Positions 1 through 64,000 of a stretch of DNA of 64,000 nucleotides are shown piece after piece. Source of the DNA: Duncaniella sp. GTDB taxonomy: Bacteria > Bacteroidota > Bacteroidia > Bacteroidales > Muribaculaceae. A program made the translations under genes and the position numbers. The notes under the pieces were generated by a model, which saw only the letters and a list, made by a program, of their open reading frames with translations, was not told the origin of the DNA and searched no databases. Position 1 is the first letter of the stretch; the number at the start of each line of letters is the position of its first letter. The stretch covers positions 87,721 to 151,720 of the forward strand of contig JAMPEV010000001.1 in the NCBI GenBank assembly GCA_023664955.1, read 5' to 3'.

Positions 1-88
1 TTTAATATCTTGACACTTCTTTTAACTTTTAGAAATTAGTTTAAATCACTTCTATATCTGAAAACTCTTAGATAAATCGCAAAATAAA

Positions 89-137
89 AGAAGCGTCCGC
101 TGAGGTTATTTCATACCTCTGCGGACGTTTCTTTTAC
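89..137 (-). terminator. Bidirectional intrinsic terminator
   Basis: Arms at 94-106 and 115-127 pair over 13 positions with one mismatch. The minus-strand copy is followed by a T-rich run (complement of 81-92) and the plus-strand copy by TTTCTTTT. It would end minus-strand transcription coming through the small gene at 146-439. Confidence 0.85.
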
Positions 138-145
138 CATGCAAT

Positions 146-439
146 TCAATTCACCGGTTCTGAAAGAGGGTCACGCGTGGAGTATTTCCGTTTTTCAGAT
201 TTCTGCTTCGAAACTCTACGTTTCATCTTGCTTTTATTTTTCCCGACCTGAGTAGAATCGACAAAAGTAATGGGGATTAAAGGCACAGAATCGTTTATGA
301 TCAAAGCAGATTTCTGATCTATACCTTCTGGCAATCTATTTGAAACAAATAACGTCCTACGGCATATCACAAATGTGACAAGTAGCACTAATATTATAAG
401 CAGAAGTATGAGACCTCTCCTTTCTCCAGATGTAAACAT
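146..439 (-). CDS. Small hypothetical membrane-anchored protein
   Basis: 97 residues. Residues about 9-26 form one strongly hydrophobic segment (LILLLIILVLLVTFVI), followed by a Lys/Arg-rich, probably disordered tail. The short start SGERRG before the hydrophobic helix recalls the N-terminus of Bacteroidota ComEA-like helix-hairpin-helix proteins, but no HhH domain follows, so I assign no function. It lies downstream of the rplQ terminator on the same strand and has its own terminator, so it may be expressed by read-through or from a weak promoter that I cannot see. Confidence 0.5.
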   Translation of the reverse strand: MFTSGERRGLILLLIILVLLVTFVICRRTLFVSNRLPEGIDQKSALIINDSVPLIPITFVDSTQVGKNKSKMKRRVSKQKSEKRKYSTRDPLSEPVN

Positions 440-465
440 GTTGAATTACAGATAAAGAAATAATG

Positions 466-508
466 AAAAAACCACCGTGTGTCATATGATGACATACGGT
501 GATTTTTA
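466..508 (-). terminator. Intrinsic terminator after rplQ
   Basis: The arms at 474-485 and 489-500 form a 12-bp stem with one G-T pair. On the minus strand it is followed by six T (466-471). It lies just past the rplQ stop codon and marks the end of the ribosomal protein superoperon. Confidence 0.85.
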
Positions 509-525
509 ATATATCAGGATAGATA

Positions 526-1029
526 TTATTCAGCTGCAGGAGCTTCAGTAGCAGTTGTTTCAGCAGCAGGAGCTTCAACTGCAGGAACTGCAGTCTCGGC
601 AGGCTTGTTACCACCACGACGTGAACGGCGAGTGCGTGTTGACTTCTTAGTGGTATCCTTGAGCATATTTTCGTTGTAGTCAACAAGCTCAATGAAGCAA
701 GTCTGTGCGTTATCACCAAGGCGGTTGCCAGTTTTAAGGATACGAGTGTAGCCACCGGGGCGGTTAGCAATCTTCTGAGCGATTTCGCGGAAAAGTTCAG
801 TCACAGCTTCCTTATTCTGGAGATGGCTGAATACAAGACGGCGATTTGGTGTGCTATCATCCTTGGCTCTGTTGATGAGGGGTTCAGCGTAAACACGTAA
901 CGCTTTAGCCTTGGCGAGTGTAGTGAAGATGCGCTTGTGCATAATCAGCGAGATCGTCATGTTGGCGAGCAGCGCGTCGCGATGAGCCTTCTTGCGACTG
1001 AGATGGTTGAATTTTTTATTGTGTCTCAT
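526..1029 (-). CDS. rplQ: Large ribosomal subunit protein bL17
   Basis: 167 residues. The core ([20 protein letters not shown] onward) is the conserved bL17 fold near the polypeptide exit tunnel. After about residue 125 it carries a basic stretch ([10 protein letters not shown]) and then an Ala/Glu/Thr-rich tail of about 30 residues that E. coli bL17 lacks; such tails are usual in Bacteroidota. It is the last gene of the alpha operon, 8 bp after rpoA, and is followed by a strong terminator. Confidence 0.97.
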
Positions 1030-1037
1030 CGTTATAA

Positions 1038-2030
1038 TTACTCTTTATCAAGTTTATATTTTGAAATATCCATTCCGAACGAGAGGTTAAGGTTGGCCAA
1101 GAGTTCATCGAGCTCAGTGAGTGACTTCTTACCAAAGTTACGGAATTTCAAAAGGTCGGTCTTATTGAAGACCACAAGCTCACCAAGGGTTTCAACCTCA
1201 GCACTCTTAAGACAGTTAAGTGCTCGAACAGAGAGATCCATATCCACAAGTTTTGACTTGAGGAGCTGGCGCATGTGAAGCACTTCTTCATCAAATTCCT
1301 CTTCGCCGTCTGCTTCGTCTGTTTCAAGAGTTATCTTTTCATCAGAGAAGAGCATGAAGTGGTAAATGAGGATTTTGGCGGCCTCTTTGAGAGCGTCCTT
1401 CGGGAGGATTGAACCATCGGTGGTGATTTCGAGTGTCAACTTGTCGTAGTCGGTCTTCTGGTCTACACGGAAATTCTCCACAGTGTATTTTACATTCTGT
1501 ATGGGAGTGTAGATTGAGTCGATTGCGAGTACATCGATTGCATCATTAGGATTGCGGTTTTCCTCTGCGGGAACCCAGCCGCGACCCTTATTGATGTGGA
1601 GGTCGATAGTGAAGCTGGCGCTCGGATCCAAATGACAGATTACCAAGTCGGGATTCAATACTTCGAATCCGTTGAGTTTCTTGCTAATGTCACCGGCTGT
1701 GAACTCTTCCTGACCTGACACAGTGATGGTAGCGTCTTCGAAATCGGTGTCCTCAACTTTTTGCTTGAGGTTAACTTTTTTGAGATTAAGAATGATGTTG
1801 GTAACATCTTCCTTGACACCTGGAATTGTGTCAAACTCGTGGCGCACACCGTCAATTCTTATTGAAGCGATGGCATAACCTTCGAGGGAAGACAACAGGA
1901 TGCGACGCAAAGCGTTGCCAATGGTGATACCATATCCCGGTTCCAATGGCTTAAACTCAAATTTACCGAAGTGATTATCGGCTTCCAACATTAGGACTTT
2001 GTCGGGTTTCTGGAATGCTAATATAGCCAT
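1038..2030 (-). CDS. rpoA: RNA polymerase alpha subunit
   Basis: 330 residues, the normal length. The N-terminal assembly domain (about 1-230) contains the conserved [14 protein letters not shown] segment. An acidic linker ([12 protein letters not shown]) leads to the C-terminal domain (about 250-315) with its helix-hairpin-helix-like region ([15 protein letters not shown]). Alpha dimerises to nucleate RNA polymerase assembly, and its C-terminal domain contacts UP elements and activators. The gene sits between rpsD (17 bp) and rplQ (8 bp), the standard alpha operon order. Confidence 0.98.
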
Positions 2031-2047
2031 GGATCTTAATTTAATGA

Positions 2048-2653
2048 TTATTTTGAATACAACTCGACGATAAGCTGCTCTTTAATGTTCTCAGGAATAT
2101 CTTCACGGGCGGGAACGTGGAGGAATTTACCAGCCTTAACTGTCTCATCCCATTCGAGCCAAGGATACTTGCTGTGATTGAAGCCGGCGAGTGCGTCGGC
2201 AATTACTTCGAGAGACTTAGATTTTTCGCGCACGCCGATTACGTCACCGGGCTTAACTGCGTAAGATGCGATATTAACTACCTTACCGTTAACCACGATG
2301 TGGCGGTGAAGTACGAGCTGACGTGCTGCTGCACGTGTAGGTGCGATACCAAGACGATATACTACATTGTCGAGACGTCCTTCGAGGAGTTGAAGAAGGA
2401 TTTCACCGGTAATACCTTTTGCACGTGATGCTTTGTCAAAAAGGTTGTGGAACTGTTTCTCGAGTACTCCGTAGGTATATTTAGCCTTTTGCTTCTCGCG
2501 GAGCTGGACACCATACTCAGAAGTTTTTCTTCTCTTGTTGAGTCCGTGCTGACCCGGGGGATAGTTCTTTTTGGTGAGAACCTTATCTTCTCCGAAGATT
2601 GGTTCGCCGAACTTACGGGCGATTTTGGTACGAGGACCTGTGTATCTTGCCAT
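2048..2653 (-). CDS. rpsD: Small ribosomal subunit protein uS4
   Basis: 201 residues, typical length. The N-terminus ([17 protein letters not shown]) has no Cys zinc knuckle. The S4 RNA-binding domain (about 90-155) includes [13 protein letters not shown] and [15 protein letters not shown]. uS4 starts 30S assembly by binding the 16S 5' domain. In E. coli and Bacillus it also represses its own mRNA. Here the gene is preceded by an unusually long 292-bp gap with several hairpins (separate entry), which suggests similar feedback. Confidence 0.98.
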
Positions 2654-2945
2654 TTTTTTTTGGAGTTTGATGATTGTTTTGTCGCAAGTCTATATATTCT
2701 TCACGGCTTCTTGGGTGACAGCCGCGACCACAGAGAGGTGATGAAATGTGGTCTATTTCACTACTGAAATCGTGAGCGGAATATCTTTAGTCAATTGTTT
2801 AGTCAATGACTCGTGACGAGATGTAAAATTGAAAATTCAAAATTTACTTTACGCAACCGGTTTAACATTCTCCCATCAGACGGTTTATGAAAGTAGAGCT
2901 GGGAGCTTACCTGGCTGCTGTTTGGGAATTAAGCGTTAATCCCTA
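2654..2945 (-). promoter_or_regulatory. Long structured leader before rpsD
   Basis: This is the longest gap in the ribosomal block and holds no gene. Near rpsD, read on the minus strand, three adjacent hairpins can form: TTTCA/TGAAA (2756-2769), GACCACA/TGTGGTC with a 14-nt loop (2726-2753), and CGGCT/AGCCG (2704-2724). I found no TAnnTTTG promoter box in it, so an untranslated regulatory element is more likely than a promoter region. That uS4 binds it is inference from enterobacterial and Bacillus precedent. Confidence 0.45.
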
Positions 2946-3335
2946 TTATACGCGACGACGCTTGGGAGGACGGCAACCGTTGTGGGGTATCGGAGTAACA
3001 TCAATAATTTCAGTCACTTCGATTCCTGCTCCATGTACTGTACGGATAGCAGATTCACGTCCATTGCCCGGACCTTTTACATAAGCCTTTACTTTGCGTA
3101 GACCGAGGTCATAGGCCACTTTTGCGCAATCCTGAGCTGCCATCTGTGCAGCGTAAGGAGTGTTCTTCTTCGAGCCACGGAAACCCATCTTGCCAGCTGA
3201 AGACCAAGAGATAACCTGACCTTCTGAATTGGCTAAGCACACGATGATGTTGTTGAAAGATGAGTGAACGTGAAGCTGGCCGGCGGCATCAACTTTAACG
3301 TTTCTTTTCTTTGCTGCGACTGTCTTTTTTGCCAT
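2946..3335 (-). CDS. rpsK: Small ribosomal subunit protein uS11
   Basis: 129 residues. Conserved segments include [27 protein letters not shown] and the C-terminal signature [16 protein letters not shown]. uS11 forms the 30S platform near the mRNA exit, where the anti-Shine-Dalgarno lies. It follows rpsM by 9 bp. After its stop comes the long rpsD leader. Confidence 0.98.
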
Positions 3336-3344
3336 ATCAGTTTA

Positions 3345-3725
3345 TTATTTAGTAGCTTTTTTCTTGTTAGCAACTGTTTTCTTACGGCCCTTACGGGTAC
3401 GAGCATTGTTCTTTGTGCTCTGACCGCGCACGGGAAGACCGTTACGGTGACGAATACCACGGTAGCAACCGATATCCATGAGACGCTTAATGTTGAGCTG
3501 GATTTCACTGCGAAGGTCTCCTTCAACCTTATAATCAGAACCGATTACCTCGCGCACCTTTGCTGCCTGGTCATCGGTCCAGTCCTTTACCTTGATGTTA
3601 ACATCAACGCCGGCTTTTCCGAGGATGGTTTTGGCTGCGCTACGACCGATACCGAAGATGTAGGTCAAGGCGATTTCACCTCTTTTGTTCTGGGGGAGGT
3701 CAACTCCCACGATTCTTACTGCCAT
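3345..3725 (-). CDS. rpsM: Small ribosomal subunit protein uS13
   Basis: 126 residues. Residues 1-60 match the family start [20 protein letters not shown] with the helix-two-turn-helix region. The basic tail ([14 protein letters not shown] and [17 protein letters not shown]) reaches the P-site tRNA. uS13 sits in the 30S head and bridges to 50S. It is the first gene after the internal alpha-operon promoter. Confidence 0.98.
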
Positions 3726-3758
3726 ATAATTACTTGATTACTTGACTAAATTTTTTTG

Positions 3759-3785
3759 CAAAGTTAATACTAATTTTGCAGAGTA
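3759..3785 (-). promoter_or_regulatory. Internal promoter for the rpsM-rplQ segment
   Basis: On the minus strand the box TAACTTTG (complement of 3759-3766) matches the Bacteroidota -7 consensus TAnnTTTG. The -33 position reads TGTC rather than TTTG, so the match is partial. It lies in the 160-bp gap between rpmJ and rpsM and would let the alpha operon be expressed independently of the upstream S10/spc genes. Confidence 0.55.
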
Positions 3786-3885
3786 GACACCGAAAAAGTC
3801 CACAATGAAACACTTTTTAGGAATCATTGGGAAATATTAACTATTATGAGTCTATATTTTTTTAATTACGGTGGCTATGCGGCTG

Positions 3886-4002
3886 TTAGCCCTGACGCTG
3901 CTTGTATTTAGGATTTTTCTTGTTGATGACGTAAAGACGTCCTTTGCGGCGCACGATTTTGCTGTCGGGAGTGCGCTTTTTGATTGAAGCTCTTACTTTC
4001 AT
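3886..4002 (-). CDS. rpmJ: Large ribosomal subunit protein bL36
   Basis: 38 residues starting [20 protein letters not shown] and ending YKQRQG. It lacks the zinc-binding Cys/His of the C+ form (the usual Cys positions hold Ser and Val), so it is the zinc-independent type. It lies 58 bp after infA in the usual infA-rpmJ-rpsM order. Confidence 0.95.
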
Positions 4003-4060
4003 TGTTAATTCGTATTGTGATTGATTATAATTGCTATTGTAATTTGAAAGAGAGATATTA

Positions 4061-4279
4061 TTATTTATAGCGGAATGCTATCCTACCTTTAGACAGGTCG
4101 TAAGGTGACATCTCTACTTTCACTTTATCGCCGGGGAGTATCTTTATGTAGTGCATACGCATCTTTCCGGAGATATGGGCTGTGATCTCATGCCCGTTCT
4201 CGAGTTCAACACGGAACATTGCGTTAGATAAGGCCTCGACAATTGTGCCGTCCAATTCGATTGCAGCTTGTTTTGCCAT
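4061..4279 (-). CDS. infA: Translation initiation factor IF-1
   Basis: 72 residues, exactly the usual size. It is a single S1/OB fold, with [20 protein letters not shown], the HISGKMR loop and [20 protein letters not shown]-1 occupies the 30S A site during initiation and aids IF-2 and IF-3. The gene lies between map and rpmJ, a common position in Bacteroidota spc operons. Confidence 0.98.
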
Positions 4280-4308
4280 ATAATTTGTATGATTGTTCTA
4301 TATTATTA

Positions 4309-5091
4309 TTAAATGAATCTGTCTCCGAGTGCTTCCTCGATATAGTCGAAAGTGGTGAGGATTTCCGGACCTTCTGGCTGAATGGTAATAGTGTGTTCAT
4401 AATGCGCTGAAGGCTTGCGATCCTTCGTGCGACACTGCCAGCCATCATGCTCTATCACGATGTTACGACTCCCCATGTTGATCATCGGCTCGATACATAT
4501 ACACATACCCTTTTTGAGTACTGGTCCACATCCTTTACGCCCGTAGTTAGGCACTTCAGGATCTTCATGCATCTTGCGACCTATCCCATGACCGCACATC
4601 TCTCGCACAACAGTATAACCATGTCGCTCACAGTATGTCTGCACAGCATTCGCTATGTCGCCTATGCGCTTTCCTTCCTGAGCGGCTGCGATACCTTTAT
4701 AAAGAGAGGTCTTCGTGGTAGTGAGAAGCGCACGGACATCATCCGATATCTCTCCCACCGGGAAAGTGTAGCACATATCGCCATTGTAACCGTTGAGCTC
4801 CACCACAGTGTCAACGCCCACAATGTCGCCTTCGCGTAGTTCATAGCCTGACGGGAAACCATGGACAACTGTTTCGTTAACCTCAATGCAAAGAGTTCCG
4901 GGGAATCCGCCATATCCGAGACAGGCGGGCTTGCCACCGTTGTCACGCATAAACTCGCGCGCTATATTATCGAGGTGACGGGTAGTCACGCCGGGAGCCA
5001 CCCACTTGGCGACTTCGCCAAGTGTGCGGCTCACAAGCGTGCATGCCTGTCGCATTTTTTCGATTTCTTCCGGAGTCTTAAGATAAATCAT
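4309..5091 (-). CDS. map: Methionine aminopeptidase type I
   Basis: 260 residues, class Ia with no N-terminal extension. Metal ligands are visible in GVDTVVELNGYNGDMCYTF (two Asp), GHGIGRKMHEDP (His), CIEPM (Glu) and the late Glu in YEHTITI. It removes the initiator Met from nascent proteins at the ribosome. It sits between secY (36 bp) and infA (29 bp), coupling N-terminal processing to the translation and secretion machinery. Confidence 0.97.
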   Translation of the reverse strand: MIYLKTPEEIEKMRQACTLVSRTLGEVAKWVAPGVTTRHLDNIAREFMRDNGGKPACLGYGGFPGTLCIEVNETVVHGFPSGYELREGDIVGVDTVVELNGYNGDMCYTFPVGEISDDVRALLTTTKTSLYKGIAAAQEGKRIGDIANAVQTYCERHGYTVVREMCGHGIGRKMHEDPEVPNYGRKGCGPVLKKGMCICIEPMINMGSRNIVIEHDGWQCRTKDRKPSAHYEHTITIQPEGPEILTTFDYIEEALGDRFI

Positions 5092-5127
5092 TTATCTATA
5101 GAATATCTGCTTTAATCGAAGTGGGAA

Positions 5128-6477
5128 TTAGTAAGCTGAACCGGTGGTACGGCCTTTAATCTTACCGTCCTTCATGAGACCATCATAATGGTGCATCATC
5201 AAATGACTCTCAATCTGCTGAAGTGTGTCAAGGACAACACCTACAAGAATCAAAAGTGAAGTGCCGCCGAAGAACTGCGCGAAATTTTGGCTGATGCCGA
5301 AGAAGCGTGCAAAAGCGGGAAGGATAGCCACGACACCAAGGAACAATGAACCGGGAAGAGTGATACGCGACATGATTGAGTCAAGATACTCTGCGGTCTT
5401 CTTGCCGGGCTTGACACCGGGGATAAAGCCGTTGTTTCGTTTCATATCCTCTGCCATCTGGGTGGGACGCACTGTGATGGCGGTGTAGAAGTATGTGAAC
5501 GCTACGATGAGGATGAAGTAAACAAAATTGTACCAGAATCCATTGATATCTGAAAATGCCGCATAGAAGCCTGATGTTCCTTCACCGCTGCCGAAACCGG
5601 CAAGTGTGATAGGAATAAACATTATCGCCTGAGCGAAGATGATAGGCATAACACCTGCCGCATTAACCTTCAAAGGAATGTACTGGCGTGCCCCACCGTA
5701 CTGCTTGTTACCTACAATACGCTTTGCATACTGTACGGGAACTTTGCGTGTACCCTGCACAAGGAGTACTGCACCTACGGTCACCGCGAAAAGGAGAATA
5801 ATCTCCACAACGAACATGATAAGACCGCCCTGGCTTCCGGTAGCTCCCGGGAGACGGCTTGTGAATTCGTAGAAGAGTGCTCCCGGGAGACGGGCAATGA
5901 TACCTACCAAGATGATGAAGGAGATACCATTACCTATACCGCGGTCGGTGATGCGCTCACCGAGCCACATGATGAACATGGAGCCGGCTGCAAGGATTAC
6001 GGTAAGATATGCAATTGTCCAAAAGCCCATGTGGGCACCACCTGTAGCGGCGCTCACCTGGTACTGGAGATTTGCCAAATATGCAGGACCTTGGAGCAAA
6101 AGGATGACCACAGTGAGATAACGAGTATACTGCATCATCTTTTGGCGTCCACTTTCGCCTTCTCGCTGCATCTTCTGGAATGAAGGGAGCACCATGCCAA
6201 GAAGCTGAATCACGATGGAAGCAGTGATGTAAGGCATGATACCGAGGGCGAAAATTGAGGCTTGCGAGAATGCGCCACCCGAGAACATATCGAGCAACTG
6301 CATCAAACCACTCTTGTTGGTGAACTTAGTGAGAGCATCGAGATCCTCAGGCGAAATGCCGGGGAGGACAACGTAGCAACCCAGACGGTAAACGAGCACC
6401 AGAAGAAGAGTGATGAGAATACGCTTTCTCAATTCCTCAATGGTCCAAATATTACGGATTGTTTCAATAAATCTCAT
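5128..6477 (-). CDS. secY: Preprotein translocase subunit SecY
   Basis: 449 residues with about ten hydrophobic segments, as expected for the SecYEG channel. Recognisable parts are the N-terminus with IWTIEELRKRILITLLLVLVYR, the plug region (MLDMFSGGAFSQASIFALGI), the QRQG-like loop equivalent (MQREGESGRQKMMQYTRYL) and a cytosolic C-terminal loop. It lies in the inner membrane. The gene follows rplO by 14 bp in the classical spc order. Confidence 0.98.
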   Translation of the reverse strand: MRFIETIRNIWTIEELRKRILITLLLVLVYRLGCYVVLPGISPEDLDALTKFTNKSGLMQLLDMFSGGAFSQASIFALGIMPYITASIVIQLLGMVLPSFQKMQREGESGRQKMMQYTRYLTVVILLLQGPAYLANLQYQVSAATGGAHMGFWTIAYLTVILAAGSMFIMWLGERITDRGIGNGISFIILVGIIARLPGALFYEFTSRLPGATGSQGGLIMFVVEIILLFAVTVGAVLLVQGTRKVPVQYAKRIVGNKQYGGARQYIPLKVNAAGVMPIIFAQAIMFIPITLAGFGSGEGTSGFYAAFSDINGFWYNFVYFILIVAFTYFYTAITVRPTQMAEDMKRNNGFIPGVKPGKKTAEYLDSIMSRITLPGSLFLGVVAILPAFARFFGISQNFAQFFGGTSLLILVGVVLDTLQQIESHLMMHHYDGLMKDGKIKGRTTGSAY

Positions 6478-6491
6478 TAGAGGAGGGGATA

Positions 6492-6938
6492 TTAAATTTT
6501 AGTTACAGTGCCACCAGCTTCCACGATAGCTTTTTCGGCAGCTTCGGAGAACGCGTTAGCTTCAACAGCGAGCTTCTTGGAGATTGCGCCCTTAGCGAGC
6601 ACTTTTACAGGCTGCTTTCCGTTAACAATACCAGCGGCTATGAGCTCTGCCACGCCTACCTTTTCGAGATTGAGTTCATTAGCGATTGCCTCAATTTCTG
6701 AAAGATTGACTGCCTTGTAAACTGTGCGCTTCAACGGCTTGAAACCGAACTTGGGTAAGCGACGCTGGAGAGGCATCTGACCACCTTCGAAACCTATCTT
6801 GCGGCTGTAGCCTGAACGTGACTTGGCACCCTTGTGACCACGGGTAGATGTTCCACCCTTGCCAGAACCGGGACCACGGCCAATACGGGTCTTTTTCTGT
6901 ACTGAACCGACAGCTGGTTGTAAATTGCTTAAATCCAT
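6492..6938 (-). CDS. rplO: Large ribosomal subunit protein uL15
   Basis: 148 residues. The N-terminal arm is Gly/Arg/Lys-rich (GRGPGSGKGGTSTRGHKGAKSR) and threads into 23S rRNA; the globular C-terminal part ends with EAGGTVTKI. It lies between rpmD and secY. Confidence 0.98.
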   Translation of the reverse strand: MDLSNLQPAVGSVQKKTRIGRGPGSGKGGTSTRGHKGAKSRSGYSRKIGFEGGQMPLQRRLPKFGFKPLKRTVYKAVNLSEIEAIANELNLEKVGVAELIAAGIVNGKQPVKVLAKGAISKKLAVEANAFSEAAEKAIVEAGGTVTKI

Positions 6939-6958
6939 AGTTGTGATAAATTTTAAAT

Positions 6959-7138
6959 TTAGGCGTTGGTCACTTCAACCAAGTGGCGAACTGCGTTAAC
7001 CATTCCCATCACTGAAGGAGTGTCCTCGAGGACCACTGAGTGATGCATTTTCTTCAAGCCAAGAGCATCAAGTGTGCGCTTCTGCACTGCGGGAGCGTTG
7101 ATGCGGCTCTTAATCTGGGTGATTTTAATCTTTGCCAT
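6959..7138 (-). CDS. rpmD: Large ribosomal subunit protein uL30
   Basis: 59 residues, starting [20 protein letters not shown] and containing [18 protein letters not shown], the uL30 signature. The ATG is at 7138 and the TAA at 6959. It lies 14 bp after rpsE and 20 bp before rplO, its normal position. Confidence 0.95.
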
Positions 7139-7152
7139 TGGTAACAGGGATT

Positions 7153-7671
7153 TTAGCCGTTAAACACTTTGTCAACTGAAATGCCGCGATTCTGGGCGAT
7201 TTGCGCGGGTGAGCGCATTTCACCGAGAGCGGCAATGGTAGCCTTTACAAGGTTGTGGGGGTTAGAAGAACCTTTTGACTTAGCAAGCACGTCGGTAATA
7301 CCTACGCTCTCAAGCACCGCACGCATCGCACCACCGGCTTTTACACCGGTACCATGGCTGGCGGGCTTAAGGATTACGCGTGAACCGCCGAACTTAGCAA
7401 TTTGTTCGTGAGGAATAGTGCCGCGGTGAACGGGAACCTTGATAAGGTTTTTCTTAGCAGCTTCAACACCCTTGGCGATGGCAGCCTGAACTTCGTTTGC
7501 CTTGCCAAGACCCCATCCTACGATACCATTTTCGTTACCTACTACCACGATTGCGGCAAAGGTAAAGGTGCGACCGCCTTTGGTTACCTTGGTTACACGG
7601 TTGATGGCAACCAATTTGTCCTTAAGTTCGAGGTCGTTGGTAGACTTTACTTTATTATTCTTATTTGCCAT
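7153..7671 (-). CDS. rpsE: Small ribosomal subunit protein uS5
   Basis: 172 residues. The N-terminal double-stranded-RNA-binding domain has [21 protein letters not shown] and [10 protein letters not shown]. The C-terminal domain has [18 protein letters not shown]. uS5 lines the mRNA entry channel and influences decoding accuracy. It lies 6 bp after rplR. Confidence 0.98.
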
Positions 7672-7677
7672 AATTCT

Positions 7678-8019
7678 TTAGAATTTAAGACCGCCTTTGC
7701 GAGCGGCGTCAGCCAATGATTTTACTCTGCCGTGGAAGAGGTAACCGTTACGGTCGAAAACCACTTCGGTAACACCTGCTGCGAGAGCCTTCTGAGCGAT
7801 TGCTTCGCCTACCTTAGCTGCTATTTCACACTTTGTACCCTCTTCGATGCCCTTAGATGAGGTAGCGCAAATGGTTGTGCCTGCGAGGTCGTCGATGAGC
7901 TGGACATAAATCTGCTTGTTGCTGCGGAAAACCGACATACGGGGACGAGCGGCGGTGCCGGAAATCTTACCGCGGATGCGGGTCTTGATTTTATTTCTAC
8001 GTTGTATCTTAGAAACCAT
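7678..8019 (-). CDS. rplR: Large ribosomal subunit protein uL18
   Basis: 113 residues. The basic N-terminus ([18 protein letters not shown]) is followed by [20 protein letters not shown] and the C-terminal [20 protein letters not shown] motif. uL18 binds 5S rRNA in the central protuberance together with uL5. It lies between rplF and rpsE. Confidence 0.98.
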
Positions 8020-8037
8020 TTCTTTAAATCAATTTAA

Positions 8038-8595
8038 TTATTTAGCACTTGCCGACTTACCCGACTTACGACGGATAATTTCGCCCACAAACTTGATACC
8101 TTTGCCCTTGTAGGGTTCAGGCTTGCGGAGTGAACGGATTTTTGCACACACTTGACCGAGAAGCTGCTTGTCATCGCTTTCAAGGATGATGAGCGGGTTC
8201 TTGTTACGCTCGGTCTTTGCCTCAACCTTTACCTCAGGCGGGAGCTTGATATATATTGCGTGAGAGTAACCGAGTGACAACTCAAGCACTTGACCGTTGG
8301 ATGCTGCGCGGTAACCCACACCAACTAATTCCATTTCTTTACGATAGCCTGTTGAAACACCCACCACCATGTTGTGGATCAATGCACGGTAAAGACCATG
8401 CTGTGCGCGGTGTTCGCGATCATCGCTCGGACGGGTTACGACAACATGGTTGTCTTCAACCTTAACTTCGAGTTCAGGATTTACTTTCTGTGAAAGTGTG
8501 CCTTTGGGACCTTTTACGGTTACTACATCATCCTTGTCGATGGTGACTGTGACACCTGCAGGGATTTCAATTGGAGCTTTACCTATTCTTGACAT
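8038..8595 (-). CDS. rplF: Large ribosomal subunit protein uL6
   Basis: 185 residues made of two related alpha/beta domains (about 1-80 and 85-170). The start MSRIGKAPIEIPAGVTV and the C-terminal motif EPYKGKGIKFVGEIIRRKSG are family signatures. It binds near the sarcin-ricin loop. Unlike its neighbours it has a strong Shine-Dalgarno sequence (separate entry). Confidence 0.98.
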   Translation of the reverse strand: MSRIGKAPIEIPAGVTVTIDKDDVVTVKGPKGTLSQKVNPELEVKVEDNHVVVTRPSDDREHRAQHGLYRALIHNMVVGVSTGYRKEMELVGVGYRAASNGQVLELSLGYSHAIYIKLPPEVKVEAKTERNKNPLIILESDDKQLLGQVCAKIRSLRKPEPYKGKGIKFVGEIIRRKSGKSASAK

Positions 8596-8603
8596 AATTC
8601 TGT

Positions 8604-8611
8604 ACCTCCTT
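8604..8611 (-). promoter_or_regulatory. Strong Shine-Dalgarno before rplF
   Basis: On the minus strand AAGGAGGT lies 8 nt before the rplF ATG, a near-perfect complement to the 3' end of 16S rRNA. Shine-Dalgarno sequences are normally depleted in Bacteroidota, and I see nothing comparable before the other genes of this block. Confidence 0.7.
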
Positions 8612-8616
8612 ATTGA

Positions 8617-9015
8617 TTAGTAAACGTAACACAAAACCTCGCCACCTACCTTGAGGTCGCGGGCTTTCTTATTAGTCATCACACCCTTTGAAGTTGAAAG
8701 TATGGCAATGCCGAGACCATTCAACACGCGAGGCATATCTTTGTAGCCGGTGTAACGGCGTAGACCTGGACGAGACACACGCTGCAAGTTCTTGATAGCG
8801 TTCACTTTGTCAACTGGGTCATACTTGAGGGCAATCTTAATGATGCCAGCAGGGTTCTCACCCTCTTCAAACTTGTAATTGAGGATGTAACCTTGCTCAA
8901 AGAGAATTTTTGTAATCTCTTTTTTCAAGTTTGAGGCAGGGATCTCAACCACGCGGTGGTTAGCCTTGATCGCATTCCTCAATCTTGTCAGATAATCTGC
9001 TATTGGATCAGTCAT
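8617..9015 (-). CDS. rpsH: Small ribosomal subunit protein uS8
   Basis: 132 residues. It begins [20 protein letters not shown] and ends with the family signature [20 protein letters not shown]. uS8 binds the 16S central domain and is the spc-operon repressor in E. coli. Here it follows a 269-bp gap, while most neighbours lie 0-35 bp apart. Confidence 0.98.
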
Positions 9016-9284
9016 TTTAAAAAATTGTTTAAATTGATTGGGGAAAATCCCAACAATATTTAATACTCACTGTGTTCTGTGTAGTGGGGAGGAGAAGAGC
9101 AAGAGGGGCTTTACTTACATTCGTCCCGCATCCCATGGATGTCGAACGGCTGCGGCGATTACCAGAGGGTATAGAGTAACTTATTGTGGCTTTCGTTCCG
9201 CTTAGAGGTAACGACTCTCGAGCCGTCGACTGTCGCGAGTGGGATATTAGGGATAATGGTCGATGTTCCAAGCCCGGTGCGGGA
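9016..9284 (-). promoter_or_regulatory. Long gap with potential RNA structure before rpsH
   Basis: No protein gene is supported here. A hairpin TTGGG/CCCAA lies close to the rpsH start (about 9038-9053). A 7-bp long-range pairing TCCCGCA/TGCGGGA can join the two halves. A direct repeat TGGTAATC occurs twice (near 9160 and 9288, minus strand) in similar surroundings. I see no TAnnTTTG box. A uS8-responsive leader is the natural hypothesis from the E. coli precedent, but the E. coli site lies elsewhere (rplE start), so this would be a different arrangement. Confidence 0.4.
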
Positions 9285-9554
9285 TTACCAAGATGCCTTC
9301 TTAACACCGGGGATTAAACCGGCTGAAGCCATTTCGCGGAACTGAATACGTGAAATGCCGAACTGACGCATGTAGCCTTTCGGACGACCGGTGATTGAGC
9401 AACGGTTGTGCAGGCGCACGCTTGAGGCATTCTTAGGCAGGAGCTGAAGAGCTTCATAGTCGCCGGCTGCTTTGAGGTCGGCTTTCTTCTTGGCATATTT
9501 TGCCACGAGTTTAGCTCTCTTGACTTCGCGTGCCTTCATTGATTCTTTTGCCAT
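9285..9554 (-). CDS. rpsN: Small ribosomal subunit protein uS14
   Basis: 89 residues, the long zinc-independent form: it has the C-terminal signature [20 protein letters not shown] but lacks the CxxC pairs of the 61-residue zinc form. uS14 sits in the 30S head. It lies 8 bp after rplE. Confidence 0.97.
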
Positions 9555-9562
9555 ATCGATGC

Positions 9563-10114
9563 TTAGTTTTTAGCGTTTTTGAAAGGGAGACCAAATTCTT
9601 TCAACAAAGCAAAACCTTCCTCGTCAGTGTTTGCTGAAGTAACGAAGGTGATGTTCATACCCATCAGCTTGTTGATATTGTCAATGTTGATTTCCGGGAA
9701 GATAATCTGCTCAGTGATACCGAGGGTGTAGTTACCACGGCCATCAAGCTTGCTATCGATACCCTTGAAGTCACGGATACGCGGGAGAGCCACACGCACG
9801 AGTCTTTCAAGGAACTCGTACATCTTGTCGCGGCGAAGAGTTACCATGACACCGATAGGCATCTTCTTACGGAGCTTGAAGTTAGAAATATCCTTACGAG
9901 AAAGGGTTGCAACGGCCTTCTGTCCGGTGATAGCAGTGATTTCGTTGATTGCAGTCTCGATAAGTTTCTTATCCTGAGTAGCGGCACCAAGCCCCTGATT
10001 GATGACAATCTTCTTCAACTTAGGCACCTGCATCGGTGTAGTGTAGTTGAACTTTTCGGTCAGTGCGGGAACTATGCGTTCCTGATAGTCTTTCTTAACA
10101 GTTTGGGTGCTCAT
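9563..10114 (-). CDS. rplE: Large ribosomal subunit protein uL5
   Basis: 183 residues. Signatures include [45 protein letters not shown] and the C-terminal [19 protein letters not shown]. uL5 binds 5S rRNA and contacts P-site tRNA. Its ATG overlaps the rplX stop by one base (TAATG), implying translational coupling. Confidence 0.98.
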
Positions 10115-10434
10115 TACTTAATCTCCTCTCCTGATTTTTTAGCGATTCGGATAACATTACCTTTCTCGTCTCTCTTGCAGCTCACACGGGTAGGCTTACC
10201 TGACTTTGGGTCGATGAGAGCGATGTTGGAGATATGAATAGGGGCTTCCATCTTGATGAGTCCGCCCTGGGGATGCTGTGCGTTAGGCTTTGTAGCTTTT
10301 GTCACCATGTTGATACCCTCAACGATGGCACGCTGCTTTTCTCTGAGCACCTTAAGCACACGACCCTCCTTGCCACGGTCTTCGCCGGCAAGAACATAGA
10401 CGATGTCGCCTTTTTTGATATGTAATTTGCTCAT
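10114..10434 (-). CDS. rplX: Large ribosomal subunit protein uL24
   Basis: 106 residues with an N-terminal KOW domain ([20 protein letters not shown]) and the loop [19 protein letters not shown]. It is an assembly initiator that binds the 23S 5' domain near the exit tunnel. It lies 30 bp after rplN and overlaps rplE by one base. Confidence 0.98.
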
Positions 10435-10464
10435 TACTTTAATGTTTTTGACGGTTATGAACGT

Positions 10465-10833
10465 TTAGAGGACTTCGGGTGCAAGTGAAACAATCTTCAT
10501 TTGGTTAGCAGCACGGAGTTCACGTGCAACCGGACCGAAGATACGAGTTCCTCGAAGCTCGCCGGCGTTGTTAAGAAGCACGCAAGCGTTGTCGTCGAAG
10601 CGGATATAAGAACCGTCGGGGCGACGGATTTCCTTCTTAGTGCGTACAACGACAGCCTTTGACACTGTACCTTTCTTAACATCAGAAGAAGGGATGACAC
10701 TCTTGACAGATACTACAATAATGTCGCCTACTGATGCATAACGACGGCCTGTACCACCCAGGACATGGATGCAGAGTGCCTCTTTGGCACCGCTGTTGTC
10801 GGCTACGGTTAAACGGCTTTCAGTCTGTATCAT
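10465..10833 (-). CDS. rplN: Large ribosomal subunit protein uL14
   Basis: 122 residues, the invariant family length, starting [20 protein letters not shown] and containing [11 protein letters not shown] near the end. It is an intersubunit bridge protein and the binding platform of the silencing factor RsfS. It is one base from rpsQ. Confidence 0.98.
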
Positions 10834-10834
10834 A

Positions 10835-11092
10835 TTACTTCACTTTTTCGATGATTTCCACCAGGCGCCAGCGCTTAGTCTTGCTCAAAGGACGAGTCTC
10901 CATGAGGCGAACGGTGTCGCCAATTGAACATTCGTTCTTCTCGTCGTGGGCATGGTATTTTTTTGTTTTGTTGACAAATTTGCCATAAATGGGGTGCTTC
11001 TCCTTCCATTTCACCATTACGGTGATGGTCTTGTCACCCTTGTTGCTTGAAACAACCCCGATGCGTTCTTTTCTTAAATTTCTCTTTTCCAT
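10835..11092 (-). CDS. rpsQ: Small ribosomal subunit protein uS17
   Basis: 85 residues, an OB fold. Motifs: [36 protein letters not shown] and [18 protein letters not shown]. It binds the 16S 5' domain. It lies 14 bp after rpmC. Confidence 0.98.
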
Positions 11093-11106
11093 TTGATGTG
11101 GGGAGT

Positions 11107-11304
11107 TTATTTGTTGTTAAGTTCGCGTTGACGCAACTCAGTCTTTACGCGAGCGATAGCCTTACGCGCATGTGTAATCTTAGCGGGGCTGTCAAGGGGC
11201 GAGATAGCGTGGTTGATTTTGAGCTGGGCATAGTCCTTCTCCATTTCATCCAAGCGGTCGCGGAGGTCTTGAGTGCTGACTTCAGTGAATTTTTCTTTCT
11301 TCAT
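11107..11304 (-). CDS. rpmC: Large ribosomal subunit protein uL29
   Basis: 65 residues forming a helical hairpin, with [20 protein letters not shown] and the C-terminal [16 protein letters not shown]. It lies beside the exit tunnel, where signal recognition particle and trigger factor dock. It is 6 bp after rplP. Confidence 0.96.
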
Positions 11305-11310
11305 GATGGC

Positions 11311-11742
11311 TTACACATTTTGAGTTGGGTCATAGTCGCGACGAACAATAAATTTGGTAGTCACGGGGAGTTTCTGAGCGGCGAGGCGAAGTGCTTCCTT
11401 AGCGATTTCGAACGGAACGCCCTCAACCTCGATAATAACGCGTCCGGGAGTAACCGGTGCTACGAATCCTTCGGGAGCACCCTTACCTTTACCCATGCGG
11501 ACCTCTGCGGGCTTCTTAGTGATGGGTTTGTCAGGGAAGATGCGGATCCAGATTTGGCCTTGACGCTGCATGTAACGAGTCACTGCAACACGGGCGGCTT
11601 CAATCTGGCGACCGGTGATCCACTTAGACTCTAAAGTCTTTATGCCGAACGAACCGAAGGCCAACTGGTTGCCGCGTTGAGCCTGGCCTTTCATGCGGCC
11701 TTTCTGCTGGCGGCGGAATTTGGTTTTCTTAGGTTGTAACAT
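11311..11742 (-). CDS. rplP: Large ribosomal subunit protein uL16
   Basis: 143 residues. It begins [19 protein letters not shown] and contains [20 protein letters not shown] and the [11 protein letters not shown] signature near the A-site tRNA elbow. It completes a late step of 50S maturation. It lies 21 bp after rpsC. Confidence 0.98.
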
Positions 11743-11763
11743 TGTGTTGAATCAATTGTGGGG

Positions 11764-12498
11764 TTAACGGTTGTTTTTTGACTTGCGGAAACCGCCGCGA
11801 CGGGGAGCACCGGTGTTGCCTGCTCCGCGGTTCTCCTTCTGATTAGAAGTGTACTGTGGAGCGAGATCGCGCTTACCATATACTTCACCACGGCAAATCC
11901 ATACCTTTACGCCGATTACACCAACCTTGGTATGAGCCTCGACGAGGGCATAGTCGATGTCAGCGCGGAGTGTGTGGAGCGGGGTACGTCCTTCCTTGAA
12001 CATTTCTGAGCGAGCCATTTCAGCGCCATTGAGACGGCCTGAAATCTGCACCTTTATACCTTCGGCACCGGCACGCATTGTTGAAGCGATAGCCATCTTC
12101 ACAGCGCGGCGGTAAGCAATCTTACCTTCAATCTGGTGCGCGATGGTAGAAGCCACAATCTGAGCGTCAAGCTCGGGGCGTTTCACTTCATAAATGTTAA
12201 TCTGAACATCCTTGTCAGTGATTTTCTTAAGCTCTTCCTTGAGTTTGTCAACTTCAGAACCGCCCTTACCGATGATAAGACCGGGGCGTGAAGTGCAGAC
12301 CGTGATGGTGATGAGCTTCATGGTGCGCTCGATAACGATGCGCGAAACGCTTGACTTTGCAAGGCGGACATTAAGATACTTGCGGAGTTTGGAGTCCTCG
12401 AGCAAAGTATCGCCGTATTTCTTACCGCCATACCAGTTAGAGTCCCATCCACGGATAACTCCCAAGCGATTGCTGATTGGATTTACTTTCTGTCCCAT
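11764..12498 (-). CDS. rpsC: Small ribosomal subunit protein uS3
   Basis: 244 residues. It starts [20 protein letters not shown], has a KH domain ([20 protein letters not shown]) and a C-terminal S3 domain ([20 protein letters not shown]). It ends with a basic, Asn-rich extension ([18 protein letters not shown]). uS3 forms the mRNA entry site with helicase function. It is 3 bp from rplV. Confidence 0.98.
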
Positions 12499-12501
12499 TT
12501 G

Positions 12502-12915
12502 TTAAGCCTTTTTAGCGTTATTGTTTTCAATTGTGTCAACAATCAATGTGACGTGATTAGCGCGTTTGCGGATACGATATCCACGGCCCTGGGGGGCTGT
12601 GCGGAGACGCTTAAGCATAGGAGCGCAGTCAACGTGTATAGTGCTGATGTAAAGCTCACCTGCGTCGGCTTTACGCTCGTTTTTGGCTTCCCAGTTAGCG
12701 ATAGCTGAACGGAGGAGCTTTTCAACGCGGGCAGCCGCCTCCTTGTTTGAGAATTTCAGGATACCGAGAGCGCGGTTAACTTCGACGCCGCGCACCATGT
12801 CAGCGACAAGGCGCATCTTGCGGGGAGAAGTGGGGATGTTTAGAAGCTTAGCGAAAGCTACATTCTTCTGCTCGGCTTTCCTGAGGTCGGCTGAATTTCT
12901 TTTTCTTACACCCAT
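12502..12915 (-). CDS. rplV: Large ribosomal subunit protein uL22
   Basis: 137 residues. Signatures: [19 protein letters not shown] and the tunnel loop with [20 protein letters not shown], close to the macrolide-sensitive tunnel constriction. The N-terminus is about 20 residues longer than in E. coli ([18 protein letters not shown]). It lies 55 bp after rpsS. Confidence 0.97.
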
Positions 12916-12970
12916 TTTATTTTAATTCTTTTCTTTTTAACAAATTGAATTATTTATATCAGGGCCCTAA

Positions 12971-13240
12971 TTATTTCTTTCTGTTGCCAGAGTGACCACG
13001 GAAGGTACGAGTGGGAGCGAACTCGCCAAGCTTGTGACCTACCATGTTTTCTGTAACATAAACAGGGATAAATTTGTTACCGTTGTGAACAGCGAAGGTG
13101 TGACCAACGAATTCAGGGGCAATCATTGAAGCGCGGCTCCATGTCTTGATAACCGACTTCTTACCACTTTCTTCCATTGCGTTGACCTTCTTTTCGAGCT
13201 TCACGCTGATAAACGGGCCTTTTTTTAATGAACGACTCAT
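12971..13240 (-). CDS. rpsS: Small ribosomal subunit protein uS19
   Basis: 89 residues starting [19 protein letters not shown] and ending with the signature [20 protein letters not shown]. It pairs with uS13 in the 30S head. It lies 24 bp after rplB. Confidence 0.98.
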
Positions 13241-13264
13241 AAAAGTGTTGCTTAATTAATCAGA

Positions 13265-14092
13265 TTACTTTTTTCTTCTTTCAATGATGTACTTCGAAGA
13301 ATGTTTCTTCGGGGCACGAGTCTTAAGACCCTTAGAGTATAGACCCTTGCGAGAACGGGGATGACCACCGGAAGCGCGGCCCTCACCACCACCCATGGGG
13401 TGATCGACAGGGTTCATAACTACGCCGCGGTTGCGGGGGCGACGTCCGAGCCAGCGAGAACGTCCAGCTTTACCAGACTGTTCAAGTGAGTGCTCTGAGT
13501 TACCTACAACGCCGATGGTGGCGCGGCAAGCGGCAAGAATCTTACGGGTTTCACCCGAAGGTAATTTGACGATGGCGTAGGTGCCTTCACGGGAAATTAG
13601 CTGAGCGAATGTGCCTGCTGAGCGAGCCATGAAAGCCCCCTGGCCTGGACGCAACTCAATGTTGTGGATGAGTGTACCTACAGGGATATTAGCCAAGGGG
13701 AGGCAGTTACCTACCTCTGGCTGGGCCTCGGGACCTGAAAGCAGCACATCCCCAACTTTTAAGCCGTTGGGTGCAATGATGTAAGTTTTAGCACCGTCTT
13801 TGTAGTATAGGAGCGCGATACGAGCTGAACGGTTAGGATCATACTCGATGCTCTTTACCACAGCGGGAACACCGTCCTTAGTTCTCTTAAAGTCAATTAT
13901 ACGGTATTTACGTTTGTGACCACCACCAAGGTAGCGGGTGGTGAGATGACCCTCGGCGTTACGACCGCCAGAGGACTTTTTACCGACTGTAAGAGATTTT
14001 TCCGGAGTAGTAGCAGTGATTGTACCTTTGAATACTCCGATAACTTTGTGTCTTTGCCCCGGTGTTGTGGGCTTGAATTTTCTTACTGCCAT
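13265..14092 (-). CDS. rplB: Large ribosomal subunit protein uL2
   Basis: 275 residues, full length. It has the OB-fold part (about 60-130), an SH3-like part (about 130-200) and the highly conserved C-terminal [17 protein letters not shown] containing the His implicated near the peptidyl transferase centre. It ends with a basic [14 protein letters not shown]. It is 5 bp from rplW. Confidence 0.98.
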
Positions 14093-14097
14093 TTTAT

Positions 14098-14388
14098 TTA
14101 AATATTGCTATAGAAGTCAATTGTCTGCCCATCGGCCAAAGTGACAAGCGCTTTCTTCCAAGCGACGGTCTTGCCGCGAAGCAAGCCGCTCTTAGTCCAG
14201 CGGGATTTGTTCTTGGGACGGACATTAATTGTGTTTACGCGGATGACTTTCACTCCGTAGAGTTTCTCAACGAGATCCTTGATCTGATACTTGTTAGCCT
14301 CGGGAGAAACGCTGAAGGTGTAGCGATTGAACTTCTCAGTTAGCGCGCTCGCCTTTTCTGTAACTATGGGTTTGATTGAAATTTCCAT
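14098..14388 (-). CDS. rplW: Large ribosomal subunit protein uL23
   Basis: 96 residues: [21 protein letters not shown] and [17 protein letters not shown]-like family segments (here [15 protein letters not shown]). It is the main docking site for trigger factor and signal recognition particle at the tunnel exit. It lies 26 bp after rplD. Confidence 0.97.
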
Positions 14389-14414
14389 TTCTACTGTAGT
14401 TTTCTCGGTTGAGG

Positions 14415-15035
14415 TTAAAGTTTATTAACGAGTTCAAGGCTGCTCTCGGTGAGGATCACAGCGTTTGAGTTCATTACCACATAAGTATTGATATCCGCAG
14501 CGTTGATAGTCTCAGCACCGGGGATATTTCGTGCCGACAAAGTTACGTTTTTATTTTGAGATGGTAAAACTAAAAGAATCTTTTTGCCCTCTACTTTAAG
14601 ATTTTTAGCAAAATTTACAAATTCTTTAGTTTTAGGTGCCTCAAAATTGAAGTCCTCAACTACGATAAGCTGGGAATCCTGTACCTTATAGGTCAACGCG
14701 CTTTTGCGGGCAAGAGCCTTCACTTTCTTATTCAACTTGAAGCGATAGTCACGAGGACGGGGACCGAACACGCGTCCACCACCGACGAGGACAGGTGAAT
14801 TGATGTCACCAATACGGCTGCCGCCGCCACCCTTCTGCTTGTGGAGCTTGCGTGTTGAACCAGATACTTCGCTACGTTCCTTGGATTTGTGGGTACCTTG
14901 ACGCTGGTTAGCGAGATACTGCTTCACATCGAGATAAACGGCGTGCTCGTTTGCATCTACTGCAAAAACTTCGTCGCTGAGCTGAGCCTTGCGACCGGTG
15001 TCTTCACCTTTGATATTGTAAATTGCGACTTCCAT
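14415..15035 (-). CDS. rplD: Large ribosomal subunit protein uL4
   Basis: 206 residues. The extended tunnel loop holds the signature [19 protein letters not shown]; the remainder is a Rossmann-like fold ([16 protein letters not shown]). Its ATG overlaps the rplC stop (TAATG), implying coupled translation. In E. coli uL4 represses the S10 operon. Confidence 0.98.
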
Positions 15036-15652
15036 TACTTCTCAATTAAAACGATTGAACCTTTACTTCCGGGGATTGAGCCCTTGATTAGGAGCACATT
15101 ATGCTCAGGCATAACTTTGATAACCTGGAGGTTTTGAATTGTCACTTTCTCATTGCCCATCTGGCCTGCCATGCGCATACCCTTAAACACCTTTGCGGGA
15201 TAAGAACAAGCACCAACAGAACCGGGTGCACGAAGACGATTGTGCTGACCGTGAGTTGACTGGCCTACACCGCCGAAACCGTGGCGCTTTACAACGCCCT
15301 GGTAACCTTTACCTTTCGATGTACCCTGGATGTCAACGAAGTCATTCTCAGTGAAGAGGTCAACTGTGATGGAGTCACCGAGCTTATACTCGCCGTCAAA
15401 TCCTTTGAACTCGGCCAAGTGGCGCTGGGGAGCTACTCCTGCTTTCTTGAAGTGACCAGCCATGGGAGCAGTTGTGTGCTTGTCCTTCTTTTCCTCGAAG
15501 CCAAGCTGAAGAGCCTCATAGCCGTCTTTTTCAGCAGTCTTAATTTGAGTAACTACACAGGGTCCTACTTCGATAACAGTGCACGGCACATTCTTGCCGT
15601 CGGCACTGAAAACGGATGTCATTCCGATTTTCTTTCCTAATAATCCTGGCAT
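15035..15652 (-). CDS. rplC: Large ribosomal subunit protein uL3
   Basis: 205 residues. It starts [20 protein letters not shown] and has the conserved [15 protein letters not shown] and [16 protein letters not shown] segments, with the Gln that is N5-methylated by PrmB in other bacteria. It is an early 50S assembly protein reaching toward the peptidyl transferase centre. It lies 66 bp after rpsJ. Confidence 0.98.
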
Positions 15653-15718
15653 TTCTCTTTGATTTAAAAATGTGAATTGATTTCTTTTACTTTAATCCTT
15701 TACTTTGTGACGTGTGGA

Positions 15719-16024
15719 TTACACCTTGATTTCAACCTCAACACCTGAAGGAAGTTCAAGTTTCATAAGCGCGTCAACGGTCTTGCCGGTTGAATTGTGG
15801 ATGTCAATCAAGCGCTTGTAAGATGACAACTGGAACTGCTCACGTGATTTCTTGTTTACGAAAGTCGAGCGATTGACTGTGAAGATGCGACGGTGAGTGG
15901 GCAGGGGTATTGGGCCGCTGATCACCGCACCGGTAGCTTTTACGGTCTTCACAATCTTCTCGGCTGACTTGTCAACCAAGTTGTAATCATAGGATTTAAG
16001 TTTGATTCTGATTGTTTGATCCAT
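15719..16024 (-). CDS. rpsJ: Small ribosomal subunit protein uS10
   Basis: 101 residues from the ATG at 16024 ([20 protein letters not shown]). The frame is open further upstream into fusA, but the family begins at this Met, and the longer form would overlap fusA. Conserved [20 protein letters not shown] is present. uS10 is also NusE, a partner of NusB and NusG-type antitermination factors such as the UpxY-like protein encoded elsewhere in this window. It lies 23 bp after fusA; there is no tuf gene between them. Confidence 0.97.
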
Positions 16025-16047
16025 ATCTTTGTTGAATGAAAGTGTTG

Positions 16048-18174
16048 TTACTTGATAAGGTCCACGCGGCCCTGACATTCTGTGAGTACGTTCTTCGCGA
16101 TTGAACTGCTCACTTCGGCATAGTGGCTGAAGCTCATTGTGGAGGTTGCACGGCCTGATGTGATGGTACGCAAAGCTGTAACGTAGCCGAACATTTCTGC
16201 CAACGGAGCCTTTGCTTTAACGACGCGGGCGCCTGAGCGGCTTGTCTCCATGCCTTCTACCTGACCGCGGCGTTTGTTCAAGTCGCTGATTACATCACCC
16301 ATAGACTCTTCGGGAGTCACAACCTCGATCTTCATGATAGGTTCGAGAAGCACGGGGGATGCTTTTTCTGATGCCTTCTTGAAAGCCTGGATTGCGCAGA
16401 GTTCGAATGAAAGCTGATCAGAGTCAACCGGGTGGAATGAACCGTCGATTACAGTAACCTTGAGCTGCTCTACCGGGAAGCCTGCGAGCACGCCATTCTT
16501 CATCGCTGTCACGAAGCCCTTTTGGATTGAGGGGATGAATTCCTTAGGAATGTTACCGCCCTTAACTTCGTCAACGAACTGGAGGTTACCCTCGAAGCCT
16601 TCGTCAACCGGTTCAACACGCACGATGATGTCAGCGAATTTACCACGACCACCGGTCTGCTTCTTGAACACTTCGCGGAGTTCAACAGGCTTAGTGATTG
16701 CTTCCTTATATGTTACCTGGGGACGGCCTTGGTTACATTCCACCTTGAACTCACGGCGGAGACGGTCGATAATAATATCGAGGTGAAGCTCACCCATACC
16801 AGAGATCACTGTCTGGCCGGTTTCTTCGTTAGTTTCCACGCGGAATGTCGGGTCTTCCTCGGCGAGCTTCTGGAGACCTACGCCAAGTTTGTCAAGGTCC
16901 TTCTGAGTCTTAGGCTCCACTGCGATACCAATCACAGGATCGGGGAATTCCATTGCTTCGAGAACGATGGGATGGTTTTCGTCGCAAAGGGTATCACCGG
17001 TGCGGATATCTTTAAAGCCAACGCCTGCGCCTATATCGCCGCAACCAATCATTTCCTTAGCATTCTGCTTGTTAGAGTGCATCTGGAAAAGACGTGACAC
17101 ACGCTCTTTCTTACCTGAACGGCTATTGAGGACATATGAACCTGCTATTACATCGCCTGAGTAAACGCGGAAGAATGTGAGACGACCTACATAGGGGTCG
17201 GTTGCAATCTTGAACGCGAGGGAACACATTGGCGAATCGCTTGAAGGCTCGCGGGTCTCAACCTGGTCGGGATCATCGGGGTTAGTGCCCTCAACAGCGC
17301 CTGAGTCAACAGGACTCGGGAGATATGCGCATACAGCGTCGAGAAGACACTGCACGCCTTTGTTTTTGAAAGAAGAACCGCAAATCATGGGGACAACCTC
17401 CATCTTGAGGGTAGCTGCACGCAGTGCGCGGTGGATTTCCTCCTCAGTGATGGTTGAAGGATCGTCAAAATATTTTTCCATGAGAGCATCGTCGAACTCA
17501 GCGATTTTCTCAAGCATCTTATCGCGATATTCCTCAGCTTCGTCAACGAGACCGGCCGGGATTTCTTCGATTGAGTAGTCAGCGCCCATAGTCTCATCAT
17601 GCCAGAATATAGCCTTCATACGGATAAGGTCAACTACACCCTTGAAAGTTTCTTCAGCACCGATAGGAATTTGGATGGGACAAGGATTAGCGCCAAGCAC
17701 ATCCTTAAGCTGGCGCACTACCTCGAAAAAGTTAGCACCTGAACGGTCCATCTTGTTGACGTAACCGATACGGGGCACATTATATTTATCAGCTTGACGC
17801 CACACAGTCTCTGACTGGGGCTCAACACCGCCAACGGCGCAGAAAGTAGCGACAGCACCGTCAAGCACACGGAGCGAACGTTCAACTTCCACAGTGAAGT
17901 CAACGTGTCCCGGAGTGTCAATCAAATTGATTTTATATTGTTCACCAAGATACTTCCAGAAAGTGGTGGTAGCGGCTGAAGTGATAGTGATACCGCGTTC
18001 CTGCTCCTGCTCCATCCAGTCCATAGTGGCAGCGCCATCATGAACCTCGCCAATCTTATGGGTAAGACCGGTATAGAAAAGGATACGCTCGGAAGTAGTG
18101 GTTTTACCGGCATCGATGTGGGCCATGATACCGATATTACGTGTATACTTTAAATGTGCGTCTGATTTAGCCAT
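16048..18174 (-). CDS. fusA: Elongation factor G
   Basis: 708 residues, normal length with five domains. The GTPase domain has the P-loop AHIDAGKTT (18-26), the switch [10 protein letters not shown] and the NKMD specificity motif. Later motifs include [10 protein letters not shown] and the domain IV-V segment ending [19 protein letters not shown]. It drives translocation of tRNA and mRNA on the ribosome. It lies in the str operon between rpsG (61 bp) and rpsJ (23 bp). Confidence 0.98.
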
Positions 18175-18235
18175 TTTATAAAGTTTGGAATCTTATAATT
18201 TAATGAAATTGCTAATGTCGTTTCGTCAGGATATA

Positions 18236-18712
18236 TTAGAAACGGAAGTGAGCGAATGCACGGTTAGCCTCAGCCATCTTGTGCATATCCTCTTTGCGCT
18301 TGTATGCGCCGCCCTGGTCATTGAAAGCGTCTACGATTTCGGCAGCCAGCTTCTCAGCCATTGTCTTACCGCCGCGCTTGCGGGCGTAGAGGATTAAGTT
18401 TTTCATTGAGATTGATTCCTTGCGGTCGGGACGGATTTCGGTAGGAACTTGGAAAGTGGCACCGCCCACGCGACGTGATTTCACCTCCACCTGGGGAGTT
18501 ACGTTTTCGAGAGCCTTCTTCCAGATTTCGAGGGCTGTCTTCTCCTCATTGGGAAGTTTGTTCTTTACGAGCTCGAGAGCTGAATAGAAGATAGTGTAAG
18601 ATGTGTTCTTCTTACCGTCATACATGAGGTGGTTAACGAACTTAGACACTCTTACGTCATTGAACACGGGATCGGGGAGAATTACCCGTTTCTTAGGTTT
18701 TGCTTTTCTCAT
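18236..18712 (-). CDS. rpsG: Small ribosomal subunit protein uS7
   Basis: 158 residues. Signatures: [39 protein letters not shown] and [23 protein letters not shown]. uS7 organises the 30S head and is the str-operon repressor in E. coli, where it binds the rpsL-rpsG intercistronic region. The corresponding gap here is 176 bp and can fold (separate entry). Confidence 0.98.
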
Positions 18713-18888
18713 TTTAGAGGAAACTGTTTTGTTTTTGGTTGCTTGGTTGCTGCATCTTTCATCTTCAACGATTATGCCCCTCCGGGCGTCGTTTACTCAA
18801 CCTGTGATTTAGCCTTCCAATCAAATCAAAAACGAGGTTAACAACTCTGTTTTTAATTTAATTTGTTTAATTCAGAAAAGGAGCGTGA
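18713..18888 (-). promoter_or_regulatory. Structured rpsL-rpsG intercistronic region
   Basis: There is no gene here. On the minus strand the stretch complementary to 18767-18793 folds into AACGA/TCGTT and GCCC/GGGC helices around a GGAG loop, with an asymmetric internal loop (C opposite ATAA). The position equals that of the uS7 translational operator in E. coli; binding here is inference. I see no TAnnTTTG promoter box. Confidence 0.45.
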
Positions 18889-19272
18889 TTATTTCTTAGC
18901 TGCTTTGGGGCGCTTTGCACCATATTTGCTACGACGCTGGGTACGGTCCTTAACGCCGCTGGTGTCAAGGGTGCCGCGGACGATGTGGTAACGCACACCG
19001 GGGAGGTCCTTAACACGGCCACCACGCACTAATACGATAGAGTGCTCCTGCAAATTATGACCTTCACCGGGGATGTAACTGTTGACTTCCTTACCGTTGG
19101 TCAGACGAACACGAGCGACCTTACGCATAGCCGAGTTAGGCTTCTTGGGAGTAGTAGTGTACACACGCACGCACACACCTCGACGCTGCGGGCATGAATC
19201 GAGAGCGGGTGACTTGCTCTTATCCTCAAGAGCCACACGTCCTTTTCTTACTAATTGCTGAATAGTAGGCAT
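18889..19272 (-). CDS. rpsL: Small ribosomal subunit protein uS12
   Basis: 127 residues. It contains [19 protein letters not shown] and [19 protein letters not shown], the two loops at the decoding centre; both Lys positions associated with streptomycin sensitivity are present as Lys. It is the first gene of the ribosomal block, preceded by a leader hairpin and a canonical promoter. Confidence 0.98.
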
Positions 19273-19338
19273 CTTAGTTTCTTTTGTTTAACTTAATGAT
19301 TAGTATTTATCTTTTTTCTATTTTTCACACACACTATT

Positions 19339-19387
19339 CGCCGTCGATTTCGCTAACTGTCAAACAGTTAGAGCCATCGAGACGAAA
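19339..19387 (-). promoter_or_regulatory. Leader hairpin of the str operon
   Basis: On the minus strand CTAACTGT/ACAGTTAG (19353-19371) forms an 8-bp stem with a 3-nt loop. The outer segments TCGAT/ATCGA can extend it across an internal loop. It lies in the roughly 130-nt untranslated leader between the rpsL promoter and its ATG. No T-run follows, so it is not a plain terminator. Confidence 0.5.
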
Positions 19388-19407
19388 TTCCGCTCCTAAA
19401 AGCGTTG

Positions 19408-19439
19408 CAAAATTACAACTTATTTTCCTAACTGCCAAA
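19408..19439 (-). promoter_or_regulatory. Promoter of the ribosomal protein block
   Basis: On the minus strand TTTG (complement of 19436-19439), a 20-bp spacer and TAATTTTG (complement of 19408-19415) match the Bacteroidota vegetative promoter TTTG-N19-TAnnTTTG. It is the only clear promoter before rpsL and probably drives the whole block. Confidence 0.8.
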
Positions 19440-19461
19440 CATTTCACTATTTATTTTCAAA

Positions 19462-19547
19462 TCTCAAAATTTCTCAAAGTTCATTTCTCAAAATTTCTCA
19501 AAGTTCATTTCTCAAAATTTCTCAATCTCAAAGTTTCTCAAAGTTTC
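19462..19547. repeat. 24-bp AT-rich tandem repeat
   Basis: A 24-bp unit beginning TCTCAAAATTTCTCAAAG occurs at 19462-19485 and 19486-19509, with a partial third copy from 19510. The run then decays into shorter TTTCTCAAAG copies up to about 19547. It lies just upstream of the rpsL promoter, between divergent-in-function transcription units. A plus-strand frame across it encodes repeats of SKFLKVHF, which is an artefact. Confidence 0.85.
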
Positions 19548-19622
19548 AAGGCATTTAAGCGCAGGTAGCAGGTTCAAGGCTTCAATACTGGTCTCGAAGT
19601 TTCAAGAGCGGGCTGCAGGTTA

Positions 19623-22166
19623 TTATTTCAAGATTGCCGATGAGCCTATGCCTGAACCGCCTACCTCATCACCTTGTTTGACTTTCCTACCGTATCCGAA
19701 GGTATAAGCAGCGGTAAGTTTCACCTGAAAGTGGGCGCTCGTACTGTAGTTAATCATGTTGTCACTAAAATAGGCGTATCGCGCACGGGTGTTACTGTAT
19801 TCCCATGACCGACGAAATGGATTAGTTAACGTGAAGCGAAGATTCCATGCTGCGACACTCCAACCGGCCTCCAACTCAAGCCCCCACTTGGTGCGAATAA
19901 TAGTATCGTAGTTTGACCAAAGGCTTGTAAGGCGTGCATTATAATAAGCTGAGAAATAGAAGTCGCCCAGATAATACTGCACTGATGCAAATAGATTGGT
20001 AGGCTGGTAGGTGACGGGGATAGCGCCTGTGGTGTGATAGAATTCCTTCCTTGGATTAATGTTGAATTGGAGATTATTGTCAAGGAACGAAGCAGTGGCG
20101 GAAAAGCCAAAATAAGTCCAAAAATGATCGCCATTATTCTCGTAGCTTCTGAGCACCGCAGTTCCATTCTTATAGGGGGAGTATACCGGAGTCCAACGAT
20201 CAATCAACCCCAAGAAATTACCAAACGCTGAAATCCTCAGCCAGGGTAACGCCCTCCAATTGTATCGGAGACTTGCGCCAATCATGTGTGAGCAATGCAA
20301 ATTTGGATTACCGCGATAGTATAGCAATTCGTTTTCTTGCAATACGTTTGGACTCTTACCATTATCAGGCATAATCTCCTTTGAGTAGTTCACGCTGAAG
20401 TTCAGCGAATGACTACGGGAAGGCGACCACCCGGCATTGATGGTGCCGAAAGGATAAAACTCCGTCTCCACAACATCGTTAGTGACGTTTCTCTGATAGC
20501 GAACTCCTCCCCTCACATCCGCGCTAATCTTGTCGGTGTAATAGCCATATTTCAAAGTGCCGCCTCCAAATTCGGTCACCAATTTATCCTTGGCCGGATA
20601 ATTACCATAATACTTAACTCGATATTCCGTGCGACCGGCAAACCCTGATAGGTAGAGGTAGTTGTTATCGTTCAACTTCTTCCTTGCACTACCATCAATG
20701 TTCAAATCCGTAGTATTCTCCCGTGCGTTATTTCTTATCGCCGTTACATCGGTGGTGTAAAATGAGTTCTGCACATTGTGAGTATAGGTGGCTGATGGAT
20801 ATAGTGTCAAACTATAATTATTGGGAAAAGAAAAGAAGTAATAACCATTGTAGGATACGCTCTTCACATCCGAACTCTTCTCTGTTTTTGTGGAGGATGA
20901 CTTGAATAGCTCAGGCGAAAACTCCACTTTACCTTCACTATCGTCAGAGGGCGTTTCAGTGTAGGTGAAACCAACGGTATTTTTCATCTGAAAATTATCC
21001 GTATTGTAGGTTGCACGAAGCGTTACCGGCAGAGAATTCTTCGCATAATGGCTCTTGAGAAGTGTTTGTGTCCTTTCAACCCAATGAGACTCCTCCCCTT
21101 CGGGAGTAAGAAGATATGACGATGTGCCTGAACTACCATTATGGTGGTTATTGGAGTTGGCACTTGCCACATACATATCGTAAGTCATCCTCTTATAATT
21201 AAATTTTGAATATACTGACGCATCGCTTGCCAGACCGGTGAATAAACTTTCATTAGTCGTCAACTTTGTGTAGCCACCAAATTCATACTTCTGAAGAATA
21301 AAATTCACCACATTTATCTCGCCCATAAATCGCGGGTCGGAAGGAGAATAGGAAAATTCCACTTTTTTAACATCAGCAGTACGCATACCCCTCAATTCCT
21401 CAGCTGATGCTCTTACATAGTCGATGAACAACGCCACAGGTTGTCCGTCGGAAGTCTCCACCGATTTGTCAAAAATCTTTATATTAAGTTGGGGGATTGC
21501 CATGCGACGAAGGAGGTCAACCGCATCCATGGCTGTCCGCTTTTGTCGCTGTGTGGGTAAATAAACGTTTCGGTCGGAATAATTCACCATCTGATTTCCT
21601 TTCACTGTGACTGTCTTGAGCAAAACAGGTTGGTCGCTCATCAACACATCGCCGACAGCAAATGAGTTGAACAGCTTAAATGCTGGCTTATATCCCACAC
21701 AAGTAAACTTGCCAATCACCTCATTCTTGTCACAAGGAATTCTGAACCGTCCCGATTCATTGGTTGTGCCGTAAGTTAAAACAGTGGAATCTTTAGGAGA
21801 AAGGAGCATTACAGTCGCCGCGACCACCGGCTCATTGTGGAGGTCGACAGCGCGCCCGGTGTATATATATTTCCCATGTTGGAGAGCTTCAATATAATAT
21901 GTGTCCTTTACTTTCACCACTGACACCGGATTGAATCCAATTGCCTGGCGAAGTGCGTCGTAGGGATTATCAGCATTGACGGTCGAACTCGATGAATAGT
22001 TTTCGAGTTCATTGTAAATGAAATTTACATCGAGATTTGGATGATCCTCCATGACACGCTGGATAGCATGGGGCAGCGGAGTGGACTTGAAGCGATAAGA
22101 GAATGTATCAGCATGAGTCATGACAAATGATGCCATGGCACAGAAAAGAAAAATGATTCTTGCCAT
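19623..22166 (-). CDS. STN-domain outer-membrane beta-barrel protein
   Basis: 847 residues from the ATG at 22166; the frame is open four codons further to a TTG, but the ATG lies 4 bp after the anti-sigma stop and starts a good signal peptide (MARIIFLFCAMASFVMTHA). Residues about 25-92 resemble a secretin/TonB short N-terminal (STN) domain, about 100-170 a carboxypeptidase-like regulatory beta-sandwich, and the rest a long aromatic-rich barrel of the OMP_b-brl_3 type ending in strand-like repeats. With the sigma and anti-sigma genes it forms a cell-surface signalling and uptake module: the STN domain contacts the FecR-like protein. No SusD-like lipoprotein follows, so the substrate is unknown. 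A non-TonB barrel role is also possible. Confidence 0.85.
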   Translation of the reverse strand: MARIIFLFCAMASFVMTHADTFSYRFKSTPLPHAIQRVMEDHPNLDVNFIYNELENYSSSSTVNADNPYDALRQAIGFNPVSVVKVKDTYYIEALQHGKYIYTGRAVDLHNEPVVAATVMLLSPKDSTVLTYGTTNESGRFRIPCDKNEVIGKFTCVGYKPAFKLFNSFAVGDVLMSDQPVLLKTVTVKGNQMVNYSDRNVYLPTQRQKRTAMDAVDLLRRMAIPQLNIKIFDKSVETSDGQPVALFIDYVRASAEELRGMRTADVKKVEFSYSPSDPRFMGEINVVNFILQKYEFGGYTKLTTNESLFTGLASDASVYSKFNYKRMTYDMYVASANSNNHHNGSSGTSSYLLTPEGEESHWVERTQTLLKSHYAKNSLPVTLRATYNTDNFQMKNTVGFTYTETPSDDSEGKVEFSPELFKSSSTKTEKSSDVKSVSYNGYYFFSFPNNYSLTLYPSATYTHNVQNSFYTTDVTAIRNNARENTTDLNIDGSARKKLNDNNYLYLSGFAGRTEYRVKYYGNYPAKDKLVTEFGGGTLKYGYYTDKISADVRGGVRYQRNVTNDVVETEFYPFGTINAGWSPSRSHSLNFSVNYSKEIMPDNGKSPNVLQENELLYYRGNPNLHCSHMIGASLRYNWRALPWLRISAFGNFLGLIDRWTPVYSPYKNGTAVLRSYENNGDHFWTYFGFSATASFLDNNLQFNINPRKEFYHTTGAIPVTYQPTNLFASVQYYLGDFYFSAYYNARLTSLWSNYDTIIRTKWGLELEAGWSVAAWNLRFTLTNPFRRSWEYSNTRARYAYFSDNMINYSTSAHFQVKLTAAYTFGYGRKVKQGDEVGGSGIGSSAILK

Positions 22167-22170
22167 AATG

Positions 22171-22824
22171 TCAATCAATTGTTATTGTTTTCCCCTTTAA
22201 TATAATGTGTATTTGCTCGAAATTATTGAGGCTTTCCACCACTTGCTCAACAGGCAAATTTTTATCCCATCTGAAATACAGGCGAAGCGACTTCGCATCT
22301 TCCGATGCAAAGACCGGCTTGTATCCATAATTCCGGGCAATGGCGGCAACAATTGTCTGGAGCGGCTCATTATCAAAAATCACTATTTCCTGAGCGGCAA
22401 TCTCATCTCCACCCATCTCATATATAGTATCAATTGCCATAATGTGAACTGATTGGGAAGCGATCGTGTCAGATGTCATAGCCTCTTCCTTTGTAACAAA
22501 GTTAGAAGAGACGCTCACTCCCACTATCGCCGCCACAGCAGCCAATGAAGCTATTCCGATAATGACACTCGCAGCCACATTCCGTGAAAAGAAACTGAGA
22601 ATACGAAAACGCGGCTTAGCGACCGGCTGTTGACGGGATTCTACAAACGCATCCCATTCTGCATCGACATCGGGAACTGCAATAGGCTGGAGACTCGTCT
22701 TGGTTCTGCCAAGCAACTTATATACCTCTTTAACTTCAGGGTCATGAAGCATCTCTTGAATTTCAGAATCGGGGTAATGCTCAGGGTGCTCGAGGGCATC
22801 GAGTAATTTGTCGATTTTATCCAT
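22171..22824 (-). CDS. FecR-like anti-sigma factor
   Basis: 217 residues. The N-terminal cytosolic part (1-80) is acidic and helical; one membrane helix spans about 82-105 (AASVIIGIASLAAVAAIVG). The periplasmic C-terminal part (about 146-217: FDNEPLQTIVAAIARNYGYK to ILKGKTITID) resembles the DUF4974/STN-like domain of FecR proteins. It should hold the ECF sigma factor inactive until the barrel signals. Its ATG overlaps the sigma gene by 8 bp. The central FecR beta domain is very short, so it is a compact variant. Confidence 0.8.
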   Translation of the reverse strand: MDKIDKLLDALEHPEHYPDSEIQEMLHDPEVKEVYKLLGRTKTSLQPIAVPDVDAEWDAFVESRQQPVAKPRFRILSFFSRNVAASVIIGIASLAAVAAIVGVSVSSNFVTKEEAMTSDTIASQSVHIMAIDTIYEMGGDEIAAQEIVIFDNEPLQTIVAAIARNYGYKPVFASEDAKSLRLYFRWDKNLPVEQVVESLNNFEQIHIILKGKTITID

Positions 22825-23302
22825 TTTGAGAAAGTTTTTGACGTAACAAATCTATTGCATGACGCAAGTGCTTGTACACAGCCACTTCGCTGATTCCAAG
22901 TATAAAGGCTGTCTCTTTGTAGCTTTTACCATTAATGAAACGCATCTCTACTACTCTTCGGCACGCTTCAGTGAGGTCGTTAGCAACAGTTGAATGTATC
23001 AGTTCAATTGTTTCGTCATCGGGCCACCGCTCTGCCTCAATCTCATGTTCATCAAGTGCGTATAATTCACTGAAGCGTTCCTTCGCAGTGAGGCTACGCA
23101 AATAGTTTAGACATCGGTTTCGCACTGAGGTCATGAGATATTGTGGAGATACGTCCATTCTGCCACCTTGAAGCAATGCCTCGAAGACATCGTGCACAAT
23201 GTCCCTCGCGGCATCTTCATCGTGTAGTATCAACATCGCCATGCGGTGCATAGCCACATAATGGATTCGAAATAGCTTTTCTATGTCACTTGTTTGCGTC
23301 AT
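22817..23302 (-). CDS. ECF-type RNA polymerase sigma factor
   Basis: 161 residues. Region 2 is visible in HRMAMLILHDEDAARDIVHD and NRCLNYLRSL. Region 4 is a helix-turn-helix in MRFINGKSYKETAFILGIS and VAVYKHLRHAIDLLRQKL. It belongs to the Bacteroidetes FecI-like group and is first in a three-gene operon with its anti-sigma factor and a barrel protein. It has a perfect vegetative promoter (separate entry), so basal expression is probably housekeeping. Confidence 0.92.
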   Translation of the reverse strand: MTQTSDIEKLFRIHYVAMHRMAMLILHDEDAARDIVHDVFEALLQGGRMDVSPQYLMTSVRNRCLNYLRSLTAKERFSELYALDEHEIEAERWPDDETIELIHSTVANDLTEACRRVVEMRFINGKSYKETAFILGISEVAVYKHLRHAIDLLRQKLSQNG

Positions 23303-23391
23303 ATATTATTAAGACACCTCACCATCAAAAAACCTAACCTAAAAGTCAAAAAAAATTCAAAATTCGTGAGGACTCTCATCGCTTATAAGTG

Positions 23392-23422
23392 CAAATTTAC
23401 AATTTTAAGTCAACTTCTCAAA
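23392..23422 (-). promoter_or_regulatory. Promoter of the sigma/anti-sigma/barrel operon
   Basis: On the minus strand TTTG (23419-23422), a 19-bp spacer and TAAATTTG (23392-23399) match the consensus exactly. The leader to the sigma ATG is about 85 nt. Confidence 0.85.
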
Positions 23423-23517
23423 TCTATAGTTCTTGCATTATTTATAAATTTGTCTTTAAATAGGGACAATTTATATATTTTCCCATTCATTAGCATGTCT
23501 GTTTAATATTTTTTCGC

Positions 23518-23525
23518 TACTTTTG
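23518..23525 (+). promoter_or_regulatory. -7 box of the C1 peptidase promoter
   Basis: TACTTTTG fits TAnnTTTG. At the matching -33 distance the sequence is ATGT rather than TTTG, so only the downstream box is convincing. It lies 68 bp before the ATG at 23593. Confidence 0.6.
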
Positions 23526-23592
23526 CGTATCAATAATAACGAATCAATTATTTGTCACAAATAATAAACCAACTAAACAAACTCATCATATC

Positions 23593-24789
23593 ATGAACAA
23601 ATACCTATTAGGTATCGTAGCTGCATCAATAGCTTTTGGTGTACAGGCTGACGACAAGAAAACAGAAAATGACAGCACAGGCGGCTTCAAGTTCACCGAT
23701 GTAAAAGTTGTCAAGACCACTCCCGTAAAGGATCAAAACAAATCAGGAACATGCTGGAGTTTCTCCGGCACATCTTTCTTCGAGGATGAAATCCTCCGCA
23801 AGACCGGCAAGGAAGTTGACCTCAGCGAAATGTTCACCGTTCGCCATTGTTACAATGACAAAGCCGACAAATATGTACGCATGGGCGGTACTATCAATTT
23901 CGCCCAAGGTGGTAGCACTCTCGACGTAGGTTACGTAATTGACAATTACGGCATGGTGCCAGAAGAGGCATACGCCGGATTGGAATATGGCGAAAAAAAG
24001 CATGACCACTATGAGCTCGAACCAGTTCTTTCTTCAATCGTGAAGTCAGTTAATGGTCGTCGCAAAAAGTCTACCGCTTGGAAGAAAGCTTTCAACGGGG
24101 TGCTTGACGCATACTTCGGAGAGCTTCCCGAAACTTTCGTTTATGAAGGCAAGACCTACACTCCCAAGTCATTTGCGCAGTCATTCGGCATCAACACCGC
24201 CGACTATATCCCTGTGACTTCTTTCACTCACCACCCTTTCTACAAGCCATTCGCTATCGAGGTAGCTGACAACTGGCTTTGGGAAAAATACCACAATGTG
24301 CCCCTTGAAGAGATGAAGGCTATCGTTGACAACGCCCTTGACAACGGCTACTCAGTAGCTTGGGCCGCTGATGTGAGCGAACCAGGGTTCAACTGGACCA
24401 AGGGTTACGCATTGATTCCAAAAGTAAAAGAAGAGAAGGATCTTACAGGCACCGAGCTCGCTCGTTGGGTAAAACTTAGCGACAAAGAGCGCATCGCTGA
24501 AGCTAATAAGATCAATGGTCCTCGTGAGGAAATCGAAGTTACCCAGGAACTCCGTCAGCAGATGTTTGACAACATGGAAACTACCGACGACCACGGCATG
24601 GTTATCGTAGGTAAAGCCGTTGACCAGGAAGGAAACAAATATTACAAGGTTAAAAACTCATGGGATACCAACCAAATCTACGATGGCTTCTTCTATGTTT
24701 CAGAGCCTTATTTCCTTGCAAAGACACTCGACATCCTCGTTAACCGAGAAGCTATCCCCGCTGATATCGCCAAGAAGATGGGCATCTAA
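23593..24789 (+). CDS. Secreted C1 family cysteine peptidase (bleomycin hydrolase-like)
   Basis: 398 residues with a signal peptide (MNKYLLGIVAASIAFGVQA). The papain-like triad is present: Cys54 in QNKSGTCWSFS, His334 in DDHGMVIVG and Asn355 in YKVKNSWD. The long insertions and the C-terminal end at the active-site cleft fit the aminopeptidase C/bleomycin hydrolase group of Bacteroidales. The signal peptide places it in the periplasm or outside, where it may trim peptides for nutrition. It is monocistronic with its own promoter. Confidence 0.9.
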   Translation: MNKYLLGIVAASIAFGVQADDKKTENDSTGGFKFTDVKVVKTTPVKDQNKSGTCWSFSGTSFFEDEILRKTGKEVDLSEMFTVRHCYNDKADKYVRMGGTINFAQGGSTLDVGYVIDNYGMVPEEAYAGLEYGEKKHDHYELEPVLSSIVKSVNGRRKKSTAWKKAFNGVLDAYFGELPETFVYEGKTYTPKSFAQSFGINTADYIPVTSFTHHPFYKPFAIEVADNWLWEKYHNVPLEEMKAIVDNALDNGYSVAWAADVSEPGFNWTKGYALIPKVKEEKDLTGTELARWVKLSDKERIAEANKINGPREEIEVTQELRQQMFDNMETTDDHGMVIVGKAVDQEGNKYYKVKNSWDTNQIYDGFFYVSEPYFLAKTLDILVNREAIPADIAKKMGI

Positions 24790-24825
24790 TTGACTATCAC
24801 ACAGTTACTATAATTAAGCATCTTT

Positions 24826-24858
24826 TACAGCCGACTCCTTACGAAGGGGTCGGCTGTA
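24826..24858 (+). terminator. Hairpin after the C1 peptidase gene
   Basis: TACAGCCGAC/GTCGGCTGTA forms a strong stem about 37 bp after the stop codon. No T-run follows, so termination is likely but less certain than for the other hairpins here. Confidence 0.55.
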
Positions 24859-24924
24859 ATCTATCGAAGTAATCACTTAGTCGCCTGCCGACCCTACCCC
24901 ACTCCTTTTCAATCCACCTAAACA

Positions 24925-26010
24925 ATGAAGCGCAAATTACACCTTTTCAACCCAGAAAACGACCTTGCACTCGCTTTGGGATGCAGAAACTACACTCCGC
25001 CACCCCATGCAGCCGCCCTTCATCGCGCCGGTGCCCTGTTTCCGGCTTGGTGGGCAGAGGATGGCGATGTAATTTATGCACCGTCGTCCTTTGAAAAAGA
25101 GGCCGAATGGCTTCGCTCTCAGTTTGGCTTGAACTGCAATATAATTTCCCAAAACGAGCCCGTCATTCCTCTCCCCTGGGGATGGAGTCTCGATGCTAAG
25201 CGTCAATTTTTAAATGCGATAAAATCCGGTATCAAATATTGGCCACCCGCACTTCCCTCTGACGAGCAAATAGAACAAATTCGCCAACTTAGCCACCGCC
25301 GCAGCTCCATAAAGATACTCCGAGAACTTGATTTAGATGTGGCACTGCCAGTTGAGACATCCGATCCCAACCTTGTAATAGCGATGGAAAATACCAATCC
25401 GGGATGTTTCATCAAATCTCCATGGTCAAGTAGCGGGCGAGGAGTATTCAACGCTGTTTCCCTCGATGAAACCACACTATGTCAACGGGTTGAAGGGATT
25501 ATCAGGCGACAGGGCAGTGTGATGGTTGAACGCGGACTCCATCGCACAATGGACTTCGCCGCATTGTTTCATGCCTCCCCCGATGGAGTCAAATTCAAAG
25601 GGTTGTCTATATTCAACACAGAAAATCGCGGCCTATACTGCGGTAATTTAGTAGCCCCCCAACATTACTTAGAGCAAATACTCAGCCATCATCTTGACAT
25701 AGACAATCTCCACATTATTATATATAATCTTGAACGCATACTATCCTCACTTATCGGTTGCGCCTACACCGGTTGGCTCGGAATTGACATGATGACCTAT
25801 ATGGAAAATGGCATGGAGAAAATCATGCCATGCGTGGAACTCAATCTAAGAATGACAATGGGCGTTGCCGCTATGAAAATCCAAGAAAAATTAAACCTTC
25901 CTAACCCACACACTATAAATTGGGTGCACGGCACAACATTCAGTAATAGCGAGATTGAAATCCTACCACCTCATGAAGGTTTTTCGCTGCAACTATGCGA
26001 AATTCTTTAG
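24925..26010 (+). CDS. Conserved ATP-grasp-like protein of unknown function
   Basis: 361 residues, no signal peptide. The N-terminus (LHLFNPENDLALALG) is characteristic of an uncharacterised Bacteroidales family. The middle has FIKSPWSSSGRGVF (about 157-170), which looks like the Lys plus Gly-rich nucleotide loop of ATP-grasp ligases. Near the C-terminus CVELNLRMTMG supplies the Glu and Asn expected to bind Mg-ATP. I infer a carboxylate-amine ligase-like enzyme; the substrate is unknown. Its 3' end overlaps convergent maf by 18 bp. Confidence 0.7.
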   Translation: MKRKLHLFNPENDLALALGCRNYTPPPHAAALHRAGALFPAWWAEDGDVIYAPSSFEKEAEWLRSQFGLNCNIISQNEPVIPLPWGWSLDAKRQFLNAIKSGIKYWPPALPSDEQIEQIRQLSHRRSSIKILRELDLDVALPVETSDPNLVIAMENTNPGCFIKSPWSSSGRGVFNAVSLDETTLCQRVEGIIRRQGSVMVERGLHRTMDFAALFHASPDGVKFKGLSIFNTENRGLYCGNLVAPQHYLEQILSHHLDIDNLHIIIYNLERILSSLIGCAYTGWLGIDMMTYMENGMEKIMPCVELNLRMTMGVAAMKIQEKLNLPNPHTINWVHGTTFSNSEIEILPPHEGFSLQLCEIL

Positions 26011-26586
26011 ACATTCATATAAACGGTGAATCGGCAGTCCCATCACATTATAGAAACTACCCTCAATGCCGGTGATACCTACGGCGCCTATCCACTCCTG
26101 GATTCCGTATGCTCCGGCTTTGTCAAGGGGCTTATATTTTTCCACATAATATTCAATCTCTGCCTCACTCAGCGGGGCGAAATGTACCTTCGATTCAGCC
26201 TTGAAACTCACCGACTTATCGCAAGTCCGCACCGTGACACCAGTTATAACAGTATGAGTCCTGCCGCTTAACTGTTCCAACATCAAGCACGCCTCTTTCT
26301 GACCTTTCGGCTTTCCGAGAACCTCGTTGCCAAGCAGCACAATTGTATCAGCTGCAATAATAAGTTTGCCATCTCCTTCTGAAAGTGGATATGCTGATGC
26401 CTTTATTTGCGACAGGTAACATGAAACGTCAGCCGGTGCAATACCATCAGGCACAGTCTCGTCCACACTATGCGAACTGTCAACGCAGAAATCGACGCCA
26501 AGCATCCCCAATAACTCACGACGGCGAGGCGACCCGCTCGCCAATATCACTTCGTATTTGCTTATATTATCAAGTGGTTGAAACAT
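25993..26586 (-). CDS. maf: Maf-family nucleoside triphosphate pyrophosphatase
   Basis: 197 residues. Family motifs: VILASGSPRRRELL at the start, DETVPDG, IAADTIVLLGNEVLGKP and DKAGAYGIQEWIG. Maf proteins of this type hydrolyse dTTP/UTP and modified nucleotides, keeping them out of nucleic acids. It is transcribed toward the ATP-grasp-like gene and overlaps its end by 18 bp. Confidence 0.94.
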   Translation of the reverse strand: MFQPLDNISKYEVILASGSPRRRELLGMLGVDFCVDSSHSVDETVPDGIAPADVSCYLSQIKASAYPLSEGDGKLIIAADTIVLLGNEVLGKPKGQKEACLMLEQLSGRTHTVITGVTVRTCDKSVSFKAESKVHFAPLSEAEIEYYVEKYKPLDKAGAYGIQEWIGAVGITGIEGSFYNVMGLPIHRLYECLKNFA

Positions 26587-26705
26587 AGAGTCCCGGAATA
26601 TTAAATTACCACCACAGCTTGCTTCTGCATGTATGTGAGTGGATATTGTTAAATCATTACAAAATTAGCTATTCGCAATTTTTTGACAAAAAAATCCACA
26701 AAAGT

Positions 26706-26736
26706 TTTGGTATTAAAAAAAACATCCATACCTTTG
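26706..26736 (+). promoter_or_regulatory. Promoter of the TraB/GumN gene
   Basis: TTTG (26706-26709), a 19-bp spacer and TACCTTTG (26729-26736) match the consensus exactly, 64 bp before the ATG at 26800. Confidence 0.88.
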
Positions 26737-26799
26737 CAGTGTGTTAGTCATGTACAACACCTAAACACCGCAAATAAAAACAATCAACAAAGTATAACA

Positions 26800-27678
26800 A
26801 TGAAAAGAATACTTACCTCCATGCTCTTCCTCACATTCATCGCCCTATTTTCCAATGCTCAACTACTGTGGAAAATTTCAGGCAACGGTCTTGAAAAGCC
26901 GAGTTACCTCTTCGGTACTCACCACATAGCACCCACCACTATGCTCGACAATGTGACCGGCTTCGATGAGGCATTCAATTCCGCCGACAAAGTGTATGGG
27001 GAAATGGTGATGAGCGAATCAAAGACACCACAATCTCAGCAGGCAATGCTCGCCTACGTGATGGCACCCCAGGACAGCACGCTCACTTCGGTCCTCACTC
27101 CGGCTCAGATCGACTCAGTCAACACAATGCTTCAAAAATATATGGGACCGATGGCCACTGTCAATCAATTTGACGTGCTAAAACCCTCGATGGTATGCAC
27201 CGTAGTTGCCCTCGCTCAGTCACAACGAGCTTTCCCCTCCTTCAATCCCGAACAGCAACTCGACACAGAAATCCAAACCCGTGCCGAAGCAGCCGGCAAA
27301 GAGGTTGGCGGCCTTGAAACTTTGGACGACCAGTGCAAAGCCCTTTTCGGTTCACCAATTATCGAGCAAGCCAAGGAACTTATGGACCTTGTACGCAACG
27401 ACAATAAGTCGCTCGAATTGGCACATACGCTTGCCGATGCCTACATGGCCGGCGACCTAAACAAGATGCTTGAAATAATCGAGGACCCCACAATGGGCGC
27501 AGGCGAAAATGCCGAAAAGCTAATCAATCAGCGCAATGCCAATTGGGTAGGCGTTATAGCCGGTCTCCTCCCCACCGCCTCTATTCTCATAGCCGTTGGC
27601 GCAGGGCATCTTCCCGGTGACAGAGGTCTTATCTCATTGCTCCGCAATAAAGGCTATACCGTAGAACCGGTTAAATAA
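26800..27678 (+). CDS. Secreted TraB/GumN family protein
   Basis: 292 residues from the ATG at 26800. An upstream-open frame adds 39 residues but would start before the promoter's own transcript start, so I reject it. A signal peptide (MKRILTSMLFLTFIALFSNA) precedes KISGNGLEKPSYLFGTHHIA, the family signature with GxHH; a second conserved segment is SILIAVGAGHLPGDRGLISLL with a GAGHL motif. Related Tiki/TraB proteins are metal-dependent peptidases, suggested here by the His and Glu residues. The ABC genes start 17 bp downstream and may be cotranscribed. Confidence 0.88.
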   Translation: MKRILTSMLFLTFIALFSNAQLLWKISGNGLEKPSYLFGTHHIAPTTMLDNVTGFDEAFNSADKVYGEMVMSESKTPQSQQAMLAYVMAPQDSTLTSVLTPAQIDSVNTMLQKYMGPMATVNQFDVLKPSMVCTVVALAQSQRAFPSFNPEQQLDTEIQTRAEAAGKEVGGLETLDDQCKALFGSPIIEQAKELMDLVRNDNKSLELAHTLADAYMAGDLNKMLEIIEDPTMGAGENAEKLINQRNANWVGVIAGLLPTASILIAVGAGHLPGDRGLISLLRNKGYTVEPVK

Positions 27679-27695
27679 ACCATCACTGACTCACG

Positions 27696-28526
27696 ATGAT
27701 AGAATTAAAGAACGTTACATTTTCATATTACCGGGACACCGTCGCAATCGACGATGTCTCGGCTGTTGTGTCTCCGGGTATACACCTTCTCTTAGGTGAG
27801 AATGGTGCAGGAAAGACCACTTTGCTCAGACTGTTAGCTGGATTACTTATACCATGGAAAGGGGTATGCCAAATCGATGGGGATAATATTAGCCAACGGC
27901 AACCCTCCACCCTTTCCCGCACTTTCTTCCTTCCTACTGACGTAGACCTCCCAGCCAAGAGTATCAATAAGTTTGCCAAAATTCATGGGAAACTATATCC
28001 CAATTTCAACCAAGAAAGTCTCCGCGAAAACTTAGCGGAATTTGGCATGACCGGTGATGAAGATTACTACTCAATGTCACTTGGGATGCGCCACAAAGCA
28101 ATTGTAGCATATTCCATATCACTTCACACCGACCTGCTACTCCTCGACGAGCCGGCAAACGGACTTGACATCATGTCAAAAAAATCACTCCGCACCATGC
28201 TTGCACGTAACACCGATGAGAATCAGACTGTCATAGTGTCAACTCACACCGTCTCCGACCTCCGGGAACTATATGACGGACTGATAGTCCTGTCCAATGG
28301 CAAGTTATTAGTTTGTAGACCTACGTGGGAAATATCAGAACGAATAGCATGCGTTAATACCACGATTCCACCTGTGGAAAAGTTATTTATGGAGCAGAGT
28401 CTTGGCTTGTTTCACTCGCTAATTATCAACGACGAAGGACTCTCCACTGACTTGAATTATCATCTTCTCTACTCTGCCCTCATGTCACCCCAACGAGACA
28501 TAGTGTTGGAGATAATTAACAAATAG
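27696..28526 (+). CDS. ABC transporter ATP-binding protein
   Basis: 276 residues. Walker A is GENGAGKTT (34-42) and Walker B is LLLLDEPANGLD; the signature loop reads SLGMRHK in place of LSGGQ, as in several YtrB/NatA-like exporters. A switch His lies in VIVSTHTVSD. With the downstream membrane protein and GntR regulator it forms a compact three-gene unit like the Bacillus ytr operon, which responds to cell-wall-active compounds. The substrate is unknown. Confidence 0.9.
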   Translation: MIELKNVTFSYYRDTVAIDDVSAVVSPGIHLLLGENGAGKTTLLRLLAGLLIPWKGVCQIDGDNISQRQPSTLSRTFFLPTDVDLPAKSINKFAKIHGKLYPNFNQESLRENLAEFGMTGDEDYYSMSLGMRHKAIVAYSISLHTDLLLLDEPANGLDIMSKKSLRTMLARNTDENQTVIVSTHTVSDLRELYDGLIVLSNGKLLVCRPTWEISERIACVNTTIPPVEKLFMEQSLGLFHSLIINDEGLSTDLNYHLLYSALMSPQRDIVLEIINK

Positions 28527-28537
28527 ACCCTATCGCA

Positions 28538-29335
28538 ATGCAAACAGCAATTACAACCACTAATAATTTCTCATGGCGAAGAATGTTGGATTATGGAATG
28601 ATATATAAATATAACATTTCAGTCCACCTGAAAATTATCATCACAATATGCATTCTTGACTACCTGAGCCTTCTGCCGTTGAGAGATTTCGAAACCCCGG
28701 TTAGCTTCTTAGCTTACAGTCTAATAGGCTTATTAGTTGCTTTCTGTGTCTACACCGGGGGGCTCATGTTTGCTCGACGTGATGAAACGCTCCTTACCCA
28801 GGCGCCTGCAACAGTAGGAGAAAAGACAGCATTTCAAATCATTTACTCTTTGCTATTCATACCGGCAGTGGTGTATAGTATATGGTATGCCGAGAATACC
28901 ATTGGCGGCCTGATGATTGACGGTGGAAACGTTGAAAACGGCATAAAAGAAGCCGCAATACTAAAAGCCGGCTTCGAGATAACTCCCTCAATGATAGCCG
29001 CAACATTGTTTAACACCGCCTGTCAGAGTATGTTTATAATCCTGTTAGTGTTAGTCGTTGTTATAAAGTCAAAAAAGCATAGAATACTCATGGGGATATT
29101 GACTCCCATCATGGTTCTGCTTATAATCGGAGTAATCGCCGGAATATACGGATTCATTTCAGCTATTTGCGGACTTGAAAACGCCAACCTTCCCGTAAAT
29201 CCCAACAATCTGTCTCAGCTTATAATAAAGGAAATCACAACTATAGGATATATCGTTGACTTGCTTTTGATAATAGTGAGCGGATGCTTAGTCTACTACA
29301 TTTACCGACATAACAAAACACATCAAGTGGCATAA
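28538..29335 (+). CDS. ABC transporter membrane subunit
   Basis: 265 residues with about six hydrophobic segments (for example SFLAYSLIGLLVAFCVYTGG and LIIGVIAGIYGFISAIC). It has no recognisable enzymatic motif. It begins 11 bp after the ATPase gene and its stop overlaps the GntR start (TAATG), so it is most likely the permease partner. Confidence 0.75.
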   Translation: MQTAITTTNNFSWRRMLDYGMIYKYNISVHLKIIITICILDYLSLLPLRDFETPVSFLAYSLIGLLVAFCVYTGGLMFARRDETLLTQAPATVGEKTAFQIIYSLLFIPAVVYSIWYAENTIGGLMIDGGNVENGIKEAAILKAGFEITPSMIAATLFNTACQSMFIILLVLVVVIKSKKHRILMGILTPIMVLLIIGVIAGIYGFISAICGLENANLPVNPNNLSQLIIKEITTIGYIVDLLLIIVSGCLVYYIYRHNKTHQVA

Positions 29336-29694
29336 TGGAATTCAGCACTAACAAACCAATATATAAGCAGATAATTGACTACAGTTTCGGGCAGATTCTC
29401 TCAGGAGCATGGAGCCAGGGGGAGCGTGTGCCATCCGTGCGCGAACTTTCCGTGCTTCTCTCCGTCAATAGCCACACCGTGCTTAAGGCCTACGAATACC
29501 TCCAAGCAGAGGGTATCATCACCCCTAAGCGTGGGATGGGGTTCTATCTGTCAACCGATGCCCTTTCTCGCGTCAACTCAGCTCGGCGACAGGAATTCTT
29601 CGACACCACACTCAAAGAAATGTTCAAGGAAATGAACCTCCTCAACATCACAATCGACGAAATCCTCGACCATTACCATTATAATGAATCATAA
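29335..29694 (+). CDS. GntR family regulator, YtrA type
   Basis: 119 residues: an N-terminal winged helix (PIYKQIIDYSFGQILSGAWS, GERVPSVRELSVLLSVNSHT, GIITPKRGMGFYLS) and only a short helical tail for dimerisation, as in the YtrA subgroup. It overlaps the permease stop by one base. Unlike Bacillus ytrA, which comes first, it is last in the operon; it probably represses the operon. Confidence 0.9.
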   Translation: MEFSTNKPIYKQIIDYSFGQILSGAWSQGERVPSVRELSVLLSVNSHTVLKAYEYLQAEGIITPKRGMGFYLSTDALSRVNSARRQEFFDTTLKEMFKEMNLLNITIDEILDHYHYNES

Positions 29695-29793
29695 CTCCCC
29701 TGGTAATTAAAATAGATAATATATCTCCTCACTATCAGTCCTTACAACTTCCAACTATCATTTGTCAACTACTATCTGTCAATTAAGTTACTA

Positions 29794-29833
29794 TTAAAAA
29801 GTCGGGCTGACGAAGCGTTTTCGTCAGCCCGAC
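29794..29833 (-). terminator. Terminator of the LRR gene
   Basis: GTCGGGCTGACGAA and its complement form a 14-bp stem (29801-29833). On the minus strand five T follow. It can also stop plus-strand transcription from the GntR gene. The rest of the 29695-29902 interval is AT-rich without a gene. Confidence 0.85.
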
Positions 29834-29902
29834 CTCAATTGTTTGACCTAAATGTCAGATATACTATTCGTGTTTTATGAATGTCAAGTATAATCTGTCA
29901 GA

Positions 29903-30958
29903 TTAGTAGTTCCACTGGCAAGCCACCATACGGAGGTTGTCACAAGCGATTGAACGGAAATCAGTGATTGTATTGTATCGGCAGTTGATGTAGGTAAGAG
30001 CTGTGTCGAATGATACATCAAGCATGTTCAACTGATTGTTGTTGCAGAGCAAACGCTGGAGGAAAGTCTGATTTGACAGTGTAAGCGAGGTCAAGTCGTT
30101 ATAAGAGCAGTCTACAAACTGGAGGTTCGGACAACCTTCTACACTGAGTGAAGTAAGGTCATTGTAAGAGCAAACAAGGTCAAGAAGATTGTTGCAATCA
30201 CGTACACCGAGACTTACCATATTATTATCAGAGCAAATAAGAGATGAAAGGGTGGGAAGACCAGAGATAATGAGATTGTCGATTTCGTTATCGTCAATAT
30301 TCAAATTCTGAAGATTCTCAACACCTACAAGGCTGAGCTGTGTCAACTTATTGTAGCCGCAATATAGATTCTTAAGTGCAGTACAACCTGATACATTGAG
30401 AACTTCCAAGTGACAACCCTGGCAGTTGAGTGTCTTAAGGTTGAAGTTATTAGAAACATTAAGTTCTACAAACAGGTTGTTGGATACATTCAAATTATTC
30501 AGAAGTGGTGTATTTTCAAGTGTAATCTCTGAAAGACGGTTCTTGTATACAGATAGTTTCTGAAGATTAGTACAACCAGTGAAATCAGCAGTAGTAAGCT
30601 TGTTACGACCGGCATTAAGTTCTACAAGTGCGCCGCAATTTGCTACGTTGATTCCGGTGAGTTCATTTCGAGATACATCTACTTTAGTAAGAGCACTAAA
30701 GTTAGAGAGATTAAGTTGGCCACCAAGCTTTTTATCCTTCCATTCGATTGCGGTCACATGACCATTCTGTACTGTGATGCCCTCGATTGAACCGATAGCA
30801 TTGATGTCTGAAACTTTAAGAGCCTGAGCATTGGTTCCCTCTTTTGCTGGTGCTGACAAGAAGGCTTTAAGCTGTTTCGCTTCATTCTTGTCAAGATTCT
30901 GAGCAAATGCACTCATGCTTCCAAGCACGATTGCAATGATTAATAACGCTTTTTTCAT
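29903..30958 (-). CDS. Secreted leucine-rich repeat protein
   Basis: 351 residues. A signal peptide (MKKALLIIAIVLGSMSAFA) precedes a short helical cap (NEAKQLKAFLSAPAKEG) and about twelve repeats of roughly 21 residues of the form L-x-x-L-x-(C/V)-x-x-N-x-(L/I), for example LQKLSVYKNRLSEITLENT. Many repeats have CSYNDL or CNNNQL with a Cys. There is no lipobox, LPXTG or type IX sorting domain, and the C-terminus ends in a repeat (RMVACQWNY). It probably binds protein or glycan in the periplasm or medium. It is monocistronic. Confidence 0.88.
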   Translation of the reverse strand: MKKALLIIAIVLGSMSAFAQNLDKNEAKQLKAFLSAPAKEGTNAQALKVSDINAIGSIEGITVQNGHVTAIEWKDKKLGGQLNLSNFSALTKVDVSRNELTGINVANCGALVELNAGRNKLTTADFTGCTNLQKLSVYKNRLSEITLENTPLLNNLNVSNNLFVELNVSNNFNLKTLNCQGCHLEVLNVSGCTALKNLYCGYNKLTQLSLVGVENLQNLNIDDNEIDNLIISGLPTLSSLICSDNNMVSLGVRDCNNLLDLVCSYNDLTSLSVEGCPNLQFVDCSYNDLTSLTLSNQTFLQRLLCNNNQLNMLDVSFDTALTYINCRYNTITDFRSIACDNLRMVACQWNY

Positions 30959-31139
30959 AAAACAATAGTTGGTTTTGTTAATTTTACTTTTCTAACAATA
31001 TGAATCCTCAAAAAGTTTTATGAGCGTTAATAAAAGTTCCAATTTTTTTTAATTTTTATTTCACTATTTTTAGAATTCCCCTCCCTTATTTATTTGCAGT
31101 CAATATCTTAGAGACTGATGGACAATTTATGGCTTTTAC

Positions 31140-31174
31140 AAAAAAATCGCCGCGACATCGCCGCGACGATTTTG
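31140..31174 (-). terminator. Terminator of dnaB
   Basis: On the minus strand AAAATCGTCGCG and CGCGGCGATTTT form a 12-bp stem with one G-T pair, followed by seven T. It lies about 34 bp after the dnaB stop. Confidence 0.85.
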
Positions 31175-31207
31175 TGTCCTGTCGAGTAAAAAATATCGGG
31201 AGATTCT

Positions 31208-32773
31208 TTAGAATGGAGGGGCATCATCACCTGCTCCTCCAAGAATATCGGCCGACCCTCCCTGGAAAGGAGAAGCGGGAGTGAAGGCATCGCCGCCACC
31301 CATCGACATACCGCCGCCGTTCAGCCGCGACATCTTGGAGCCGCTTGTCATTTCCGCTTCATCGTCCCAGTTCTCAAATCGGGCATAACGTGACTTGAAT
31401 CGCATCTTCACATCGTCCACTCGACCGCTACGGTGCTTGGCCACGATAAATTCGGCAAGCCCGCGGATATCATTACCGGCAGCATCGGTCCCCGACCTCA
31501 GATAATACTCCGGGCGGTGGATGAAGCAAACTATATCGGCATCCTGCTCGATCGCTCCTGACTCACGAAGGTCGCTCAACTGGGGCCGCTTGCCATCCTT
31601 GCTATCGGCACCACGCGACTCCACACTACGGTTCAACTGTGAAAGTGCCACAATCGGGATATTAAGCTCCTTGGCAAGCTGCTTTAACGAGCGAGATATC
31701 ATTGACACTTCCTGCTCACGGGAGCCGAATTTCATTCCCGACGCATTCATTAACTGCAAGTAGTCAATGATGATAAACGACACATTATGTTCCCGCACAA
31801 GTCGGCGCGCCTTAGTTCGCAATTCAAAAATGGAAAGGGAGGCAGTATCGTCAATATATAATGGTGCGCTGTAGAGATTTTTCACGCGCGACATCAGCTG
31901 GTCCCATTCCATTTGAGTAAGTTGACCGCTCTTGATTTTTTCACCTTCGATTTCGCATGTGTTCTGAATGAGACGGTTGACCAACTGAAGATTAGACATT
32001 TCAAGGGAGAAAATCGCCACCGGAATGTTGTAATTTACCGCCATATTCTTCGCCATGGAGAGGACAAAGGCAGTCTTACCCATCGCCGGACGGGCGGCAA
32101 TGATAATAAGGTCACTACGCTGCCATCCGGAAGTCAACTTGTCAAGTTCATGATAGCCTGATTCCAATCCGGAGAGTCCCGATGCCCGGTTGGCGGCTGT
32201 CTGAATCTGTTCTATGGCGGCATTAATTACAGGGTCTATCTGTGTGACATCCTTCTTAACATTGCGCTGAGATATTTCAAAAAGCTTTCCTTCAGCCTCC
32301 TGGAGGAGGTCGTCAACGTCATAACTCTCGTCAAACGCCTGTGCCTCTATCTGCGATGCAAATTTTATCAACTCACGGGCAAGATACTTCTGCGCCACAA
32401 TGCGGGCGTGAAACTCCACATGGGCTCCCGAAGCGACCCTTGAAGTCAATTCAGATATACGCATGGGACCACCGGCTCCTTCAAGCTCGCCCATCAGACG
32501 GAGCTTTTCGGTCACTGTTAACATGTCGATTGACTGCTGCGACGCACCGAGGCTTTGTATCGCCGCGTATATCTTTTGGTTTGACGGGTCATAGAACGAC
32601 TCCGGCTTTAAGATGTCACACACCTGAGTATAAGCATCTTTCTCGAGCATCAAAGCACCGAGTACCGCCTCTTCAAGGTCGTTGTCGCGCGGTGGAATCC
32701 TGCCACCATGATCAAACTTAGAAATATGTTCAGGTTTTCCTGACCTGCGAGTAGTATTATTATTGTCAGCCAT
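31208..32773 (-). CDS. dnaB: Replicative DNA helicase
   Basis: 521 residues from the ATG at 32773; a TTG three codons upstream also keeps the frame open but is less likely. The N-terminal helical domain (about 25-130: PPRDNDLEEAVLGALML) precedes the RecA-like motor with Walker A RPAMGKTAF (228-236), Walker B IIIDYLQLM and the Arg-containing ESRGADSKDGKRPQLSDLRE segment. The C-terminal tail is Gly/Ser/Met-rich (GGGMSMGGGDAF) and ends in acidic DDAPPF, resembling the acidic tip of SSB. The hexamer unwinds DNA at the fork. A -7 box lies just upstream. Confidence 0.97.
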   Translation of the reverse strand: MADNNNTTRRSGKPEHISKFDHGGRIPPRDNDLEEAVLGALMLEKDAYTQVCDILKPESFYDPSNQKIYAAIQSLGASQQSIDMLTVTEKLRLMGELEGAGGPMRISELTSRVASGAHVEFHARIVAQKYLARELIKFASQIEAQAFDESYDVDDLLQEAEGKLFEISQRNVKKDVTQIDPVINAAIEQIQTAANRASGLSGLESGYHELDKLTSGWQRSDLIIIAARPAMGKTAFVLSMAKNMAVNYNIPVAIFSLEMSNLQLVNRLIQNTCEIEGEKIKSGQLTQMEWDQLMSRVKNLYSAPLYIDDTASLSIFELRTKARRLVREHNVSFIIIDYLQLMNASGMKFGSREQEVSMISRSLKQLAKELNIPIVALSQLNRSVESRGADSKDGKRPQLSDLRESGAIEQDADIVCFIHRPEYYLRSGTDAAGNDIRGLAEFIVAKHRSGRVDDVKMRFKSRYARFENWDDEAEMTSGSKMSRLNGGGMSMGGGDAFTPASPFQGGSADILGGAGDDAPPF

Positions 32774-32798
32774 TTTATACAAATTATGAAAGCGATGA

Positions 32799-32829
32799 CA
32801 AAGTTACAGATTTTGGAAATATCAATAAA
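32799..32829 (-). promoter_or_regulatory. Probable dnaB promoter
   Basis: On the minus strand TAACTTTG (32799-32806) matches TAnnTTTG; the -33 site reads TTTA, one mismatch to TTTG. It lies 26 bp before the dnaB ATG, giving a very short leader. Confidence 0.6.
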
Positions 32830-32936
32830 ATAATAATGGCTCGATTTATAAACCGATTTAATGACATTTGTTAAACACTATGTTAATTTTTTATTTACCT
32901 TTGCTGAGAATTTCCTCATTTGGTTCCATATATGTA

Positions 32937-32999
32937 AATCCTATAAGCCTCCTATAACTCTTATATGTCTTATATGTTTTATATATCTTATATGTACTC
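32937..32999 (+). repeat. 10-bp phased AT-rich repeat before ispE
   Basis: About six units of ten bases follow one another (TCCTATAAGC, CTCCTATAAC, TCTTATATGT, CTTATATGTT, TTATATATCT, TATATGTACT). The period is one helical turn, so the TA steps lie on one DNA face and the stretch may be bent. It ends 16 bp before the ispE ATG and overlaps where its promoter should be. Confidence 0.8.
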
Positions 33000-33014
33000 A
33001 ATTTCCCTCCATAA

Positions 33015-33839
33015 ATGATACTATTCCCGAACGCTAAAATAAACTTGGGTCTCGACATCCTCCGCAAACGCGCAGATGGCTACCACGATATTGAAACTGT
33101 AATGTATCCTGTTCCATGGCGTGAAATTCTGGAAATTGTACCTTCGAAGGGACAAGAGACAACACTCACCATCACCGGACGCGAAGTAAACTGCCCGGTG
33201 GAGCAGAACTTAGTAATGAAAGCATACCGTGCTCTCGATGAGTTAGTGCGACTACCCCCAGTAGACATTTATCTACGCAAAATCATCCCTGACGGTGCCG
33301 GGCTTGGTGGTGGTTCGGCCGATGCTGCTTTCACGCTACGAGGACTTAATGAACTTTTTCAATTAGGTTATAGCAATGACGAATTGGCAGAGGTCGCTGC
33401 TCAATTAGGGGCTGACTGTCCTTTTTTTATTTATAACAGGCCAATGCTGTGCACCGGAACAGGCACTGACATGTCAGCATTCAATCTCTCTCTAAGAGGG
33501 AAATGGATTGCAGTCATAAAACCGGAAGTAAGCGTTCCTACTGCTAAAGCTTATTCTCGCACCCGTCCTGCTATTCCTGAAAGGTCCATAACCGACATCT
33601 TAAATTTACCAATCTCCGATTGGCAAGAGAAATTGAAAAACGACTTCGAGGCGTCAGTGTTCCCTGAATATCCTCTAATTGCGAACATCAAAGAGAAACT
33701 GCATGAGAAAGGAGCATCATACACTGCCATGTCAGGCTCCGGCTCAGCCGTCTACGGCATATTCCAACATGACATTTTGTCAGAAAACTTGTCATCTGAC
33801 TTTGTAGGATGTCAAATATTTATCAGCCAACTGGGATAG
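33015..33839 (+). CDS. ispE: 4-diphosphocytidyl-2-C-methyl-D-erythritol kinase
   Basis: 274 residues. GHMP kinase fold: NAKINLGLDILRKRADGYHD at the start (Lys and Asp active-site motifs), the ATP loop PDGAGLGGGSADAAF (92-106) and the C-terminal motif SYTAMSGSGSAVYGIF. It phosphorylates CDP-ME in the non-mevalonate isoprenoid pathway, so the organism uses the MEP route. No other isp gene is adjacent. Confidence 0.96.
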   Translation: MILFPNAKINLGLDILRKRADGYHDIETVMYPVPWREILEIVPSKGQETTLTITGREVNCPVEQNLVMKAYRALDELVRLPPVDIYLRKIIPDGAGLGGGSADAAFTLRGLNELFQLGYSNDELAEVAAQLGADCPFFIYNRPMLCTGTGTDMSAFNLSLRGKWIAVIKPEVSVPTAKAYSRTRPAIPERSITDILNLPISDWQEKLKNDFEASVFPEYPLIANIKEKLHEKGASYTAMSGSGSAVYGIFQHDILSENLSSDFVGCQIFISQLG

Positions 33840-33942
33840 TATTATGTCAGTCACTCTTTTTACTGTGTGAGTGAACGTTATACCAATATAATTGTTGTAA
33901 AATTAGATTGAAGGCTTGATTCGAGCCACTAAAATTCAACTT

Positions 33943-33980
33943 AGCGGCACGTTTTGCCACAGTCTGGCAATCTTTTTGAT
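33943..33980 (+). promoter_or_regulatory. Overlapping palindromes upstream of grpE
   Basis: GGCACGTTTTGCC (33946-33958) and TGCCACAGTCTGGCA (33955-33969) are inverted repeats sharing a TGCC. The second is followed by TGGCAATCTTTTTGAT, which has the GG-N10 spacing of a sigma-54 site but GA instead of GC at -12. About 70 bp remain to the grpE ATG. A regulator site for stress control is plausible; the identity is open. Confidence 0.35.
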
Positions 33981-34026
33981 TGTTTGAGTTAGATAAATTA
34001 TATGTAATTAAAAGACACTATATATT

Positions 34027-34659
34027 ATGAGTAACGACTCAAAACATTCACAGAATAACGCCCCACGTCCTGACGAAGAGCTTAAGCGTCAGGCGGAGGG
34101 TGGAGAAGCACTTGATGATGTCCAGGAGGCTCAGGAAGAGCAAAATTCCCAATTGGATGAAGCCAACGACATTATCAACAAGGAAATTTCCGACATAGAA
34201 GCACTTAAGCAGCAGGTTCTCGATGCTGAAGCTAAGGTTGAGAAAGAAAAAAAGGAATACCTTTTCCTCATGGCTGAGTTTGACAATTTCCGCAAACGCA
34301 CCGTGAAGGAAAAAGCCGACATTATAAAGAATGCCTCAGAAAATGTGCTGAAAGGACTTCTCCCGATCGTCGACGATTTCGAACGCGGTCTTGAGGCAAG
34401 CGCCAAGTCTGATGACCCAAGCTCGATCCGCCAGGGAATGGAACTTATATACCAAAAGTTCGTGAAATTCCTCTCCCAAAATGGCGTGAAGCCCATTGAC
34501 AGCACCGGCAAGCCATTTGATTCCGAACTTCATGAAGCTATTGCCATGGTACCTGTTGAAGATGAGTCAAAGAAAGGTGTGGTGATTGACACCCCCTCCA
34601 AGGGATATACAATTAATGACAAGGTTCTCCGTCATGCCAAAGTGGCTGTAGGACAATAA
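34027..34659 (+). CDS. grpE: Nucleotide exchange factor GrpE
   Basis: 210 residues. A long coiled coil (about 25-95: ISDIEALKQQVLDAEAKVEK) precedes the conserved FDNFRKRTVKEKADI and the beta domain with FDSELHEAIAMVP. It releases ADP from DnaK. The gene lies 11 bp before dnaJ; dnaK is not in the window. Confidence 0.96.
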   Translation: MSNDSKHSQNNAPRPDEELKRQAEGGEALDDVQEAQEEQNSQLDEANDIINKEISDIEALKQQVLDAEAKVEKEKKEYLFLMAEFDNFRKRTVKEKADIIKNASENVLKGLLPIVDDFERGLEASAKSDDPSSIRQGMELIYQKFVKFLSQNGVKPIDSTGKPFDSELHEAIAMVPVEDESKKGVVIDTPSKGYTINDKVLRHAKVAVGQ

Positions 34660-34670
34660 TATGACTTACC

Positions 34671-35834
34671 ATGGCAGCGAAAAGAGACTATTATGAAGTG
34701 CTTGGTGTCGACAAAAATGCCGACGAAAAAGCGATAAAAAGTGCCTACCGTAAGAAGGCCATACAGTATCACCCTGACAAAAATCCGGGTGACAAGGAGG
34801 CTGAGGAAAAATTCAAGGAGGCAGCCGAGGCCTACGATGTGCTTTCCAATCCTGAGAAGCGTGCTAAGTATGACCAGTTTGGTCATGACATGGGTCCGCA
34901 AGGATTCCCGGGCGGAGCCGGAGGATTCCACGCAGGCGGCTTCTCCATGGAGGATATTTTCTCACAGTTTGGCGATATTTTCGGAGGCGGCTTCGGCAAT
35001 ATGGGAGGCTTTGAGTCGGCAGGCGGCCGTACTCGGCGCCGTCAGCGTCGAGGTTCCGACCTCCGTATCAAGGTAAAGATGACCCTTGCGGAAATAGCCA
35101 CAGGTGTCACCAAGACCTTAAAGATTCCTACTCTCGTTAAATGTTCCCACTGTGATGGAACCGGCGCAAAGGATGGCACAGCGTTTACCACATGTTCAAC
35201 CTGTCATGGTTCGGGCAGTGTGCTCCGCCAGCAGCAATCTATCTTCGGCATCTCACAGTCGGCTGTTGAATGTCCCACTTGCCACGGCGAAGGAAAGACC
35301 ATAACCCATAAATGTTCATATTGCAACGGTGAAGGTGTTGTGCGTCAGGATGTAACCGTGTCCTTCTCAATCCCCGCCGGTGTCAGCGATGGGCAGACCC
35401 TTACTCTCCGCGGTAAAGGCAATGCGGCAATTCATGGCGGTGCCAACGGTGACTTGCTCGTCGTAATCGAGGAAATTAAGAACCCGGAACTCATCCGTGA
35501 TGGCAATGACGTGATTTACAACTTGATGCTCGATATTCCTACTGCCACCCTTGGTGGAACAGTCGAGGTTCCCACTATCACCGGACGTGCCCGCATGAAG
35601 ATTCCGGCAGGCACTCAACCGGGCAAGGTGCTTCGTCTACGCGGCAAAGGACTCCCTTCTACCGAAGGTTACGGCACTGGAGATGAATTAGTCAACGTAA
35701 TGGTGTACATTCCCGAAAATGTAACTCCCGAAGAGCAGCAGACCATCGAATCACTCCGAGGTAAACCTAACATGACTCCTAATGAATCAACCAAGCAACG
35801 AATCTTCAGCAAGCTGCGTCATATCTTTGAATGA
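34671..35834 (+). CDS. dnaJ: Chaperone DnaJ (type A Hsp40)
   Basis: 387 residues. J domain with HPD at 34-36, a Gly/Phe-rich linker (about 72-118), four CxxCxGxG zinc repeats starting at Cys158, Cys175, Cys201 and Cys215, and a C-terminal substrate domain ([17 protein letters not shown]). It stimulates DnaK ATPase and delivers clients. It forms an operon with grpE and is followed by an intrinsic terminator. Confidence 0.97.
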
Positions 35835-35858
35835 TAATATAGTCTTTGCTAATCCCAT

Positions 35859-35900
35859 AAAACTCCCGATGACCGCAACCGGCTCATTGGGAGTTTTGTT
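35859..35900 (+). terminator. Terminator of grpE-dnaJ
   Basis: AAAACTCCC (35859-35867) pairs with GGGAGTTTT (35889-35897), with inner ATGA/TCAT pairing and a TTTTGTT end. The T-run is shared with the -33 box of the mazG promoter. Confidence 0.8.
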
Positions 35901-35925
35901 ATGAACGCAAAAAAGAGTATCTTTG
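35895..35925 (+). promoter_or_regulatory. Promoter of mazG
   Basis: TTTG (35895-35898), a 19-bp spacer and TATCTTTG (35918-35925) match the consensus exactly. The -33 box is embedded in the preceding terminator's T-run. The leader is only about 10 nt. Confidence 0.85.
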
Positions 35926-35942
35926 TGGAAAAATAAATTACC

Positions 35943-36725
35943 ATGCATACACGCGAAGAAAAGATTGAAGCTCTCGGGCGTGTCATTGACACACTTGATA
36001 TACTTAGAGTTAAGTGCCCCTGGGACGCTAAACAGACCAATGAGTCTCTACGTCCTAACACCATTGAAGAAGTTTATGAACTTTGCGATGCCTTGATTAA
36101 AAGCGACGATGCCAACATCCGAAAGGAGCTTGGCGATGTGTTGCTACATGTGCTTTTCTATGCTAAAATAGGGGAAGAGAAGGGCAAATTCGACATTGCC
36201 GATGTGTGTGACGCTCTTAACAATAAGCTTATTTTCCGTCATCCTCATGTATTTGGCAATCAACACGTTGAATCCACTGACGAGGTATTACAAAACTGGG
36301 AGCAGCTAAAGCTGAAAGAGAAAGGTGGCAACAAGACAGTCCTATCAGGTGTGCCTAAGGCTCTCCCGGCAATGATTAAAGCCGATAGGATCCAGGAAAA
36401 GGCTGCAAACGTGGGCTTTGACTGGGAGATACGCGAGCAGGTATGGGACAAGGTCAAAGAGGAAATATCAGAGTTTAGCGAAGCTGTGAAATGTGGCAAA
36501 CATGGCGACATGGAAGCTGAGATGGGTGATGTGCTATTCAGCATTATCAATGCAGCCCGTCTTTATAAAATCAATCCTGAGAATGCCCTCGAAAAGACAA
36601 ATGAAAAATTCATCAAACGTTTCAACCACATCGAGAAGCGTTCACATGAGATGGGTAAAGAGCTGAAAGATATGACACTCGCCGAGATGGACGCACTTTG
36701 GAACGAGGCTAAAACCCTGGATTAA
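35943..36725 (+). CDS. mazG: Nucleoside triphosphate pyrophosphohydrolase MazG
   Basis: 260 residues with two MazG repeats. The first has RVKCPWDAKQTNESLRPNTI, EEVYELCDAL and RKELGDVLLHVLFYA, the E-E-x-x-E and E-x-x-D metal site; the second has EEISEFSEAVKCG and EAEMGDVLFSIINAAR. It hydrolyses NTPs or dNTPs to monophosphates, a sanitising role. The start follows a strong promoter closely. Confidence 0.95.
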   Translation: MHTREEKIEALGRVIDTLDILRVKCPWDAKQTNESLRPNTIEEVYELCDALIKSDDANIRKELGDVLLHVLFYAKIGEEKGKFDIADVCDALNNKLIFRHPHVFGNQHVESTDEVLQNWEQLKLKEKGGNKTVLSGVPKALPAMIKADRIQEKAANVGFDWEIREQVWDKVKEEISEFSEAVKCGKHGDMEAEMGDVLFSIINAARLYKINPENALEKTNEKFIKRFNHIEKRSHEMGKELKDMTLAEMDALWNEAKTLD

Positions 36726-36799
36726 ACGATTAGTTAGTAATCTGTAAAAAACGATATAATATATTTTGTTTCCAAGATTACTCGATTCGCATTTTTCTG

Positions 36800-37552
36800 A
36801 TGAACTATAATGAATTGAACAGCCATCCCAGAGATGGACATTTGGAATTCGACCCGAAAAGTCACACTTATCACCTTGGAGCACAGCAATTGAAATCGGT
36901 TACGACTTTGGTGGAGGAATGTTTTCCCCAATTTGATGCTATTTATTGGGCTCATCGTAAAGCGCCACAGGAAGGTGTGTCCCCAGAGGAATTGATGGCA
37001 CGTTGGGAACGGGATGCCCAGCGGGCACGTGACCTTGGCACAATAATGCACGATAAGATAGAGCATTATTACCTCGGCGATGACGTTGGCGATGACACCG
37101 ATGCCTACCGCCTTTTTCGATGCTTTGCTTCAAATAACCGATTGTATCCCTACCGCACCGAATGGCGAATTTATTACGAAGAATACGGGGTTGCCGGTAC
37201 GCTCGATTTCCTCGAACGAACCCCCGACGGCACTTTCAATATCTGGGACTGGAAACGTTCTCGGAAACTCATAAACCGCAACGGAATGATTGAGACCATC
37301 TCTCCTTTTCGCAAGACAGCACACCACCCAATTTCACATATTCCCGACTGCTCCTACTATCATTACGCACTACAAGTAAGCGTATATCGCTACATTCTTG
37401 AACAGAAATACGGCATAACCATTAACAAAATGCGCCTCGGCGTATTCCACCCATCCTACTCCGGCTATTACATAGTCGACCTCCCATACCTCCGCAACGA
37501 AGTAGTAGAAATACTGGAAAAAATAAAGTCGCGATCATGGACATCATCATAA
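36800..37552 (+). CDS. Standalone PD-(D/E)XK nuclease-like protein
   Basis: 250 residues, no signal peptide. A RecB/Cas4-type nuclease core is visible: His84 in GTIMHDKIEHYY, Asp136 in GVAGTLDFL, Asp150 and Lys152 in IWDWKRS, and the helical QVSVY motif (192-196). There is no helicase domain and no CRISPR or AddAB neighbour. The N-terminus (FDPKSHTYHLGAQQLKSVTT) resembles that of phage-type exonuclease-like proteins. A DNA exonuclease is the best guess; the biological role is unknown. Confidence 0.75.
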   Translation: MNYNELNSHPRDGHLEFDPKSHTYHLGAQQLKSVTTLVEECFPQFDAIYWAHRKAPQEGVSPEELMARWERDAQRARDLGTIMHDKIEHYYLGDDVGDDTDAYRLFRCFASNNRLYPYRTEWRIYYEEYGVAGTLDFLERTPDGTFNIWDWKRSRKLINRNGMIETISPFRKTAHHPISHIPDCSYYHYALQVSVYRYILEQKYGITINKMRLGVFHPSYSGYYIVDLPYLRNEVVEILEKIKSRSWTSS

Positions 37553-37603
37553 CTAACATTCCAACCTGAATGATATAATATTTTTAAAATTAGTTAAAAT
37601 TCG

Positions 37604-37611
37604 TACCTTTG
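37604..37611 (+). promoter_or_regulatory. -7 box of the M16 peptidase promoter
   Basis: TACCTTTG matches TAnnTTTG; the -33 position holds TTTT, one mismatch. It lies about 90 bp upstream of the ATG. Confidence 0.6.
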
Positions 37612-37701
37612 CGTCACTATTAGCGCAAAGGTGCGTCTAATTTTTAATGGGATTTCCATCCTCACTGAAAACACAGAATAATATATCATAATTTCTAAAA
37701 A

Positions 37702-40545
37702 ATGAGAAAAGGTTTAAGATTACTGGCACTCCCACTTTTAGTGGCTATGCTGCTTCTGCCGGGCTTTGTCAAAGCTCAGGCTCAAAACCCGATGCTTCAA
37801 CCTCTACCAGTTGACTCTGCCGTCAGAGTAGGCAAGCTGCCTAACGGGCTTACTTACTACATTCGTCACAATGAATACCCTAAAGGACAAGCCGATTTCT
37901 ACATTGCCCAAAATGTAGGCTCTATCCTTGAAACTGATGAACAAAGCGGTCTGGCCCACTTCTTGGAACACATGTGCTTTAATGGCACCACCAACTTCCC
38001 GGGAAGTTCTCTTCGCGATTGGCTTGAAACAGTTGGCGTGAAATTTGGAGCCAACCTCAACGCATATACAGATGTGGATGAGACCGTCTATAACATCAGC
38101 AATGTCCCCATAGCCCGTGAAAGCGTGCAGGACTCATGTTTGCTGATTCTCCACGACTGGGCAAACGACCTTACCCTCGACCCACAGGAAATCGATAAGG
38201 AGCGTGGTGTGATACATGAAGAATGGCGCAAGGACAATGTGGGACAACGTCGCATCCTAAATAATATCCTCACCGATATATATCCCACCTCTAAGTATGC
38301 TCACAGAATGCCGATTGGCTCAATCGATGTAATCGACAATTTCCCCTTTCAGGCCATCCGCGACTATTACGAAATGTGGTATCGTCCCGACCAACAGGCT
38401 ATCGTGGTAGTGGGTGACATCGATGTTGACCGCATTGAGAACAAAATCAAAGAGATGTTCTCAAGCATCGAGATGCCAGCCAATGCCCCTGAGCGTAAAT
38501 ACGAACCTGTCCCAGACCATAAGGGTACACTTTACGGCATAGGTTCTGACCCGGAGCAACAAACCCTCATGGCTCAGATCAACTTCCTATCGGATGTAAT
38601 GCCCAAAGAGATGAAAAACACTCAGGCTTATTATATTCAGAGCTATATCGAGTCAATGATTGCTTCCATGCTTGATAACCGTCTCGACGAAATTTCATCG
38701 AAACCCGACGCTCCATTCGCAGGCGCAGCTGTAATGTTTGGTGGATACTTGCTGTCACGCAAAACAAAGGATGCCATGAGCGGCATGGTGATTGCCCACG
38801 GAAATGACATAGTAGAACCACTGAAGGCCCTATACCGTGAAATCCTCCGCGCCCAGCGTGGCGGTTTCACTGCCTCTGAATATGATCGCGCACGCAACGA
38901 GTATATATCATCCTTTGAAAAAGCCTATAACAACCGCGGCACTCGCGAAAACGGCTCATACGTGAAAGAATATGTTAAAAATTTCACCGATGGCGAGCCA
39001 ATTCCGGGACTTGAACTCGAATGGCCGATGATGCAACAACTTGCGATGGCTCTTCCTGTACAAGTAATAAATCAAGTAATGTCGCAAGCTGTGACACCCG
39101 ACAATCGTGTGATATTAGTATTCTCACCGGAAAGCGAAGGTATCACGGTTCCCACCAAGGAGATTATAGAAACCGGTCTCGCTGCCATCGATGCTGAAAA
39201 CATCGAAGCATTTGTCGATGAGGTCAAGTCGGAACCTCTTATCCCCACTGAGCCCACCCCCGGCACTATCACCTCGACAGTCGAAAATGCCAAGTGGGGC
39301 ATCACTGAATGGAGTCTCTCTAATGGGGCTAAGGTAATCGTCAAACCCACCAAATTTAAAGAGGATGAAATTTTCATGCAGGCCTACGCACGAGGCGGAT
39401 ATGCCGATTATCCTGAAGAATATACAAATACCATCCTTACCCTCCCCATTTCAATGAGCAAGATGGGTCTTGGCTCATATACCAACACCGACCTCACAAA
39501 GTACACCGCCGGCTAGCAAGCTTCAATCAATGTCGGCTTCAACCCATATAGCCGCTTATTAGTTGGTCAAAGCACACCTAAGGACCTTCCAACTTTAATG
39601 GAACTCCTCTACATGACTTTCAAGGATATCCAATTCACAGCCGAAGAGTTTGATGCCCTTCAGAAAACATATAGCGGCTTCCTCGCCAATCAGGAGAAGA
39701 GTCCTGAATATCTCTCAGAGAAGTTCAAAGACCAGTCTCTCTACACGTCTCCATTCAAGGGAGCTCCCACATCTGAGGCTATCCTTGGCGCATCACGTGA
39801 GCAGACCATCAAACTTGCCCACGACATGACCGACAATGCAGCTGACTTTACTTTCATCTTTGTCGGAAATGTGACACCTGAAACCCTGAAACCGATGGTG
39901 GAGAAGTATATCGCTTCACTTCCCGGTAATCCCGCCACAGCAGCTAAGGCCATAAAGGATTTCAATCCCGGTTTTTTCATCAAGGAAGGTAATGGCACTG
40001 ACACGTTCACCACTCCGATGACCACACCCCAAACCTTCGTCGGCATCTATGAGACCGGAGCCGGTGAATTTAACATGAAGAATGCACAGCTCAACTCTGT
40101 TGCAGCCCAGATTCTCACTAACCGTCTTATAAAGACTGTGCGCGAAGAGATGGGTGCTGTTTACTCAATTGCAGCAGGAGGAAGCGCGTCTGCCGTGGGA
40201 CCGGAAACCTTCTCTATCAGCAGCGAGTTCCCCATGAAGCCGGAAATGAAGGAAGAAGTTCTCACATTCATCAAAAATGAACTCAAGGATATGGAGACAA
40301 ATATCACTGATGCTGAGCTTAGTCCCATCAAGGAATACATGGTGAAAGCCTACGCAGAGAATATGGAAAGAAACGTATTTTGGCTCAGCGGTATTCTCAC
40401 TGAAGTTGTCACCGGAGTCGACACTTTCCACGGAAATTCCGATTCTATGAACTCTATTACCCCTCAGGACGTTATGGATTTCATGAAGAGCCTTAACGCA
40501 CAGAATAATTACCGTATAGTGATTCTTGATCCAGAAACCAATTAA
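37702..40545 (+). pseudogene. M16 family zinc peptidase with one in-frame amber codon
   Basis: The full frame would encode 947 residues, a typical two-module PqqL-like periplasmic M16 peptidase. A signal peptide (about 1-26) leads to the inverted zinc motif HFLEH (86-90) with downstream ERGVIHEEWR. Module two resumes with WSLSNGAKVIVKPTKFKEDE. After SYTNTDLTKYTAG the codon at 39514-39516 is TAG, and the same frame continues as QASINVGFNPYSRLLVGQ to the end, with normal codon use and no other stop. Family context suggests a Lys or similar at this position; AAG to TAG is one change. The truncated product (604 residues) keeps the catalytic module but loses most of the second one. It could be a recent nonsense mutation, a sequencing error or suppressed. 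Confidence 0.85.
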
Positions 40546-40559
40546 AAACTCCCAATAAA

Positions 40560-41660
40560 ATGAAGAAATCAACTTTAACTCTCCTTGTTGCAGCCTCTGT
40601 GCCATTCTTGGCTTCAGCCGATGTTACAGTAAAATTTCCCGCCGGTGAAGGTAATGGCACTTACGCTGTCCAGCAAATGCTCATCAGCGATGTAGTAAAA
40701 CCTCGCGCAGAGCGTCCAGAACTCACCGTTGACTCTGTTAAGGCCGCCAACAGTGTGATGACATTCCAGCAGCTCACCACCGGCCCGGCACAGTGCATCA
40801 TCCCAATCGAAGACCGCAAATCTATCCGTCTTTTCACTGAACCCGGCATGGACCTCAACGTCGTAGTCACATCAATGCAACCGCTTGATTACACCGTGAC
40901 CGGCAGCGAATTGATGGAAGGCATTATGACCATCAACAATAAGACCGGTGAGATTTCTAAGCAATATTCTACACTCTCCAAAGCTGAACCTCGCGACGAA
41001 AAAGCTATGGAAGCTCTTCTTGATGATTATAATAAATACTTGACTGACTATATCGCCAATAACGCCACCAATCCCGCAAGCCTCTACGCCGCCCTCCAGA
41101 TTAGCGACAAGGAGCTTTTCCTCAACACCGTTGAAGGGATGGGCGATGATATTTCAGAATCTCCCCTCTACCCCATTTTGAACACTCAGAAGGAGTCAAC
41201 ACAGAAGCGTCTCGAAGCTGACAAGCAGCGTGAGGAACTCGCTTCCGGCAATCACGATGCCCCCGCTTTCACCCTTAAGGACCTTGACGGAAAGGATGTA
41301 AGCGTGTCTGACTTCAAGGGGAAATGGGTAATCCTCGATTTCTGGGGCACATGGTGTCCTTGGTGTATAAAGGGTTTCCCGAAACTTAAGGAAACCTACG
41401 CTTCTCTCAAGGATAGACTTGAAGTAATAGGTATTGACTGCCGCGAAAGCGAGGATGCTTGGCGCAAGGGCGTGGTAAAGTATGAACTCCCCTGGATTAA
41501 TGTCTACAATCCTGACAGTTCTAACCTCCTCAATGATTACCACGTTCAGGGCTTCCCTACTAAGGTTATAATCAATCCCGAAGGTAAAATCGTCAACATC
41601 ACCGTGGGTGAAAATCCTGCGTTCTTCGACAAACTCGCTGAACTCATGAACGGGAAATAA
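40560..41660 (+). CDS. Periplasmic TlpA-like thiol-disulfide oxidoreductase
   Basis: 366 residues. A signal peptide (MKKSTLTLLVAASVPFLASA) precedes a Bacteroidetes-specific N-terminal beta-rich domain and a helical linker (about 21-230), then a thioredoxin fold with WGTWCPWC (Cys266 and Cys269) and the cis-Pro loop VQGFPTKVIINPEG. It is likely a periplasmic disulfide reductase or oxidase. It lies 14 bp after the M16 gene and is probably cotranscribed; a strong terminator follows. Confidence 0.9.
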   Translation: MKKSTLTLLVAASVPFLASADVTVKFPAGEGNGTYAVQQMLISDVVKPRAERPELTVDSVKAANSVMTFQQLTTGPAQCIIPIEDRKSIRLFTEPGMDLNVVVTSMQPLDYTVTGSELMEGIMTINNKTGEISKQYSTLSKAEPRDEKAMEALLDDYNKYLTDYIANNATNPASLYAALQISDKELFLNTVEGMGDDISESPLYPILNTQKESTQKRLEADKQREELASGNHDAPAFTLKDLDGKDVSVSDFKGKWVILDFWGTWCPWCIKGFPKLKETYASLKDRLEVIGIDCRESEDAWRKGVVKYELPWINVYNPDSSNLLNDYHVQGFPTKVIINPEGKIVNITVGENPAFFDKLAELMNGK

Positions 41661-41693
41661 TCCCTTCCGGGAATAATAGTCCATAAAAATTAG

Positions 41694-41733
41694 AACTGGC
41701 TCAAGTTTCTCAAGAAATTTGAGCCAGTTTTTA
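41694..41733 (+). terminator. Terminator after the TlpA-like gene
   Basis: AACTGGCTCAA (41694-41704) pairs with TTGAGCCAGTT (41719-41729), followed by five T. It isolates the polysaccharide locus from upstream transcription. Confidence 0.88.
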
Positions 41734-41913
41734 ATTGTCGGATTCTCCATAAGCAACTTTACAGTGAACGGAATCCATTTGGAGTGGGGGTGTGCGTACA
41801 CCCTGGTGCAGCGCAATGCGATTAAAATAAGCTATTCCAGCAGAGCCCCGGAGCGGCGATGTTGTGCTGATGGAAATTCCCTCCTCGACCAGCAGCGAGT
41901 AGGCATCAAAAAA
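41734..41913. other. Non-coding interval before the invertible segment
   Basis: No supported gene. The base composition is more GC-rich than in the adjacent invertible segment and may contain debris of an older gene. If the promoter segment were inverted, transcription would enter this interval on the minus strand. Confidence 0.5.
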
Positions 41914-41938
41914 ATACTTCTCTTAGTAGGAGAAGTAC
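41914..41938 (+). repeat. Left inverted repeat of the promoter switch
   Basis: 25 bp whose reverse complement matches 42124-42148 at 24 of 25 positions. Internally it is a quasi-palindrome, TACTTCTC - 7 bp - GAGAAGTA, with asymmetric spacer TTAGTAG, the layout of a tyrosine recombinase crossover site. Confidence 0.9.
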
Positions 41939-42031
41939 TATACTCATTTTGCTATTTATAACTAATTGGTTATCAATATAATATAAACCGCTGGATTCAT
42001 CGATTATTTTACATATGTTTTACATTGTGTT

Positions 42032-42048
42032 AAAATGTTGAACATTTT
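42032..42048. promoter_or_regulatory. Palindrome inside the invertible segment
   Basis: AAAATGTT-G-AACATTTT is a perfect 8-bp inverted repeat around one base, centred 44 bp upstream of the -33 box. It has the size of a dimeric activator or repressor site and would move together with the promoter. Confidence 0.4.
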
Positions 42049-42083
42049 TGACTTATGGATGTTAATTTTTGTAGACATAAACT

Positions 42084-42114
42084 TTTGGTGGTTAGGATAT
42101 ATTTTGTACTTTTG
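42084..42114 (+). promoter_or_regulatory. Promoter of the polysaccharide locus
   Basis: TTTG (42084-42087), a 19-bp spacer and TACTTTTG (42107-42114) match the Bacteroidota consensus exactly. Transcription should start around 42121, at the inner edge of the right inverted repeat, 57 nt before the upxY ATG. Confidence 0.9.
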
Positions 42115-42123
42115 CTTCTGAAT

Positions 42124-42148
42124 GTACTTCTCCTACTAAGAGATGTAT
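42124..42148 (+). repeat. Right inverted repeat of the promoter switch
   Basis: The partner of 41914-41938, differing at one base: the distal arm reads GAGATGTA instead of GAGAAGTA. It lies between the promoter and upxY, so the transcript start region keeps the repeat sequence. Confidence 0.9.
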
Positions 42149-42177
42149 GTATTTATAGCGCCACCTTACTCTTGTAA

Positions 42178-42789
42178 ATGGGTGTATATAAGGAAATAAG
42201 CGATTCATCTGCGACAGCGACCCACAACGCTGACGACGCCGTAGGCGTATCCGATGCCCATTGGTATATCGCTATCGTCAACAATCGTTCCGAACGTACA
42301 AACGCCGAACGACTCACCAAAGCCGGCATCGAAAACTATGTCCCCGTACAGGAGGAGCTTCACCTCTGGAACAATGGCAAGAAAGTCCGGATCGAAAGAG
42401 TGATGATCCCCTCAAAGATTTTCATCCGCTGCACCGAGCGCCAAAGGCGCGAGATTGTGAAGCTCCCATTCATCTTCCGCTTCATGACTAACAAAGCCGG
42501 AGAGTCGCGCAACTCCCTCAGCAAACCGCTTGCCATCGTCCCCGCCCACGAAATCGACCAGCTGAAATTTATGCTTGGAGTACCCGACGCAAATGTGTCC
42601 TTCACCGACCGGTTTGTCAAAGGAGAGAAGGTCGAAGTGAGACGCGGTCCCTTCAAAGGACTCACCGGAGTGGTGCTGGAAGATACAACCAGCGGAACGA
42701 GCCACCTATTCATCAACATTGACTTTCTCGGAAGCGCATACGTGAAAATCAACCCAAAGGACGTGACCCCGTGCCAATCTAAAGTTTGA
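42178..42789 (+). CDS. UpxY-type NusG-like antiterminator
   Basis: 203 residues. After a non-conserved leader of about 25 residues comes a NusG N-terminal domain (HWYIAIVNNRSERTNAERLT, GIENYVPVQEELHLWNNGKK, VMIPSKIFIRC). The C-terminal part has a KOW domain (about 143-195: VKGEKVEVRRGPFKGLTGVV). Bacteroides UpxY proteins head capsule loci and prevent premature termination in their own long untranslated or operon transcript. Here it is the first gene after the invertible promoter, consistent with that role. Confidence 0.92.
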   Translation: MGVYKEISDSSATATHNADDAVGVSDAHWYIAIVNNRSERTNAERLTKAGIENYVPVQEELHLWNNGKKVRIERVMIPSKIFIRCTERQRREIVKLPFIFRFMTNKAGESRNSLSKPLAIVPAHEIDQLKFMLGVPDANVSFTDRFVKGEKVEVRRGPFKGLTGVVLEDTTSGTSHLFINIDFLGSAYVKINPKDVTPCQSKV

Positions 42790-42793
42790 CCAG

Positions 42794-43687
42794 ATGACAC
42801 CATCACCGGCTATATCACATACCGCCACCTCCATTATCCCTGCCGATAGCATTGACTATCGCGACGTAGAGGAAATATGCGCCTACCAGCAGCTGATTTG
42901 CAAAATTTACGAGTGTGAGGGTGGATTCAATCTCCCTCCCACGGTCACCCCAACCACCTTGGAGGTGAGCCGGCAAGCTAAAATATGGCTCCTCAAGGTA
43001 AAGTCATTGATCGAAAATATTCTCAATGCACCCTCCTATAATCCCACACTTCGTAACGTAGCTTCTACCCCCAATTTATCATACATCCCTCAGCTCCTCA
43101 GCGGATACGGTCTCCTCTACTATATCGCTTACTCCATGCACTGTAGCGACTATATCCGCTCTGTAAAGCTCCGCACATTCGACCTCTGGCAGCGTGGTAC
43201 CAAGTCAATCTCCCCGACAGATGCAATCCTGCTTCTCCTCTCCGTAGCCGACCGTGACATCGCCACCCTCAAAACGCGATATGCGGATTTCGTCATCGAC
43301 ACAATTCTCTCCTGGATCAACGAGCTCGTCAAAAATGGCTCTTTCCAAAACACGTCATTGTCAGAAACCTACAAGCGTCTCACCTACCTCCTCAACGCAG
43401 AGTTGCACCCCTATATGAGCGACCGTGAAGAGAATCGCACCAAAGCACGGTGGATCAGCACCCACCTCCTCACCGACCAAGAGGCCGACCGTCTCGACAC
43501 CCCCACCCTCCGGGCCTACGCCGCCTTCATCGACGCCATCCCATTCAACGGACGCCGGAAACGCGACCTCAACCAATCAATCTTTACTCACCTCCTCACC
43601 ATCCTCGCCTCACGTCGCGACACCCACCCCCTCCTCACCCAAGCCATCCACCTCACCCTCCACCGCCTCTCCACCCTCCAACTGTAG
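42794..43687 (+). CDS. Unknown protein in the UpxZ position
   Basis: 297 residues, no signal peptide or membrane segment, predicted mostly helical. It follows upxY by 4 bp, the place where Bacteroides encodes UpxZ, an inhibitor of other UpxY proteins, but it is nearly twice as long as UpxZ and I see no convincing sequence match. Segments such as LLSGYGLLYYIAYSMHCSDY and SPTDAILLLLSVADRD are hydrophobic helices. The last 250 bp are strikingly C-rich on the plus strand, encoding many Thr, Leu, His and Pro. A regulatory role is inferred from position only. Confidence 0.75.
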   Translation: MTPSPAISHTATSIIPADSIDYRDVEEICAYQQLICKIYECEGGFNLPPTVTPTTLEVSRQAKIWLLKVKSLIENILNAPSYNPTLRNVASTPNLSYIPQLLSGYGLLYYIAYSMHCSDYIRSVKLRTFDLWQRGTKSISPTDAILLLLSVADRDIATLKTRYADFVIDTILSWINELVKNGSFQNTSLSETYKRLTYLLNAELHPYMSDREENRTKARWISTHLLTDQEADRLDTPTLRAYAAFIDAIPFNGRRKRDLNQSIFTHLLTILASRRDTHPLLTQAIHLTLHRLSTLQL

Positions 43688-43707
43688 GGACGCACCATGG
43701 TGCGTCC
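43688..43707. repeat. REP-like palindrome, copy 1
   Basis: A perfect 20-bp palindrome, GGACGCACCATGGTGCGTCC, preceded by TGTAG and followed by TCCCGGAATC. It lies 1 bp after the stop codon region of the preceding gene and 43 bp before the flippase start. Related copies occur at 53263 and 53337. Confidence 0.85.
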
Positions 43708-43750
43708 TCCCGGAATCGGGGCCGCCGAAACCTCAAAAATCCATTGATCC

Positions 43751-45283
43751 ATGCCCTCATCCGACAATAAACGTATAGCCAAAAACACACTCTTCCTCTA
43801 CTTCAGAATGCTCCTGATAATGGCGGTAACCCTCTACACCTCACGTGTAGTCCTCAACCAACTCGGAGTAGTGGATTACGGAATTCTAAACGTAGTCGGA
43901 AGCATCGTTTCGATGCTTGCTTTCCTTAATGGCTCAATGAGTCTTGCCGCGCAGAGATTTTTTGCCGTAGACATAGGGAGAAAAGACTTTATCCATCTTA
44001 GAGAAACATTTAGTATGGTAATAAATATACATGCGTTCATAGCTATTATTACCTTAATCCTTGCCGAAACCATTGGATTATGGCTGGTAGATAGGTACCT
44101 CAACATCCCAGACGGAAGCCTTGGCGCTGCAAAAATTGTATACCACTTCGCCATAATACAGACCGTCATTGGCATCCTTACCGTGCCTCTATCATCTCTT
44201 GTGACTGCCTTTGAAAACATGAAAATTTATGCCTATCTATCAATAGTGGAAGCCGGTTTTAAACTTTTAGTTGCATTTCTACTATCATGGATTCTCTATA
44301 ACAAACTCATTCTATATGCTGCATTAGGCACAGGAGTATGTCTAACCATATTTTTGATATGGATAATTTACTGTGTATATAAATATCCTAATTGCCGATA
44401 CTCTTTCATCTGGGATAGCTACATGTTCAAGGAACTTTTTTCATTTTCCGGATGGCAAACTCTTGGCACCTTAACATGGCTTCTTAGGACACAGGGTATC
44501 AATTTTATAATAAACATCTTTTTTGGACCGGTCCTAAACACTGCACGTGGAATCGCAGTACAAGTTAATGCAGCAATAATGCAGGTCGTCACAAACTTCC
44601 AAATGGCATCCAACCCCCAAATTACCAAATACTTTGCCAAAGGTGAAAAAGAAGCTATGTATACTCTTATCCTTCGCAGCTCCAAATTTTCATATCTTCT
44701 GATGTTTATAATCGCCTTACCAGTAACATTTAAAGCAGAACAAATACTTTACTTATGGCTCGGTCAAGTGCCTGATTATAGCGTCATGTTTCTTCGGCTC
44801 ATGATTGTCTGTACCTTATCTGAACTTCTTTCAGGCACAATGGTATATGGAGCATTAGCTTCGGGGAAGGTTAAAGAATATCAATCGTGGATTTGTTCCA
44901 TCTTGATACTTGAGGTTATTTTCGTTTATTTGGCCTATAAAGTCGGATTCCCTCCACAATCGGCTTTCTACATCGAAATTGCGCTTTATTTAGTAGCACT
45001 TATTGCACGGTTATTCATAGTGCATAAATTAATTGGATTGCCAATTTCAAGCTATAGCCATCAAGTTTTATTTCGGGAATTTAGCGTTACTCTCTCTTCC
45101 GTTATTCTCATATATTTCATAGAGCTGCTATTCAAAAATGACCAAATAACATCTTTAATTTGCTTCATTATACTGGCATGGCTATTATGCTCTACGATTT
45201 CCTATTTCCTTGGTTTGTCGTTGAACGAAAGAAAATGGATTAACAGCAAAGTATATTCCCTAATAATCAATAAAATAAAATGA
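43751..45283 (+). CDS. wzx: Polysaccharide flippase (Wzx/MATE-like)
   Basis: 510 residues with 12-14 hydrophobic segments and the Bacteroidales flippase start (RIAKNTLFLYFRMLLIMAVT, YTSRVVLNQLGVVDYGILNV). It should move lipid-linked repeat units across the inner membrane. Its stop overlaps the next start by 4 bp (ATGA). It is the first structural gene of the locus. Confidence 0.9.
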   Translation: MPSSDNKRIAKNTLFLYFRMLLIMAVTLYTSRVVLNQLGVVDYGILNVVGSIVSMLAFLNGSMSLAAQRFFAVDIGRKDFIHLRETFSMVINIHAFIAIITLILAETIGLWLVDRYLNIPDGSLGAAKIVYHFAIIQTVIGILTVPLSSLVTAFENMKIYAYLSIVEAGFKLLVAFLLSWILYNKLILYAALGTGVCLTIFLIWIIYCVYKYPNCRYSFIWDSYMFKELFSFSGWQTLGTLTWLLRTQGINFIINIFFGPVLNTARGIAVQVNAAIMQVVTNFQMASNPQITKYFAKGEKEAMYTLILRSSKFSYLLMFIIALPVTFKAEQILYLWLGQVPDYSVMFLRLMIVCTLSELLSGTMVYGALASGKVKEYQSWICSILILEVIFVYLAYKVGFPPQSAFYIEIALYLVALIARLFIVHKLIGLPISSYSHQVLFREFSVTLSSVILIYFIELLFKNDQITSLICFIILAWLLCSTISYFLGLSLNERKWINSKVYSLIINKIK

Positions 45284-46558
45284 AAGGTATAACAGTCACC
45301 AATATTACTAAATCAAAGGATGAAATAATTGTCAAATTCGAGGCTTCCGAAGATATGAAACGTTTCTTCAAATCACCTTATGAGTTCAGGACGTCATATT
45401 CTTCCTCAATTGTCGGTGTTCCAGATTCTATAGCTGTCATACCATTCATTTGTAATGTATTACCTATAATTTGGCTCAGTGATTCAACCCTTGAAGTAAA
45501 CGAAATCGACAAGGACTTCTACGAAAGTATTCCAAATTTTAAGATGGGTTATACTAAGATGTACCCAATGTTGAAATTCAAAGGTAATTATATTGCTAAT
45601 TCACTGTTTTCCAACATATTACCCCCCCCCACACGTAACACATAAAAAATCTTCAAATAGTTATAGCGCAGCTTTTTTCAGTGGTGGCGTAGATGCCTTT
45701 GCGACCTTGATAGCCCATGCCAAAGAAAAACCGATGTTAATAACTCTTTGGGGGTCAGATATCAAACTTGATGACCACAAGGGATGGGACATTGTAAAAA
45801 ATCACGCATTGAAAACAGCAAATGATTTTGGTTTAGAAGCGGTATTGGTTAAATCAAATTTCCGTGAATTTATAAACTACCGAGAGCTTTTCTCTCTCGT
45901 CAAGAATTCAGGCGATGAATGGTGGCACGGATTTCAACATGGTATTGGATTAATCGGACATGCGGCTCCATTAGTTTGGAATAGGGGATTAAAAAAAATC
46001 TACATTGCTTCCTCCTTCACTAAAAATGACCACGTAACTTGCGCGAGTGACCCGTCAATCGACAATTATGTGCGAATCGCCGGATGTCAGACCATCCACG
46101 ACCAATACGAGCACAGTCGACAAATTAAAGTTGATCATATCTGTGAGTATGTTGATAAAACAAAAACGCCGTTAAATCTGAGAGTGTGCTGGATTACGAG
46201 CGGTGGTGTAAATTGTTGCAAATGCGAGAAATGCCTTCGTACGATGTTTGAAATTTTTGGCTCAGGTCATGACCCTCTAAATTATGGCTTTAATTATAAT
46301 TTGAGTCATCTTAAAAAATCTAAGACGAGAGTACTTGACGGTTATAATTTTATCAACGAACCACTTTGGGCTGAAATCAAAGAAAGGTTTAACTCATCAC
46401 AGTCTTTGAAACTTCCAAAGGAAATTGAATGGATAAAAACATTAGATGTCAATCGAGCAAAAAATTCACCGTCTTATCGCTTTCACCGACATATCCAGTT
46501 CATAAGATCCTTGCCATTAAGAGTGATTCACAAGATAATACACGTATTAAAATCATAA
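45280..46558 (+). CDS. PP-loop enzyme gene split by a poly-C tract (OFF as sequenced)
   Basis: As sequenced, translation from 45280 stops at 45645 after 121 residues (ending NILPPPTRNT). The remainder of the protein lies in another frame from the C tract to 46558. With one C fewer, or two more, a single 425-residue protein results. Its middle has AAFFSGGVDAFATLI, the SGGxD pyrophosphatase P-loop of ExsB/QueC-like ATPases; later come WWHGFQHGIGLIGHAAPL and a Cys cluster NCCKCEKC that could bind zinc, as in QueC. The N-terminal domain (NVLPIIWLSDSTLEVNEIDK) is family-specific. Such genes occur in surface-glycan loci; the chemistry is unknown, perhaps ATP-dependent amidation or thiolation of a sugar or acid. 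Confidence 0.85.
45622..45630 (+). repeat. Poly-C tract (9 C) in coding sequence
   Basis: Nine consecutive C fill three Pro codons in the upstream frame. Eight or eleven C would join both halves of the gene. Tracts of this length are prone to slipped-strand length changes. Confidence 0.9.
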
Positions 46559-46573
46559 ATTCATTGACTAACA

Positions 46574-47536
46574 ATGGATTGTCAAGCAAAAATCAATCAA
46601 CTTCGTGGTAAGATTTCGGAAACTCTTACCCCTCTAATCAAGAATGATTACGTACTCCTTGATGTCCCCTATCACGGAAATATCGGCGATGTGTTGATTT
46701 GGGAAGGTGAACGAACATTTTTAAAATCATTACCATACAAATGCCTGGCAACGTCAAGTGCCGATTCATGGCGGGGTAATTACCTCCGCCCTGAAGTAGT
46801 TATACTACTTCATGGCGGAGGTAATTTCGGGGACTTGTGGAGGTGGTTTCAAGATTTTAAATTAAATATCATCCGGCATCATCCCGACAATCGAATAATT
46901 ATGTTTCCTCAGTCGGTATGGTATGAGGATGAGTCACTTATCTTGAAGGATGCAGAAATTCTTTCAGCTCATAAGGACCTACATCTATGCGCCCGCGACC
47001 GCTGGAGCTATGATTTCATGAAAAAACATTTTCCTGATTGTAATATCTATCTTCTTCCCGATATGGCTTTTTGCATATCAGACTCTTTTTTAAATCGGTA
47101 CAGAGGGAATGAAACTGATAGGAAGTTGTATTTCCGAAGGACGGACAAGGAAATCTCCTCAAAAACGCCTCTGACTATTGATGCCATCAGCGAGGTACAT
47201 GACTGGCCGACAGTGGAAAAGAGACTAAAAAGGTTTTACTATATGAACCGATTTTATGGACTGGCACGCAGGGCTCCCACTGAATATACTGAAAAACTAA
47301 TCTACGAAACTATCGACCAATTTGCCGACAAATACGTGCGGGAATCGCTTGTTAAACGTGGCGCTGAATTCCTAGCGTCATATAACAGCGTGACAACAAC
47401 TCGCCTCCATGCAATGATTCTCTCCATTCTCCTACACAAGCCGGTGGAATATATTGACAACACGACAGGCAAACTGTCGGCCTTCGCCGACACTTGGCTG
47501 AAGGATCTTGACACAGTCAAAAAATATCATTATTGA
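46574..47536 (+). CDS. Polysaccharide pyruvyl transferase family protein
   Basis: 320 residues. Family motifs: HGNIGDVLIWEGERTFL, VVILLHGGGNFGDLWRWFQ and the C-terminal SYNSVTTTRLHAMILSILLH with the conserved Arg-Leu-His. It transfers pyruvate from phosphoenolpyruvate to a sugar as a ketal, adding negative charge to the glycan. It lies 15 bp after the PP-loop gene. Confidence 0.9.
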   Translation: MDCQAKINQLRGKISETLTPLIKNDYVLLDVPYHGNIGDVLIWEGERTFLKSLPYKCLATSSADSWRGNYLRPEVVILLHGGGNFGDLWRWFQDFKLNIIRHHPDNRIIMFPQSVWYEDESLILKDAEILSAHKDLHLCARDRWSYDFMKKHFPDCNIYLLPDMAFCISDSFLNRYRGNETDRKLYFRRTDKEISSKTPLTIDAISEVHDWPTVEKRLKRFYYMNRFYGLARRAPTEYTEKLIYETIDQFADKYVRESLVKRGAEFLASYNSVTTTRLHAMILSILLHKPVEYIDNTTGKLSAFADTWLKDLDTVKKYHY

Positions 47537-47537
47537 A

Positions 47538-48527
47538 ATGAGCGACAACAATACCATCAAAGTTTCAGTTCTCGTTCCTGTTTATGGAGTGGAGAAATAT
47601 ATCGAACGTTGTGCAAGGTCATTGTTCAATCAGACAATGACTGATGAAATCGAATTTATATTTGTAGATGACTGCACCCCGGACCGAAGCATAGAGATAC
47701 TAAAAAACGTATTGAACGATTATCCCCACCGCAAGTACCAAACACGCATACTACATCACGAAGTCAACAAAGGTCTTCCCGAAGCCCGCAACACCGGCGT
47801 GAACAACGCCTGCGGTGAGTACGTGATTCACTGCGACAGCGATGACTGGGTAGAGCCTAATATGTACGAACTCCTCTACTCCCAAGCCAAACTCACCGAT
47901 GCCGACATAGTCGGCTGCGATTTTTTTGAAGAGCTCCCCGATAAACAAGTATATAGACGGCAGAATTTCAATTTGGATTCCCTTCAAGCATGTAAAAATT
48001 TACTAACTCTTAACCAAATGTTTTTTAACATATGGTCAAGACTTGTAAAGAAAACTCTTTATAAGGATAATGATATCACATTCGATCCTGAGGTGAGGAT
48101 GGGAGAGGATGCTCTGTCATCTATAAAATTACATCTAAGTGCAAATAAAATATCGGGAGTTTCAAACACTCTTTATCATTATAATTGCACGAACGATTCC
48201 TCAATGACAAAAAATTGGACTTACAAAGATGTGGAAAGTATTGAGAAACTGATTAATGCCGTTTTTAAATTTTTGCACACAACGTCAGCATATGACAAAT
48301 TAAAAGTACAATTTTACGAGTTTGTATTTAATCAAAAATTTAGAATTTATTTTAAATCTAATCTTGTCACAAGAAGATGGTTATATGATTTTTATCCAAT
48401 AGCCAATAAATACATTTGGAAGTATCGAATGACAACTCGTGTCAAGATAGTTTATTCATTTATACCGCTTGGATTACCTTTTATTTCAAAGAAAATATTC
48501 AAAATATATAGACACTGTTTATCATAG
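47538..48527 (+). CDS. Family 2 glycosyltransferase
   Basis: 329 residues from the ATG at 47538, 1 bp after the previous stop; a TTG start further upstream would overlap the previous gene. GT-A fold: VSVLVPVYGVEKYIERCARS, EFIFVDDCTPDRS, GLPEARNTGVNNACGEYVIH and the metal-binding DSDD. It adds a sugar to the lipid-linked repeat unit on the cytosolic face. Confidence 0.92.
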   Translation: MSDNNTIKVSVLVPVYGVEKYIERCARSLFNQTMTDEIEFIFVDDCTPDRSIEILKNVLNDYPHRKYQTRILHHEVNKGLPEARNTGVNNACGEYVIHCDSDDWVEPNMYELLYSQAKLTDADIVGCDFFEELPDKQVYRRQNFNLDSLQACKNLLTLNQMFFNIWSRLVKKTLYKDNDITFDPEVRMGEDALSSIKLHLSANKISGVSNTLYHYNCTNDSSMTKNWTYKDVESIEKLINAVFKFLHTTSAYDKLKVQFYEFVFNQKFRIYFKSNLVTRRWLYDFYPIANKYIWKYRMTTRVKIVYSFIPLGLPFISKKIFKIYRHCLS

Positions 48528-48557
48528 TATATATCAACTTAAATAACGAATTTAAAT

Positions 48558-49541
48558 ATGGAATTATCAATTATAGTCCCTGTTTATAATGTTGAAAAGT
48601 ACATCGAACGTTGTCTATTATCTCTTCTAAATCAACACTTAGACACAGAATCTTACGAAATAATATGTATCAATGACGGCACAAAAGATAACAGTTGCTC
48701 AATTATACAAAAATATCAACAGACGAACAAGAATATACGATTAGTTAATAAAATAAATGGAGGTTTAAGCTCCGCACGAAATAGAGGCATAGAGGAATCA
48801 AAAGGCAAATACATAATGTTCGTAGATTCTGACGATTATATCATACCAAATTCTCTTGCTCCATTATTAGAACGAATGGAGAAAGAAAATTTAGATTTTT
48901 TAGGCTATCATATAAATATCGTTCAAAATAATCATACTTTCAGTTACTTTAAGCATATAAAATTTCCAGATAATAAAGTTATAAATGGAATGGAATATCT
49001 CTCCAACTATTATATTACCATCTCATCTTGGGGACACATTGCATTAAAATCCATTTATGTAAATAATAATCTCAGATTCATTGACGGTATAATCAATGAA
49101 GATTACGAGTTTATGTTACGTCTTTACCCTCTTCTTAATCGCATGTCATTTAGTAACAACATTGTATATATTTACGATATTAAAGATTCCGGAAGCATAA
49201 CTTCTACAAAAACAACTGCCCAGTATAACAAATCTATAATTAGTTGGTTAGCATCACTTAACAGCTTAAGTGATTGGATTTCAACAAAACAGACTTTAAA
49301 TCATAATCAATTGAATTGTATTAACAAATGGATTGATAATTTCAAATATCGTGCATCAGTAAATTTATTAAAATCAAGGATACCGTACGAAAAAAAGATT
49401 GAATTCGAAAATGTCTATAAATCCAAAGGTATCTTTAAGTTTGGATTACAGACACTTAGTGGGCGGCGACTTTTAATAGGAATCCTTATTCGTTTACAAA
49501 TAATTAGAAGTATTTTTTATAGGCTTATATCTGCCAAATAG
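48558..49541 (+). CDS. Family 2 glycosyltransferase
   Basis: 327 residues: LSIIVPVYNVEKYIERCLLS, GLSSARNRGIEESKGKYIMF and DSDD. Later sequence (WGHIALKSIYVNNNLRFIDG, NEDYEFMLRLYPLL) is like that of capsule GT2 enzymes. The gene and the next ones up to about 52270 are visibly AT-richer than the rest of the window, a sign of transfer. Confidence 0.92.
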   Translation: MELSIIVPVYNVEKYIERCLLSLLNQHLDTESYEIICINDGTKDNSCSIIQKYQQTNKNIRLVNKINGGLSSARNRGIEESKGKYIMFVDSDDYIIPNSLAPLLERMEKENLDFLGYHINIVQNNHTFSYFKHIKFPDNKVINGMEYLSNYYITISSWGHIALKSIYVNNNLRFIDGIINEDYEFMLRLYPLLNRMSFSNNIVYIYDIKDSGSITSTKTTAQYNKSIISWLASLNSLSDWISTKQTLNHNQLNCINKWIDNFKYRASVNLLKSRIPYEKKIEFENVYKSKGIFKFGLQTLSGRRLLIGILIRLQIIRSIFYRLISAK

Positions 49542-49554
49542 GTATATTGCATCA

Positions 49555-50610
49555 ATGATAATATATTATATCATTCTATCTACACTGGTGATATTTGCAG
49601 TAGTATTTAATAAAGCAAATACTAACAATCTATTTATAATAATAATTTGTGGCATAGTACTGATAATATTTGCCGGATTCCGATATGAAGACGCAGACTG
49701 GTGGGCTTACGTGGAAATGTTTAAAGATGCTATAACAGGTAAACAATCAGAGCTTAATGATAGTGGTTTTATGACCATTCTTTCTATCATAGGAAAGATT
49801 TGCAAATCACCTGCTTTTATGTTTTCTTGTGTGGCACTCGCTTCTGTTTCACTTAATTTCAAATCATTTTTAAAATACACACCCTATGTATTTATAGCTA
49901 TTCTACTTTATTTTGTGCATAACTTCGCATTAAAGGAAATGATTCAGATTCGAATAGGGTTAGCGAGTGCTATTTGTTTATATTCAATACGGTATTTTTC
50001 TTATAATAGATACAACCATATCATTGCGTTATGGCTTTTATCAATGTCAATTCATATAACAACGATAATATTCGGTATTCTTATACTTTCATATAGGTTT
50101 AAACCGTCAAAAGTTTTTTTGTTATATTCGGTTTGTTTTTCGCTGTTATTAGGACTTGTATTTCCTTTGGGAGAAGTTATCAGAAACTTTACAGGATTAT
50201 CATATAGGTTGGATCAATATGTAGCCTACGGAGATTCCGGTTATGGTTCTGCCATAGGAATTTTTAGGAATCTCAACACTTTGAAAACTCTAATATTTTT
50301 CAGCTTATTCTATCATTATTTTAACATCTTATGTAAAATAAATAAATTCTTTTATCCTTTAATTTTAAGTTATACGATAGGACTTTGCTGGTTATTATGT
50401 TTTAATGATTTTGCAATAGTGGGAGCAAGAATGTCTAATATTATGCTATCAGTGGAACCTATTCTTTTGTCACTACCACTTGTGTTTTTTAAAGGGAAAA
50501 AATTTTGGCTATATAAAATATTACTTATCCTTTTAAGTATCATAATTTTTGCGAATAACATCGCGCCTAATAAAATATCATCTTATAAATTTTATTTTAA
50601 TTACACATGA
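49555..50610 (+). CDS. wzy: EpsG/Wzy-type polysaccharide polymerase
   Basis: 351 residues, about ten hydrophobic segments. GFRYEDADWWAYVEMF matches the EpsG-family signature after the second helix, and FALKEMIQIRIGLASAICLY the conserved Arg segment. It should polymerise the flipped repeat units at the periplasmic face. Its stop overlaps the next gene by 4 bp (ATGA). Very AT-rich. Confidence 0.85.
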   Translation: MIIYYIILSTLVIFAVVFNKANTNNLFIIIICGIVLIIFAGFRYEDADWWAYVEMFKDAITGKQSELNDSGFMTILSIIGKICKSPAFMFSCVALASVSLNFKSFLKYTPYVFIAILLYFVHNFALKEMIQIRIGLASAICLYSIRYFSYNRYNHIIALWLLSMSIHITTIIFGILILSYRFKPSKVFLLYSVCFSLLLGLVFPLGEVIRNFTGLSYRLDQYVAYGDSGYGSAIGIFRNLNTLKTLIFFSLFYHYFNILCKINKFFYPLILSYTIGLCWLLCFNDFAIVGARMSNIMLSVEPILLSLPLVFFKGKKFWLYKILLILLSIIIFANNIAPNKISSYKFYFNYT

Positions 50611-51656
50611 AAATTGCCATGATTCTTCCAAGTCTCGCTCAGACAGGTCCTGGTTTTGTTGTAAAGGACTTGTGTACTGAATTTATTAAATTAGGTCATA
50701 CATGTAAAGTTTTTTTCTTTGACGATGTTGCCAGGATTCTTTTGATGCCATGTGAAGTAGAGAATATTAAATTCTGTACTCCATTTGATTTTGACAGTTG
50801 GGATATTATTCATTCTCATATGTTTCGACCGGATTTATATTTATCATGGCACAGTCGCAAAATTAAAAGGGCAAAAACGGTTTCCACTCTACATAATCCC
50901 ATAACGTTACAAGAGTTACACAAATCATATTCTCTTATAAAATCACTTGCAGCATCTATTCTTTGGAGCAGAGCTCTATACACCTCTAACCGAATAATAA
51001 CATTAAATTCCATTACTTTGAATGAACAAAAAACATATATAAGAGATAAATCATGTGTTATATTCAATGGAAGAAACATAAATATAGCAAATGCCAACTC
51101 ATTGATTGTAGAAAATCCCGAAATTGGCAATCTGAAAGCTCAATATAAAATCATTGGTACTATATGTTCATTAACAAAGAGAAAAGCTGTCGATCAAATA
51201 ATAAAAGCATTAAAGTTTCTCCCTAATTATGCCTTCTTTTGTTTGGGTGAAGGTAAAGAATTAGATAATCTTATTACTCTTGCTAAATCATTAGGAGTAG
51301 AAAACAGATGTTACTTTATTGGATTTAAAGAAAATGCGACCGACTATATTTCACTCTTTGATATATTTGCTTTGACAAGTAAATCTGAAGGATTTCCATT
51401 AGCATTAATTGAAGCAGCAGCATATGGAATTCCAACAGTGCTCTCTGATATTCCAATTTTACGATCAATTATTTCTGATAAAGAGGTTTGTTTTTATGAA
51501 TTAGAGAATATAACAGACTTAATTCATGCCATTAACAAAGCCAGTCAAGAATCTGAACATTTATCAAAAAATATTCATGAATTTTATAAAAAGGAGCTTA
51601 CTGCTGATGAAATGGCAGCCAAATATTTGGCCCTATATTACAAAATTCTCATCTGA
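50607..51656 (+). CDS. Family 4 glycosyltransferase
   Basis: 349 residues, GT-B fold. N-terminal MKIAMILPSLAQTGPGFVVK; C-terminal nucleotide-sugar site GTICSLTKRKAVDQIIKALK, CYFIGFKENATDYISLFDIF and SKSEGFPLALIEAAAYGIPT with the EGFP-x7-E motif. Translationally coupled to the polymerase gene. Confidence 0.93.
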   Translation: MKIAMILPSLAQTGPGFVVKDLCTEFIKLGHTCKVFFFDDVARILLMPCEVENIKFCTPFDFDSWDIIHSHMFRPDLYLSWHSRKIKRAKTVSTLHNPITLQELHKSYSLIKSLAASILWSRALYTSNRIITLNSITLNEQKTYIRDKSCVIFNGRNINIANANSLIVENPEIGNLKAQYKIIGTICSLTKRKAVDQIIKALKFLPNYAFFCLGEGKELDNLITLAKSLGVENRCYFIGFKENATDYISLFDIFALTSKSEGFPLALIEAAAYGIPTVLSDIPILRSIISDKEVCFYELENITDLIHAINKASQESEHLSKNIHEFYKKELTADEMAAKYLALYYKILI

Positions 51657-51664
51657 TAAAACGT

Positions 51665-52273
51665 ATGATTATAGCTACAATTCAAAATAAATACTCATTC
51701 ATAGGACTAATCAAGTTGATGTATAGTTTTGTTACAACTAAATTATTGTACAACAGACAACGTATTATACGTCAGCCATTTACTAATAGGGGGGGGTGTA
51801 TGATCCAATTTGGTAAAGGTCTGACCACCGGAGTTGGATGCCGGTTGGAGGCGTTCATTGCCGATGGGGATAAGTCAATTAAGATGACTATAGGGACTAA
51901 TGTTCAATTAAATGATTATGTCCATATATCAGCAATAAATTCTGTATATATTGGAGATGATGTGTTGATGGCTTCTCACGTATATATTTCAGACAATAGC
52001 CACGGAATTTATGATAAATCCGAATATGCCACTGCTCCATATATCCCTCCAATTAAACGACCATATCATGCTGCTCCAGTTATCATTGGTAACAGAGTTT
52101 GGCTTGGAGAGGGTGTTATAGTCATGCCTGGAGTAATTATAGGTGAGGGTTCAATAATCGGTGTACATTCAATTGTAAATAAAAATATTCCACGGAATTG
52201 TATTGCAGTTGGTTCTCCTGCAAAAGTTATTAAACAGTGGGATTCCGTCAATCAAAACTGGATTAAAGTTTGA
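51665..52273 (+). CDS. Hexapeptide acyltransferase with a poly-G tract (ON as sequenced)
   Basis: 202 residues, left-handed beta-helix type of the WcaF/maltose O-acetyltransferase group: GKGLTTGVGCRLEAF, HVYISDNSHGIYDKSE (catalytic His), PVIIGNRVWLGEGVIVMPGV and the C-terminal IPRNCIAVGSPAKVI. It probably O-acetylates a sugar of the glycan. Codons 42-44 are made of eight G (51789-51796), after which the domain begins; loss or gain of one G would abolish the enzyme. Confidence 0.9.
   Translation: MIIATIQNKYSFIGLIKLMYSFVTTKLLYNRQRIIRQPFTNRGGCMIQFGKGLTTGVGCRLEAFIADGDKSIKMTIGTNVQLNDYVHISAINSVYIGDDVLMASHVYISDNSHGIYDKSEYATAPYIPPIKRPYHAAPVIIGNRVWLGEGVIVMPGVIIGEGSIIGVHSIVNKNIPRNCIAVGSPAKVIKQWDSVNQNWIKV
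51789..51796 (+). repeat. Poly-G tract (8 G) in the acyltransferase gene
   Basis: Eight consecutive G within AGG GGG GGG. The frame is intact in this sequence. Only the poly-C at 45622 is longer among the G/C tracts I noticed in the window. Confidence 0.88.
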
Positions 52274-52279
52274 ATTATT

Positions 52280-53101
52280 ATGATAACAGCTTCGATAGTT
52301 ACATTCCATACACGCCATAGCGATTTGTCTAGGCTGATTGACTGCGTGATGAGGTCGCCTGTCGACAAACTCTATATAATCGACAATTCGTCGAACGATG
52401 AACTGAGGGAGGTTGTGGCCGGAAACAGCAGAATCCATTATATCCACAGTCTAAACCTCGGTTATGGTAGCGGACATAACGTGGCAATACGTAAATCAAT
52501 CGAAGAAAGTGCGAAATATCATGCCATACTTAATCCTGATGTCTATTGGACTGACGATGTGATGGAACAACTTTCTATATATCTCTACAACCATCCTGAA
52601 TGTGGCCTTGTAATGCCAAAAGTACTATATCCTTCAGGTGAGACACAGTATCTTTGTAAGCTGGTCCCAACGCCCGCAGATTTAATTTTGCGTCGGTTCA
52701 TCCCGATAAAGCCTTGGCAAGATAGGCATGATTATGAGTACGAGATGCACTGGACTGGATATGATACGATAATGGAGGTGCCGATACTTTCGGGCTGCTT
52801 CATGATGCTACGTTGTGATGTCATAAAAAAGGTTGGAGGATTTGATGAACGTTATTTTATGTATGCGGAAGATGTTGACCTCTGCAGACGTATTGGGGAG
52901 GTAGCGACAACAATATTTTATCCATATGTTTCGATATATCACGAGTATGCAAAAGGCTCATACGGAAATAAAAAGATGATGTTGATGCACATCAAGTCTA
53001 TAACAAAATATTTCAATAAATGGGGTTGGATATTCGACCAAAAACGAGATAAGCGAAATCGGCGTTGCATAGCTCAAATCAAATCGGAGATGGGGATTTA
53101 A
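52280..53101 (+). CDS. Family 2 glycosyltransferase, rhamnosyltransferase-like
   Basis: 273 residues: ASIVTFHTRHSDLSRLIDCV, LYIIDNSSND, LGYGSGHNVAIRKSIEES, LNPDVYW (metal site) and VPILSGCFMMLRCDVIKKVG with YAEDVDLCRR. This pattern is that of RfbF/WbbL-like enzymes. It is the last gene of the locus, and base composition returns to normal within it. Confidence 0.92.
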   Translation: MITASIVTFHTRHSDLSRLIDCVMRSPVDKLYIIDNSSNDELREVVAGNSRIHYIHSLNLGYGSGHNVAIRKSIEESAKYHAILNPDVYWTDDVMEQLSIYLYNHPECGLVMPKVLYPSGETQYLCKLVPTPADLILRRFIPIKPWQDRHDYEYEMHWTGYDTIMEVPILSGCFMMLRCDVIKKVGGFDERYFMYAEDVDLCRRIGEVATTIFYPYVSIYHEYAKGSYGNKKMMLMHIKSITKYFNKWGWIFDQKRDKRNRRCIAQIKSEMGI

Positions 53102-53140
53102 AATTTTTAGGCTAAGCTCTCCCTATCCTGACAAACTTTC

Positions 53141-53174
53141 TTCGGCTGCGATTTCCTGGGAGGTCGCAGCCGAA
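53141..53174 (+). terminator. Hairpin ending the polysaccharide locus
   Basis: TTCGGCTGCGA (53141-53151) pairs with TCGCAGCCGAA (53164-53174). A T-rich run appears only 18 bp later after GGGGGG. It lies 40 bp after the last stop codon and is the only candidate terminator of the locus. Confidence 0.55.
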
Positions 53175-53262
53175 GCTGTAATTATTAGGGGGGATTTTTG
53201 ATTTTATCGCTGTTTACGGAGCGGGGTCGGATGTAATTTTGCAGTGAGGGTTTTAGTTGTAG

Positions 53263-53356
53263 GGACGCACCATGGTGCGTCCGATGGATGCGAGGGAGAT
53301 TTTCAATGATATGCTCCGGCTTTGGCTGATTCGGGAGGACGCGCCATGGTGCGTCC
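53263..53356. repeat. REP-like palindromes, copies 2 and 3 in inverted order
   Basis: The 20-bp palindrome at 53263-53282 is identical to that at 43688-43707. The copy at 53337-53356 differs at one base (GGACGCGCC). The flanks show orientation: TGTAG precedes copy 2 on the plus strand and copy 3 on the minus strand, so the pair is head-out inverted, like a BIME. Copy 3 shares its outer flank (TCCCG-AATC) with copy 1. It lies between the end of the glycan locus and pncB. Confidence 0.85.
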
Positions 53357-53392
53357 CTACATTTTCGGGCTGGGAATTCAGTGAGAAAAGGT

Positions 53393-54613
53393 TCACATTC
53401 TATGGTGCACTGGTTCGAGGTGCAGGGTTTCGAGAAAACGAGTCACGGTGGCTTCGTCGCCGGTGTATTTACCTATGTCTTCGCTGAGTTTGCAGGTCTG
53501 GCTGTAGAATGGCCAGGACTCGGTGATTTTCACGGCAGTAAGTTTTATCACGATATTGCGTGGCTTTACGCCCGGGAAATCGTTGGTGAAATGTGTACCG
53601 ATGCCATAGGAAGGTAGGCATTTCCCGGCAGAGTATTTCTGTATCTCGATCGCACTGTCGACATTCAGCCCGTTGCTGAACACTATTTGCTTCGTGAGAG
53701 GGTCGATGTTAAGCGACCGGTATTTCTCCACGATGAGATCCAGCTGCTCACGGTTGTCGCCGCTGTCCACCCTTAATCCCTTAAACATATTTGCAAAATC
53801 AGTAGAAAAGTTGAGGCTGAAAATCCTCCATCCATAGGTGTCGTATAGGTAGGTTCCCAATGCGCCGCGGTAAGTATGCGACCATTTCGTCATGGCAATG
53901 TGATTGGCCATGAGGGGGCCGTACATTCCTGCAATGGCACACACGAATTCGTGGGCCATCGTGCCAATCGGGGTGAGACCATATTTCATTGCCAAGTACA
54001 GGTTACTTGTGCCGGTGAAATGGCCCTCGCCCCGCACTGTTTTATCACATTCGGCCATGGCGCGCACGGCAGTGTCCTGAGCCCGGAACGAAGCACGGCG
54101 GCGCGTCCCGAAATCGCTGAAAGCGCATCCAGCTTCGATTAATCGCCGCGCCTTAACGTATGAACGCCAGTAATAATCCTCATAATCAAACTTCTCCGCC
54201 TCTCCCGTCACCATATAATACAGTTCGGAGATTATAGCAAGCACCTTAACTTCAAGCAATATTGTATCGCTCCAACACCCCTCGAATTCGATAAGGAGAT
54301 GGCCATCACCATCCTGCCACACTTTCACCCAACGGCGATCATAACGGAATCCGCGCAGGTAGCTCATGAACCATGCCGGGATATAATTGCATTTCTCACG
54401 CATGAAAGCTATCTCCTCATCGGTGATGCTGAGATTTTCGAGCTTGGCAATCTGCTCGCTGACAAGCTTGGCAAATCCCTGAGGATAAACCGTGTTGTCG
54501 CGGTCGTTAAACCGATATTTGACTTGTGTGCGCGGGAAACATTCGATTACCGCGCAGCACATCGTAAACTTATACAAGTCGTCGTCTGTGAAATGTTGTA
54601 TAATCTGTCGCAT
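53393..54613 (-). CDS. pncB: Nicotinate phosphoribosyltransferase
   Basis: 406 residues. It starts MRQIIQHFTDDDLYKFTMCC and contains FSDFGTRRRASFRAQD, GTMAHEFVCAIAG, RVDSGDNREQLDLI and GIGTHFTNDFPG, all typical of NAPRTase. It makes nicotinate mononucleotide from nicotinate and PRPP in NAD salvage. It is monocistronic and ends close to the REP pair. Confidence 0.96.
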   Translation of the reverse strand: MRQIIQHFTDDDLYKFTMCCAVIECFPRTQVKYRFNDRDNTVYPQGFAKLVSEQIAKLENLSITDEEIAFMREKCNYIPAWFMSYLRGFRYDRRWVKVWQDGDGHLLIEFEGCWSDTILLEVKVLAIISELYYMVTGEAEKFDYEDYYWRSYVKARRLIEAGCAFSDFGTRRRASFRAQDTAVRAMAECDKTVRGEGHFTGTSNLYLAMKYGLTPIGTMAHEFVCAIAGMYGPLMANHIAMTKWSHTYRGALGTYLYDTYGWRIFSLNFSTDFANMFKGLRVDSGDNREQLDLIVEKYRSLNIDPLTKQIVFSNGLNVDSAIEIQKYSAGKCLPSYGIGTHFTNDFPGVKPRNIVIKLTAVKITESWPFYSQTCKLSEDIGKYTGDEATVTRFLETLHLEPVHHRM

Positions 54614-54696
54614 TGGAGTGTCAGGTCTTGAATTAATAAGGCGAGGGTCAGTCTGCTGCCGACTCCTCTCACCTACTTAAACAATCAGCAAAGTGG

Positions 54697-54726
54697 CAAT
54701 GTTGCTTAATGTTGCTCAATGTTTTG
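54697..54726. repeat. Three 10-bp direct repeats upstream of pncB
   Basis: CAATGTTGCT, TAATGTTGCT and CAATGTTTTG follow without gaps, one helical turn apart. They lie 84 bp before pncB (divergent) and end 8 bp before the -33 box of the riboswitch promoter, so they could be an operator for either. Confidence 0.6.
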
Positions 54727-54733
54727 ATGCTTT

Positions 54734-54764
54734 TTTGTAAGTTAGGAAATTATTCTTACCTTTG
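54734..54764 (+). promoter_or_regulatory. Promoter of the cobalamin riboswitch transcript
   Basis: TTTG (54734-54737), a 19-bp spacer and TACCTTTG (54757-54764) match the consensus exactly. The riboswitch begins within ten bases. Confidence 0.9.
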
Positions 54765-54767
54765 CCC

Positions 54768-54960
54768 CACGTTATGGTTTCGCCATGAGCAATGAAAATG
54801 GGAATCGGGTGAAAATCCCGGACAGACCCGCTGCTGTGAATCCTACGCCAAACTCGCCCGACAAGCAATGCCACTGTGACGCGCCCGCGTCATGGGAAGG
54901 TTAGCCGGACGAGGGGATGAGTCAGAAGACCTGCCAAGACAACATATTCTCCAGGCTTTC
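54768..54960 (+). promoter_or_regulatory. Cobalamin (B12) riboswitch
   Basis: All core elements are in order: GGGAATCGGGTGAAAATCCC with GACCCGCTGCTGTGAA (54810-54840), GCCACTG (54870-54876), GGGAAGG (54894-54900) and the B12 box AGTCAGAAGACCTGCC (54920-54935). Downstream an ATGGGAC/GTCCC-CAT hairpin (54986-55018) may be part of the expression platform. It should turn off the downstream genes when adenosylcobalamin or a related corrinoid is plentiful. Confidence 0.95.
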
Positions 54961-55064
54961 GTGGACTAAGGCCGATGGAAATGAGATGGGACCCCGCCGG
55001 AGGTTCCATGTCCCCCATTGTTCCGACTATTCATGTAGCCTTACAAAAATTTAACGCTCCTAAA

Positions 55065-55244
55065 ATGAAGAGAAAATTTTGTATGGCTGTTTTTTTTTCC
55101 TATGTATTCAAACAGCGTTCTCACAGACTATCGTAAAGGAAGAAAAGGACAGTATGCAATCTGAAAGCCCGTATGCCGGGATTTGAGGGTGCATTGCCAG
55201 TCAATTCTGTAGCTGCCCCCGTCGGTGCGCCTGTGGTGCTTTGA
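55065..55244 (+). pseudogene. Decayed reading frame under B12 riboswitch control
   Basis: The ATG at 55065 opens MKRKFCMAVFF and runs into nine T (55090-55098), then a TAA at 55134. With eight T the frame would read on as FLCIQTAFSQTIVKEEKDS, a good signal peptide of outer-membrane receptor type, and then stop. The first frame resumes after the TAA as KARMPGFEGALPVNSVAAPV and ends at 55244. This looks like the remains of a small or truncated exported protein, perhaps a corrinoid receptor. It is not translatable as it stands. Confidence 0.5.
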
Positions 55245-55270
55245 GTGTTATTTAACAAAAGAAAGAGTGA

Positions 55271-56257
55271 ATGATGAGAAATAGGAAAGAAACAATCCGC
55301 GTCGAGAACCTCGTGACCGGTTATAGCGATAAACATAAGAAAATATCTATCACCAACGGAATTAATTCATCCCTCTATTCGGGTGAACTTACCTGCCTGT
55401 TAGGTCCTAACGGCGCGGGCAAATCCACTCTTCTCAAGACTCTTTCGGGATTCCTGCCACCACTTTCCGGAGATGTCATTATCGAAGGTAAAAACTTAGA
55501 AGAATACAAGGATTCGGATCTTGCCAAGGTTATCGGTGTGGTGCTGACTGAGAAAATCAGCCTCAACAATATGTCAGTATATGAACTCGTGGGGATGGGT
55601 CGGAGTCCATACACAGGTTTTTGGGGACGTCTCGACACCCATGACAGGGAGGTTATCGAGGAATCCTTTTCCCTCGTGCATATCAACGATTTGCGTGACC
55701 GCATGGTACAGACTCTCAGCGATGGTGAACGTCAAAAAGTAATGATTGGCAAGGCTCTGGCGCAGGAAACTCCGATTATTTTCCTTGACGAACCCACGGC
55801 GTTCCTTGACTATCCAAGCAAGGTGGAAATCATGCAGCTACTGCAGAATCTTTCAAGACTCAAACAGAAAACTGTCTTCCTCTCAACCCATGACCTCGAA
55901 CTCGCCCTGCAAATTGCTGATAAAATTTGGCTAATAGACAAGAAACTGGGCGTGGAAATCGGTACTCCGGAGGACTTATCGGCCGAAGGATATCTCGGAA
56001 AGTTCTTTGAACGCGAGGGAATTATTTTCGACATTGATTCAGGGTTGTTTAAAATCAACCATAAACTCAATCGCAGCATACGCATAGAAGGATTGAACGA
56101 CCGGCTTAACCTGCTAAAGAAAGCTCTCTCCCGTAATGGCATCAGAGCTGACCACGACGTGGTATCCGATGAAATTATCAACCTCTCTAAGAATGGTTAC
56201 ATTTATAATGGTCAAGAATATATGACCATTGGAGAACTTTTGAACGCAATTTTATGA
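55271..56257 (+). CDS. BtuD/FecE-like ABC transporter ATPase, orphan
   Basis: 328 residues. Walker A LLGPNGAGKST (about 43-53), Walker B IIFLDEPTAFLD, signature QTLSDGERQKVMIGKALAQ and switch His in VFLSTHDLELAL place it in the cobalamin/siderophore importer group. A C-terminal extension (about 245-328) is typical of Bacteroidales members. Position after the riboswitch suggests corrinoid import. The BtuC permease and BtuF binding protein expected beside it are absent, so it must work with subunits encoded elsewhere or be a relic. Confidence 0.85.
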   Translation: MMRNRKETIRVENLVTGYSDKHKKISITNGINSSLYSGELTCLLGPNGAGKSTLLKTLSGFLPPLSGDVIIEGKNLEEYKDSDLAKVIGVVLTEKISLNNMSVYELVGMGRSPYTGFWGRLDTHDREVIEESFSLVHINDLRDRMVQTLSDGERQKVMIGKALAQETPIIFLDEPTAFLDYPSKVEIMQLLQNLSRLKQKTVFLSTHDLELALQIADKIWLIDKKLGVEIGTPEDLSAEGYLGKFFEREGIIFDIDSGLFKINHKLNRSIRIEGLNDRLNLLKKALSRNGIRADHDVVSDEIINLSKNGYIYNGQEYMTIGELLNAIL

Positions 56258-56388
56258 GTAACCTCAAAAATTTAGTTGCGGATTTGGGGTATTCAAGGAA
56301 CAGACTCGCCCGACCATCTTTCAGTTCAAGTTGGCGGAGCCTCGGATTTTGTTTTGCTCTGTTTAGTATTCTTGCCGTAAGCGATTAA
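56254..56388 (+). CDS. Short coupled frame with one hydrophobic helix, possibly truncated
   Basis: 44 residues whose ATG overlaps the ATPase stop (ATGA), an arrangement typical of a genuine next gene. It has a basic segment (RNRLARPSFSSSWRS) and then a hydrophobic helix (LGFCFALFSILAV), and stops at once with TAA. It may be the 5' stump of a deleted membrane gene such as a permease. It overlaps the convergent gene at 56363. Confidence 0.3.
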   Translation: MSNLKNLVADLGYSRNRLARPSFSSSWRSLGFCFALFSILAVSD

Positions 56389-56557
56389 TTTTTTGTTGTA
56401 GTACAAAGCTAACGAGGGCTGCCGAGATAGAAAAATATCCCACAATAAGTATTAACAATCGAAACGTACTAAATGTGTACTTATTGGCGAAAATAATCAA
56501 ATTCGAGGAAATCACACCCAAAGCAGTAAAGACGATAAAGCGTTGATATTCATTCAT
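56363..56557 (-). CDS. Small hypothetical membrane protein
   Basis: 64 residues with two hydrophobic segments (FIVFTALGVISSNLIIFA and LLILIVGYFSISAALVSFVL) and a charged end (KINRLRQEY). No family recognised. A two-helix protein of this shape is plausible; coding status rests on the composition only. Confidence 0.45.
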   Translation of the reverse strand: MNEYQRFIVFTALGVISSNLIIFANKYTFSTFRLLILIVGYFSISAALVSFVLQQKINRLRQEY

Positions 56558-56664
56558 ATTAGTTCAATCAACTTATATTGATTTCTATCCATTTTCGGGC
56601 GAGAGAGTTACCCGGAGTTTAAGGTAAGAAATGTAGTGATTTCAAGCCCTATTATAGGAATCAA

Positions 56665-57609
56665 TCAGTCGGACTGGAATATCAATTTAGCCAGGATCCA
56701 TGTTAGGCGGTGGAAGTGGATGTTGTGGTAGTAGAGGAGGTTCATTCGGAGGGGTTGAGAGGTGCGGGTTAATACTGCTTTTTTTAGATTGAGGGATAAT
56801 GAGACACAAAGCTGTTTTGCTTCTGGAACACTTTCTGACTTTGCCTCTATCATGTATTGAGAGGCTAAAATCATACAACGAGCATCAATCCATTTTATCA
56901 ATTCTAACCTGCCTGATTTCACAATGTTGTTGCGTACTTGGGCGAGCGCGTTTTCCCAATGCTCGGGGTGTGAGCTATATTTCAGCCCCGACAGGGAATC
57001 CTCGTGCCTGAGTGCTATTACCGATGGTGTACCTTTCAATTTCCAGAGTTTGACACTGCGAAGTAACAGCCTTACTCCTAATTCATAATCGTCCCAGCCA
57101 TTGAGTGACTCGTCCCAACCGCCAACTTCACGGACGAGGGATGTCCTTACGACGATTCTTCCGGTGGATAGGGAGGAACGGAATATATGGTTAAACATCG
57201 GATTCCGGGCTGAAAAATACAGGCACCGTCTTGACCCGGTTACATCCTGTAAATATATATCACGTCCGAAAATATCAACGTCGGGATGTCGGTAAATCGC
57301 TTGCTCAAAATCCCCTATGTGGTGAGGTAGCATTATGTCATCGGAATCGAAGAATTCTACAAAATCAGTCCTCACTTCCTTGAGTCCGGTATTCCGGGCG
57401 GCACATGCGCCCCTCCGGGGTTCTGAGAGGAGGGTAACATTCGACCGCTCCTTCGCCCATTCTGTCATTATATCCCACGAGCGGTCAGTGGAGCCATTGT
57501 CAACCAATATGATTTCATCCGGCAGCACTTTCAGGTCCGCAATTGATTGCAACGTGGCAGGGAGAGTTTTTTCCCGGTTAAGAACTGGTATGACGATTGT
57601 TATTGACAT
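56665..57609 (-). CDS. Family 2 glycosyltransferase
   Basis: 314 residues: ITIVIPVLNREKTLPATLQS, EIILVDNGSTDRSWDI, GACAARNTGLKEVRTDFVEF and FDSDD, then GGWDESLNGWDDYELGVRLL as the acceptor-side motif. It stands alone, outside the main glycan locus, just behind the carB terminator on the same strand. No promoter box is evident between them. Confidence 0.9.
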   Translation of the reverse strand: MSITIVIPVLNREKTLPATLQSIADLKVLPDEIILVDNGSTDRSWDIMTEWAKERSNVTLLSEPRRGACAARNTGLKEVRTDFVEFFDSDDIMLPHHIGDFEQAIYRHPDVDIFGRDIYLQDVTGSRRCLYFSARNPMFNHIFRSSLSTGRIVVRTSLVREVGGWDESLNGWDDYELGVRLLLRSVKLWKLKGTPSVIALRHEDSLSGLKYSSHPEHWENALAQVRNNIVKSGRLELIKWIDARCMILASQYMIEAKSESVPEAKQLCVSLSLNLKKAVLTRTSQPLRMNLLYYHNIHFHRLTWILAKLIFQSD

Positions 57610-57619
57610 TACAAATGGG

Positions 57620-57658
57620 GAAAAAGCCGGTCATCGATATGGCTCGATGACCGGCTTC
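57620..57658 (-). terminator. Terminator of carB
   Basis: AAGCCGGTCATCGA and its complement form a 14-bp perfect stem (57624-57657), followed on the minus strand by five T in all. It lies 50 bp after the carB stop and 11 bp before the glycosyltransferase ATG. Confidence 0.9.
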
Positions 57659-57707
57659 AGTTTATGGGTAACAAATCGAGATTTTACTGTTCAAGCAAAG
57701 GTGAAAA

Positions 57708-60700
57708 TTAGTATTCCTGCCATGAATTAATGCCGATAGACTCCACCGGACGAGCTAAGAAAGCCTTTACGTAGGCAAGAGCCAGTCGAGCGTTGGTGAG
57801 CAATGGGATGTTGTGGTCGATTGCATGGCGGCGGATATGATAGCCGTTGGTAAGTTCGCGCTTGGTGTGGTTCTTAGGTATGTTGATGACCAAATCCACA
57901 GTGTGGTCACCGATTACATCAAGTACAGAAGGGGCATTTTCGTGTTCCTGTTCATCCGGCCAACATACCACTGTGGCTTTGACACCATGCTCGTTAAGGA
58001 AAGCGGCTGTGCCGGATGTGGCATAAATCTTGTAACCGCGGGAGTCGAGCATACGACAACCTTCCAGCATGTCAACTTTTGCCCGGGCATCACCGGAACT
58101 TACTAATATTCCTTTTTGTGGCACATGGTGTCCCACTGAAAGCATGGCATTAAGTAATGCTTCATCAAAGTCGCGACCAAGACATCCAACTTCGCCGGTG
58201 GATGACATATCGACACCGAGCACCGGGTCGGCCTTGTGGAGACGTGCGAATGAGAACTGAGAGGCCTTGACACCGATATATTCAATGTCGAAAGTTGAGG
58301 TGTCAGCTACTTCGGGATTTTCACCGAGCATGATGCGTGTCGCGGTCTCGATAAAATTCTTTTTGAGGACCTTGCTGACAAATGGGAACGAACGTGACGC
58401 GCGGAGGTTACATTCGATAACCTTCACGTAGTTGTCCTTGGCAAGATACTGAATGTTAAACGGGCCAGAAATATTGAGAGCCTCGGCGATTCGTGCGCTG
58501 ATTCGCTTGATGCGGCGTGCAGTGGCCATATAAATCTTCTGTGCCGGGAACACGAGCGTGGCATCGCCGGAGTGGACGCCTGCATATTCAACATGCTCAG
58601 AGATAGCGTACTCAACGATTTTGCCATTGCGTGCCACAGCGTCAAATTCGATTTCCTTGGCATTCTGCAAGAACTCCGAGACTACTACCGGGTATTCCTT
58701 TGACACCTTAGCGGCTTGTCCAAGGAAGAGATGCATCTGCTCATAGTCGTAGCAAACGTTCATAGCAGCTCCTGAGAGCACGTAGCTTGGACGAATCAGC
58801 ACCGGGAATCCTACTTCCTCCACGAAAGAGTGGATTTCATCCTCTGTAGTGAGTTCTTTCCAACGCGGCTGGTCGATGTCCAGCTGGTCGAGCATGGCTG
58901 AGAACTTGTGGCGGTTTTCCGCGCGGTCGATTGATACCGGTGACGTGCCCAAAATAGGGACATGGCGACGGTAAAGTTTCATCGCAAGGTTGTTGGGAAT
59001 CTGACCGCCCACACTCACTATCACTCCGCGCGGCGTTTCGAGGTCAATAATGTCCATAACGCGCTCAAAACTAAGCTCGTCGAAGTAGAGACGGTCACAC
59101 ATATCGTAGTCAGTCGACACGGTCTCCGGATTGTAGTTAATCATCACAGCCGTGTAGCCGAGCTTGCGGCAAGTCTGAGCGGCGTTAACCGAACACCAGT
59201 CAAATTCCACAGAGCTACCGATGCGATAGGCACCTGAGCCGAGAACTATGATGTTATTGCGACTGTTGATGTCGTAGCGAATGGCATTCTCAGTAGCTCC
59301 GTAAGTTACATACAGGTAGTTGGTGAGCTCGGGATATTCTGATGCCACAGTGTTTATGCGGCGTACGAAAGGAGTAACATTTAGGGATTTGCGATGGTTT
59401 CGCACGCGGAGCACATCGGCTTCCATATTGCCGGAGGGATTCTCCACCAAGCGTGAAATTTGGAAATCGGAGAAACCTAAACGCTTAGCCTCAAGAAGAG
59501 TTTCACGGTCGAGTTCTTCAACGGTGCCACCGCGTTTACGTAGTCCTTTAGCAAACTGAACGATGTTATTAAGACGGTCGATGAACCAGATGTCAATCTT
59601 AGTGAGGTCAGACACCTGCTGCGGAGTGTATCCCTCCTCCAAAGCCTGAGCGATGGCGAAGATACGAGTGTCGGTGGGGTGAGTGAGTGCGTGTTCAAGG
59701 TCATCCACATGGAGGTCGTAATTGCCCACGAAGCCGTGCATACCTTGACCTATCATTCGTAGCCCCTTCTGCATGATCTCCTCGAAGCTCTTGCCGATAG
59801 ACATGATTTCGCCTACCGACTTCATAGAAGATCCGATTTCGCGGTCCACGCCCACGAATTTTGTCAAGTCCCAACGAGGAATCTTCACAATCATATAGTC
59901 AACCTGAGGGGCTTTGGCTGCTGAATTCGGAGTGTCGGGCTCGCCAATCTGGTCAAGTGTATAACCAAGGGCGAGTTTTGCAGCCACGAATGCCAAGGGG
60001 TAGCCTGAAGCTTTAGAAGCGAGTGCAGACGAACGGCTTAAACGCGCGTTTATTTCTATGATGCGGTAGTCGTTTGTCTCAGCGTTGAACGCATACTGAA
60101 TGTTACATTCACCCACGATTCCGATATGGCGAACCACCTTAGTCGCTATTTCTTCGAGCATTTTAATCTGTTCTGGCGAGAGTGACATGATAGGTGCCAC
60201 GACGATGCTCTCTCCGGTGTGAATGCCTAATGGGTCGAAGTTTTCCATCGGAACCACGGTGAAACAAAGGTCGGAAGAATCGCGGATAACCTCAAACTCG
60301 ATTTCCTTCCAACCCTTAAGAGACTCCTCGACAAGAATCTGCCGAGAATAGGCGAGAGCACTTTCACAATGCTTTATAAATTCGTCGTCGTTGGTGCAAA
60401 TACCAGAGCCAAGGCCACCCAAAGCGTAGCCCGAACGCACCATTACGGGATATCCGATGCGGTGTGCAACCTCGATAGCTTCCTCAAGATTTTCAACAGC
60501 TTGTGACACCGGAGTTTTGATATCGATTTCGCTTAATTTCTTTACGAACAGGTCACGATCCTCGGTGATCATGATGGCTTCAACAGAGGTGCCAAGCACC
60601 CTGACTCCATATTTTTCAAGAGTACCGTCAAGGTAAAGCTGTGTTCCGCAGTTGAGGGCAGTCTGTCCGCCAAATGCGAGAAGTATACCGTCGGGGCGCT

Positions 60701-60923
60701 CCTTCTTTATGACTTCCTCGACAAATTGCGGTGTGATAGGGAGGAAATACACGCGGTCAGCGACACCTTCTGAAGTCTGGATTGTGGCTATATTCGGATT
60801 AATGAGCACAGATTCAATTCCTTCCTCGCGCAAAGCTTTGAGTGCCTGGGACCCGGAATAGTCAAATTCGCCTGCTTGGCCGATTTTCAAGGCGCCTGAG
60901 CCGAGCAATAATACTTTTTTCAT
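57708..60923 (-). CDS. carB: Carbamoyl-phosphate synthase large subunit
   Basis: 1071 residues, full length. Two homologous ATP-grasp halves: the first with RSGYALGGLGSGIC and NARLSRSSALASKASGYPLA, the second with RPSYVLSGAAMNVC and NLRASRSFPFVSKV; an oligomerisation region lies between and the allosteric MGS-like domain at the C-terminus (KIYATSGTAAFLNEHGVKA). It makes carbamoyl phosphate for pyrimidine and arginine synthesis using ammonia from the small subunit. carA is not in the window. Confidence 0.97.
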   Translation of the reverse strand: MKKVLLLGSGALKIGQAGEFDYSGSQALKALREEGIESVLINPNIATIQTSEGVADRVYFLPITPQFVEEVIKKERPDGILLAFGGQTALNCGTQLYLDGTLEKYGVRVLGTSVEAIMITEDRDLFVKKLSEIDIKTPVSQAVENLEEAIEVAHRIGYPVMVRSGYALGGLGSGICTNDDEFIKHCESALAYSRQILVEESLKGWKEIEFEVIRDSSDLCFTVVPMENFDPLGIHTGESIVVAPIMSLSPEQIKMLEEIATKVVRHIGIVGECNIQYAFNAETNDYRIIEINARLSRSSALASKASGYPLAFVAAKLALGYTLDQIGEPDTPNSAAKAPQVDYMIVKIPRWDLTKFVGVDREIGSSMKSVGEIMSIGKSFEEIMQKGLRMIGQGMHGFVGNYDLHVDDLEHALTHPTDTRIFAIAQALEEGYTPQQVSDLTKIDIWFIDRLNNIVQFAKGLRKRGGTVEELDRETLLEAKRLGFSDFQISRLVENPSGNMEADVLRVRNHRKSLNVTPFVRRINTVASEYPELTNYLYVTYGATENAIRYDINSRNNIIVLGSGAYRIGSSVEFDWCSVNAAQTCRKLGYTAVMINYNPETVSTDYDMCDRLYFDELSFERVMDIIDLETPRGVIVSVGGQIPNNLAMKLYRRHVPILGTSPVSIDRAENRHKFSAMLDQLDIDQPRWKELTTEDEIHSFVEEVGFPVLIRPSYVLSGAAMNVCYDYEQMHLFLGQAAKVSKEYPVVVSEFLQNAKEIEFDAVARNGKIVEYAISEHVEYAGVHSGDATLVFPAQKIYMATARRIKRISARIAEALNISGPFNIQYLAKDNYVKVIECNLRASRSFPFVSKVLKKNFIETATRIMLGENPEVADTSTFDIEYIGVKASQFSFARLHKADPVLGVDMSSTGEVGCLGRDFDEALLNAMLSVGHHVPQKGILVSSGDARAKVDMLEGCRMLDSRGYKIYATSGTAAFLNEHGVKATVVCWPDEQEHENAPSVLDVIGDHTVDLVINIPKNHTKRELTNGYHIRRHAIDHNIPLLTNARLALAYVKAFLARPVESIGINSWQEY

Positions 60924-61004
60924 CGTGGTAATATCTGTTCAGTGATTGGTGGTTGTGGCACGTTAGATTGGTGGAGTACAATCGTTGCCATTACGTTATT
61001 TTTG

Positions 61005-61012
61005 CAAAGTTA
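61005..61012 (-). promoter_or_regulatory. -7 box of the carB promoter
   Basis: On the minus strand TAACTTTG matches TAnnTTTG; the -33 position does not carry TTTG. It lies 82 bp before the carB ATG. The interval to 61168 holds no gene. Confidence 0.55.
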
Positions 61013-61167
61013 CGAAATTTGCCCCATTTACATAGTGCAGTTTTCATTATTTTTCAAATATTTGGTGATTTCATTTAAAATAGCCATATTTGCGAATCAA
61101 ATTGGACCAACGATTTCAGCGAACCATACGTTGGCAATTGTGTTGATAATGACAAAAGTAATGATAA

Positions 61168-61782
61168 ATGAAAGCGTTTAATGGCCTAAGATGGGTATTG
61201 GTGTTGGTTCTCGTTGGTTTATGTTCATGTGCCACGGAGAAAGATGATGTGTCTGTCTATGATAACCTTAAGGATGTACACCATCTCACTCTTGCCGAGA
61301 TGTCTCTTAACAAGATGGGTGCCATCGATGATATGACCTGGGATAAGGCAGAAGGTATCTCTGAACATATCGGGGCATTTGTCAATAATTTTAAGGCCGG
61401 TAAAAGAATTGGCGTATACTCCTACAATACTTATCTTCAAGCTTATATCGACCTCGATGAACTCATCGGAGAGGATGTAAAGGTAGATAATAAACGAAAA
61501 TTCGTCAATTTGACTCTGCCTGCCGTTAGGATTGCATATTTAGGTCGGGATATGGGGATAAAGGAAGAGCATCTCCGTGTCACCGGATTGCGTTCATCCA
61601 TCACTCCCCAGGAACGGGCAGAGGTGAAAGAAGCGATGAACGAGGCTTTAAAAAAGGATGTAGAGAATAGCCCGGAACTTAGGCGAAAGATCGTATCGGA
61701 AGCTGAGACGAAAGCACGTGAATATTTCTCCATTCTTTTGAAAAATTTAGGTTACGATTGCCACATAGATTTTAGGAAATGA
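61168..61782 (+). CDS. DUF4230 lipoprotein
   Basis: 204 residues. A signal sequence ends in a lipobox (LVGLCSCATE), so it should be a lipoprotein. The body (about 70-200) has the DUF4230 pattern: a strand-rich part VGVYSYNTYLQAYIDLDEL-like with KFVNLTLPAVRIAYLG, and a helical end with ERAEVKEAMNEALK and KAREYFSILLKNLGYD. Its function is unknown. Its stop overlaps the next start by 4 bp (ATGA). Confidence 0.8.
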   Translation: MKAFNGLRWVLVLVLVGLCSCATEKDDVSVYDNLKDVHHLTLAEMSLNKMGAIDDMTWDKAEGISEHIGAFVNNFKAGKRIGVYSYNTYLQAYIDLDELIGEDVKVDNKRKFVNLTLPAVRIAYLGRDMGIKEEHLRVTGLRSSITPQERAEVKEAMNEALKKDVENSPELRRKIVSEAETKAREYFSILLKNLGYDCHIDFRK

Positions 61783-62324
61783 AAAAACTGATATTCTTTT
61801 TTTTGTTGATAACTACAGTAGCAGCAATGACTCTGTGTTGGGTGCGCACAAGCAAACATAAAGCTAACTCTACTCCTTCGACTATCGAAGATGTTAAGCG
61901 CATGGTAAAACTGTGTGCCCTCGAAATCCATGATGATGTGCCTATGCGCGATTCTATCAATGGCAAATGGATTTTTGCAAAAGGTCGCATGAATGGTTAT
62001 ATCACATTCGATGTCGAGAAAATGGAGTATCACATGGAAGGTGACACATTATATGTCACACTGCCACCGGAAGTAGTTGAAATTTACGAGTCAACCGACA
62101 AAGATTCATATCGTGTATATGACACATGGGACAAATCCTTCCTTGGAGTAGGTCAACTGACTACGGCTGAAGAAAACATACTTAAGGAGCGAATGAAACA
62201 GCGATATGTGCGCTCGGTTTACGATTGCGGATACGTGGATCGTGCACGCAAAACCGCTATTGAAACTCTCACAAACCTTCTATCGCATTTTCCCATTCCC
62301 ATAGTGGTTGAATATCCTCTTTAA
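61779..62324 (+). CDS. DUF4230 membrane-anchored protein
   Basis: 181 residues. An N-terminal hydrophobic helix (LIFFFLLITTVAAMTLCWV) without a clear lipobox spacing is followed by KWIFAKGRMNGYITFDVEKM, LYVTLPPEVVEIY and a helical end (RARKTAIETLTNLLSHFPIP). It is a paralogue of the preceding gene, to which it is translationally coupled; the two products may form a heteromeric envelope assembly. Confidence 0.8.
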   Translation: MKKLIFFFLLITTVAAMTLCWVRTSKHKANSTPSTIEDVKRMVKLCALEIHDDVPMRDSINGKWIFAKGRMNGYITFDVEKMEYHMEGDTLYVTLPPEVVEIYESTDKDSYRVYDTWDKSFLGVGQLTTAEENILKERMKQRYVRSVYDCGYVDRARKTAIETLTNLLSHFPIPIVVEYPL

Positions 62325-62405
62325 GTTCACCCTTCCCATAGGTAACCCGGCTCGAAAGTTAGACTCTTGCTATAGTTACTTAGACACATTCTAAAATAGT
62401 CAACC

Positions 62406-63689
62406 TTATCTAACTTGGAGAATGTAGACAGGCGATGAAGCTGGACTGGTGGCGGATATGGTCTCTCCGTCACCTTGGTGAGATGTCTGGACGAAGATGT
62501 CCAGAAGTCCTTCTTGATTCCAAAGATTTATGTCGAGCGACGGCTCCCAGGCATCGACGGAGAAATCGGTCATATCTGTTATCTTCCAAGACTCTTTACC
62601 TAATGAAGGAGTATGTGCAATCGAAACTTTGCTGCCTCGCTCTTGGTCACGGAATACGTAATATGCTTTCTTGCCGTTGCTTACTATTCTGGGACGCGAA
62701 ATAGGAATCATCTTCGTACCACCACCAGCCAATGAAAATGGTTGGGTACGCTCGCCAATCTGCTCCATGTTCCATTGCATGCCGTCATGCCACACTAGTC
62801 GATATTGCGGCACATTGCTATCAGCGTCGCGCCAGTAAGTTGCGATATAGGGATTTCCATTCGTGTCAGCCGTCATACTCGTCTGGTTGATAAGCTCCGA
62901 CTTCTGAGGTATAGACCAAGCGAGCTCAGCAGTTCCGATTGTTATAGGGAGTTGATACTTTGTGCCGTCACTACGTTCCCAAGTCACGCCATTATCGGTA
63001 GAGCGGGCATAACAGAGGTCATGGTTGGTTTCCACGAGCCATGTTTCACGCCACACCCATGAAAGATGAATTGTTCCCTTCGGGTCGACAAAAAGCTGCC
63101 AGTAAGCATTTCGTTCATTCTCACCATCCAAGAGCACATCCTGAACACGATTCCATTTTTTATCAGCGACGGAGTAGCGGTTCAACACTAAGTTTCCTCG
63201 GCCTGAAGCACCAGAGCGATATGCAAAAAGAAGGTCGCCTCCTGCCAAATTATAAAATTCAGGATAAGTTACATCCGCCTCGCCTTCACCGGTCATAGGG
63301 ATTAGTTCTCCCATCTCCAATGAGCCGGGGGCCACTCCTTTGCAGTAGCGAAGAGGATTTCCATGATGGTCAAACGAGGCATGAACCACGCCGTCGCCAT
63401 CCACACCGATACTTATGATATTATGAGCATCTGTCACTTTACCCTTATATTGAGTACGATGGACTTCCCAGTCATCAGTGCCGGTCTTGCGTTTCGCAAG
63501 AGTGACATAACCATCGGGATCATAATATGCCACGTATTGTGTGTCACCATGAGTGACCGCCGAGCTTGCGCGAAACACAGTGGTATTGACCGATGTACGG
63601 CAATAGCCATCTCCTACCCTACTGAGTATCTGCGAATTACAAACAACCGCAATTATAACAGCAATTGAGGCGATTATAATTTTTTTCAT
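62406..63689 (-). CDS. Secreted BNR-4 beta-propeller protein
   Basis: 427 residues. A signal peptide (MKKIIIASIAVIIAVVCNS) precedes a seven-bladed-propeller-like body with DAHNIISIGVDGDGVVHASF and DHHGNPLRYCKG, the BNR-4 family hallmark, plus repeats such as HLSWVWRET and CYARSTDNGVTWERSDG (a sialidase-like Asp box). Relatives include polysaccharide lyases and rhamnose-linked glycan enzymes; here a glycan-acting role is inferred. Its ATG overlaps the miaA stop by 4 bp, so it is cotranscribed with miaA. Confidence 0.85.
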   Translation of the reverse strand: MKKIIIASIAVIIAVVCNSQILSRVGDGYCRTSVNTTVFRASSAVTHGDTQYVAYYDPDGYVTLAKRKTGTDDWEVHRTQYKGKVTDAHNIISIGVDGDGVVHASFDHHGNPLRYCKGVAPGSLEMGELIPMTGEGEADVTYPEFYNLAGGDLLFAYRSGASGRGNLVLNRYSVADKKWNRVQDVLLDGENERNAYWQLFVDPKGTIHLSWVWRETWLVETNHDLCYARSTDNGVTWERSDGTKYQLPITIGTAELAWSIPQKSELINQTSMTADTNGNPYIATYWRDADSNVPQYRLVWHDGMQWNMEQIGERTQPFSLAGGGTKMIPISRPRIVSNGKKAYYVFRDQERGSKVSIAHTPSLGKESWKITDMTDFSVDAWEPSLDINLWNQEGLLDIFVQTSHQGDGETISATSPASSPVYILQVR

Positions 63690-64000
63690 ATTAATTTTTT
63701 ATCGTGAATCAGTTCTAAAATACGATTGGTAAACTCTTCATTAGAAAGAGTATATGGAAGCCAAGTGATTGGGAAGCCGCGATGCTCCATCCCGCGGAAC
63801 CAGGTCATCTGGCGCTTTGCAAATTGATGAATGGCGATTTCGAGCTTAGATACCATCTCTTCATATTTAAGTTGGCCGGTGACATACAAAGTGAGAAACT
63901 TGTATTCAAGGCCGTAATAAATCAGATCCTCAGGTGATATTCCCAAATCGATTAATCTCCTCACCTCATCCACCATGCCATGCTGCAATCGGTCATTGAG
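63686..64000 (-). CDS. miaA: tRNA dimethylallyltransferase, 3' part (cut by window edge)
   Basis: The C-terminal 104 residues are visible and the frame stays open to base 64000, so the start lies outside. GMVDEVRRLIDLG, YYGLEYKFLTLYVTGQL and FAKRQMTWFRGM are the MiaA C-terminal signatures (the E/R helices and the K-R-Q-x-T-W-F-R motif). It adds the dimethylallyl group to A37 of tRNAs reading UNN codons. The next gene overlaps its stop. Confidence 0.92.
   Translation of the reverse strand, partial: LNDRLQHGMVDEVRRLIDLGISPEDLIYYGLEYKFLTLYVTGQLKYEEMVSKLEIAIHQFAKRQMTWFRGMEHRGFPITWLPYTLSNEEFTNRILELIHDKKLI

Follow-up and report, generated by a model that had tools for sequence, protein, structure and literature searches.

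Mpi of Bacteroides fragilis is a serine recombinase, and its site differs from the one considered here. The inversion of promoters in front of upxY genes is established in this species, where one global invertase inverts the promoters of several upxY capsule loci (PMC12632263, PMC4747536). The preliminary description of the DNA studied here likewise names such inversion as known for Bacteroides capsules. Equally established there is the action of tyrosine invertases near and far: BF2766 (Tsr19) inverts two promoters, one nearby and one distant, that serve an EPS operon and a lipoprotein-gene cluster, and Tsr0667 works on SusC/SusD clusters and on nine further regions (PMC4747536). In the hCom2 community, there are inverton groups with a common repeat sequence, beside which UpxY genes and tyrosine invertases are enriched (PMC11892184). 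The shufflon sites (sfx) of Rci, again a tyrosine recombinase, have a 7-bp core between arms (PMC11852207).

The window (the whole 64,000-nucleotide stretch of Duncaniella sp. DNA that was analysed) contains a locus that resembles the Mpi loci: its promoter, too, is bracketed by inverted repeats and precedes upxY and a polysaccharide operon, and one invertase may serve several loci. The features around the promoter are as follows:

41687..41736, both strands: hairpin behind the upstream gene (+ strand, -26 kcal/mol, z -7.1; - strand, -19.8, z -5.8)
41907..41939, - strand: left site, a stem with a T-run behind it, which resembles a terminator for transcripts in the OFF direction (1 in the scanned stretch against 0.5 expected)
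41914..41938, - strand: predicted left recombination site (core TCTC-N7-GAGA at 41919-41933; spacer CTACTAA on the - strand; arms TACTTCTC / GAGAAGTA)
41939..42123, no strand: 185-bp segment enclosed by the sites and taken to be invertible
42084..42114, + strand: Bacteroidales-type promoter TTTG-N19-TAnnTTTG, a perfect match, pointing at upxY (ON)
42124..42148, + strand: predicted right recombination site, the inverted copy (core at 42129-42143; spacer CTACTAA on the + strand; arms TACTTCTC / GAGATGTA)

The repeats, 185 nt apart, are alike at 24 of 25 positions, exactly as first described, and the match extends to 28 of 31 (41908-41938 and 42124-42154). They are the sole pair in the window with at least 23 of 25 positions alike and 80-450 nt between the arms, and none of 20 first-order Markov random windows contained a comparable pair. 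Each repeat is also near-palindromic in itself, ACTTCTC-N7-GAGAAGT-like around the spacer CTACTAA, which is the anatomy of a tyrosine-recombinase-like site, TCTC-N7-GAGA. The perfect promoter motif occurs seven times in the window (0.29 expected from shuffles), and only the match at 42084-42114 is enclosed by such repeats; it ends 9 nt before the right repeat and 63 nt before the upxY start codon. No open reading frame of at least 80 aa lies wholly within the segment, in line with the earlier statement that it holds no gene; one of 80 aa (41719-41961) reaches 23 nt into it. The window thus has a promoter between inverted repeats in an intergenic region.

Downstream, in the direction of the promoter, lie these genes:

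42178..42789, + strand: UpxY family transcription antiterminator, 203 aa (NCBIfam NF033644, 115.7 against a cut-off of 100 bits)
42794..43687, + strand: 297-aa protein, second behind upxY, in the place of UpxZ (no Pfam or NCBIfam match)
43751..45283, + strand: flippase-like protein (MatE, weak, 25.3 against 24.9)
46574..47536, + strand: polysaccharide pyruvyl transferase
47508-48527 and 48558-49541, + strand: two family-2 glycosyltransferases
49555..50610, + strand: EpsG-family protein, likely the polymerase
50607..53101, + strand: group-1 glycosyltransferase, hexapeptide transferase and family-2 glycosyltransferase; end of the likely operon

This order (upxY, then a flippase with a weak match, a polymerase and glycosyltransferases) is that of a polysaccharide locus headed by UpxY and bears out the earlier statement that the promoter faces such genes: the UpxY protein scores above its NCBIfam cut-off, and glycan genes continue to 53101. 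Neither Pfam nor NCBIfam recognised a UpxZ behind upxY. The 297-aa protein, which is distantly similar (21-30% over parts) to the genes in the same place behind upxY at three other loci (L072, L078 and L079), may be a stand-in for it.

The 185-bp segment is, with high probability, an invertible promoter with which a tyrosine recombinase, most likely a 404-aa enzyme encoded elsewhere in the genome, would switch the glycan operon on and off. The recombinase would bind the half-sites TACnTCTC / GAGAnGTA, pair the two sites and exchange strands within their matched 7-bp spacer, CTACTAA, so that the promoter is inverted. With the segment as assembled, upxY and the glycan operon of 11 kb would be transcribed; with it flipped, leftward transcripts would run into hairpins and the locus would be off. 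Such transcripts could stop at the hairpin at 41687-41736. The arguments for inversion are the anatomy of the sites, the promoter, the genes downstream, a second inverton, opposite orientations in relatives, the association of arms with recombinase clades, and a search of this assembly for resolvase genes that found none. That the segment serves as an invertible promoter in the window is very likely, and we infer its flipping in this strain, as well as the OFF state and the glycan phenotype of the locus, from these comparisons.

Which kind of enzyme might act here? A profile search of the genome's own assembly, which is 83% complete, found five proteins with PF00589 (the tyrosine family) and none with PF00239 (the serine or resolvase family); the PF00239 search was positive in 10 of 14 control genomes and negative in the Bacteroides control. 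A serine invertase of the Mpi type, acting here as at the B. fragilis capsule loci, would account for an invertible promoter before upxY, an arrangement common to both; the result of the PF00239 search and the association of the site arms with tyrosine recombinases make it very improbable. Unlike the Mpi loci, the window thus has tyrosine-type sites and no resolvase-family gene was found, a difference drawn from enzymes and site anatomy rather than from the letters of the Mpi site. The preliminary description had taken the repeat for a different recombination site, and the 7-bp spacer between inverted arms, arms of a tyrosine clade and the lack of PF00239 matches in the assembly agree with this.

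The same genome has another inverton with arms of this kind, at 205-409 of contig 11. Its spacer is TTACTAA at both sites, and it too encloses a perfect TTTG-N19-TAnnTTTG promoter, which faces a strong hairpin (-31 kcal/mol, z -7.7) ahead of rhamnose genes. On the other side a lipoprotein-like gene begins, of which 26 aa are seen before the contig end cuts it:

L011:1-240: end of contig 11, inside the lipoprotein-like gene

The contig 11 promoter is directed away from its likely target, the lipoprotein-like gene. Since the promoter in the window points toward upxY, one of the two invertons would, by this reading, be ON and the other OFF. The TCTC is preceded by TACn in all four half-sites of the window and in three of four on contig 11. 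No further invertons were found in 482 kb of this genome.

The candidate enzyme is encoded as follows:

contig 11:409638-410849: 404-aa tyrosine recombinase, with no inverton adjoining it, about 280 kb away

Its seven neighbouring genes encode LpxD, LpxC/FabA, an LpxA-like protein, endonuclease I, SmpB, one unmatched protein and a Rex-like protein; a tRNA-Met lies among them. As none of the seven is a mobile-element gene, the idea that the 404-aa protein is the integrase of such an element is not favoured.

The link between enzyme and site comes from relatives. At one locus (L085), a related recombinase, 41% identical to the 404-aa protein over 400 residues, lies 217 bp from an inverton. In all, 98 recombinase loci were examined: the genome's own, L085, 36 search matches and 60 from the top of the match listings. 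In the DNA examined, an exact TCTC-N7-GAGA pair was present at 29 of them, on the 3' side of the gene in 28, and in 27 of these 28 it was 12-544 bp off. At 43 of the 92 loci with at least 250 bp of 3' DNA, some inverted repeat was seen within 1 kb 3' of the gene; a few of these repeats look unrelated. In a tree built by a quick method, the genome's own enzyme and its nearest kin (L087, 58% identical) lie within a set of 21 rows (SH-aLRT 89), which includes every one of the nine enzymes labelled TACnTCTC-type and none of the 17 labelled as GTATCTC/CAAATCTC-type. With fixed patterns, TACnTCTC arms were found 3' of the gene in 9 of the 20 other members of this set against 1 of 77 outside it (p=1e-6), and GTATCTC/CAAATCTC arms in 0 of 20 against 13 of 77 (p=0.06). 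By this comparison, the arm type tracks the recombinase clade, and the arms in the window match the clade of the 404-aa enzyme.

The distribution of genomes points the same way. Recombinases of the genome's own type are found in 23 of 24 genomes with the site and in 209 of 373 without it (p=3e-5), or, in good assemblies, 14 of 14 and 130 of 208 (p=0.002), so the family is also common where the site is not seen; for the L085 type, the figures are 13 of 24 and 101 of 373 (p=0.006). These Fisher tests ignore kinship and genome size.

The segment might nevertheless be inverted by another recombinase: the XerD-like L013, the XerC-like L014, L015, L017, or one from the missing part of the genome. 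This possibility, which we regard as rather unlikely, draws on the presence of five PF00589 proteins in the assembly and on the surroundings of the 404-aa gene, which has neither an inverton nor an inverted repeat within 1 kb on its 3' side, unlike its nearest kin L087, which does have an inverton there. Two other genomes that bear the site, however, have a best-matching recombinase (L095, L096) that is likewise alone, and L013 and L014 (321.8 against 329.6, and 285 against 335.15) are XerD/XerC-like though below the equivalog cut-offs. Moreover, when the recombinases adjoining invertons were compared with the five tyrosine recombinases of this genome (18 of the 29 loci), the 404-aa enzyme was the best match in 18 of 18, at 331-484 bits, with the next best of the five at 61-98 bits; the fit of the window arms to its clade also argues against another enzyme. 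The 404-aa protein is therefore probably the invertase of the window segment. With two invertons bearing these arms and one clade-matched enzyme that may act on both, this genome comes closest to Tsr19/BF2766 and Tsr0667 in its presumed mode of action; the likeness is one of action and not of site letters, and the 404-aa enzyme, unlike Tsr19, has no local inverton.

How widespread is the site? The sequence TCTCYTACTAAGAGA is present in 24 of 397 genomes of the family, with 49 matches against 6 for the backward control. An order-level scan found it in 4 of 295 genomes, the genome studied here included; outside this genome there were 7 matches against 5 for the backward control, but six of these matches make up three inverted pairs, found in two genomes from a single other family. 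A 21-mer scan with wildcards gave two Prevotellaceae MAG loci with the core. An exact 19-mer of the site had no match in the contig collection scanned, and the 291-bp segment had none in a phage collection and, against 61 genomes (this one and 60 relatives), gave only its own copies and one 24-bp match in G049. In the genus, the 21-bp site at up to two mismatches had 1 match outside this genome against 7 for the backward control, which means that single matches at this stringency carry no meaning; the lone match, in G005, is half of a pair adjoining a UpxY-like gene. PINSR, a Prevotella repeat, was considered as a relative of the site and set aside as unrelated because it has no terminal inverted repeats according to its authors, in the accessible text (PMC4755523).

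Both sites were resolved, at up to two mismatches, in 23 of the 33 family loci; together with the two Prevotellaceae MAG pairs, this gives 25 resolved pairs, all 25 of which are inverted. Of the ten single sites, eight are at contig ends, and 12 of the 33 loci lie within about 500 bp of one, as expected if assemblies break on mixed orientations, although repeats alone would do likewise. Under a relaxed rule, both promoter boxes were found within 11 of the 25 pairs, TAnnTTTG alone in 13 and neither in one (L068), so that only the -7 box was detected in most relatives.

Genes for UpxY-type, SusC-type or DUF3575 proteins adjoin 13 of the 23 resolved family loci. The UpxY neighbours score above the NCBIfam cut-off in the window, at L072 and in two divergent genes at L055, and below the cut-off of 100 at L067 (87 bits) and L085 (83 bits); fused UpxY-like forms adjoin the inverton at L078 and L079 (42-45 bits). 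SusC-type receptors are found on each side at L060 and L083 and at L082, and DUF3575 genes at L056, L069 and L080. These switches thus lie next to genes for the surfaces met by phages and the host (glycan operons, DUF3575 genes and SusC-type receptors), and the window locus would extend capsule phase variation from Bacteroides to another family of the Bacteroidales. DNA modification or defence genes may be targets too, since one site pair (L057:5820-6009) adjoins an EcoRI-type methylase gene and another (L071:6154-6343) a DUF4007 gene.

Several of these places have genes on both sides. The inverton at L055:4125-7848 separates two divergent UpxY genes, either of which has a polysaccharide export (PF02563) gene behind it; the arrangement resembles a switch that selects one or the other of two glycan loci. 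At L060:2359-9755 and L083:2261-9264, the invertons lie between divergent SusC-type receptors and may offer an either/or choice of receptor.

Orientation in relatives was compared at two levels. With the window UpxY as query, 13 further upxY places were found, spread over 10 of the 26 other genus members scanned, the best being 51% identical. At six of these places, an inverton of this type lies 0-77 nt before the aligned start (L135, L138, L140, L144, and L143/L145, one inverton with divergent upxY genes). The promoter box is directed toward upxY at L135, L138 and L143 and away from it at L140 and L144, directions that rest on the -7 box; L140 and L144 are two similar places within one genome. 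At L067, also of this genus, a promoter with N20 spacing is directed away from the UpxY-like gene. At L143 (G010:C2:658959-660381), the repeats are 68 nt long, identical at 67, and extend into the starts of the two divergent upxY genes, apparently another either/or arrangement.

L078 and L079 are one orthologous locus in two species of one genus, with flanks collinear at 84% and 87%. The segment between the sites is reversed: 63 bp agree at 100% in reverse, and the whole is 78% identical inverted against 60% direct. Relative to both the flanks and the inner segment, the middle base of the spacer (C or G) is swapped between the two species (L078:5994-6205 against L079:3144-3356), which is beyond what simple inversion between matched sites explains. 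The claim of an invertible promoter gains support from this locus, from the same-genus upxY loci facing both ways and from the contig 11 inverton. The expectation that relatives would hold the segment in both orientations was borne out for the homologous L078/L079 locus; the window segment itself had no orthologue at the 13 upxY places. The comparisons indicate that this type of site recombines, a statement on relatives rather than on the window.

The spacers themselves were compared in a search for neighbouring TCTC-N7-GAGA sites, 100-450 bp apart and with any spacer, in the DNA collected for the loci. The 7-bp spacers are identical and inverted in 57 of 60 neighbouring pairs, and the other three differ at 2-3 positions. 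With the TTACTAA/CTACTAA pairs set aside, as many loci had been chosen by those spacers, there are 26 different spacers among 36 pairs, some of which are near-copies and so not all independent. Within a pair, each spacer position agrees at 97-100% (59 pairs with flanks). The outer flanks are about 30-70% identical; directly outside the arms, identity is 71% on the outer and 75% on the inner side, and 19-59% further out. Spacers of different loci agree at 64%, the better orientation being taken. In a smaller, earlier set, the matched pairs with TCTC arms numbered 43 inverted and 0 direct; the other 255 four-base arms gave a mean of 0.035 matched pairs and a maximum of 5 (CTCT).

These figures bear on whether the repeats could be static, whether as the remnant of an inverton that no longer turns or as palindromes that serve as operators or attenuators. 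Such a reading would fit sites that are each a stem, the left one with a T-run behind it, and the inversion of the window segment is argued from sequence comparison. We consider it improbable, as partner spacers are conserved beyond their flanks, all resolved pairs are inverted, an orthologous locus is found in opposite orientations, and more than half of the resolved family loci adjoin the three gene types named above.

A widespread family of tyrosine invertases may recognise clade-specific half-sites around TCTC-N7-GAGA, and the crossover spacer, matched within a pair and mostly locus-specific, may prevent recombination between the invertons of one enzyme family. We advance this two-part address, jointly with a dead recombinase-UpxY fusion at the switch (see below), as a tentative proposal with the odds somewhat against it, the address function of the spacer being a hypothesis. 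It is weakened by genomes with several TTACTAA loci (G163, G379, G151, G135 and G423), although those loci were found via that spacer. If it were true, the arms would tell which recombinase flips which promoter and the spacer which two sites recombine, and all promoters under one invertase would be predictable from sequence. Two neighbouring invertons with different spacers are found at two loci (L080/L044 and L168); at L080:5531-6033 (L044:1013-1210), the spacers TAAATAA and TTACTAA precede one DUF3575 gene.

The sfx sites share with this family a tyrosine recombinase and a 7-bp core between arms. In sfx, the left arm is the variable part and conservation covers the core together with the right arm (PMC11852207), whereas the window family has conserved inner arms on either side and a spacer that varies between loci and matches within the pair. 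The hCom2 groups are alike in their common repeat sequence and in the adjoining UpxY genes and tyrosine invertases; the main text of that paper (PMC11892184) gives no site letters and no spacer or half-site terms, and its supplements may overlap in site groups. The arm/spacer pattern was not found in the part of PMC4747536 examined, and a search with the site letters returned only papers with unrelated titles. No description of such a site family was found in the literature searched, supplements and most subscription papers lying outside its scope.

Beside the inverton at L078 and L079 lies a 540-aa protein (L078:4391-6013 and L079:1541-3166, both on the - strand) in which the remnant of a tyrosine recombinase (Phage_int_SAM_5) is followed by a UpxY-like C-terminus that scores 42-45 bits against a cut-off of 100. 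It lacks what we take to be the catalytic positions of the aligned intact enzymes. In some lineages, such a dead recombinase copy fused to a UpxY-like domain would place a site-binding antiterminator at the switch. A similar protein is present in 31 of 387 family genomes at E<=1e-60, in some with internal stops, and 31 of 32 matches extend beyond residue 500. In G134, the fusion protein follows an intact recombinase, with an inverton between the two.
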